Part shown: positions 1 to 38,798 of the stretch, in pieces
How positions within the stretch are numbered: the first letter of the stretch is position 1
Layout of the letters: each line of letters starts with the position of its first letter
Assembly (NCBI GenBank): GCA_015711755.1
Contig: JACVIY010000008.1
Location: forward strand, 1-38,798
Length of the DNA stretch: 38,798 nucleotides
Direction of reading: 5' to 3'
Origin: Candidatus Geothermincola secundus
GTDB taxonomy: Bacteria > Actinomycetota > Geothermincolia > Geothermincolales > Geothermincolaceae
Notes under the pieces: model-generated
What the model was told of the DNA's origin: nothing
The model's database searches: none
Seen by the model: the letters and a program-made list of their open reading frames with translations, nothing else
Position numbers and translations under genes: made by a program

Positions 1-10
1 CCTGTCGGGG

Positions 11-799
11 GTGCGGGTTGCATCGGTGGATCTGCGCGGCCACGGGCGTTCCCAGCCCGAGCCCAGGCATCTCTATTCAGTGGAGAAGTACGCGGAGGAC
101 ATCAGAGCGGTGGTTGAAGTGCTCAAACCCTCTCGTTTCGTGGTCATGGGCCACAGCATGGGGGGATTCGCCGCCTTCACCTTTTGCCGACTCTTCGGCA
201 AAGAGTACCAGGGGCGGTTGGCAGGGGTGGTCTCCCTCAACTCAACCGGCATCCACCTTTTCCACGGCATACCCGGAGGTATGCGGCTGCGGAGCGCTTT
301 GCGGACCTCCCGCTTCTATCGAGTACTGGAATGGTTGGCTGGGAGGCCGCAGCTCCTGAGGGCGGTGCTGAGGCGGTTGAGCCGCAGTGCCTCCGTCTAT
401 CTCCTCTACCGTTTCATCGGTTTCGGCCCCCGTCCCTCTCCCACCATGATAAGGAACATCATGGATATGACCCTGAGAGGCCCCTATCCTACCATGGTCA
501 TGGACGCAAGGGCCTGCCTGGAATACGAGGCCGGGGATCATCTGGCGCAAATAAGAGTGCCGGTACTGCTGGTCGCGGGCAGGAAGGATTATCTGGTGAG
601 CGCGGCAACCAACCGGGAGACCCGCGCGCGGCTGGAGAAGGCCGAGCTCGTCATCTTCCCGTCGGGACACGGATGCCCGCTTGATCGTCATGAGGAGGTG
701 AACGGCGCCGTGCGGCGTTTCGTCGCGGACGTTTTGGAGATGCCATACGCATCTTTTAGAGGAGGAGAGTGCGGCGGAAGGGCGGAACTGACCGCTTGA
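11..799 (+). CDS. alpha/beta hydrolase family protein (5' end probably truncated by the window edge)
   Basis: VDLRGHGRS, GHSMGG nucleophile elbow (GxSxG), late D..(PSGHG) His; frame is open to the window start. Confidence 0.88.
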   Translation: MRVASVDLRGHGRSQPEPRHLYSVEKYAEDIRAVVEVLKPSRFVVMGHSMGGFAAFTFCRLFGKEYQGRLAGVVSLNSTGIHLFHGIPGGMRLRSALRTSRFYRVLEWLAGRPQLLRAVLRRLSRSASVYLLYRFIGFGPRPSPTMIRNIMDMTLRGPYPTMVMDARACLEYEAGDHLAQIRVPVLLVAGRKDYLVSAATNRETRARLEKAELVIFPSGHGCPLDRHEEVNGAVRRFVADVLEMPYASFRGGECGGRAELTA

Positions 800-921
800 G
801 GCGCTTCTCTCCGCGTGGATAATATTGAGGAAAGGCAGAGGGAGCTGGGCGCAAGAAAACATGGATAGCCGCTGGTGAAAAAGGCGCGGAGAAAGCGCGA
901 GCGGCAGCGCGCCCGCTTTGG

Positions 922-1899
922 ATGGAGGGGATCGAGACGGGGGGCGTCATGGAAGCTGAACTCGAGGGCGTTCTGGTGGGCCATGCCCAGGACCGGGAGG
1001 CGCTCACCGGATGCAGCGTCATCATGTTTCCGGAAGGAGCGACAGCCGGGGCGGACGTCAGGGGCGGTGCGCCTGCGTCTCGAGAGACGGAGCTCTTGCG
1101 CAGCACCAAGCTGGTGGAACGGGTCAACGCCTTTCTCTTGACCGGCGGCAGCGCTTTCGGATTGGCCGCGGCGGACGGGGTCATGTCCTTCCTGGAGGAA
1201 AAAGGGTGGGGCTTCGACGCGCTGGTGGTAAAGGTGCCCATAGTGCCGGCGGCGGCGCTCTTCGACCTGACCGTGGGAGATCATTCCGTACGGCCCGACG
1301 CGTCCATGGGATACGCCGCCTGCTTGGCGGCATCGCGGGACCTCTCCGCCTCGGGAAACGTGGGAGCGGGAACCGGAGCCACGGTGGGCAAGGTGCTGGG
1401 CAGCGGATTCTGCATGAAAAGCGGTCTGGGCTTCGCCTCCTTCCGGGCGGCGGACGGTCTGGAAGTGGCCGCCTGGGTCGCGGTGAACGCCTTCGGCGAT
1501 GTGGTTGGAGACGATGGAAGGATAATCGCCGGGGCCAGGAGCCCGGACGGCGGTTTTCTGGACACCGAGGCCTTTCTGGAGGGGTCGGCTTGCGGATCGC
1601 TGAAAGGCGAGCCGGGATGCAACACCACCATCGGGGTGCTGGTCACCAACGCCCGCATGAGCAAATCGGAGGCGAACTGGCTGGCCCAGGCGGGCCACCG
1701 CGGCTTCTCCAGGGCTATAAGGCCCAGCCACACCAGGTTGGACGGCGACACCGTTTTCGCCGCCGCCCTCGGACGAGTGGAGGCACCGTTGGACCTGACG
1801 GCCGTAATCGGGGTGCGGGTCATGGCTCGGGCCGTGCGCGTGGCGGTGCTCGCCGCAAAGGGGGTGGAGGGGATCCCGGCTGCGTCTGACCTGGCCTGA
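922..1899 (+). CDS. P1 (DmpA/S58-like) family peptidase; start may be 949
   Basis: GFxALVVKVPIVPAAALFDL, GAGTGATVGK and GCNTTIGVLVTNA motifs typical of DmpA-type aminopeptidases. Confidence 0.88.
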   Translation: MEGIETGGVMEAELEGVLVGHAQDREALTGCSVIMFPEGATAGADVRGGAPASRETELLRSTKLVERVNAFLLTGGSAFGLAAADGVMSFLEEKGWGFDALVVKVPIVPAAALFDLTVGDHSVRPDASMGYAACLAASRDLSASGNVGAGTGATVGKVLGSGFCMKSGLGFASFRAADGLEVAAWVAVNAFGDVVGDDGRIIAGARSPDGGFLDTEAFLEGSACGSLKGEPGCNTTIGVLVTNARMSKSEANWLAQAGHRGFSRAIRPSHTRLDGDTVFAAALGRVEAPLDLTAVIGVRVMARAVRVAVLAAKGVEGIPAASDLA

Positions 1900-1963
1900 C
1901 GGCGTGAAGGCGTGGGGTCTGCAAAGGGCCGAGGTCGATGCGGGTAGAAGGCGGGGGAGGGAT

Positions 1964-2485
1964 ATGATGGACCTTTTCGAGGCGATGGAGAAACGCCGCA
2001 GCGTGCGGGATTTCGACCCGGCGCGGGACGTCCCGATCGAGATGATCGAGGAGATCCTGCGCTGCGCCTGCCTCGCGCCGTCCGCCGGTAACGTGCAGCC
2101 CTGGAGGTTCTGCGTTATCCGCGACCGCGGCTTGAAGGAGAAGCTGGCAGAGGCGGCTCTGGGCCAGGCCTTTGTGGCCTCCGCTCCCGTGGTGATCGTG
2201 GTCTGCGCCGACCTTAAGGCCCATGCGGCCGCATACGGGAAGCGGGGGGTGGAGCTCTACTCCATCCAGGACACCGCTGCCGCCATACAGAACCTGCTGC
2301 TGGCGGCGACCTCGCTGGGGCTGGGTTCATGCTGGGTGGGCGCTTTTCGTGAGGGGGAAGCTGCCGCGGCCCTGGGACTGGAGGAGAGCCTGCGGCCCCT
2401 GGCCATCATCCCCTTGGGCTACCCGCGCTCGTCATCCAGGCGCGCCAACAGGATGGACCACCGGCGCCTGACCGTTTATATGTGA
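1964..2485 (+). CDS. nitroreductase family protein
   Basis: MEKRRSVRDFDP...APSAGNVQPWRF...IQDTAAAIQNLLLAATSLGLGSCWVGAF; GGGAGGG precedes ATG 1964. Confidence 0.92.
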   Translation: MMDLFEAMEKRRSVRDFDPARDVPIEMIEEILRCACLAPSAGNVQPWRFCVIRDRGLKEKLAEAALGQAFVASAPVVIVVCADLKAHAAAYGKRGVELYSIQDTAAAIQNLLLAATSLGLGSCWVGAFREGEAAAALGLEESLRPLAIIPLGYPRSSSRRANRMDHRRLTVYM

Positions 2486-2566
2486 ACGGGGCCCTTGAGC
2501 GCCCGTCCCGACAAAGCGGGTGCCGATCCCGGGCGGCGCAATTGCCTGAACGGGTGCGGCGCTTCC

Positions 2567-3193
2567 TTAAAGGCCGCTGTCCGCCTCCGGGAGTCTCTCG
2601 AACGGATGCACCATAGTGTCTATGCTGCTGAAGCTGCCGTCGGTGAAAGTCGCCACCGCCCTCGTGTAGAAGAGAAGCAGCATCTGCTTTCCCTGAAGGT
2701 CGCTGGTGGTGCTGAAATAGGGGGCTCCCAGGGCGGCCTTTAGGTCGTCCAGGTCCGTGCCGGTGGAGAAGTCCTGCGGCCTCAGGGAGGTGGGTGGGTA
2801 TTCGCCGGACCGGTCCCGGAGGGTTCTGCGGCGGATGAGGCGGCCGTTATGAAATGAGAGCTCCTCTGCGGCCTCCGTCCAGGACCATGACTCCACGCGG
2901 TCCCCTGTCCTCGGATCAAGGCTTATCCAGAAGTGATCGGGTAGCCCTAACTCCTCCAACGCTTCCTGCTGCTCCGAGGAGGGTATCACCGATTTGCCCG
3001 TGTCCACCATGGGGGTGAAGTCGAGGGGGCGATACCGCTCGATGGGCCGGGTGTCGCTCCCGCAACCGCCGGAGACGGCGACGAGGAAGGCAAACGCCAG
3101 GGCGGCGGCGAGCGGCGACTTCGGCGGTCCCGCCGGCGAAGAGCCGGAGGCGCGCACTCCGCCCCGGGCGCGAGACTTTTTCTTCCCCTCCAC
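2567..3193 (-). CDS. hypothetical lipoprotein (start uncertain: GTG 3193 or further upstream)
   Basis: Basic N-terminus, hydrophobic stretch and lipobox-like VSGGC; divergent from the next gene. Confidence 0.6.
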   Translation of the reverse strand: MEGKKKSRARGGVRASGSSPAGPPKSPLAAALAFAFLVAVSGGCGSDTRPIERYRPLDFTPMVDTGKSVIPSSEQQEALEELGLPDHFWISLDPRTGDRVESWSWTEAAEELSFHNGRLIRRRTLRDRSGEYPPTSLRPQDFSTGTDLDDLKAALGAPYFSTTSDLQGKQMLLLFYTRAVATFTDGSFSSIDTMVHPFERLPEADSGL

Positions 3194-3218
3194 GGCTCCA
3201 TGATAAGATAAGCGGGCC

Positions 3219-5318
3219 ATGGGTAGAAGGCACCGGATCATCGCATGCCTGCTCACCGCCATCCTGCTCGTCTTTCCGCCGGCCGGCGGGGGTTGCGGCG
3301 GCGGGGAGAGCATAGAGCTGACGCCGCTTCAAGAGCCGTCGGGGTTCTCGACGGTCTTTCCGCCCGTGGAAGCGCAGACGCCTTCAAACCCCCCACAGAA
3401 GCTCCCCCCGTCTCTGTCTTCCGTGAAGGGGATGGAGGGGATCGAGCTGACCTCAGGGGAAAGGGCCCTCCTCGCCGGCCGGGGCTTTATGATTTCATCG
3501 GCACCCCTCGACTCACTGGTCAGCCCGTATATGGAGTCGACGGCGCCGCCTTTCGTCACCCTGGACCTCCTCCTCTATGCGTTCATCCGCCTTTCTCGGC
3601 GGGCGGCTGTGGAGGCGGCCCGAGGGACACTTCGCGAGGATCTGCTCGCATTGAGCCTCGCCCTGATGCAGAGGTCCGCCGATCTCGCGGAGGCCGCGGG
3701 AAAGAAGGCCGCGGAGGCGGCCCGGGCCAACCGGGCTTTTTTCGGAGTGGCTGCGCGCCTGTTGGACGAAGGATGCCCGCTTCCCCCTGAGGTGGAGGAC
3801 GTGGTGGAGAGGGAGGTCCGCCTGGTGGAGGTAGCGAGCGGGGAGGAGTTCTCGCCCCTCTTCGGTTACCGCGTCGATTATCGGCTCTTCCGCCCCGAGG
3901 GAGCGCTGGCCGGGGATCCCCGGGCAGCCGACTTTTTCCGTGCGGCCGTCTGGTACGGAGCGATGGTCATGCGCGCGCGTCCCGGAGAGGAGGAAGCCCT
4001 GGTCGAACTGGGCAGGAGGGAGACGCGGCAAGCGGCCTTGGCCGTATCCGCCCTGCACACGGCGCGGGTGGGGGAAGGGTCCGCTTTGGATGTCTGGGAG
4101 AGGGTCTGGCAGTTCTGCCGCTTTTTTCTCTCCTGCACGGGAGGCCCGAGCGTTTATGACTACACTCGGGTTATGCGTGAGGTGTTGGGAGGGCGCTTCT
4201 TCCTCCGGGATTTGGAAGACGAGTCGAAAGTGGATGCCCTGGCGGGACGGCTGCTGGAGCAGCGGGCTGAGAACGATTACGGCTGGGGCCCCTGGGAGCG
4301 GGAGGAAAGGGGCCGCCTGGGACTGCGTTTTCTGGGGGAGCGGAAGCCCCCGGATCGCCTCGTGCGGGCATCCCTCACCGAACCGGCGGTGGCCGGGCGG
4401 GCTATGGGCTGCGGCCTCGATCTGCCTGCGTCGCTGGGCTCACAGCGGGCCCTCTCCATCATCATGACGCTCTACGGGGGCGAAGAGCATCCTGGACTCG
4501 ATGCGGACGTGGAGATGTTGCGGCGGTCCCTGGTAATGCGCGGCAGCCTCCTCGCGACCGGGGATCTATCCTGGGGCTTGCTGGAGGTCTTACGGCAGAT
4601 GTTGACACCGGGCGCTGGGGGGCTTCCGGCCTTCATGCTCACTCCCGCATGGCAGGATCGCTGCCTTTATGCCCTACTGGGGTCTTGGGTCGCCTGGCGG
4701 GGCAGCGGCGCGGAGGATGCTGATCGCGGGGAAGTCCCGGCGATGCGGGCGAGCGAAGCCCGGCAAGAGCGACCGCTGTCAACCGTCTCGGATGTTCTTC
4801 CAGGATATGTCGAACCCAACCCGGCCGCCCTGGCCCGCCTGTCCGCCCTGGCGGACATGACCGAGAGGGGATTGAGGGAGAAGGGTATGTTGGATGAGGA
4901 GCTGGGCCTGCGCTTTCGGGAGCTCGAGTCGCTGCTGGAGACGATGCGAGGAGCGGCCGCCAAGGAGCTCTCGGGTATTCCTTTCAGCGAGGAGGAGGCC
5001 TCGGTTTTCCGCCGACTCCCCGAGATGCTGCTGTCTCTGGAAATCGACGGTGCGGAACCGCTTCTTATCGGCTTTGGCGAGGATCCCGCGGAAGAAGCGG
5101 TGCTTCAGGTGGCGACGGGGGGGGCGGTGGTCTGCCACTTCGTCCTTTTCTATCAGGGCGCTTATCATTATGCGCGGGGAGGCGGGCTCAACTATTACGA
5201 AATCAGGCGCCCCAGCGGCGCTGAGCTTGACCCCGAGTCCTGGCGGCGGATGCTGGAAGGAGGGGAGGCGCCCCTTCCTCCTCCCTGGACCGACACCTTC
5301 CTCCGGCTCGGTGGCTGA
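3219..5318 (+). CDS. DUF3160-like lipoprotein
   Basis: Signal peptide with lipobox-like AGGGC; body (ERALLAGRGFMIS...FVTLDLLLYAFIRLSR...) resembles DUF3160 proteins. Confidence 0.7.
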   Translation: MGRRHRIIACLLTAILLVFPPAGGGCGGGESIELTPLQEPSGFSTVFPPVEAQTPSNPPQKLPPSLSSVKGMEGIELTSGERALLAGRGFMISSAPLDSLVSPYMESTAPPFVTLDLLLYAFIRLSRRAAVEAARGTLREDLLALSLALMQRSADLAEAAGKKAAEAARANRAFFGVAARLLDEGCPLPPEVEDVVEREVRLVEVASGEEFSPLFGYRVDYRLFRPEGALAGDPRAADFFRAAVWYGAMVMRARPGEEEALVELGRRETRQAALAVSALHTARVGEGSALDVWERVWQFCRFFLSCTGGPSVYDYTRVMREVLGGRFFLRDLEDESKVDALAGRLLEQRAENDYGWGPWEREERGRLGLRFLGERKPPDRLVRASLTEPAVAGRAMGCGLDLPASLGSQRALSIIMTLYGGEEHPGLDADVEMLRRSLVMRGSLLATGDLSWGLLEVLRQMLTPGAGGLPAFMLTPAWQDRCLYALLGSWVAWRGSGAEDADRGEVPAMRASEARQERPLSTVSDVLPGYVEPNPAALARLSALADMTERGLREKGMLDEELGLRFRELESLLETMRGAAAKELSGIPFSEEEASVFRRLPEMLLSLEIDGAEPLLIGFGEDPAEEAVLQVATGGAVVCHFVLFYQGAYHYARGGGLNYYEIRRPSGAELDPESWRRMLEGGEAPLPPPWTDTFLRLGG

Positions 5319-5332
5319 CCATGGGCATGAAA

Positions 5333-5380
5333 CGGATCCCGCCGGGATCCGATGACCGATCACCGAACCTCCGTCATCGG
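5333..5380 (+). terminator. Two overlapping inverted repeats downstream of the DUF3160-like gene (terminator or attenuator-like, no U-tract)
   Basis: CGGATCCC-GCC-GGGATCCG (5333-5351) and CCGATGAC-N16-GTCATCGG (5349-5380). Confidence 0.4.
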
Positions 5381-5523
5381 AAGGCGTCCGCTGAGAGGCA
5401 TCATCATTTGACAAAATGTAAAATGTGCAATGTGAAGGGCAGAAATATGAAGGGCTGAACCCGGATATGTTAACATAGCGGGCGAAATCGGCAATCTGGG
5501 TAGAAAGCAGAGGAGGAAAGATA

Positions 5524-6951
5524 ATGGCGGGCATCAAGTCTTTCGGAGCATACGTCCCGTGGCTGCGCTTGAGCCGCGAAGTCATCGCCAAGGGATGGGG
5601 GATCCCCGGGGCTCCCGGAACCGTGGCAGTAGCCAACTTCGACGAGGACAGCGTGACCATGGCGGTGGAAGCGGCCCTCAACTGCGTAGAGGGATTTGAC
5701 CCCGCTTCCATCGGGGGAGTTCTTTTCGCCTCCACCACCGCTCCTTATGCGGAGAAGTCCCTGGCCTCGCTGGTGGCCACGGTCCTGGATGCGCCGGAAA
5801 ACGCACATACCGCGGATTTTGCCGTCTCCCTACGCGCCTCCACATCGGCTTTGCTGACGGCACTCGACGCCGCCGCCTGCGGCAGGGCCGACAACATCGT
5901 GGTGACCGCGGGGGAGACGCGGGTGGCTGAGCCGATCACTCCCTGGGAACAGACTCTGGGCGACGGGGCGGGGGCTCTTCTGGTGGGAGAGGGCGAGGGG
6001 GTCATAGCCGAATATCTCGGTTTCCATTCGCTCAAGGACGAGATCATGTTCACCTGGCGCCGGGCTGAGGAAGACCATATGCTGCGGGAGTTCAACGCGC
6101 GCATGGCCCAGTCCATGGGATACGAGAAGGTGATGGTGCGGGCCATAAAGGGCGCCATGAAGGAGCTGGGCCTCTCTCCCGAGAGCGTAGCCCGGGCGGT
6201 GTTCACCGCCCCAGATTTTCGTTCCCACGGCCGCATCGCCGCCAAGTGCGGCTTCAACCCGACCGCCGGTCAGGTGCAGGATGCCCTCTTCGCCTTCGTG
6301 GGGGGCACGGGGACGGCCCAGCCCCTGATGATGATGGCCCATGCACTGGAGAGCGGGCTGAAAGAGGGAGACGTGGTGCTGCTGGCCCATTACGCCGACG
6401 GGGCCGACGTGTTGGCTTTCAAGGTGACCGGGGCCCTGGCTCAACTGCCGCCGCGGCGGGCGGTGAACTCCTGTCTCGCCGCGCAACATCCGCTGGACAG
6501 TCTGGCCCGTTTCATGCGCTACCGGGGGCTCACCGTTATCCCTACCCTGGATGACTTCGGCTCCCCCGTTCAGACCTGGCGCGACAACTCCCAGGTCTAT
6601 CCGCTGCATGGGGCCAAGTGCAATAAGTGCGGCTTTGTCCGCTTCCCCATCGACCGCGTCTGCGGCCGCTGCCGCGCGCGGGACGACAACACCGAGGTGC
6701 GCCTGGCCCGGCGGGGCAGGGTCTTCACCTTCATCCACGACAACCTCTATCCCGCGGTGGAACTGCCCACCACCCTGGCGGTGGTGGACCTGGAGGACGG
6801 GGCGCGCATCTTCCTGCAGATGACCGACCGGGTACCGGATGAGGTGGAGGTGGACATGGAGGTGGAACTGACCTTCCGCCTGATCCACAAGGGAGATGAA
6901 TGGAACCACTATTTCTGGAAGTGCCGCCCGGCGCGGCGGGGGGGTGAGTGA
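5524..6951 (+). CDS. HMG-CoA synthase-like (thiolase-fold) protein fused to a C-terminal zinc-ribbon/OB-fold (DUF35) domain
   Basis: N-terminal ~310 aa aligns along its length with archaeal-type HMGCS (IKSFGAYVP, APYAEKS, AVF..P...RIAAKCGF); C-terminus CNKCG...CGRCRARD followed by an OB-like segment. Confidence 0.85.
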   Translation: MAGIKSFGAYVPWLRLSREVIAKGWGIPGAPGTVAVANFDEDSVTMAVEAALNCVEGFDPASIGGVLFASTTAPYAEKSLASLVATVLDAPENAHTADFAVSLRASTSALLTALDAAACGRADNIVVTAGETRVAEPITPWEQTLGDGAGALLVGEGEGVIAEYLGFHSLKDEIMFTWRRAEEDHMLREFNARMAQSMGYEKVMVRAIKGAMKELGLSPESVARAVFTAPDFRSHGRIAAKCGFNPTAGQVQDALFAFVGGTGTAQPLMMMAHALESGLKEGDVVLLAHYADGADVLAFKVTGALAQLPPRRAVNSCLAAQHPLDSLARFMRYRGLTVIPTLDDFGSPVQTWRDNSQVYPLHGAKCNKCGFVRFPIDRVCGRCRARDDNTEVRLARRGRVFTFIHDNLYPAVELPTTLAVVDLEDGARIFLQMTDRVPDEVEVDMEVELTFRLIHKGDEWNHYFWKCRPARRGGE

Positions 6952-6952
6952 G

Positions 6953-8131
6953 ATGACCTGCTCCATCCACGATGTTGCCATCATCGGAGGGGGGGCTTCC
7001 AAGGTCTTCGGGGAGCAGTTCGGCAAGAGCGCCGACGACCTCCTTTTCGAGGCCTGCTTCGAGGCTCTGGACGACGCGGGGGTGGGGGTGGAGGAGATCC
7101 AGGCCGGCTGGATCGGCATCGCCTACCCCTTCACCGGCCTTTCCGGGGCCACCATGGCCGACCCCATCAAGCTGTACGACATCCCCATCACCCACACCGA
7201 GAACTACTGCTGCTCGGGAATGGATGCCTTCCGCAACGCCTGCCTGGCGGTAGCTTCGGGGATGTACGACATGGTCATGGCCTGCGGCGTGGAGAAGATA
7301 ACCGATCAAGGCGGACGCGGGCTCCCCGGGCTGGGACAGCAGCACCCGGTCATCTTCAGGGGCATAACCGCGCCGTCGGCCTTCGGCCTGGCTTTCGAGA
7401 GGCACCGCAAGGAGTTCGGGCTGACCCGCGAGGACCTCGCTCACGTGGCGGTGAAGAACCACGCCAACGGGGCGGCCCATCCCCGCGCCCACTTCCGCCG
7501 GGAGGTGACTCTGGAGCAGGTCATAAAAGCCCCCTCCATCTCCGGGCCCCTGGGCCTGCTGGACTGCTGCCCCATCTCCGACGGGGCCGCGGCTCTGGTC
7601 ATCACCCGTAAGGACATCGCCCGCAAGTACCGCGACGATTTCGTCACCGTCAGGGCTCTGGCCCTCTCGGTATATTCCAACTGGCTGCCGTTCCAGCCCG
7701 ACTTCGACTACCTGGCCTGGCGCCCCACGGTGAAGGCGGCCGAGCAGGCCTATCGGCAGGCGGGAATCGAGGACCCGCTGCGGGAGATAGACCTGGCCGA
7801 GGTGCACGACTGTTTCACCATCACCGAGATACTCAACATCGAGGACCTGGGCTTCTGCAGGAAAGGCGAGGGGGGGCGCTTCGTGCGGGAAGGCCGCGCC
7901 AACGTTGACGGTGATGTGGCCATCAACCCCTCGGGAGGCCTGAAGTGCTTCGGTCACCCCATCGGGGCCACCGGCTGCCGCATGGTATTCGAGGTGATGA
8001 GGCAGCTGCAGGGGCGGGCGGAAGGCAAGCAGCGCGAGGGAGCCAAGACGGGGATGGCCCACAACCTGGGGGGGCTGGGCGGCACCGTTTGCGGCATCGC
8101 CATCTTGAGCTCAGAGGACAGGTTCAAGTGA
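6953..8131 (+). CDS. thiolase family protein (SCP2/archaeal type)
   Basis: YCCSGMDAFRNA nucleophile Cys, EVHDCFTITE, GGLKCFGHPIGATG, C-terminal TVCGIAI; ATG 6953 is 1 nt after the preceding stop. Confidence 0.93.
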   Translation: MTCSIHDVAIIGGGASKVFGEQFGKSADDLLFEACFEALDDAGVGVEEIQAGWIGIAYPFTGLSGATMADPIKLYDIPITHTENYCCSGMDAFRNACLAVASGMYDMVMACGVEKITDQGGRGLPGLGQQHPVIFRGITAPSAFGLAFERHRKEFGLTREDLAHVAVKNHANGAAHPRAHFRREVTLEQVIKAPSISGPLGLLDCCPISDGAAALVITRKDIARKYRDDFVTVRALALSVYSNWLPFQPDFDYLAWRPTVKAAEQAYRQAGIEDPLREIDLAEVHDCFTITEILNIEDLGFCRKGEGGRFVREGRANVDGDVAINPSGGLKCFGHPIGATGCRMVFEVMRQLQGRAEGKQREGAKTGMAHNLGGLGGTVCGIAILSSEDRFK

Positions 8132-8178
8132 GACGCGCCGCCTGAGGGGCGGCCCGGGAACAGGGGTCCTGAGGCAGG

Positions 8179-9393
8179 ATGACGCAGGGCTTCAGGCCGG
8201 ATTCTTTCTATGCGTTCGATCGCTGCGAGGAATGCGGCATGTGCCTCTTCCGCTGCCCTTCCCTGGGCCTGACCCTGCAGCGGGCCAGGGAAGAGATGAG
8301 GCGGCTGCGGCTGGGCGAGCCGGCACATCTCATCGACCGCCGCTGCGCCTCCTGCTTTTCCTGCAACACCTGGTGCCCCAACGGCTGCGACCCTTACGGG
8401 CTGATCCTCTACCGCTGGTTCGAGAGGTACAGGCGGATCGGCCTGCCGGTGCGGGCCCTTCCGGCCATGCCCCTGGAGAAGGGCAACACCACCGACATGG
8501 CCATGCGCCGCCATACCCCGCGGGAGAGGGATATGGTGGAGGAATGGCGGCGCAATGCCCGCGATCCCGGGAGGGTTGAGGAGGCGGGGGGCACCGTCCT
8601 CTACGCCGGCTGCAACGCCCTCATGTTCCCGTCTCTCCTGGACACATCGCTGCTGGGAGGGCTTACGGTCATGGGGGAGAAGGAGCTCTGCTGCGGGGAG
8701 GTCTATTTCCGACTGGGACTCTTCGACGTGGTGGAGAGGCAGGCGCGGGTGCTGGAGGAGCGCTTCCGGCGGCTGGGGGTCAGGAAATTGGTGGTCTTCT
8801 GTTCCGCCGGATATAACATGCTCAGCGACATTCTGCCGCGGCTCTTCGGCGCCCGCTTCGATTTCCGAACGGAATACCTGGGGGACTACTTGCTCCGAAG
8901 GATCAAGAGCGGTGAGCTGACCATGGGGCGCCTCGAGGGCCTTAGGGCCGCGGTCTCCGATACCTGTCACGGAAAGGTGCTGGGGCGCCGTTTCCTGGAG
9001 GTGCCGCGCCGCCTCTTGAACGAGATCGGGCTGGAGGTGGCGGAGATGCCCCGCAGCCGAGAGTATTCGGTGTGCTGCGGCGCCGCCTGCGGGGCCCGGC
9101 GCTGCAGCCCCCTGGACATGGGAAGGCAGGCGTTGGCCCAATGGGAGGAGGCGCGCAGGTCGGGCGCGGACATGCTGGTCACCTACTGCGCCACCTGCCT
9201 GCTGCTCCTGCACATCGGAAGGACTTTGCGGCCCGAGCGCCTCCCCCTTTTCCATCTGATGGAACTGCTGATGGAGAGCGTGGGGGAGGAGCCGCCCCAC
9301 CGACTGCTGGCCCGCCGCGCCCGCGGGGTCTTCGCCGGCGCCATGGCCGCGGGGGCTCCCTTGATGCTTTCGCGTCGGCGCGCGCGCTTATAA
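8179..9393 (+). CDS. (Fe-S)-binding protein, HdrD/GlpC-like with CCG domains
   Basis: CEECGMCLFRCP and CASCFSCNTWCPNGC cluster motifs; CCGEVYFRLG and CCGAACG cysteine-rich domains. Confidence 0.88.
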   Translation: MTQGFRPDSFYAFDRCEECGMCLFRCPSLGLTLQRAREEMRRLRLGEPAHLIDRRCASCFSCNTWCPNGCDPYGLILYRWFERYRRIGLPVRALPAMPLEKGNTTDMAMRRHTPRERDMVEEWRRNARDPGRVEEAGGTVLYAGCNALMFPSLLDTSLLGGLTVMGEKELCCGEVYFRLGLFDVVERQARVLEERFRRLGVRKLVVFCSAGYNMLSDILPRLFGARFDFRTEYLGDYLLRRIKSGELTMGRLEGLRAAVSDTCHGKVLGRRFLEVPRRLLNEIGLEVAEMPRSREYSVCCGAACGARRCSPLDMGRQALAQWEEARRSGADMLVTYCATCLLLLHIGRTLRPERLPLFHLMELLMESVGEEPPHRLLARRARGVFAGAMAAGAPLMLSRRRARL

Positions 9394-9457
9394 TCGGATC
9401 AGCGGGGAGAAAAGCCAGGGGTCGGCTCTTGCGGCGGCCCCACTCGGTGAGAAAGGG

Positions 9458-10066
9458 TTGGAGATGTCGGATAAGAATGGCGAGAGGAAGGGGAAGGGCA
9501 AAGAAGATAGCGGCGCGGACCCGGGCGCGTCCCCGCAGGAGGAACTGGTTCCCCTGAGGGAAGGCCGCTACGGGGCCGCCTGGTTCGTGATGCTGGTGGG
9601 GATGATGATGGTCGCCTACTTCTACCTGAACCTGGTCTTCTATAACGTCATCGCCGTAAAGGACGTGTTGGACCGCTACGAGGGGCCGTCCGTATGGGTG
9701 AGGAACATGGCTCCCTGGCTTGCCGACAATGCCATGCTGCTGGCTTTGGGCTCCGCTTTGTTCCTGGTGGGATACAGCATGACCCTGAGGCGCAGGGGCA
9801 GGTTCTCAACGGAGCGCTTGATGCTGCGGCTGTTCGGGGTGGGGACCGGCTTCATCGCCCTCGCTCTTCTGGTGCTGGGCGTTGATTATCTATTTTTCCT
9901 TCCCAAGGAACTGCAGGGCCTTTCCGCCCACCTCGACTTGTTCGGCATCCAGCTGAGCGCTTTCCTGGTATGGTTCGCCGCCCTGTCCGCCGTAACCGTT
10001 TACTGCTGGCTGCCTAAGGGCGGTTCACGGGACGGGGAGGAGGATCCGTCCGGGAAGGTTGCTTAG
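9458..10066 (+). CDS. hypothetical membrane protein with about four TM helices
   Basis: Several hydrophobic segments (WFVMLVGMMMVAYFYLNLVFYNVI, AMLLALGSALFLVGYSM, etc.). Confidence 0.65.
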   Translation: MEMSDKNGERKGKGKEDSGADPGASPQEELVPLREGRYGAAWFVMLVGMMMVAYFYLNLVFYNVIAVKDVLDRYEGPSVWVRNMAPWLADNAMLLALGSALFLVGYSMTLRRRGRFSTERLMLRLFGVGTGFIALALLVLGVDYLFFLPKELQGLSAHLDLFGIQLSAFLVWFAALSAVTVYCWLPKGGSRDGEEDPSGKVA

Positions 10067-10086
10067 ATCGCACGGCCGCGGATGCC

Positions 10087-11790
10087 TCACAATTCACCCT
10101 CATCCTCATCGTCCCCGCTCTCGTCCACCGTTTTCTCGGAGCCCCGACGGGGGCGCAGCGTGTAGGGTTCGAGCAAGAAGGGCACGGAGAAGACCACGGC
10201 GGCGGTTATCACCATGTATATCCACTTGTGGCCCTCCGTGAATGAGGGCAGGGGCGGCTCAGCCGGGGCATCCTCTTCGCTTTTGACTTTGAGCGCGGAG
10301 AAGCCGGATGCGGGCAGGGCCGAAGTGCCGAAGATATGGTCGCGGAAGAAGAGGCCGTAATCCTCGCCGGAAAAGGACCCGAGCTCGCGGAGCAGGCGCT
10401 CCGAATCGAGGGAATCCTCCGCCGTCCCGCCGAGCAGGCGGTCGATGAAGGCGTCCAGCGACAGGCCCCGTTGGGAGAGCCGAGCGTCCAGGGTGGCGGC
10501 AGCCGCCGTGCCCCCGGCCGCAAGAAGGCCGGCGGCTCCTTCCTGCGTCCAGGCCTCACCGGCGGAGGCGATGCTCTCGCCCGACTCTCTCAAGGCCTCG
10601 AGATAGGCGACATAAAGGGCCGCCAGGCGGTCGTAGGTCTCCTCCTCGCTCATCAAGCCGAGAGAGCCGGCGATGCGCAGGCCGCTGTAGGCGGCGGCGC
10701 CTTCCCTGAACCACAGGGCATCGGGCGCAAGCTCCATACTTCCCAGGACGGCTCGCAATGAGGAGATGAGGGAGCGCAGCAGGAAGTCCCTCGAGAGTAT
10801 GTTCTCGCGGCCTCTTACGGGGATGAGGACACAGGGGGAGAGCATGCCGGGCGGGCCCGGTGCCGCGGCCAGCGCATCGCCTGGGGAAGCATCCTCCAAC
10901 GGCCCGAGGAAGAGGGTTAGCCTGCCTCCCCGAGGGGCCGACCGGTTCCAGGAGGCGGCGGCTGCGTCGAGATAAGAGGACAACCTTGCGGCGAACTCAT
11001 CCGCAGCCGCCAGGTTGGCGGGATCGGCACCAGGCGGCTGGGCCACGATTAAGGCGATGCCTCCCGCCCGTTCCGTTTTCACGGGCCTTTCAGCCGCGAT
11101 AAGGACCTCGCTCAAAGCCTCTTTTCCGCCGATTTCATCCCCTCCGTGGGGCTCGATGACCTCCCAATCCTCCGGGGGTTCGAAGCGCAGGGTCATGCGG
11201 CAGTCCTCCAGCGCGTCCTTGCCGGTACGGGGAAGGAGGAGGATTGAGGAGGCCGGGATGAAAGCGTAATCATCCGAGGTCGCGGGATAGAGAAAAGGGT
11301 TATACCGCGCGCCGCCGGCATCTCCGGACGACGATACCGCGCGGAGCGAAGTGGGGTCCACAGCGTAACGCAGGATGCCGCTGCCGCTTTGAACCGTCCA
11401 CCCGCCGTTCTCGGCGCGCACCTCCAAGGGCGAGCCGGATTCATCGGTGGCCCGGACATCCCGGAAGTATCCGGCTGGGGGCGGTGCCCACGGCCGCTCT
11501 GCCTGGGTGAGGGCGCTGCCGAAAGCGGCTGAGCCCGTTTCGCAGCGGAAGCGGGCCTCGACGGCGATAATGCCGGTGGCCGGGTCATAAGCTACTTTGA
11601 ACTCTATGGAGTCGGAGCAGTTGCCCGCCGCCCGCGGCCGTGCCCCCATGAAAAAGGCCAGGGCGGCTGCCGCAGTCAGGGCCGCGATCAGCCATGAGGC
11701 CGTCCTCAAAACCTGCCCCCCCATGAGAAAAAGACCGTCATCGTCGATGCGAACCTCCGCTTTAGCGCGCCGCCGATATCGTTTCGCCAT
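10087..11790 (-). CDS. hypothetical membrane-anchored protein, possibly gluzincin/peptidase M1-like; start uncertain
   Basis: N-terminal TM, large extracytoplasmic region, C-terminal TM (WIYMVITAAVVFSVPFLLEPY). Confidence 0.6.
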   Translation of the reverse strand: MAKRYRRRAKAEVRIDDDGLFLMGGQVLRTASWLIAALTAAAALAFFMGARPRAAGNCSDSIEFKVAYDPATGIIAVEARFRCETGSAAFGSALTQAERPWAPPPAGYFRDVRATDESGSPLEVRAENGGWTVQSGSGILRYAVDPTSLRAVSSSGDAGGARYNPFLYPATSDDYAFIPASSILLLPRTGKDALEDCRMTLRFEPPEDWEVIEPHGGDEIGGKEALSEVLIAAERPVKTERAGGIALIVAQPPGADPANLAAADEFAARLSSYLDAAAASWNRSAPRGGRLTLFLGPLEDASPGDALAAAPGPPGMLSPCVLIPVRGRENILSRDFLLRSLISSLRAVLGSMELAPDALWFREGAAAYSGLRIAGSLGLMSEEETYDRLAALYVAYLEALRESGESIASAGEAWTQEGAAGLLAAGGTAAAATLDARLSQRGLSLDAFIDRLLGGTAEDSLDSERLLRELGSFSGEDYGLFFRDHIFGTSALPASGFSALKVKSEEDAPAEPPLPSFTEGHKWIYMVITAAVVFSVPFLLEPYTLRPRRGSEKTVDESGDDEDEGEL

Positions 11791-11817
11791 TATATTGAAG
11801 CCGCGGACCGCTATCAA
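11789..11817 (-). promoter_or_regulatory. sigma70-type promoter TTGATA-N17-TATAAT
   Basis: Plus strand ATTATA (11789-11794) and TATCAA (11812-11817) separated by 17 nt. Confidence 0.6.
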
Positions 11818-11877
11818 ATATCATTTAGCAAAAGGGTACGATGAGGTTGATGGTGGATCTTCCGGAGTTGATAAGCG

Positions 11878-12465
11878 ATGGCGCGTAAAGAGATCAGCGG
11901 GGTTTTCAGGGTCTTGCGGACGGCGACAGCGGCGGTAGCGCTGGCCCTGCCCTTTCTCCTCGGGGGATGCGGCGGGGATGCAAAGAAAACGGTGGATGAC
12001 GACTTGGCCGGACTGATCGAGAAGAGGCTCATCGGTTTCGAACAGCCGGCGGAACTCGCGGGCGGCCGCTTCACCTTCACCGGATGGGAATGGCTGCCCG
12101 AGGTCTCTGCGGGTGAGACTCGGCATCTCCCCCTGAAAGGTAGGTATGTCGCCGTATACTTCACTTTCCAGGGAAGCGGGTCGGCCGTGCCGGGGCCGCT
12201 GGACCCCGCCCTTTTCAAGTTGAGGGACTGCGAGGGCCGCCTTTTCTCCATGGACGAGGGCATATGCGAGGGTCCCGCTAAGGCGTTGGCGGAGGATAAG
12301 GGTCGGGATCTGCCGGCATCGCTCAGATGGGAGCAGCCCGGGGAGTCGCCTTCCTTCGCCCTGTTCGACGTCCCCTACAACACCGGGATCCTCACCGTGA
12401 TAGTGAACGTGCCTCCGGGCCGCGGAGACCCCGATGACCGCATCGAGCTGGCCCTGGAGGAATGA
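11878..12465 (+). CDS. hypothetical lipoprotein, DUF4352-like
   Basis: LALPFLLGGCGG lipobox; beta-rich single domain. Confidence 0.6.
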   Translation: MARKEISGVFRVLRTATAAVALALPFLLGGCGGDAKKTVDDDLAGLIEKRLIGFEQPAELAGGRFTFTGWEWLPEVSAGETRHLPLKGRYVAVYFTFQGSGSAVPGPLDPALFKLRDCEGRLFSMDEGICEGPAKALAEDKGRDLPASLRWEQPGESPSFALFDVPYNTGILTVIVNVPPGRGDPDDRIELALEE

Positions 12466-12676
12466 GACTGAATGGTTAAGCATGCTGGATGTTTCTCCGC
12501 AGGTCCCCCCGGTAAATGACGCCTTTCCCCTATCCCGGAAAATCCCTTTTCCCAAGATGAAGGGAAGAAATGCCGAAAAGCGCCAACCGTTCCATCGCAT
12601 AGGTCGGTACTGATACTGCGCCCTGATCGGATGGGGGCTCTCCGCCCGGCTGCGGCGCGCCGCGAGGGCGTGCCGA

Positions 12677-12772
12677 TCATTTATTCCTTCTCTGCCAGCG
12701 CGTACGCTTGAGCAGCTTCTTGTGCTTCTTCTTCCTCATCTTCTTGCGGCGTTTCTTGATGACGCTGCTCAT
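12677..12772 (-). CDS. bS22-type / AURKAIP1-COX24-domain small ribosomal protein, 31 aa
   Basis: Read directly: MSSVIKKRRKKMRKKKHKKLLKRTRWQRRNK*, preceded by AAGGAG-N6-ATG; matches the actinobacterial MGSVIKKRRKRM.KKKHRKLL..TR.QRR pattern. Confidence 0.9.
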   Translation of the reverse strand: MSSVIKKRRKKMRKKKHKKLLKRTRWQRRNK

Positions 12773-12988
12773 CCATCACTCCTTTTTACCTCCAAATGCG
12801 GTCCCGTACTGCCGGCAGGCGGCAAATCTGGTTAATTATACAACAGCGCTCCCGCGCATGTAAGCAGAACGGCCCGCTGTCCGTGATCGGTCCGCAGGGA
12901 ATGCGCCGTCTGATTTGCGCTTCCCCTGCAAGAGCGGGAGAGCGGGATAGGAGCGGCATCGGTGGGGGCGGTGTTAAAAATATAAGAA

Positions 12989-13017
12989 TTGATAAAATAT
13001 GGCGTTATGAAAATAAT
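12989..13017 (+). promoter_or_regulatory. promoter TTGATA-N17-AATAAT upstream of the Nif3 operon
   Basis: AT-rich island in GC-rich DNA; hexamers at 12989-12994 and 13012-13017. Confidence 0.5.
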
Positions 13018-13123
13018 AAAATAGACGGGCCGCAGCGCAGCCGCCCCGCCCCCCGGAGATGAAAGTGCCTATCCTTTCAGGTAAAATAGCCGGAAAGGCC
13101 GCGAGGAACAGGGAGGGAAGGAG

Positions 13124-14224
13124 TTGCTGGTCATCGAGGCCATGGAGCACCTGCGGGAGTTGGCTCCTGAAGAGTACGCAGCCTCCTGGGACAACGTGGG
13201 ATTGCAGGTGGGAGATGAGGGGGCGGAGATCACCGGGATCCTGGTGACCCTCGACGTGGATCAGAGGGTCGTGGAGGAGGCGGATTCCCTGGGAGCGGGC
13301 CTCATCGTCAGCCACCATCCCCTCATCTTCCAACCCCTGCACCGCATCGACCTGAACAAGACGGTCGCCCGCACCATCAAGGCGTTGCTTTGCCGAGGCA
13401 TCAGTCTTTATGTGGCCCATACCAACCTGGACGTGGTGGAGGGAGGGGTCAGCGCGGAGCTGGCTGAATCCCTGGGACTGCGGGAGGTACGGCCGCTCGC
13501 CCGGATGACCCTGGCCAGGAGGGTAAAGCTGGTCACCTTCGTGCCTCCAGGATCGGCGGATGAGGTGCGCGAGGCGCTCTGCCGCGGGGGGGCGGGCCGC
13601 ATCGGCCGCTATGAATGCTGCGCCTTCCAGAGCGTCGGGGAGGGCACCTTCCGTCCTTTGGAAGGGGCTTCCCCCGCGGTGGGGGAGGTGGGCGTTCTCA
13701 ACAGGGAGCCCGAGATCCGCCTGGAGATCATCCTGGACAGGGAGGATCTGCCGGCGGCGCTTGAGGAGTTGCGCCGAGTCCATCCCTACGAGGAGCCGGC
13801 GGTGGACCTGTACCCTCTGGAGGACGTGCAGGCAGGCCTGGGGCGGGTGGGAACGCTGCCGCGGACCATGACCCTCAAGGAGCTGGGTGACCTGTGCCGG
13901 GAGAGACTGGGGGCTCGGGGGCTGCGCTTCGTGGGGGACGCGGGGAAGACGCTGAGCCGCGTGGCGGTATGCGGGGGCAGCGGCGAGGAGGTCATCGAGG
14001 CCGCCGCCGGGCAGGCGGACGCCCTGGTGACCGGAGACATCAAGTATCACGCGGCGCTGCGGGCCCTGGACCTGGGGCTGCACGTCATCGATGCGGGACA
14101 TGCGGCGACCGAGAGAGTCGTGCTGCCTCGCCTGGCTTCCTTTCTGAGGGAAAGGTTGCGGGAAAAGGGAGTGCGGGTTTGGGTCTCCTGCGAAAAAACG
14201 GATCCCTGGGGTTCCGAAGGGTGA
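13124..14224 (+). CDS. Nif3-like dinuclear metal center hexameric protein (start TTG 13124 or ATG 13142)
   Basis: SWDNVGLQVGD, ISHHPLIF-like VSHHPLIF, YVAHTNLD, DAGHAATE motifs. Confidence 0.93.
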   Translation: MLVIEAMEHLRELAPEEYAASWDNVGLQVGDEGAEITGILVTLDVDQRVVEEADSLGAGLIVSHHPLIFQPLHRIDLNKTVARTIKALLCRGISLYVAHTNLDVVEGGVSAELAESLGLREVRPLARMTLARRVKLVTFVPPGSADEVREALCRGGAGRIGRYECCAFQSVGEGTFRPLEGASPAVGEVGVLNREPEIRLEIILDREDLPAALEELRRVHPYEEPAVDLYPLEDVQAGLGRVGTLPRTMTLKELGDLCRERLGARGLRFVGDAGKTLSRVAVCGGSGEEVIEAAAGQADALVTGDIKYHAALRALDLGLHVIDAGHAATERVVLPRLASFLRERLREKGVRVWVSCEKTDPWGSEG

Positions 14225-14228
14225 GAGG

Positions 14229-14936
14229 ATGAGCGCGGTGGAGCTTCTGTGGCGCCTGCAGGGGTTGGACGCCTCCCTGCGGGAGCTGGAGGAGGAGGAG
14301 GCGGACCTTCCGCTGCGGCGGGAGGCGGAAGAGATCGAGGACGGGCTCTCCGCCCAGCTGGCGGAGCTGCAGGAAGCGATGCGGGATAATGAGGAGCTGC
14401 GGGAGAACATGCAGCGCCGGGAAAAGGCGGTGGATGAACTCTCCTCGCGTATCGCTTCGGAGGAGGACCGCCTTTATGGAGGAAAGGTGTCCAACCCCAA
14501 GGAGCTCCGCTCCATCCAGGCGGAGGTGCAGTCGCTGAAGCGCAAGAGGGATCAGGAAGAGACGGCGCTGCTGGAGATGATGGATAAATCGGAGGCGTTG
14601 GAGAAACGCCTGAGGGGGCTGGAAGCGGAGAGTTCCGAGCTGAGGGAGCGTTTGGAGAAGGTCCGCGCGGAGCTCCGGTTGGAACTGGACCGCATCCGCG
14701 CGAGACGCGAGGAGCTGCGGGAGGAAGTCGAGAGGCTGCGCGAGAATATCCCCCCCGAAGCACTGGCCCTGTATGACGATCTCATCTCCAGCAAGCAGGG
14801 TCTGGCGGTGGTGAAGGTGGTGGAGGGCACCTGCCAGGGATGTCACATGGCCCTTCCCGCTCAGGAGTATGACCGTTTCTTAAGGACCGACGGCATTTTC
14901 CGCTGCTCCAACTGCCGGCGCATACTAGTCAAGTAG
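14229..14936 (+). CDS. coiled-coil zinc-ribbon protein (zf-RING_7 / CT398-like)
   Basis: Long coiled coil, NPKELRSIQAEVQSLK, C-terminal CQGCHMALP...CSNCRRIL. Confidence 0.92.
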   Translation: MSAVELLWRLQGLDASLRELEEEEADLPLRREAEEIEDGLSAQLAELQEAMRDNEELRENMQRREKAVDELSSRIASEEDRLYGGKVSNPKELRSIQAEVQSLKRKRDQEETALLEMMDKSEALEKRLRGLEAESSELRERLEKVRAELRLELDRIRARREELREEVERLRENIPPEALALYDDLISSKQGLAVVKVVEGTCQGCHMALPAQEYDRFLRTDGIFRCSNCRRILVK

Positions 14937-14950
14937 GAGAGGGGCGGAAG

Positions 14951-15508
14951 TTGGGGGAGATGAGCGGGCCTCCGAAAGATAAGGGGCCGGTGGTGAGCCC
15001 CGAGTTCATCGGCATCGGCTCTTTTGAGGAGTTAACCGTCTTCACCGACGGGGCGGCACGAGGCAACCCCGGTCCCGCCTCCATCGGCGTCGTCGTCAAG
15101 GAGGGTGAAGGACGCACGGTGGCTTCCTTCGGGGAACGCATCGGGATCGCCACCAACAACACGGCTGAGTACACGGCGCTGGTGCACGCCCTCCGCTTGA
15201 TCTCCGCCTTCCGGGTAGAGCGTTTGAGACTGAAGACGGACAGCGAGCTGTTAGCCCGCCAGTTGCGGGGGGAGTACCGGGTCAGGGAACCGCATCTTCA
15301 GACCCTGCATGCCCAGGCCCAATCCATGCTGCGGCGTTACGGGGATTGGAGCGTTGAGAGCGTGCCCCGCGAGAAGAACCGGGAGGCGGATGACCTGGCC
15401 AACCGAGCCCTGGACGAGGAGAAGGGCGGAGGCGTGGGCGAAAGCCGTGGTGATGATCTCGGACATGGGTCAAAAAGGGGCAGGCGGCAGGGATCTCTGT
15501 TCGGGTGA
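14951..15508 (+). CDS. ribonuclease HI family protein
   Basis: FTDGAARGNPGPA, NNTAEYTAL, KTDSELL, NREADDLAN catalytic motifs. Confidence 0.92.
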   Translation: MGEMSGPPKDKGPVVSPEFIGIGSFEELTVFTDGAARGNPGPASIGVVVKEGEGRTVASFGERIGIATNNTAEYTALVHALRLISAFRVERLRLKTDSELLARQLRGEYRVREPHLQTLHAQAQSMLRRYGDWSVESVPREKNREADDLANRALDEEKGGGVGESRGDDLGHGSKRGRRQGSLFG

Positions 15509-15543
15509 AACCCTCGTTTGCGGCGTATTGGTGAAAGGGCCGC

Positions 15544-17067
15544 TCAGGTGGGGGCATCAAATGGCGGATCGAGGAGGGGAGGGTCCCCGCGCATGGCCGC
15601 CCGGGCGGCCTCACGGCCGCTGAGCATGGCCGAGGGGACCCCGCCTTTGAGCATGGACGTGTACGCCTGATGGCCGCACATATACAATCCGCCTATGGGC
15701 GTCCTGATCAGATCCAACCATCCCGGATGACTTTCCCGGAAGTCCCAGGACCAGCCGGCAACCGCCCCCTCACTGCGGCCTGCCAGGTCTGCGAAGGTCA
15801 ATGGCGTTGATGCATCGAGGGAAACCTCCGCTTCTTCCAGCCCCGGAATAAAACGGGATGCTGCGGCCCTAAGCATACGGGCGAGAATCATCTTGAATCG
15901 CAGATAACCGGGCTTCCTCCTTTGGGGTTCCGGGCGGTACCATTGGAAATCCTTCCAGGTGGAGGAGGTTCTGATCACCAGGACGGCGCCTCCTGGAGGG
16001 GCGGCATTCGGTTCGTCCCGGCTGAACAGGCAGAGCTCGACTTCGCTGCTCGGCTTCAGTGGTGCAATAAGCGGCCCTATTCCGCCATCTGCCGGATCAC
16101 CCCATTCCCCCAGACAGAAGATAACCCTGCTGGAGTGGCGGAAAATAGAGAGGTCTGCCAACGAGGCATTTAAACCCACGGCTACCTGGAAAACGGAAGA
16201 AGAAAGGGGTATCGATGCCACCGCTTGCAGCCATAAGGCCGGCACCTCGTTTTTCGGCAGCATTTCCAGGTAAGTCCGGCGGATGTCGGCATTGCAGATA
16301 ACCGTGCTGGCTCTCAAGCGGTCGCCGTTCTCCAGCTCTACTCCGACAACCCTCCCCCCCTCCACGCTGATCCCGATTACCCTGTTGTTCGTCATCAAGT
16401 GTCCTCCGGGAGACCCCGACCGAACAGTTTCGATCAGACCCTCGCAAAGGCGGTCTAACCCGCAGGTAGGGTAATGGATGCCTTGCTCGCAGAGAAGGTC
16501 CCACATGGCCGCAAGCAGTGCCACGCTGGAGTAGGGTTCACGGCATCCCTGACTTCCGAGGATGCGCCTCAGTTGCTCACCTGCCCCAAGTCTCTTCAGA
16601 AAATCACGCGCTGATGTGAGGAAGGCGTTTTCTGCGAGAGTGCGGGCCTCGTTTTGTTGAGGTTCCCTCAGTGCTCCGGAGACCGTGCGAACCGATGAGA
16701 AAAACTCCCGGATTACCTCGGATTCTCCCGGGAAAGCTTCGTGTAAGATCTCTTCCAGCTGCGAGAGGGGGGAGGAGAGGGCGATCTCCCGGCCGAACGC
16801 GTTTAAAAGATAGGAAACCCTTTGCGTCTCCAGGGGCATTCCGCAAAGACCCTCCCAGATCTCCTTGACTGTCGCCGGGGAGCTGAAACCGAGCGGACCT
16901 CTGGGAAAGCGATAATCACCACGCCGGAAGGTGGAGGCGGTGCCCCCCGAATGACCCGCCGCTTCCAGCACCACCACTTTCCATCCCTGCCTGGCCAGGG
17001 TGGCCCCTGCCACCAAGCCGCCCAGACCCGCGCCAATGACCAGGGCGTCCCACGATGATGCGCTCAT
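15544..17067 (-). CDS. NAD(P)/FAD-dependent oxidoreductase, phytoene desaturase/CrtI-like
   Basis: VIGAGLGGLVAGATLARQGWKVVVLEA dinucleotide fold; C-terminal GGLYMCGHQ. Confidence 0.85.
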   Translation of the reverse strand: MSASSWDALVIGAGLGGLVAGATLARQGWKVVVLEAAGHSGGTASTFRRGDYRFPRGPLGFSSPATVKEIWEGLCGMPLETQRVSYLLNAFGREIALSSPLSQLEEILHEAFPGESEVIREFFSSVRTVSGALREPQQNEARTLAENAFLTSARDFLKRLGAGEQLRRILGSQGCREPYSSVALLAAMWDLLCEQGIHYPTCGLDRLCEGLIETVRSGSPGGHLMTNNRVIGISVEGGRVVGVELENGDRLRASTVICNADIRRTYLEMLPKNEVPALWLQAVASIPLSSSVFQVAVGLNASLADLSIFRHSSRVIFCLGEWGDPADGGIGPLIAPLKPSSEVELCLFSRDEPNAAPPGGAVLVIRTSSTWKDFQWYRPEPQRRKPGYLRFKMILARMLRAAASRFIPGLEEAEVSLDASTPLTFADLAGRSEGAVAGWSWDFRESHPGWLDLIRTPIGGLYMCGHQAYTSMLKGGVPSAMLSGREAARAAMRGDPPLLDPPFDAPT

Positions 17068-17299
17068 ATGCCGCTTCCTCTCCCCGCCGTTCTCCTATTT
17101 CAATCCTGCGCGCCCCTTGGGGAGGGCCGCGCGGCGGTATACCCACTCTACCACGAAAGACGGCGATAGCGACGCGGGGCCGCCCTCTGGTTTTTTATGA
17201 AAGCTTGTAAAAATATGTTAAAATGAATCCAAGCCACCGTTCATCCGGCTGCGGCTCCGCTCGGCGGAGGGCCGGTGGAAGCGAGTTTCTGGAGGGGGA

Positions 17300-18406
17300 A
17301 TGGCGATGAAGGTCAAGAAATGCAAGGTATGCGGATTCTGCATCCCGCTGGCGAGGTTCCTTCGTTTCAACGACAACGGGACCATAACCGAGCGGCTGAT
17401 GCCCGATTTCCGGGCGGTGCTCATCGAGGCGGATTTCATCACCGAGGTCTTCAGGCGCATAGAGAACGACCTGGGCGTGTCGGTCCAGCATATCGTATTC
17501 GAGGCCCAGCGAGCCGCCTCCAAGGCGGTCATCGATTCCAACATCAAAGGGATTCTGGCGGGAGCCCGGGTAGGGGCGGCCAAGAATATAACCGTCAACA
17601 TGTTCTGTCAGGTGGCCATCTGGACGGGGCAGGCCTATGCGGAAACCGTGGTCTACAAGCCCAAAAAATACGGGGAGGCCATCCTGCGAAACCCCTTCAA
17701 CCGGGACATCATGGCCGCGGTCATCGTGGGCGCTTTCGAGAGCTTGGAGAAGATGCCCTTCAAGCATACCTGGGTCAACAAGAGGGGGGAGGAGCTCATC
17801 CTGGTCCGGCCGGACAGCGCCCGCCCGCCCCTCGCCGACCGCATCAAGATAGAGATCGTCAAACCCAAGCCGGGCAACCGCAGCTTCGAGCGCTGCCCGG
17901 AATGCGGGGTCCCCATCGGGCTTTCCGGTCTGGACTGGCAGGAGGACAAGGGCATAATCATGGAGATGCGCCGGGGAGTGCGCATGGTCTTCCTCGATTC
18001 CTACGTGCCTCAGGTGGTATTCCAGGAGCTCACCCGGGAGTTCGGAGATCTGGTCTATCCCACCGTGGTGGACGCCATGAAGAACTTCTCCCTGAAGTGG
18101 CTGAAGGCTGAATACCTTGACCGCGACATGGAGCTGTTCGCCAACCGCGAGAAGCTCTACGCGGAGGTGCTGGAGAACTTGGCCCTGCGCGGCCAGGGCA
18201 ACCCCGTGGCCTTCTCGTCGGACAGCGACAAGATGATCGTGACCGTGGAGAATCCTTATAACCCCCACCTGCTGGCGGGGCATCTGTCGGCCATGTACGA
18301 ACTGGGCGAGGGCAGGCGGGCCAACGTGGAATGGCAGTACCTGGACGAGGCCACCATTCACTTCACCTTGACGCCGCGCAGGTCCTCGCAGGTGATGGCG
18401 GTCTGA
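17300..18406 (+). CDS. uncharacterised internally duplicated CxxC protein (paralogue A)
   Basis: Two ~180-aa modules starting KCKVCG and RCPECG; C-module ends VENPYNPHLLAGHLSAMYELGEGRRANVEW; paralogous to 25564-26643. Confidence 0.8.
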   Translation: MAMKVKKCKVCGFCIPLARFLRFNDNGTITERLMPDFRAVLIEADFITEVFRRIENDLGVSVQHIVFEAQRAASKAVIDSNIKGILAGARVGAAKNITVNMFCQVAIWTGQAYAETVVYKPKKYGEAILRNPFNRDIMAAVIVGAFESLEKMPFKHTWVNKRGEELILVRPDSARPPLADRIKIEIVKPKPGNRSFERCPECGVPIGLSGLDWQEDKGIIMEMRRGVRMVFLDSYVPQVVFQELTREFGDLVYPTVVDAMKNFSLKWLKAEYLDRDMELFANREKLYAEVLENLALRGQGNPVAFSSDSDKMIVTVENPYNPHLLAGHLSAMYELGEGRRANVEWQYLDEATIHFTLTPRRSSQVMAV

Positions 18407-18430
18407 GAAAGGCGGCTTGAGCGGAGAGGG

Positions 18431-21085
18431 ATGTTGCCGGAAGAGCCCTCCTCCGAAACGCTGGCCGGATACCTTGAGGTGCTGAGAAGAGCGCTGGAGG
18501 AGGTAAGTTCCCCGTTCTTCCTCATCGACCTTGGCGGCGACCTCATCTATGCCAACCGCGCCGCGCGGGAGATCTCCGGGTTGCGCGAGGATGAGCGCGT
18601 TGCCCGCTGGCTTGCCGACGTGCTGATATCCTCCGCGGAGATAAACGACCCACTGGAGGCGTCGCGGCGCGGGGAGCGCTGGAGTGCGTGGGCATCGATC
18701 TGCTCCGCTGATGGGCGGGTTCAAGAGAGGCCACTCGAGGCCTCGACGATAAAAGACGCGAGCGGAAGGCCGATCGCCGCCCTGTGCCGCGCGGGAGAAG
18801 CTCCCGTGGAGGCCGAGGATGCCGAGGCCTATTACCACCGCCTCATCGAGGAGGTCCAGGAGGTCATCCTGGTGCTCGACCGACAGGGCACGATACTCTA
18901 TGTAAGCCCCTCCTACCGGCGTGTTTTCGGTTTCAGCGAGGAAGAGATGAAGGGGCGCTCCGCCTTCGAGTACCTGCATCCCGAAGACCTGGAGAGGGTG
19001 GGGCGCCTCTTCGCCGAGGGGATCGCGAGTCCGGGCCTTGAGGTGAGAGCGGAGTACCGCGTGAAGCACCGGGACGGCGGATGGCGCCTGGTGGAGGCGG
19101 TGGGACGCAACCTCCTGGAGGACCCCGCCGTGCGCGGGATCGTCATCAACTCGCGGGACGTGACCGAGGAGCGCCGCGCGCAAGAGGTGCTGCGTGCGGC
19201 GGAGGAGGTCTACCGCAACCTGGTTGAGAACGTTGATGACATCATCTTCACCATGGACAGAGAGGGGCGGGCCACTTCCATCAGCCCCGCCTTCAAGCGA
19301 GTGTCCGGATGGGAGGTGGAGGAATGGCTGGGCCGTTCCTTCCTCGAGCTGATCCATCCCGAGGACAGCGAGACCGCTCTGCGCACGTTCCGGCAGGTGA
19401 TGCGGGGAGAACGCCCTTCCCTCTATGAGCTGCGCTTCCGCAACAGCCGGGGCGAGTACGTGACCGGCGAGTTCGTGGTCACCCCCCAGTATGAGGGGGA
19501 TAGGGTGGTGGGGCTGCTGGGGGTGGGGAGGGATATAAGCGAGCGCAAGCGCTACCAGGAGGCGTTGCAGGCCAGCGAGGAGCGTCTCCGCCGCATCACC
19601 GACAACATGATGGACATGGTCAGCCAGGTCAGCGCCGAAGGCATCTTCGAGTATATAGGCCCGTCTCACCGCGCCATCCTCGGGTACGGGCCCGAGGACA
19701 TGCTGGGTCGCTCCATCTTCGAGTTCCTGCATCCCGATGACCTGGAGCGTTTGGCTGAAGAGTACGCAAGGGGCCTGGAGAGCCCCGGTCCCATCAAAGT
19801 TCAATATCGCTACCGACATGCCGACGGCCGTTACCTCTGGCTGGAGTCGGTGGCCAACCCCATCTTCGATGATGAGGGTAGGCTGTCAGGTGCGGTTCTG
19901 GGGACCAGGGACATCACCGAGCGCAAGCGCACCGAGGAACGCTTGGAGAAGCTGAACGGCTGCTTCCTCGATCTGGGGGCCGATTACCGCAGCAATATCG
20001 AGCTGCTGGTGAGGACGGGCAGGGAGATAATCGGCTGCGGGCTGCTCTTCTATCACAGGGAAAGGGAAGAGGGAGAGGCGGAGGATCTGGCTTCCTGGGA
20101 ATCGGATGAGCACTTGCTCGACCCCGAGGCCAAAGGGGAGCTGCTGGAGTTGATCGGCCGGGAAGCCAGGGAAGCCCTGATAGCCTGGTCCGCTGGGGAA
20201 GGAGCGCTCAGGGGAGGTCCCGCAAGCCCGACCCTCGGCCGCGTGGGTAGATTGATGGCCTGCCCCGTGCGCCTCCGCGGCGAGAGGGTGGCTCTGCTTT
20301 GCGCCGCGGACCACCTGCAAGAGCCCTTCTCAAGGGAGGAGGAGGAGTTCATGAGCATGCTGGCGCGCTCGCTGGCGGTGCAGGAGGAGAGGTGGGACCA
20401 TGAGGAGGCCCTGCGCGACTTCATCAACATAACCTCGCATGAGCTGAGGCATCCCATCGGGCTGATGAAGGGTTACGTGGAGGCCCTTATCGGCTTCGGT
20501 GAGGAGATGTCGAAGGAGGATCGGGACAAGTCGCTGGCGGCCCTGGAGAGGGCAGTGGATCGGCTTGACATGCTGGTGAACGAGCTTTTAGACGCCTCGC
20601 GGATCGATAGGGGAAGCTTTCCCATCTACCGGCGCGAGGTGGACCTGGAGCGTCTGGTCCCCGCTATCATCTCCGAGATGCGCTCGCGCGGCTGTTCCGG
20701 CCCTTTCATCTGGGAGAAGGATGGGGGCCTGCGCTTCTGCTGGGCCGATCCGGAGAAGCTCTCTCAGGTCCTGGTGATACTGCTGGACAATGCGGTGAAG
20801 TACTCACCCGAGGGCACCGAGGTGAAGGTGCGGGCGGAGGAGCGAGGGGATGAAGTGGAGATCTCGGTGGCGGACCGCGGCCCGGGGGTCCCGCCCCAGG
20901 AGCGCGAGAAGATATTCGGGCGGCTCTATCAGGTGGGGAGGGCCATTTACCATTCCAAGCCGGGCGTGGGGCTGGGGCTGTACATCGCTCGCAGGATCGT
21001 GGAAGCGCACGGAGGTCGCATCTGGTGCGAGGACAACCCGGGGGGCGGTGCGGTCTTCCGCTTTACCCTTCCCCGCCGCATCTGA
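18431..21085 (+). CDS. cytosolic multi-PAS (about four) + GAF-like sensor histidine kinase
   Basis: Repeated PAS S-box segments (YVSPSYRRVFGFSEEEMKGRS; YIGPSHRAILGYGPEDMLGRS), H-box SHELRHPIG, ILLDNAVKYSPEG, DRGPGVP, GVGLGLYIARRIVEAHGG. Confidence 0.95.
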   Translation: MLPEEPSSETLAGYLEVLRRALEEVSSPFFLIDLGGDLIYANRAAREISGLREDERVARWLADVLISSAEINDPLEASRRGERWSAWASICSADGRVQERPLEASTIKDASGRPIAALCRAGEAPVEAEDAEAYYHRLIEEVQEVILVLDRQGTILYVSPSYRRVFGFSEEEMKGRSAFEYLHPEDLERVGRLFAEGIASPGLEVRAEYRVKHRDGGWRLVEAVGRNLLEDPAVRGIVINSRDVTEERRAQEVLRAAEEVYRNLVENVDDIIFTMDREGRATSISPAFKRVSGWEVEEWLGRSFLELIHPEDSETALRTFRQVMRGERPSLYELRFRNSRGEYVTGEFVVTPQYEGDRVVGLLGVGRDISERKRYQEALQASEERLRRITDNMMDMVSQVSAEGIFEYIGPSHRAILGYGPEDMLGRSIFEFLHPDDLERLAEEYARGLESPGPIKVQYRYRHADGRYLWLESVANPIFDDEGRLSGAVLGTRDITERKRTEERLEKLNGCFLDLGADYRSNIELLVRTGREIIGCGLLFYHREREEGEAEDLASWESDEHLLDPEAKGELLELIGREAREALIAWSAGEGALRGGPASPTLGRVGRLMACPVRLRGERVALLCAADHLQEPFSREEEEFMSMLARSLAVQEERWDHEEALRDFINITSHELRHPIGLMKGYVEALIGFGEEMSKEDRDKSLAALERAVDRLDMLVNELLDASRIDRGSFPIYRREVDLERLVPAIISEMRSRGCSGPFIWEKDGGLRFCWADPEKLSQVLVILLDNAVKYSPEGTEVKVRAEERGDEVEISVADRGPGVPPQEREKIFGRLYQVGRAIYHSKPGVGLGLYIARRIVEAHGGRIWCEDNPGGGAVFRFTLPRRI

Positions 21086-21186
21086 ATCCTGCGTGCCCCG
21101 CTTGTCATTGGGAGCCGATGGTTTTTTAAAAGGCGTCGGCCCTACTATTTCTTTATAGAGGAAGGAAAGCCGAAGCGGCTGAGGAC

Positions 21187-21996
21187 TTAGCGCTGTCCTT
21201 CATATCCGGGGTCGCCTGGGAAGAGCAACTTCATCAGTCCCCCTTCCTCGACCAGGCGCGGAGCCACCTTTCGTATCTCCTTTATCCGGGCCGCGGCGAG
21301 CGCATCCTCGACGCAGTTGAAGGAGGCCAGCTCCCGCAGGTTGGCGACGGTGGGGGGCAGCATGGGGAATCGGCCCTCCCTGCACGACCGCAGGGCTTGT
21401 CCGGGCTCCACCCACACGCAGCCGCTTATCTCCTCGCCGTCCGTCAGCGGCTCCTGGCTATGGGGAGCCCCCGCCAGGTAGAAGCGCGCATCGAAGCGTA
21501 TGGGCATGGCCTCGGGCGTTATCCAGCGGGCGAAAGGGATAAGGAGTTCGACCGCCGGCCGCAAGCCCGCCCTTTTCAACATCGCGGTGAATCCGCCTCC
21601 CCCCTCCAACAGCTCCTTCCTCAGCGACAGCAGCACTTCCCTTTTCTCCAACGCGGATGGAGTTTTCTCTCCCGCGGGCCGGGCCAGGAGGATCCCGGTC
21701 TCCTCGAAGGTCTCGCGGATGGCCGCCAGGCGCAGAGGAAGGTCACCGAGCGAGCTATCCCCACAGCCCATTTCACGCCCCCCGCCCTTTTCCAACCCGT
21801 ACGTGCACAGAAGAGCGCCCGCATCTTCGAGGTCCTCATCCTCCACCGAACCTCCGGGGAAGACGTTCATGTCCGCGGCGAACTCGCTGCGCACGTGCCG
21901 ACGCACCATCAGCACTTGAAGCTCGCCGCTTGACGGCGAGTCGCGCAGCAGGATCAGGGTGGCCGCGTCCCGAGGTTCCGCCGGCAAGACCCGCAT
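21187..21996 (-). CDS. Nudix hydrolase family protein (NUDT19-like, interrupted Nudix box)
   Basis: FPGGSVEDED...RLAAIRETFEETGILLA. Confidence 0.82.
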   Translation of the reverse strand: MRVLPAEPRDAATLILLRDSPSSGELQVLMVRRHVRSEFAADMNVFPGGSVEDEDLEDAGALLCTYGLEKGGGREMGCGDSSLGDLPLRLAAIRETFEETGILLARPAGEKTPSALEKREVLLSLRKELLEGGGGFTAMLKRAGLRPAVELLIPFARWITPEAMPIRFDARFYLAGAPHSQEPLTDGEEISGCVWVEPGQALRSCREGRFPMLPPTVANLRELASFNCVEDALAAARIKEIRKVAPRLVEEGGLMKLLFPGDPGYEGQR

Positions 21997-22002
21997 CCTC
22001 CC

Positions 22003-22779
22003 TCAGCCGCCCAGCCCCGAAAGGCCCTCGGTGATGCCGTTGGAGATGATCAGGGCCTGATTGCGGTCCTCCATGCGCAGGGCGTCCTCGAGGGAACTCC
22101 CGTTGAGGGCGGCGTTGAAGGCGTCCTTGGTGAGGCGGAGGCCCAGAGGGTTCTTGGAGCACATCACCGCGGCCATCTCCTTCGCCGCCGGGAAAAGTTC
22201 CTCTCTGGGCATCACCCGGTTGACCAGCCCCATTCGCAGGGCTTCCTCGGCGAAGACCCTCTCCCCCGTCAGGCACATCTGGGCGGCGCGGCCCCAGCCG
22301 ACGATGCGGGGCAGGAAGAAAGAAGAGCCCATGTCCGCACCCCCCGTGCCTATGTTGATGTACTGGGCGCAGAACATGGCGTCCTCGGAAGCCAGGCGGA
22401 TGTCCGCGGCCAGGGCGAAGGAGAGCCCCGCGCCCATGGCCGGGCCGTGCACCGCGGCGATGATCGGCTGGGGGCAGGAGCGCATCAGGACGATGATGCG
22501 GGAGAACCCCCGCTGGCCTTCGAAAACGCTGCGGGCGGTGGGTTTCCCCTGATGGAACTCCGTGCCCGCCGCCTTCATGTCCAGCCCGCTGCAAAAGCCC
22601 TTCTCGCCCGCTCCCCTGACGATGAGGACGCGTACCCCCGCGTCCTCCTGCCGCTCACCCCAGAAGTGGTTGAGCTCGTCCAGCATGCGCTTGTTCACCG
22701 CGTTGACCACCCGGGGGCGGTTGTAGGTGAGTATGCCCACTTCCCCATCGGTCTCGTAAATGAGGGTCTCGTATTCCAC
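22003..22779 (-). CDS. enoyl-CoA hydratase/isomerase family protein
   Basis: NRPRVVNAVNKRM, VRGAGEKGFCSGLDMK, AAVHGPAMGAGLSFALAADIRLA. Confidence 0.94.
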   Translation of the reverse strand: MEYETLIYETDGEVGILTYNRPRVVNAVNKRMLDELNHFWGERQEDAGVRVLIVRGAGEKGFCSGLDMKAAGTEFHQGKPTARSVFEGQRGFSRIIVLMRSCPQPIIAAVHGPAMGAGLSFALAADIRLASEDAMFCAQYINIGTGGADMGSSFFLPRIVGWGRAAQMCLTGERVFAEEALRMGLVNRVMPREELFPAAKEMAAVMCSKNPLGLRLTKDAFNAALNGSSLEDALRMEDRNQALIISNGITEGLSGLGG

Positions 22780-22971
22780 AGCCGCTCCTTTCCCTCGTTC
22801 CCGCGGTCACCCGGTCAACTTTATCAGAAAAAGCCGGCGCCTATGAGATCTCGGGATCGAGCCTCGGTTATCTCGAGGACGAGATCATCGGACGCGTTGA
22901 GCGACCTCATTGACCTTAGTGCATCATCTTCCGCGGCGCCGCTCCCGGGCGGCTTGGGATCTGCTCCTCGA

Positions 22972-23937
22972 TCACTTGAAATGGATGTTCTCCTTGAGGA
23001 ACCTCACCGTGTCCCCGGGGAAAGTCCCGCTCATGGACATTACCATCACCATGTATATCCGCTGGCCTTTGAAGAAAAGCAGGACATCGGCTCCCACGCC
23101 TACGGGCAGGTCTTCACCTTCCTGCAAGTCGAAGGTTATCTCCGCGCCCACGTCTCCGGACCTTGTCTGGAAGGCGCTTATCTTGTATATGTCCGAGTGC
23201 ATCCCCCCCGACAGGAGCCCGCTGCTGAACTCGTCCAGCAGCTCCTCCCGGTTCTCCTCGATATATTCCTCCATCTCCTCAAGGGTCATGTCCGATGTTG
23301 GCAGGGAAAAGGTCCCACCGCTGTCCATGTGCATCGCTATTATCATGTTGGTCATGCTCGAGTCCGTGAAGAAAGAGTCCATGGCGACCTCTCCGCCGAT
23401 ACCGCCTTCGAACATCTCACCGAAGTCCATGCCCATGAGATGGGAGGCCTCCTGCCAGCCCGGAGGGAGGGGTACAACTATATCGGGGACCATGCCGTCT
23501 TTCTTTCCCCCGTCCCTCCTGGTGTCGCTCTCTCTCGAACCCTTGCTGTCGCTTTCGGCGCTCTCCGCCCCCCTCGCCCCGTCGCCCTTCTTGTCCTCGA
23601 CGAACCACTTGGGGCCCACCGCGAAGCCCAGCAGCAGGACCACCGCCGCGGCTATGACCAGCAGGCCGGCCACTCCCAGAGCCACCAGTTTCCCCGCCCC
23701 CCCTCCTCCTTTTTCGGAGGCCGCGGGGGGCACGGGTGGGATGGCAGGTGGGGTGACCATGGTCGCCTGTGAGGGCTGAAAAGGCGCCGCCGGACCTTGC
23801 GACGTCGTTGTAGAGGCAGGGATCTCCGTGGCCTGCCGGCTCTCTGCGCCTGCGGCTTCAAGCGGGGCACCGCAGCGGGCGCAGAACCTGCCGCCTCCGA
23901 CCACAGCACCGCAATTCGGGCACTTCTTCTCTTCCAC
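22972..23937 (-). CDS. zinc-ribbon, single-TM membrane protein
   Basis: KCPNCGAVVGGGRFCARCGAPL, then TM VALGVAGLLVIAAAVVLLLGFAVG. Confidence 0.75.
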   Translation of the reverse strand: MEEKKCPNCGAVVGGGRFCARCGAPLEAAGAESRQATEIPASTTTSQGPAAPFQPSQATMVTPPAIPPVPPAASEKGGGGAGKLVALGVAGLLVIAAAVVLLLGFAVGPKWFVEDKKGDGARGAESAESDSKGSRESDTRRDGGKKDGMVPDIVVPLPPGWQEASHLMGMDFGEMFEGGIGGEVAMDSFFTDSSMTNMIIAMHMDSGGTFSLPTSDMTLEEMEEYIEENREELLDEFSSGLLSGGMHSDIYKISAFQTRSGDVGAEITFDLQEGEDLPVGVGADVLLFFKGQRIYMVMVMSMSGTFPGDTVRFLKENIHFK

Positions 23938-24047
23938 GTGATCACCCCTTCATGGTCACCTGTTCCGGGCCCTTTATGTACAAATGACGCAGCAACGGCA
24001 CTCGACGCTCCCGCTCAAAGTGCCTGCGGGGACACTTCCCTCAGGCC

Positions 24048-25187
24048 TCACAGCCCCATGGTCTTCGAGATAATTTCCCGCATTATCTCCCGGGTGCCCC
24101 CGCCGATGGGCCCCAGGCGCATATCCCGGAAGGAGCGGGACACCGGATACTCATCCATGTAGCCGTAGCCGCCGAATATCTGCAGGCACTGATCGGAGAC
24201 CTCGCAGGCCACATCGCAGGCATATAGCTTGGCCATGGCCACTTCCCTTATGGGGTTCTGGCCCTGCACGTAGAGCTCCAGCGCGTGGTAGGTCAAGCGG
24301 CGGGCGGCCTCGATGCGGGTGGCCATTTCCGCGAAGTAGTGGGCTATGACCTGGAACTTGGAGATGGGCTGGCCGAAGGCCCGGCGCTCCTTGGCGTATT
24401 CGATGGTGCCGTCCAGGAGCAGCTGGGCTCCGCTGACCGAGCCCAGGGCCAGGGTGAGCCGTTCCCAGGCGAAATTGGCCATGATCTGGAAGAACCCCTT
24501 GTTCTCCTCGCCCAAGAGGGCGTCGGCGGGCACCCGGCAGTCGATGAAGGAGAGCTCTCCGGTGTCCGAGGCCTTCCAGCCCAGCTTCTTCAGCCGCTTG
24601 GAGGTCTCGAACCCGGGGGTGCCGCGGTCCACCACGAACTGGGAGATGCCCCCGTATCCCTTGTCGCGGTCGGTCTTGGCCGCCACCACCACCCAGTCGC
24701 ATTTGACCCCGTTGGTGATGAAGGTCTTGGAGCCGTTGATGACCCAGTCGGAGCCGTCCCTTACCGCGTAGGTGGTGATGCCGGCCACGTCGGAGCCCCC
24801 TCCCGGTTCGGTGATCCCCAGGGCCCCTATGCTCTCCCCTTTTATTCCCGGCACCAGGTACTTCTCCTTCTGCTCGGGGGTACCGAACCTGTTGATCTGG
24901 GGCATGGCGATGGCGATGTGGGCTCCCAGAGCCGCCGCGACCCCGCCCGAGCCGCAGCGGGGCATCTCCTCGTGGAAAACGGCCTCCGCCAGGATGTCGT
25001 TGTCGCCGCCGTATTCCTCGGGATATTGCATTCCCAGGAAGCCGAGCCCCCCCATCTTTTGGAAGTACTCATAGGGGAAATCCTCCGCCTCCTCCCACTC
25101 GTCGGCGTGGGGCGTCAGCTCTTTCTCGATGAATTCCCTCAAGGATCTGCGGAAATCCTCATGCACCGGCTGGAAGAGTCCTCCCAT
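24048..25187 (-). CDS. acyl-CoA dehydrogenase family protein
   Basis: ALGITEPGGGSDVAGITT, WVINGSKTFITNG, RRAFGQPISKFQ, QIFGGYGYMDEYPVSRSFRDMR. Confidence 0.96.
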   Translation of the reverse strand: MGGLFQPVHEDFRRSLREFIEKELTPHADEWEEAEDFPYEYFQKMGGLGFLGMQYPEEYGGDNDILAEAVFHEEMPRCGSGGVAAALGAHIAIAMPQINRFGTPEQKEKYLVPGIKGESIGALGITEPGGGSDVAGITTYAVRDGSDWVINGSKTFITNGVKCDWVVVAAKTDRDKGYGGISQFVVDRGTPGFETSKRLKKLGWKASDTGELSFIDCRVPADALLGEENKGFFQIMANFAWERLTLALGSVSGAQLLLDGTIEYAKERRAFGQPISKFQVIAHYFAEMATRIEAARRLTYHALELYVQGQNPIREVAMAKLYACDVACEVSDQCLQIFGGYGYMDEYPVSRSFRDMRLGPIGGGTREIMREIISKTMGL

Positions 25188-25563
25188 GTCGCACCTCCCT
25201 CAATGCGTTCCCGCCTGCCGCCATGGATGGCCGCGGATTTCGGCGAGACCCTTCTTTTAGTTCTTACCCGCCTATTATAAAGGGAGGGAGCGGGGGGGTC
25301 ATTTCAGGGACAAGGAGCCCCGTTCATCGAAGAAAGAAGGCACCTTTGAAAAGCGTTCTTCACGCCGCTTGGGGGCGGGATCTGCGGACTCGATGCGAGG
25401 TTGGTTAAATGAGATGCGTCGACCCGGTCGGGACTTCCCAAGGCGCCCTTCAAGTTATAATCGTCACTTAGGGAAGGCGGCCGATAAGGCCAGTCAGGCG
25501 AGGCAAGAAGCTGCGCAGCGCGTGGCTGCACCGAGCCGCTGCCTTTGGGAGGAGGATGGCTGC

Positions 25564-26643
25564 ATGACCATGAAGCGCTGCCGGGAATGCGAGACGCCGC
25601 TGATCTTCGGCAGGAGCATAATCTGGACGGGCGGCGGCACCGTTGCCGCCCGAGCCCTTCCCGAACTGCGGCTCTTCTTCATCGAGATAGACGAACTCAT
25701 CAACCTGCTCTCCTACCTCGGCGAGCTGTTGGGAACCCCCATTGACCACATCCTCATGGAATCGGAGAGGCCCATCGGGAGGGCTATGGTGGAGGCGACC
25801 CTGCCGCCCCTCTTAATCAGGGCGGTTCGCTGCATACCGGACGCCTTCCAGAGATTCTTCTTCGCCCGCGGGGCCTTCCGCCGCATCGCCGATTACGCCC
25901 GGGCCATGGGGTACGGCAGCATCACCATGATCGCCTATGAGGGCCGCAGGCGCAGCCTCATGCGGGTCCGCAACCCCCACTCCATCCCACTCATCATCGG
26001 GGACTGCCTGGGGGCGTTTCAGCTTATATTGGGCGTGAACATGAGCGTGGAGTGGAAGAGGGAGAACGGCACCACCCTCATCGAGTTCCGCCGGACCGAG
26101 GAGAAACCCTACGATGTCCCCATACCTCGCGCTCCCTACCTCGAGGGACAGGCGGAACTGGCGCGCTGCCCGCGCTGCCGGGCGCCGCTGCTGTTGCGGG
26201 AGACCTTCGAATGGGACCTGGTGAACGGCATCATCACCAACCGGCGCACAGCATACCGAGAGGCCTTCCTCTCGGTTGAGGGCATCAATGCCATCTTCTC
26301 GGAGATGGAGAGAGAATTGGGAGAGGAGATCCCCCTGGTGGTGGCCCGAAGGCAGGCCGACCTCATGCGCGAGCGCCTCTCCAGAAGGAAGCTGGACGAG
26401 GAGGGCGGCTTGCTTGCCGTCTTCCAGGAAATGCAGCTCAGAGGAATGGGCAACCCGGTGGAGGTGGAGGAGATAGGCAGGCAGCTTAAGGTGAGGGTGG
26501 AGAACCCCTTCAACGATGCCCTGGTGGCCGGGAGGATAGCGGGTTGCTACGAGGCCCTGGAAGGGGTGCGCAGCAAGATGAGTTGGGTCTCCAGCGAGGA
26601 CGGCTACGTGGTGGTGGGGGTGGAGCCGGCTTCGGATGGATGA
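25564..26643 (+). CDS. uncharacterised internally duplicated CxxC protein (paralogue B)
   Basis: Modules start RCRECE and RCPRCR; NP-S/N..L..G...F/YE-like segments twice (VRNPHSIPLIIGDCLGAFQ; VENPFNDALVAGRIAGCYEAL). Confidence 0.8.
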   Translation: MTMKRCRECETPLIFGRSIIWTGGGTVAARALPELRLFFIEIDELINLLSYLGELLGTPIDHILMESERPIGRAMVEATLPPLLIRAVRCIPDAFQRFFFARGAFRRIADYARAMGYGSITMIAYEGRRRSLMRVRNPHSIPLIIGDCLGAFQLILGVNMSVEWKRENGTTLIEFRRTEEKPYDVPIPRAPYLEGQAELARCPRCRAPLLLRETFEWDLVNGIITNRRTAYREAFLSVEGINAIFSEMERELGEEIPLVVARRQADLMRERLSRRKLDEEGGLLAVFQEMQLRGMGNPVEVEEIGRQLKVRVENPFNDALVAGRIAGCYEALEGVRSKMSWVSSEDGYVVVGVEPASDG

Positions 26644-26703
26644 GATCATCTGGGTTACGGCGTTCGGGATCGGAGGCGGATCAGGGCATAGGAGGTTCCT
26701 TCC

Positions 26704-27108
26704 ATGACGAGGTTCATCGAGGTGAGGACATCTCGACGCTCTCAGCTGCTGGACATCACCGTCGAGGTGCAGCGGGCCCTGTCCGCGAGCGGATTGGAGG
26801 AAGGAGCGGCCCTCATCTATGTCCCTCACACGACCGCCGGGGTCACCATAAACGAGAACGCCGATCCCAGCGTGGCCGAGGACATCCTCTCTCACCTGGA
26901 GAAGATGGTGCCACGATCGGGCAGCTTCCGCCACCGGGAGGGCAACGCCGACGCCCACATCAAAGCAACATTGGTCGGCTTCTCCCAGCTAGTCCCGGTA
27001 AGGGGAGGCAGGCTGGAGCTGGGCACTTGGCAGGGCGTTTTCCTCTGTGAGTTCGACGGGCCGCGCAGCCGCAGGGTGCTGCTTTCCTTCCTGCGGTCGG
27101 CGCCCTGA
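26704..27108 (+). CDS. YjbQ / UPF0047 family protein (secondary thiamine-phosphate synthase type)
   Basis: IYVPHTTAGVTINENADPSVAEDI...HREGNADAHIKATLVG...LGTWQGVFLCEFDGPR. Confidence 0.93.
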   Translation: MTRFIEVRTSRRSQLLDITVEVQRALSASGLEEGAALIYVPHTTAGVTINENADPSVAEDILSHLEKMVPRSGSFRHREGNADAHIKATLVGFSQLVPVRGGRLELGTWQGVFLCEFDGPRSRRVLLSFLRSAP

Positions 27109-27126
27109 GCCGTGCCGGAGGCGTGA

Positions 27127-27966
27127 ATGGCGCTACCCGTTTACCTGCTTAGCGATTTCGGCACCGCTGATGAGTTCGTGGCTGCGGTGAAAGGGGTCAT
27201 CATCTCCCTGCTGCCCTCCGTCCTCATCCTGGACATAAGCCACGACATACCCCCTTTCGATGTGCGCAAAGGGGCGGTGGTCCTGGCCGCGGCCCTGCCC
27301 CACCTCCCTCCGGGCGTTTGCTTGGCGGTGGTGGACCCCGGGGTGGGAACGGAGAGGCGGGCGCTGATGCTGCGCTGCGGCCGCGGCGACCTCCTGCTTG
27401 GGCCGGACAACGGCCTTCTGCTCCCGGCCGCCGAGCGCCTGGGGGGTGTTGATGAGGCATGGTCGTTGAGGATGGAGGGATGCGGAGGCGGGGATCCCCA
27501 CCCCACCTTTCACGGGCGCGACCTCTTCGCCCCTCTGGCCGCCCGTCTGGCCGCGGGCATGCGCCCTGAGGAGGCGGGGGATAAGGTGGTTGCGGCGGAC
27601 TTGGCCCCGCCTCCCTGGGAGGAGGCGGTACTCGCGGGGGGAGCCCTTTACTGCAGGGTAATCGACATCGACAGGTTCGGCAATCTGCGCCTGAGCGCCG
27701 AGCCAGATGCTCTGCGGGAAGTGCCCAAGGACCGAAAGGTCTTGGTGGACTTGGGAGAGAGGCAGCTCATCGCCAGGCGCCTGGATGCCTTCGGAGAGGC
27801 CCTCCCCGGGGAAGCGCTTATCTACGAGGACTCCTCGGGATGGCTGGGCCTGGCCATGAGAGAAGGTGATCTCGCGAAACGACTGGGGGCGAGGCCGCTG
27901 CAGAGCGTGATCATATATTTGCCGGAACCCCTCTCCCGCTCGGGTATCCCTTCCCAACCCGATTGA
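27127..27966 (+). CDS. SAM hydroxide adenosyltransferase (DUF62) family protein
   Basis: LLSDFGTADEFVAAVKG, DISHDIPPFDVRKGA, VVDPGVGTERR, LLGPDNGLL, FHGRDLFAPLAA. Confidence 0.94.
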   Translation: MALPVYLLSDFGTADEFVAAVKGVIISLLPSVLILDISHDIPPFDVRKGAVVLAAALPHLPPGVCLAVVDPGVGTERRALMLRCGRGDLLLGPDNGLLLPAAERLGGVDEAWSLRMEGCGGGDPHPTFHGRDLFAPLAARLAAGMRPEEAGDKVVAADLAPPPWEEAVLAGGALYCRVIDIDRFGNLRLSAEPDALREVPKDRKVLVDLGERQLIARRLDAFGEALPGEALIYEDSSGWLGLAMREGDLAKRLGARPLQSVIIYLPEPLSRSGIPSQPD

Positions 27967-28033
27967 GAGGCGGCACGCGTTTCTTTTCTCATGGAGGAGC
28001 GCCCGATGAGATACCGCTCCGGCCACCCCTCCC

Positions 28034-28219
28034 TCATCGCCTCAGGTTCCCGATGCTGCGGTCATAGGTGCGTTCCTGCTCCGGGGTGAAGTAGCAGGCG
28101 GGCAGCTCACCCATGCGGCGGTGGTAGTTCAGGCACTCGCAGCAGTAGCCCTTGCGCGAGCACGGCTCATAGGTGCAGTTGCAGCTCGCTCGGTTCTTCT
28201 CATAGTTCTTGCACTCCAT
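28034..28219 (-). CDS. DUF6485-like small cysteine-rich protein
   Basis: [44 protein letters not shown], seven cysteines ahead of the conserved ACYF. Confidence 0.8.
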
Positions 28220-28353
28220 CGGCTCTCCTTCCGCCTTTTTCTTTACACAACGTAAAATATATCCGAATCCCTTAAGGTCTGCCTCCTTATAGTAAAATGT
28301 CCCTGCGCTGAGTTCCAGAGAAAGCGAGAGGAAGCAGAAGAGGAGGTAGCAGG

Positions 28354-29538
28354 ATGAGGGAGGTCTACATCGCGGGCGCCTGTCGTACCGCCATCGGCAA
28401 GTTCGGGGGAAGCCTCAAGGACGTCATGCCCGGGGAATTGGTGAAGATCGTGGTCAGCGAGTCCATGAGGCGGGCGGGCATCAGCGGTGAGCAGGTGGAC
28501 GAGGTGGTCTTCGGACACGTCATCCCGCGTACCGACGAGAACAACCTGGCGGCTCGCTACGGCGCGCTCTTGGCGGGCATACCCAACACCGTTCCCGCTC
28601 ACGGGGTCATCCGAGGGTGCGGTTCCGGCATGCAGGCTCTGGTGGCCGGTACCCAGAGCATCCGCCTGGGGGACGCCGACGTGGTCGTGGCCGGCGGGGT
28701 GGAGAACATGAGCGCGGCTCCCTACTACACCAACGATATGCGCTGGGGAAGGAGATTGCAGGATTCCAAACTGATCGACTCGCTCTGGGACGTGCTGCAT
28801 GATCCTTACACCGGCCTGATCATGGGGCAGACGGCGGAGAACATCGCCGAGCGTTTCGGGGTGACCCGCGAGGAACAGGACCGGTACGCCCTGGAGAGCC
28901 AGACCAAGGCCAATCGGGCTATCGCCGAGGGTAAGTTCAAGGAGGAGATAGTCCCGGTGGAGATAAAGACCCGCAAAGGCACCGTGGTCTTCGACACCGA
29001 TGAGTACCCTCTGCCCGACACGACCCTGGAGAAGCTCGCATCGCTGAAGCCGGCTTTCAAGAAAGAGGGAGGCACGGTCACCGCCGGAAACGCCTCGGGC
29101 CTCAATGATGCCGCCGCCGCGGTGGTGCTCATATCCAAGGAGAAGATGGAGGAGCTGGGGGTAAAGCCCCAGGCCCGGGTGGTGGAATACGCCGCCATAG
29201 GCTGCGACCCCGAGATAATGGGAGTGGGACCGATCTATGCCGTTGACAAGGTGCTGAAGAAAGCGGGCATGACCCTGGACGACATAGACGTCATGGAGCT
29301 CAACGAAGCTTTTGCCGCCCAGGCATATTACTGCATACAGCAGATCGGATACCCTCCGGAAAAGATCAATATATTCGGAAGCGGCGTGGCTCTGGGGCAC
29401 CCGGTGGGAGCTACCGGCTGCCGGATAGTGGTCACCCTGATCACCGCGCTCAAGGAGGTGGGGGGCCGTTACGGCATCGCCACCATGTGCATCGGCGGCG
29501 GACAGGGCATGGCCATGATCATCGAGCTCGTCAGCTGA
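28354..29538 (+). CDS. acetyl-CoA acetyltransferase (thiolase II type)
   Basis: [16 protein letters not shown]-like [32 protein letters not shown]. Confidence 0.95.
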
Positions 29539-29569
29539 AGGTAAGAGCCATTTCGCCAATCGGGTTTCC

Positions 29570-29592
29570 GGGGGCCCGCCAGGCGGGCCCCC
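29570..29592 (+). terminator. strong GC hairpin after the thiolase (U-poor)
   Basis: GGGGGCCCGCC-A-GGCGGGCCCCC perfect inverted repeat. Confidence 0.55.
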
Positions 29593-29637
29593 TGCCTTTG
29601 AGGTGGCTGGGAATGTACGTGGAAAGGCGGGTCGCGC

Positions 29638-30750
29638 ATGCCCGTTGATGCGAGGGAGGGCTTCGAGAGGCAGCGCTCCGGCTTGAGGCGCTGGATGCTG
29701 CTGGCGGTGGGGCTGAGCGTCGCGGCCCTGCTGCTCATCTCTTTGCTGACCATGGACCGCGAGATAATCCGCACCCTCTCGGGCCTTTCCGTTCCCTGGC
29801 TGCTGCTGGCGGTGGGGTTGGCTCTCACGCGCTGGCTGTGGGCGGCGCTGCGCATAAGGGTGCTGTCATCTCCCAGCGGTGTCCGCCTCCCTCTCGGGGA
29901 TCTCTTGAAGGTGGTCTTCTCCGGCAACTTCGTCGGGGTCATCACCCCCCTGCGGGCTGGGGGCGTGGTCACCGAGGCCTACCTGCTGAACCGCTACGGA
30001 TTGGATCCGGGCGCGTCGGCGGCGGTCATCGCCGCGGGTATGTCCCTGTCCGTGCTCCTCCTTCTGATGGCCATGCCCGCGGCTCTGGCCCTGGGGATCA
30101 GCCGCATCGATCTCAACCTCGCTTTTCGGAGCCTTCTTTACGTGGCCGTTGCCGCGTGCCTGCTCTTCGCCGTGGCCGTGCTTCTGGCCATGCGTAAGCC
30201 GGAACTCCCGTTGGGGGGGGCTTTGAGGGCGGCTTTCCCCTGTCTGGCCCGGCGGCCGAGGTTGACGGCATGGGCGGAGCGGTTGTCCGGCGAGGTCTCC
30301 CGCTTCGCCGGCTTCCTGGGAAAGGTCCTGGACCTGGGCCCCGGTCCACTGCTTCTCGCCATCTTCTATTCCGCGCTTTTCTGGGGTTCGAATCTGTTGA
30401 CCGTGCCGGTGGTCATGGTGGCCTTGGGACACCCCGAGCATTTCCTGCGCTCACTTATAGCCCAGCTGGTGGTGGTGACCCTGATCCCCTTCGTGCCCGT
30501 CCCCGGGGGCAGCGGCATGGTGGAGCCGGGATTCTACGCCGTCTACAGCGGCTTCCTCGCCCCGGATCTGGCGGGCCTTATAACGCTCATCTGGCGTTTC
30601 CTCGACTTCTACCTGGGGTTGCTCGTAGGCGGGTCTTTTTTCCTGCTGGCGCTGCGCGACCTCCGCCGCATGCCCACCGGGGAAAGGCAGATAGAGGACC
30701 ACGGCACCGAGGTAACGACGGCTGACGGGGGAGAGGGTCCCGCGGCATGA
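29638..30750 (+). CDS. lysylphosphatidylglycerol synthase TM region / UPF0104-like flippase family membrane protein
   Basis: About eight hydrophobic helices; GNFVGVITPLRAGGVVTEAYLL, PVPGGSGMVEPGFYAVYSG. Confidence 0.85.
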   Translation: MPVDAREGFERQRSGLRRWMLLAVGLSVAALLLISLLTMDREIIRTLSGLSVPWLLLAVGLALTRWLWAALRIRVLSSPSGVRLPLGDLLKVVFSGNFVGVITPLRAGGVVTEAYLLNRYGLDPGASAAVIAAGMSLSVLLLLMAMPAALALGISRIDLNLAFRSLLYVAVAACLLFAVAVLLAMRKPELPLGGALRAAFPCLARRPRLTAWAERLSGEVSRFAGFLGKVLDLGPGPLLLAIFYSALFWGSNLLTVPVVMVALGHPEHFLRSLIAQLVVVTLIPFVPVPGGSGMVEPGFYAVYSGFLAPDLAGLITLIWRFLDFYLGLLVGGSFFLLALRDLRRMPTGERQIEDHGTEVTTADGGEGPAA

Positions 30751-30872
30751 CCCTCGAGCCCGTCGCGCGCCCGCATGACGGAGGTCATGGTTTCGGGCGG
30801 GTTCCTTATGGGTAAATTATGTTAAAAAGCATAGCAGGCACGAGGTTCGGGTAAAGGGAAAAGGAGGGAGAG

Positions 30873-31364
30873 ATGAGCACTGCCGACAACCTCAAGGAGG
30901 CATTCGCCGGGGAATCGCAAGCCAACCGCAAGTACCTGGCCTTCGCCAAGAAAGCGGAGGAAGAGGGATTCCCCCAAGCGGCCCGGCTTTTCAGGGCCGC
31001 GGCGGACGCGGAGACGGTGCACGCCCACGCCCACCTTCGGGTGATGGGGGGCATCCGCAGCACCCGCGAGAACCTGGAGGAGGCCATCAGCGGGGAGACC
31101 CACGAGTTCAAGACCATGTACCCGAGGATGATGGAGGAGGCCAAGGCGGAGGGCAACGACGCCGCCTATACCTCTTTCGCCAATGCCAATGCGGTTGAGG
31201 AGGTCCATGCCGGCCTTTACCGCAAATACCTCGACAACCTGGAGAATCTGGAGCCCGTGGATATCCATGTCTGCCAGGTATGCGGCAACACGGTTGAGGG
31301 CGAGCCGCCGGAGCGCTGCCCCATCTGCGGTGCCCCCCGCAGCATGTTCAAGCTGATCGAGTAG
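30873..31364 (+). CDS. rubrerythrin
   Basis: AFAGESQANRKYLAFA, AISGETHEFKTMYP, C-terminal rubredoxin-like CQVCG...CPICGAP. Confidence 0.96.
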   Translation: MSTADNLKEAFAGESQANRKYLAFAKKAEEEGFPQAARLFRAAADAETVHAHAHLRVMGGIRSTRENLEEAISGETHEFKTMYPRMMEEAKAEGNDAAYTSFANANAVEEVHAGLYRKYLDNLENLEPVDIHVCQVCGNTVEGEPPERCPICGAPRSMFKLIE

Positions 31365-31388
31365 CGGGAGCATCTTCGGAGAACGGTG

Positions 31389-31409
31389 GGGGCAGCCGCG
31401 GGCTGCCCC
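31389..31409 (+). terminator. intrinsic-like terminator after rubrerythrin
   Basis: GGGGCAGCC-GCG-GGCTGCCCC followed by TTCATT. Confidence 0.65.
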
Positions 31410-31486
31410 TTCATTAAAGTAGGGGGGACAGCACGGAGACCCCGCTCTCCCCGGCTACGGATAGACGATTGACCGGGAGAGGAGAC

Positions 31487-33976
31487 ATGGAGGACGGAAA
31501 CGGCGCGGTAGCGTTTCCCGACAGCGTCCCCTCGAAGAGGAAGACGGTGATCCGGGTGGGCGGGATGACCTGCGCCTCCTGCGTGGCCCGGGTGGAGGGG
31601 GCGCTGCGGGGGCTTCCCGGGGTGGAGGAGGCGGGCGTGAACTTCGCCTCCGAACGGGCCACGGTGGTCTTCGATCCAACGGCCGTGTCCGAGGAGGACC
31701 TGGCGAGGGCGGTGGAGGAGGCGGGCTACCGTTTCCTGGGCCTTGCAGGGGCGGTCACGGGAGGGGGCGAAGCGGAGGAGGCGGAGGGGAGAGAGAGGCG
31801 CGACCTCCGGCTCAAGCTCATCTTCAGTCTGGCGGTAGCGGGGGTGAGCATCGTCCTCTCCATGTCGGTCATGTCTTTTCCCAGCGGCTGGCATCACCCG
31901 ATATTTTACATATTGTTGATAATCACCGCGCCGGTGCAGTTCTGGGCCGGCGCCCGCTTCTACCGCGGTGCCTGGTCCGCCCTCAGGCACCGCACCGCCG
32001 ACATGAACACCCTGGTGGCGGTGGGCACCACTGCGGCCTTTCTCTACAGCCTTGCGGTCACCTTCTTCCCCAGCTTCGTGGAAGGGGCGGGCGTCGAGGC
32101 GGCGGTGTACTACGACACCTCGGCGACGATCATCGCCCTGATCCTGCTGGGGCGGTACCTGGAGGCGAGGGCCAAGGGCAGGGCTTCAGAGGCCATCAGG
32201 CGGCTGGCGGGGATGCAGGCGAGGACGGCGAGGGTGATCCGCGATGGCGAAGAGGCCGACCTGCCCATCGAGGAGGTGCGGGTGGGCGATATCGTGCTGG
32301 TGCGCCCGGGGGAGAAGGTGCCGGTCGACGGGGTGGTGCTGGAGGGCAGCAGCACCGTTGACGAGTCCATGCTCACCGGCGAGCCCGTCCCCGTGGAGAA
32401 GGGGCCGGGAGACGAGGTGGTGGGGGCCACGGTCAACGGGACCGGTTCTTTCCGCTTCCGGGCCACCCGAGTGGGCTCCGATACCGTGCTCGCCCAGATA
32501 ATACGCATGGTCGAGGAAGCTCAGGGCTCCAAGGCACCCATACAACGGCTGGCCGATCGGGTGGCGGCGGTGTTCGTGCCCGCGGTGATCAGCATAGCCC
32601 TGGTAACACTGGTCGTGTGGTTGCTGGTCGGCGTGGAACCTGCTTTGAACCTGGCGCTGCTCAACTTCGTGGCGGTGCTGGTCATCGCCTGTCCCTGCGC
32701 CCTGGGACTGGCAACTCCCACCGCCATCATGGTGGGAACCGGGAGGGGAGCGGAACTGGGCATACTCATCAGGGGAGGCGAGGTCCTGGAGGGCGTGGGG
32801 AAGGTGGACACGGTGGTGCTGGACAAGACCGGCACTCTCACCCTCGGAAGGCCCGAGGTGACTGGCATGTTCGCCGTTGACGGGGACGAAGAGGGGTTGC
32901 TGGCCGTGGCCGCTTCCCTGGAGAGAGCCAGCGAACACCCCCTGGGCGCGGCGGTGGTCAGGGCTGCTGAGGAAAGGGGCCTGTATCTGCCCGAGGTCAG
33001 CGGGTTCGAGGCCCTCCCCGGCATGGGGGTACGCGCCAGGATCGGCAGCGAGGATGTGTTGGTGGGGAACGAGCGCCTCATGAGGGAGAGGGGCTTCGTC
33101 CTCGATGGTGCGGACAGCGCGGCGGAGGCGATGGCGGAGACGGGGAGCACGCTTCTCTTCCTTGCCAGGGAGGGCGGCGTGGCGGGTGTCATAGCCGTGG
33201 CCGATCCCCTCAAGCCGGAGGCCCCCGAGGCGATTGGGCGGCTGCGCGATCTGGGGGTGGAGGTGGCTATGCTCACCGGGGATAACCGGCGCGCCGCCAG
33301 GGCCATAGCGGGGCAAGCGGGGATAGAGCGGGTGCTGGCGGAGGTGCTGCCGGGAGACAAGGCCGCTGAGGTGAGGCGCCTGCAGGAAGAGGGACGGGTG
33401 GTGGCCATGGTGGGAGACGGCATCAACGACGCTCCGGCCCTGGCCCAGGCCGACGTGGGCATAGCCCTGGGGAGCGGGACCGACGTGGCCATGGAGGCGG
33501 CGGACATAACCCTGGTTAGCGGCGACCTCAGAAAGGTGGCCACCGCCCTTCGCTTGTCCCGGCGGACCCTGCGCACCATACGCCAGAACCTATTCTGGGC
33601 CTTCTTCTACAACGTCATCGGCATACCGGTGGCCGCCGGCGTCCTCTACCCCGTCTGGGGCAAGAACGGACTGCTCGATCCCATCTACGCCGCGGCGGCC
33701 ATGGCCTTCAGCTCCGTTTCGGTGGTGACGAACTCGTTGCGCCTGCGCCGCTTCCGGGAAGGGCTGGGAGGGCCGGGCGACGGGAGGAAAAAGGGGGAGA
33801 GGCGGATGTTCGGAAAGGCGACGGACCCGGTTTGCGGCATGAAGGTGAGCAAGAAGAAGGCGGCGGCGGTCTCGGAGTACAAGGGGAAGACCTACTACTT
33901 CTGCAACCCCAACTGCAAGATGGCTTTTGACCGGGAACCTGAGAGATACCTACAAGGAGGCACGCGAGGAATGTGA
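31487..33976 (+). CDS. copA: heavy-metal (Cu+-type) translocating P-type ATPase with N-terminal HMA and C-terminal YHS domain
   Basis: [55 protein letters not shown]8 [10 protein letters not shown]-terminal TDPVCGMKV...[19 protein letters not shown]. Confidence 0.95.
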
Positions 33977-34089
33977 TGCATCAGGGCTTCTTCTTGCGGC
34001 GGCTCCCGATGATATGCCCTTGGTGCGAAAATATAACAAGCTGAGGCATGGAACTGATGGAGGGGCGAGGAGCAGGGAGGTGCGCGAGT

Positions 34090-34845
34090 ATGTTCGACCA
34101 GGCGAGGTTCGAAGAGGCCTTGGCCACGCCCAGGCTGCGGCAGCCGCTGCCGGAGTTCCTCCCGGTAAGGCGCGGGGGCGAGAGGGTCCGCGTCCTCACC
34201 GAACCGGAGCTCAATGCCATGACCAGGCGCTGGTTCGAGGACTACGAGCGCAAGATCGAGTATTACGCGCGGAGGGGTATCGACGTCGGATGGACCCTGG
34301 AATGGGCCAAGAAATACTGGTGGAGCTGGCTGATGCGGGACATGTCCCTGAACGATGAGTTGTACGAGCCGGACCTCCGCTACCGCGACGTGTCCACGCT
34401 GGGCAGGACCATAACCGGCCTTGAGGAGTTCATCAAATACAATTTCGCCTTCTTCGAGGCCATACCCGATTGGCGCTACGACCCCCTCCCCGGACAGATA
34501 TACCTCGACGTCACCCCCGAGGAGGAGGTGCGGGTGGTGGTCCGCTACATCGGCAGCGGCCACTGGGAGGGCCCCCTGCGCCTCTATCCCTACGATGAGA
34601 AGGCGCCCACCATCCACGGAACCGGTGCGTTCATACAGTGCTCGGCGGTGGACCGCTATCACTTCAACCGCGACCGGCGCATGTACGAAGGGGAGACGCT
34701 CTACGACATCTTCGAGGCGCTGCAGTGCGCGGGGATCCTGCCTTCGGACGACAGCCGGGTCTTCCGCGCGGTGATGGGAGCCACGAAACTGCCGGAAGCC
34801 CTGCGCCGCATCCGCGCCGGGTTGCAGGGGTTTCTTAAGAAATAG
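34090..34845 (+). CDS. hypothetical protein, possibly NTF2/SnoaL-like
   Basis: Compact ~250-aa soluble protein; fold assignment is a guess from composition and pattern. Confidence 0.5.
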   Translation: MFDQARFEEALATPRLRQPLPEFLPVRRGGERVRVLTEPELNAMTRRWFEDYERKIEYYARRGIDVGWTLEWAKKYWWSWLMRDMSLNDELYEPDLRYRDVSTLGRTITGLEEFIKYNFAFFEAIPDWRYDPLPGQIYLDVTPEEEVRVVVRYIGSGHWEGPLRLYPYDEKAPTIHGTGAFIQCSAVDRYHFNRDRRMYEGETLYDIFEALQCAGILPSDDSRVFRAVMGATKLPEALRRIRAGLQGFLKK

Positions 34846-34908
34846 GCCGGGCCGAGACCTTCGCCTGAGAACGGGGCGACGGTATGCGGGCGGAGGGACG
34901 AGGCTCTG

Positions 34909-36264
34909 ATGCTCGACGCCCTGCCGGCATGCATGGAAAAGGAGGCCGGGATTGTGAGCAAGGTGTCGGTGGTGCCGACCCAGGGGGGCCTGGAGGCCGC
35001 GGTGGAGGAGGCGCTCGCTCCCTTCGGCGGGGCGGAGGCCTTGCTGGCGGGAAGGCCTGAAGCCCACATCAAGGTCAACGCGGTGGACTTCAGGCCCAAC
35101 ACCTTCACCGACCCCGATGCGCTGAGGGCGATGATACGCGTCCTCAGGAAGGCGGGGGCGAAACGAGTCTATGTAATCGAGAACTGCACGCAGGGCAACT
35201 TCACCCGGCTGGTCTTCCGGGTGAGCGGGATAGAGAGGGCCGCCAAAGAGGAGGGAGCGCTCCCGGTGTACCTGGACGAGGGACCGCAGAGGCAGGTCAC
35301 CCTTCCTCACCTCGGGGACTCAGTGCGCGTTTCCGCCTGGGTCACGGAGAAGCTTATGGAAGGGAGGGAGCGCTCTTTCTATCTGAACATGCCCAAGCTT
35401 AAGACCCACCTGATGGCGGGGGTGACCCTGGGGGTGAAGAACCAGCTGGGGTTCATAGCGCAGGCGGACCGGATACGCGACCACAACCACCGGCTGCACC
35501 GCAAGCTGGCGGACATCTTCTGCCTGGTGCGGCCGGACTTCACCCTCATCGAGGGCATCCTCGCCTTCAATCACGGGCATTACGCCCCGCTGGGACTGCA
35601 GGACCGCTGCGTGGAGGAGCTGGGGGTGCTGGTGGGGAGCGACGATACCCTGGCGGCCGATGCGGTGGGTTCCCGCATGATGGGCATAGACCCGCGGGAT
35701 GTGGAGCACCTGGCCCTGGCGGCGGGCGACGGACTGGGGGAGATCGACGCGGATCGCATCGAGGTGGTCGGGGACATGGGGCCTTTCATCCGCCGGTACA
35801 CCTCGGAGATGCTGGATGTCTTTCCCCCGGGGGTGAGGTTGCTCAAAGGGAGGGAGAGGTGCTGCCCCGAGGGCTGCTATTTAAACACCCTGGCGGTGCT
35901 GCAGATGCTCCATGTGGATCATTCGGCGGGCGGGGATTTCAACATCCTCATGGGAAGCGGCTGGGAAGCCGAAGACCTCCTGGGAGTGAGCGGAGGAGCC
36001 CTGATCGTTGGAGACTGCGCGGCGGCTGAGGCCTGGCCCTTCCTGGCGGGGCGGCTGGGCACCCGCAGGGTGCGCAGGGTGGAGGGATGCAACAACCTGC
36101 GGGACATCATCTCCGCCCTCGCGTACTTCACCGGGGTGAGCCCGCTGCGGCTGGTGCCCCTGCCGCCGTGGGAGTCCGGCCGGCTCCTTTTGCTGGCGCG
36201 GCTCAACCGCACCACCGCGCGCATCCCGCCCCTTCTGCCCCTGCGGCGCTTCCCCGGCCGTTGA
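34909..36264 (+). CDS. DUF362 domain-containing protein
   Basis: IKVNAVDF, FYLNMPKLKTHLMAGVTLGVKNQLGFI, DFTLIEGILAFNHGHY, GSDDTLAADAVGSRMMGID. Confidence 0.88.
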   Translation: MLDALPACMEKEAGIVSKVSVVPTQGGLEAAVEEALAPFGGAEALLAGRPEAHIKVNAVDFRPNTFTDPDALRAMIRVLRKAGAKRVYVIENCTQGNFTRLVFRVSGIERAAKEEGALPVYLDEGPQRQVTLPHLGDSVRVSAWVTEKLMEGRERSFYLNMPKLKTHLMAGVTLGVKNQLGFIAQADRIRDHNHRLHRKLADIFCLVRPDFTLIEGILAFNHGHYAPLGLQDRCVEELGVLVGSDDTLAADAVGSRMMGIDPRDVEHLALAAGDGLGEIDADRIEVVGDMGPFIRRYTSEMLDVFPPGVRLLKGRERCCPEGCYLNTLAVLQMLHVDHSAGGDFNILMGSGWEAEDLLGVSGGALIVGDCAAAEAWPFLAGRLGTRRVRRVEGCNNLRDIISALAYFTGVSPLRLVPLPPWESGRLLLLARLNRTTARIPPLLPLRRFPGR

Positions 36265-36342
36265 TACGGCTGCGGCCGCGGCGCTCGCGGTTTCGGACGG
36301 TCGTGGTAACATACCCGGCGAAAGGCGCTTTACCGCGAGGAG

Positions 36343-37158
36343 GTGGAGGAGATGGGGCGCGACTGGCGCAAACTGCTCTGGCTCATCCCGCTCTGGCAGC
36401 CGGTGACCGACTTCTGGGCCAGGACCACCGCCTGGCCGGTGCTGGGCCGTCCCCTGCGGCACATCCTCACCGAGGAGCACTACGACGTCACCTTCGTGCC
36501 CATCAACGAGGACATCGACGCCGGGGACTCCACCGTGCTCCCGCGGCAGGTGGTGGAGGAGGTCATCAGGCAGGCCGGCCATCGGGTCATACTGCCGGTG
36601 TGCCTCTGCCGCATCGGCTGCCGCTGCGTCGACTACCCCATGGAGATAGGTTGCATCTTCATGGGCGAGGGGGCCAGGGACATCCATCCCAGCGTGGGGC
36701 GGGCCGCCTCGGTGGAGGAATCCCTCGAACATCTGGAACGCGCGATCTCTTACGGCCTCATACCCCAGATAGGAAAGGTGGACCCCGATCCCCTGATGCT
36801 GGGGGTGAAGGACCGCCGCCGCTTCCTGACGCTGTGCTTCTGCTGCACCTGCTGCTGCATAGCCATGCGCAACATGCCTCGCTGGGCGCCGCAGGTAAAG
36901 GAGCGCATGCACCGCCTGCCAGGGCTGCGCATAGAGGTGGGGGAGGAGTGCGACGGCTGCGGGCTGTGCGCTGACTCCTGCTTCGCTTCGGCTATCGCGA
37001 TCAGGGGCGGGCGTGCGTTCATAGAAGATGGCTGCAAGGGATGCGGCCTCTGCGTGGAGGCCTGCCGCCGGGGGGCCCTGAGGGTGGTGGTGGAGGACGG
37101 CGGGCGCATGCTGGAGGAGGCGCTGCGTCGCATAAAGTCCCGCAGCGTCATCGAATGA
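36343..37158 (+). CDS. 4Fe-4S binding protein (ATG 36352 is a likely start)
   Basis: LCFCCTCCCIAMRN cluster plus two CxxCxxCxxxC ferredoxin motifs (CDGCGLCADSC, CKGCGLCVEAC). Confidence 0.88.
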   Translation: MEEMGRDWRKLLWLIPLWQPVTDFWARTTAWPVLGRPLRHILTEEHYDVTFVPINEDIDAGDSTVLPRQVVEEVIRQAGHRVILPVCLCRIGCRCVDYPMEIGCIFMGEGARDIHPSVGRAASVEESLEHLERAISYGLIPQIGKVDPDPLMLGVKDRRRFLTLCFCCTCCCIAMRNMPRWAPQVKERMHRLPGLRIEVGEECDGCGLCADSCFASAIAIRGGRAFIEDGCKGCGLCVEACRRGALRVVVEDGGRMLEEALRRIKSRSVIE

Positions 37159-37254
37159 GCGGCCGATGCGCGAGGCACTCGCACTCGAGAGATCATCACC
37201 TGATACCAATATGAGGGCGGGCATGAAGGCGGGGTTCTTGAGGGAGGCGGGAGG

Positions 37255-37800
37255 TTGAGCGAGGAACTTGCGGTTCTCGCCCTGGTCGTTTCCAGGCTGG
37301 AAGAGCTGGGCATCATATACATGCTCACCGGGTCGCTGGCCCTCAGCTCCTACGCGGTCCCTCGTATGACCAGGGATATAGACATCGTCGTGGAGATGCG
37401 GGAAAGCGAGGCGGATGATTTCTGCCTCTCCTTTGAGGGGGACTTTTATCTCGATCGGGAAGCGGTGCGCGAGGCGCTTACCCGCAAGGGGACGTTCAAC
37501 CTGATCAACCTCCCTCTTGCTAAAAAAATCGACTTCATGGCCTTTGACGGTTCCCCGTTCGTAAGGAGAGAGCTCGAGCGCAGCCGGCGTGTATCCCTGG
37601 AAGGGATGGAGGTGAGCTTGATATCGCCGGAAGACCTCCTCCTGTTCAAGCTGCTGTGGGCGAAGAAGGGAGGTTCCGAACTCCGGATCGCGGACGCGCG
37701 GGATCTCATCGAGTGCCGCCCGGAGCTGGACCGTCTCTACCTGGAGGAGCAGGCGGACCGGCTCGGAGTCGGTGACATGCTGCGTGAGGTGGGGCTGTGA
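37255..37800 (+). CDS. nucleotidyltransferase-like protein (TTG start)
   Basis: MLTGSLALSSYAVPRMTRDIDIVVEM matches GS-x(n)-DIDIVV nucleotidyltransferase motif. Confidence 0.8.
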   Translation: MSEELAVLALVVSRLEELGIIYMLTGSLALSSYAVPRMTRDIDIVVEMRESEADDFCLSFEGDFYLDREAVREALTRKGTFNLINLPLAKKIDFMAFDGSPFVRRELERSRRVSLEGMEVSLISPEDLLLFKLLWAKKGGSELRIADARDLIECRPELDRLYLEEQADRLGVGDMLREVGL

Positions 37801-38038
37801 AGGACACACCCGAGGAGCTTGATGGGTTGTATCGCGCCATGCTGCTCTCCAGTCGCGGGGAGGAAAGGCTGCGGATGGCCTGTCCATGTTCAACAGGGCG
37901 GTGAGCATAGCGGCATCCTCGATACGCAACAGCCATCCTGAGGCGGACCAGAGGGAGCTGAGGCTGCGCCTTTTCCTTCGACTCTACGGCCGGGATTTCC
38001 CGCCCGATCAGCTGGAACGCATACTGGAGGCCCTTTAG
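37797..38038 (+). pseudogene. frameshifted small helical partner protein of the nucleotidyltransferase-like gene
   Basis: GTG 37797 overlaps preceding TGA; frame 1 VKDTPEELDGLYRAMLLSSRGEERLRM then frame 2 LSMFNRAVSIAASSIRNSHPEADQRELRLRLFLRLYGRDFPPDQLERILEAL*; one nt missing near 37875-37881. Confidence 0.65.
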
Positions 38039-38086
38039 GCTCACCGGTATCCAGCGGGTTGGTTATGCGCCCTGACGGCGTTTCTC

Positions 38087-38779
38087 TCAGAGGCAGGCGA
38101 GCACCCCCGCCGCGATGGCTTCGGCGATCTCCTGCCTGTGCACGTCGGCGAAATCCTGGTTGTTCTCCAGGGTGAAGGTGGGCACCCCGCTCCAGACGTC
38201 GTAGGTGAATATGGGTCCGTAGTTCCCGGTGCCGGTGGCGCCGCGGTCCTCCACTCTCAGGCCGCCGTCCGGCGTATATGCCATCTCGCGCAGCAGCCCG
38301 TAGGCGGCGGCGTGGAAGAGCGGCGCCAGCGACTGACTGGCCGCCTGCACCCGCGGGTCTATCCTTGCGGTGCGCCCGCTGTCGCTGTTGGCCTTCCAAT
38401 CATAGGGGGGTGGGCCCGGGAAAAAAGTGGTGAAGCCGGTAAGCGAGGGGTCGGTATGCACGTGCAGGATCAGGGCCGCTCCCGCCTGGTTGGCGATGAG
38501 GGCGCGCTGCTTGAGGTCCACGGGGTCGTCAACCGACGCCTTGGTCATGACCACGGTGACACCCTGTCTCTCCAGTATCTCCCGAGCGCGCAGGCAGATG
38601 TCGTAGACGATCTCCATCTCCGGGTGGTTGGCCCAGTCCCTTGTGTTCAGCCCGGTTTCGGGGTCGATGTGATAGGGAGTGTCGGCATGCCCCGGGTCCA
38701 GACATACCACCGCGGAGCGGCGCCCGTATACCGCCCGCTCCGCCACCACGGGATTGTCCGAGCTCACCCGAGTGGACAC
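38087..38779 (-). CDS. N-acetylmuramoyl-L-alanine amidase family protein (N-terminus probably beyond the window)
   Basis: VVCLDPGHADTP, LKQRALIANQAGAALILHVHTD, FTLENNQDFAD; frame is open to the window end. Confidence 0.85.
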   Translation of the reverse strand: MSTRVSSDNPVVAERAVYGRRSAVVCLDPGHADTPYHIDPETGLNTRDWANHPEMEIVYDICLRAREILERQGVTVVMTKASVDDPVDLKQRALIANQAGAALILHVHTDPSLTGFTTFFPGPPPYDWKANSDSGRTARIDPRVQAASQSLAPLFHAAAYGLLREMAYTPDGGLRVEDRGATGTGNYGPIFTYDVWSGVPTFTLENNQDFADVHRQEIAEAIAAGVLACL

Positions 38780-38798
38780 CTCCCAGCAGGCGAGGCGG

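Follow-up and report, generated by a model that had tools for sequence, protein, structure and literature searches.

The stretch of DNA analysed here (the window, 38,798 nucleotides from Candidatus Geothermincola secundus) carries two adjacent genes on the forward strand, the first encoding a protein in which an HMG-CoA synthase (HMGCS) fold is fused to a zinc ribbon and a DUF35 OB-fold, and the second a thiolase (Table 1). As an earlier note on this DNA had described, a single base separates the stop codon of the fusion gene (TGA, 6949–6951) from the start codon of the thiolase gene (ATG, 6953). A gene for a DUF3160 protein lies upstream of this pair, and one for a CCG-domain Fe-S protein, a probable member of the same operon, lies downstream. 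A scan for promoters and terminators returned nothing informative.

Table 1. Features of the fusion–thiolase locus, with their positions in the window.
Feature	Position	Strand	Evidence and remarks
DUF3160 protein, upstream of the fusion gene	3219–5318	+	Also near the fusion in L082, L083 and L084 (same family and order)
Ribosome-binding-site-like GAGGAGG, 5' of the fusion gene	5510–5516	+	Sequence
HMGCS-fold/DUF35 fusion protein, 475 aa	5524–6951	+	ORF list, Pfam, profile search, phmmer, AlphaFold2, Foldseek
HMGCS-fold domain, about aa 1–335	5524–6528	+	phmmer to 6esq_I, 5m3k_A and 9vbo_A; NF003274, 157 bits (under the cut-off of 244)
T71, opposite the HMGCS catalytic Glu82	5734–5736	+	phmmer alignment with 6esq chain I
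L103, opposite the HMGCS nucleophile Cys114	5830–5832	+	phmmer alignment with 6esq chain I
T228, opposite the HMGCS catalytic His	6205–6207	+	phmmer alignment with 6esq chain I
G261, opposite the HMGCS catalytic Asn	6304–6306	+	phmmer alignment with 6esq chain I
Zinc ribbon (zf-ChsH2), aa 363–387	6610–6684	+	Pfam, alignment; C366, C369, C380 and C383 invariant in relatives
OB-fold (OB_ChsH2_C, DUF35), aa 391–452	6694–6879	+	Pfam; aligns with 6esq_E
SCP2/archaeal-type thiolase, 392 aa	6953–8131	+	NF004810/PRK06157, 485 bits (cut-off 403)
Cys86, thiolase nucleophile	7208–7210	+	Invariant in 64/64 aligned thiolases
HDCF motif, His285-Asp286-Cys287-Phe288	7805–7816	+	Invariant in 64/64 aligned thiolases
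His335 of the GHP motif	7955–7957	+	Invariant in 64/64 aligned thiolases
CCG-domain Fe-S protein, 47 bases 3' of the thiolase gene	8179–9393	+	Pfam CCG; same place in the same-family genome L082

The N-terminal 335 residues of the fusion protein match the archaeal HMGCS of 6esq (phmmer E-value 7e-24), and the protein scores below the curated cut-offs of both HMG-CoA synthase profiles, TIGR00748 (115 against 353 bits) and NF003274, the best-scoring one (Table 1). A single-chain AlphaFold2 model, built with 73 sequences, has a pLDDT of 94.2 and a pTM of 0.94. Comparison of such a model with archaeal HMGCS had been set as a check in the earlier note, and the best Foldseek match is the HMGCS of 6esq (TM-score on the target 0.90 for 6esq_J, and 0.91 for 6et9_I), followed by PhlA of CsATase and of PhlABC and by MucA of MucABC, with ordinary HMGCS and FabH later in the list. 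The C-terminal zinc-ribbon/DUF35 region claimed from the sequence was recovered as two Pfam domains, both over their curated cut-offs. An N-terminal Trp-Arg segment in the DUF35 part is common to 6esq chain E and PhlB; W352 is nearly invariant, and R353 invariant, among the aligned relatives.

The fold of HMGCS is therefore present, but its catalytic Glu, Cys and His are not, the corresponding residues being T71, L103 and T228; the Asn position is occupied by G261. These are the four positions named in the earlier note, and the reference motifs given there agree with the 6esq alignment. The thiolase shows a different picture, with the nucleophilic Cys, the HDCF motif and the GHP motif of SCP2-type thiolases all in place, in the alignment and in line with Foldseek matches to 6hrv and 6hsp; the HDCF motif is named for SCP2 thiolases in PMC12329534. 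Its single-chain AlphaFold2 model (pLDDT 90.3) has as its nearest structure, by Foldseek, the thiolase of the archaeal thiolase/HMGCS/DUF35 complex, with 37% identity to 6et9_C, as compared to 25–27% to the PhlC chains and 22% to the thiolase-like chain of MucABC. The description of the thiolase as intact thus holds, except that the second catalytic Cys of this SCP2-type thiolase is expected within the HDCF motif (Cys287), and is not the C-terminal Cys that had been listed.

A survey of orthologues for the same substitutions had been proposed, and a scan of GTDB genomes yielded 77 loci. From these loci and the window's genome, 77 distinct fusions with a length of 380 residues or more were analysed, counting the window's own protein and its paralogue. 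The position of the catalytic Glu is a Thr in all of these except two, which have Ser, and is never Glu; that of the nucleophile is Leu, Thr, Val, Met, Ile or Gln, with one gap, and never Cys. The His position is chiefly Tyr, Pro or Asp, with His in two fusions, and the Asn is kept in most relatives, but missing in the window's subgroup and some others. Within the window's orthologue group, the four positions read T, L, T/S/P/G/A, and G or W. Glu and Cys are likewise missing from six relatives carried on plasmids of named organisms, one of which has Ala at the T71 position; the six accompanying thiolases retain Cys86, Cys287 and His335. A defect limited to this gene or to this assembly can be ruled out from the 77-fusion survey and the orthologue group.

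As a control, all 30 archaeal TIGR00748 proteins from the phylum of L077 retain the E/C/H/N set, as does a divergent Lokiarchaeota protein (L097). Fusion to DUF35 can also be ruled out as the cause of inactivity, as two archaeal HMGCS fused to DUF35 (L116 and L096) still possess all four residues. Two archaeal genomes encode both kinds of protein, an intact one and an incomplete one (L096 with L098, and L097 with L099, respectively). In L096 and L126–L129, from Bathyarchaeota-type archaea, the intact HMGCS lies in ORFs of ∼500 residues, and in L096 it forms the C-terminal part (residues 165–498), the reverse of the bacterial fusion order.

The family with this residue pattern is spread over Chloroflexota, Actinomycetota, Desulfobacterota, Myxococcota, Pseudomonadota and some archaea. 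Of the 77 fusions, 68 are followed by a thiolase ORF on the same strand, 64 of them at a distance of no more than 200 bases; among the rest, several lie at the end of a contig. The proposal that the protein is a bacterial derivative has to be broadened, since a Lokiarchaeota genome encodes a fusion of the same kind and a Bathyarchaeota genome an unfused protein that is also catalytically incomplete, and there is a distinct second copy in the window's own genome. In a tree computed without the four catalytic positions, whose root is not fixed, the fused incomplete proteins form one clade (34 rows, 99/99) and the intact archaeal HMGCS another (99/96). The placement of PhlA and MucA differs between trees, one putting them on the family's side of a branch (64/93), and the one without the four positions putting them nearer to the intact clade (86/67). 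The window's pair shares the features of the family, namely the HMGCS–DUF35 order, the absence of Glu and Cys, the adjacent thiolase and the position within the clade.

KAS III-like proteins of the same class possess the Cys, His and Asn, with A, V or G at the Glu position. The loss of Cys and His is secure, because this outgroup has both. In contrast, the Glu is absent from the KAS III-like proteins, and may therefore be a gain of true HMGCS that was never present in the fusion lineage. The states of both Glu and Asn are ambiguous, and the earlier claim that all four residues were lost is accepted only partly as literal history. Sequence change has been faster in the HMGCS-like domain than in the accompanying thiolase (median ratio of Kimura distances 1.52, quartiles 1.35–1.72, 2049 pairs), while for intact archaeal HMGCS the median ratio is 0.77 (88 pairs); the pairs are drawn from related sequences and are not independent, and the two sets come from different organisms, so that this is a tendency and not a test.

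The closest architectural parallel is the archaeal complex of Methanothermococcus thermolithotrophicus (6esq/6et9), in which DUF35 joins the thiolase and HMGCS round a shared CoA site (PMC6392133, PMC12329534). It has in common with the window's pair the three modules, the adjacency of the genes, the closest thiolase and the Trp-Arg segment of DUF35. The window's pair differs in that the HMGCS catalytic residues are missing, so that channelling of acetoacetyl-CoA to an active HMGCS does not apply, that HMGCS and DUF35 form one polypeptide, and that no mevalonate pathway was seen. PhlABC keeps the archaeal architecture, but PhlA has neither Cys nor Glu, and the residues of PhlC alone act (PMC6392133); activity nonetheless needs co-expression of all three genes (PMC6392133). 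PhlA had already been described in 2010 as an inactive member of the thiolase superfamily, alongside DUF35 and an active member (PMC2954200), and it is a structurally proven precedent for a non-catalytic HMGCS-fold subunit. In PhlABC/CsATase (5m3k, 5mg5, 9skh) the DUF35 protein is a separate chain, the substrates are phenols without CoA, PhlA falls outside the fused clade, and the thiolase is distant (see above). In MucABC of Streptococcus macacae (9vbo, 9vbt), the HMGCS-fold subunit, accompanied by a thiolase-fold subunit, carries C/E/Q/Y at the four positions, and thus MucA is likewise without the HMGCS catalytic residues (phmmer alignment, 9vbo_A); its chains are separate and distant in sequence, and the reaction proposed for the complex is C-3 acetylation of a tetramate. 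Finally, the benzoylsuccinyl-CoA thiolase BbsAB, Ltp2/ChsH2 and the Sal/Shy aldolases combine a thiolase fold with a DUF35 partner in degradative CoA-ester pathways, but have no HMGCS-fold subunit, which sets the window's pair apart from such two-component enzymes. A paper on acetone degradation reports a DUF35 protein near an acetyl-CoA acetyltransferase, and contains nothing on an HMGCS-like partner (PMC8084838).

The family thus follows the archaeal/PhlABC plan, except that two modules out of three are joined in one protein, suggesting an active thiolase, a structural HMGCS fold and a DUF35 bridge. I consider it likely that the two genes encode one heteromeric thiolase, in which the fusion protein would probably be an obligatory non-catalytic subunit, contributing a scaffold or CoA site. 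The thiolase would be the only catalytic subunit, acting through Cys86, His285/Cys287 and His335. The fusion protein would supply two non-catalytic modules, an HMGCS-fold pseudoenzyme and DUF35, each of which is a chain of its own in the archaeal complex and in PhlABC; DUF35 may hold the pseudoenzyme to the thiolase and complete an acyl-CoA-binding cavity at the interface, with the HMGCS fold serving a structural and cavity-forming role. I infer the formation of the complex and its shared cavity or CoA site by analogy with 6esq and PhlABC, and likewise the stoichiometry of the predicted assembly. The idea, already put forward in the earlier note, of a pseudoenzyme partner for the thiolase is the best supported of the readings considered: no relative has the Glu or the Cys, the positions opposite the HMGCS His and Asn belong to the variable ones, the thiolase residues are invariant, the genes are adjacent, and PhlA provides a precedent, to which MucA, the fold, the faster divergence, the lack of a detected HMG-CoA reductase and the degradative neighbours of relatives can be added.

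As for the reaction, I favour thiolysis of a beta-ketoacyl-CoA as a step of a degradative pathway. This is suggested by the neighbours of relatives, whose operons include genes for acyl-CoA dehydrogenase, ETF, CoA transferases and 3-hydroxyacyl-CoA dehydrogenase; around the plasmid-borne pairs there are, among others, genes for CoA transferase, acyl-CoA dehydrogenase, enoyl-CoA hydratase and a ring-hydroxylating dioxygenase, and one relative belongs to the estrogen-degradation cluster described below. In many bacteria, the two proteins probably work together as a single complex that processes acyl-CoA. A degradative setting is not apparent from the neighbours in the window itself, which count against the explanation: the two immediate ones are not beta-oxidation genes, and genes for an enoyl-CoA hydratase, an acyl-CoA dehydrogenase and a canonical thiolase lie 14–21 kb from the pair.

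The complex could instead be a C-acyltransferase of the PhlABC/MucABC type, transferring an acyl group to a non-CoA acceptor. The window's pair does have the same modules (an HMGCS fold without catalytic residues, DUF35 and an active-type thiolase-fold subunit), and PhlABC and MucABC, the two characterised complexes whose HMGCS-like subunit is incomplete, are both acyltransferases. I nevertheless regard this as unlikely, since the thiolase is closest to the archaeal acetoacetyl-CoA thiolase and SCP2 thiolases and keeps the HDCF motif, the relatives adjoin acyl-CoA dehydrogenase, ETF and CoA transferase genes, and the fused clade is separate from PhlA and MucA in the tree without the four positions.

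The pattern of conservation bears on another possibility, that the former pocket of the HMGCS-fold domain now serves some other purpose, catalytic or acyl-sensing, through the conserved T71/T72, R104 or E142. T71 is among the most conserved positions of the family, being Thr or Ser in every fusion from the scanned loci, E142 is invariant, and T72 is Thr or Ser throughout; the FASTTxPY segment, T71 included, is conserved more strongly than bare scaffolding would need, which counts against a purely structural role. However, there is no conserved nucleophile at the Cys position, and the positions opposite the HMGCS His and Asn are free to vary within one orthologue group and lie at the 72nd and 66th entropy percentiles of the family, respectively, more variable than about two thirds of positions. 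PhlA, with a similar loss, has no direct part in acyl transfer, and T71 is replaced by Ala in one plasmid-borne member. Overall this appears improbable, and the same low expectation applies to an acyl-CoA-sensing or proton-relay site formed, for example, by T71/T72 and E142. If true, a widespread class of bacterial thiolases would be controlled by a re-purposed second active site.

That the gene is merely decaying and functionless is very improbable: the faster divergence of the domain would agree with decay, but the frame is open, the zinc ligands are invariant, the alignment of 73 sequences has 18 invariant columns, the fusion co-occurs with the thiolase across phyla and has a second copy near-universal in the class, and conservation across at least 70 genomes rules decay out. 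A working HMG-CoA synthase with displaced catalytic residues has a negligible probability, despite the fold and profile similarity to archaeal HMGCS, and is largely ruled out by the scores under both cut-offs, by the aligned positions in a confidently modelled fold, and by the genome, in which DXR of the MEP pathway is present, whereas a search for HMG-CoA reductase found none and no sign of a mevalonate route was seen (genome 82.9% complete). Among 32 genomes of the class, none encodes an archaeal-type HMGCS over the cut-off.

The reading of the pair as a heteromeric thiolase with a non-catalytic subunit may also bear on an estrogen-degradation gene. In the edc operon of Novosphingobium tardaugens, a gene annotated as HMG-CoA synthase (EGO55_13555) lies next to a thiolase gene (EGO55_13550), as in the window; the authors found it hard to explain, because a condensation activity makes no sense in estrogen degradation, and supposed another activity (PMC7793797). 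In Novosphingobium sp. ES2-1, the HMGCS-like member of the syntenic pair is fused to DUF35 and reads T/L/S/F at the four positions. The gene order there (P450, OB-fold protein, lipid-transfer protein, hydratases, thiolase, fusion, SDR, acyl-CoA dehydrogenase), in a cluster divergent from a group with indolepyruvate ferredoxin oxidoreductase, matches the edc operon (PMC7793797). The ES2-1 fusion is 34% identical to the window's and belongs to an estrogen pathway of aerobic Alphaproteobacteria, and the N. tardaugens gene is likened to it by gene order alone. A candidate, and testable, answer to the puzzle is that this "HMG-CoA synthase" is the partner of the neighbouring thiolase, and not an enzyme by itself.

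Since the HMGCS catalytic residues are absent and the same pair occurs in many bacteria, the commonly used label "HMG-CoA synthase" is wrong for the fusion, and a large family with this residue pattern is easily mistaken for that enzyme. The archaeal, unfused protein of L098 (1495–2517, + strand; T/T/P/D at the four positions) scores 344 bits against NF003274, over the cut-off of this "equivalog" model, and would therefore be named HMG-CoA synthase despite its missing catalytic residues. The principle is already known. The present analysis adds how broadly the two-gene form with its fusion is distributed, shows that residue pattern and tree both set it apart from true HMGCS, and connects it to the unexplained estrogen-degradation gene.

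The second fusion–thiolase pair of this genome, on contig C33, is 36% identical to the first and is followed by a FAD/4Fe-4S/CCG protein; this C33-type pair was found in nearly all of the 32 class genomes searched. A CCG-domain Fe-S protein is a recurrent neighbour of such pairs, as in the window, in L003 (2769–5807, − strand) and in L067 (1096–3204, + strand), in the latter together with ETF subunits; these proteins may carry off the electrons from acyl-CoA oxidation. A conserved small protein of ∼109 residues with an SCCG-type motif, for which the members scanned gave no Pfam or NCBIfam match, is encoded near the pair in L003 (8821–9156, − strand) and in 11 other loci, and directly upstream of it in several, including this genome's paralogue. 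Elsewhere in the window, the products of 17300–18406 and 25369–26643 (both + strand), the second without a Pfam match, start with a CxxC-type motif and are alike by eye. In Dehalococcoidia/SAR202, a minC gene (confirmed by Pfam for L031) and a minD-like gene (called by eye) often lie close to the pair, with 16 such loci in the clustering and a downstream position in L023, L024 and L065; this neighbourhood is conserved, yet metabolically unrelated to the pair.
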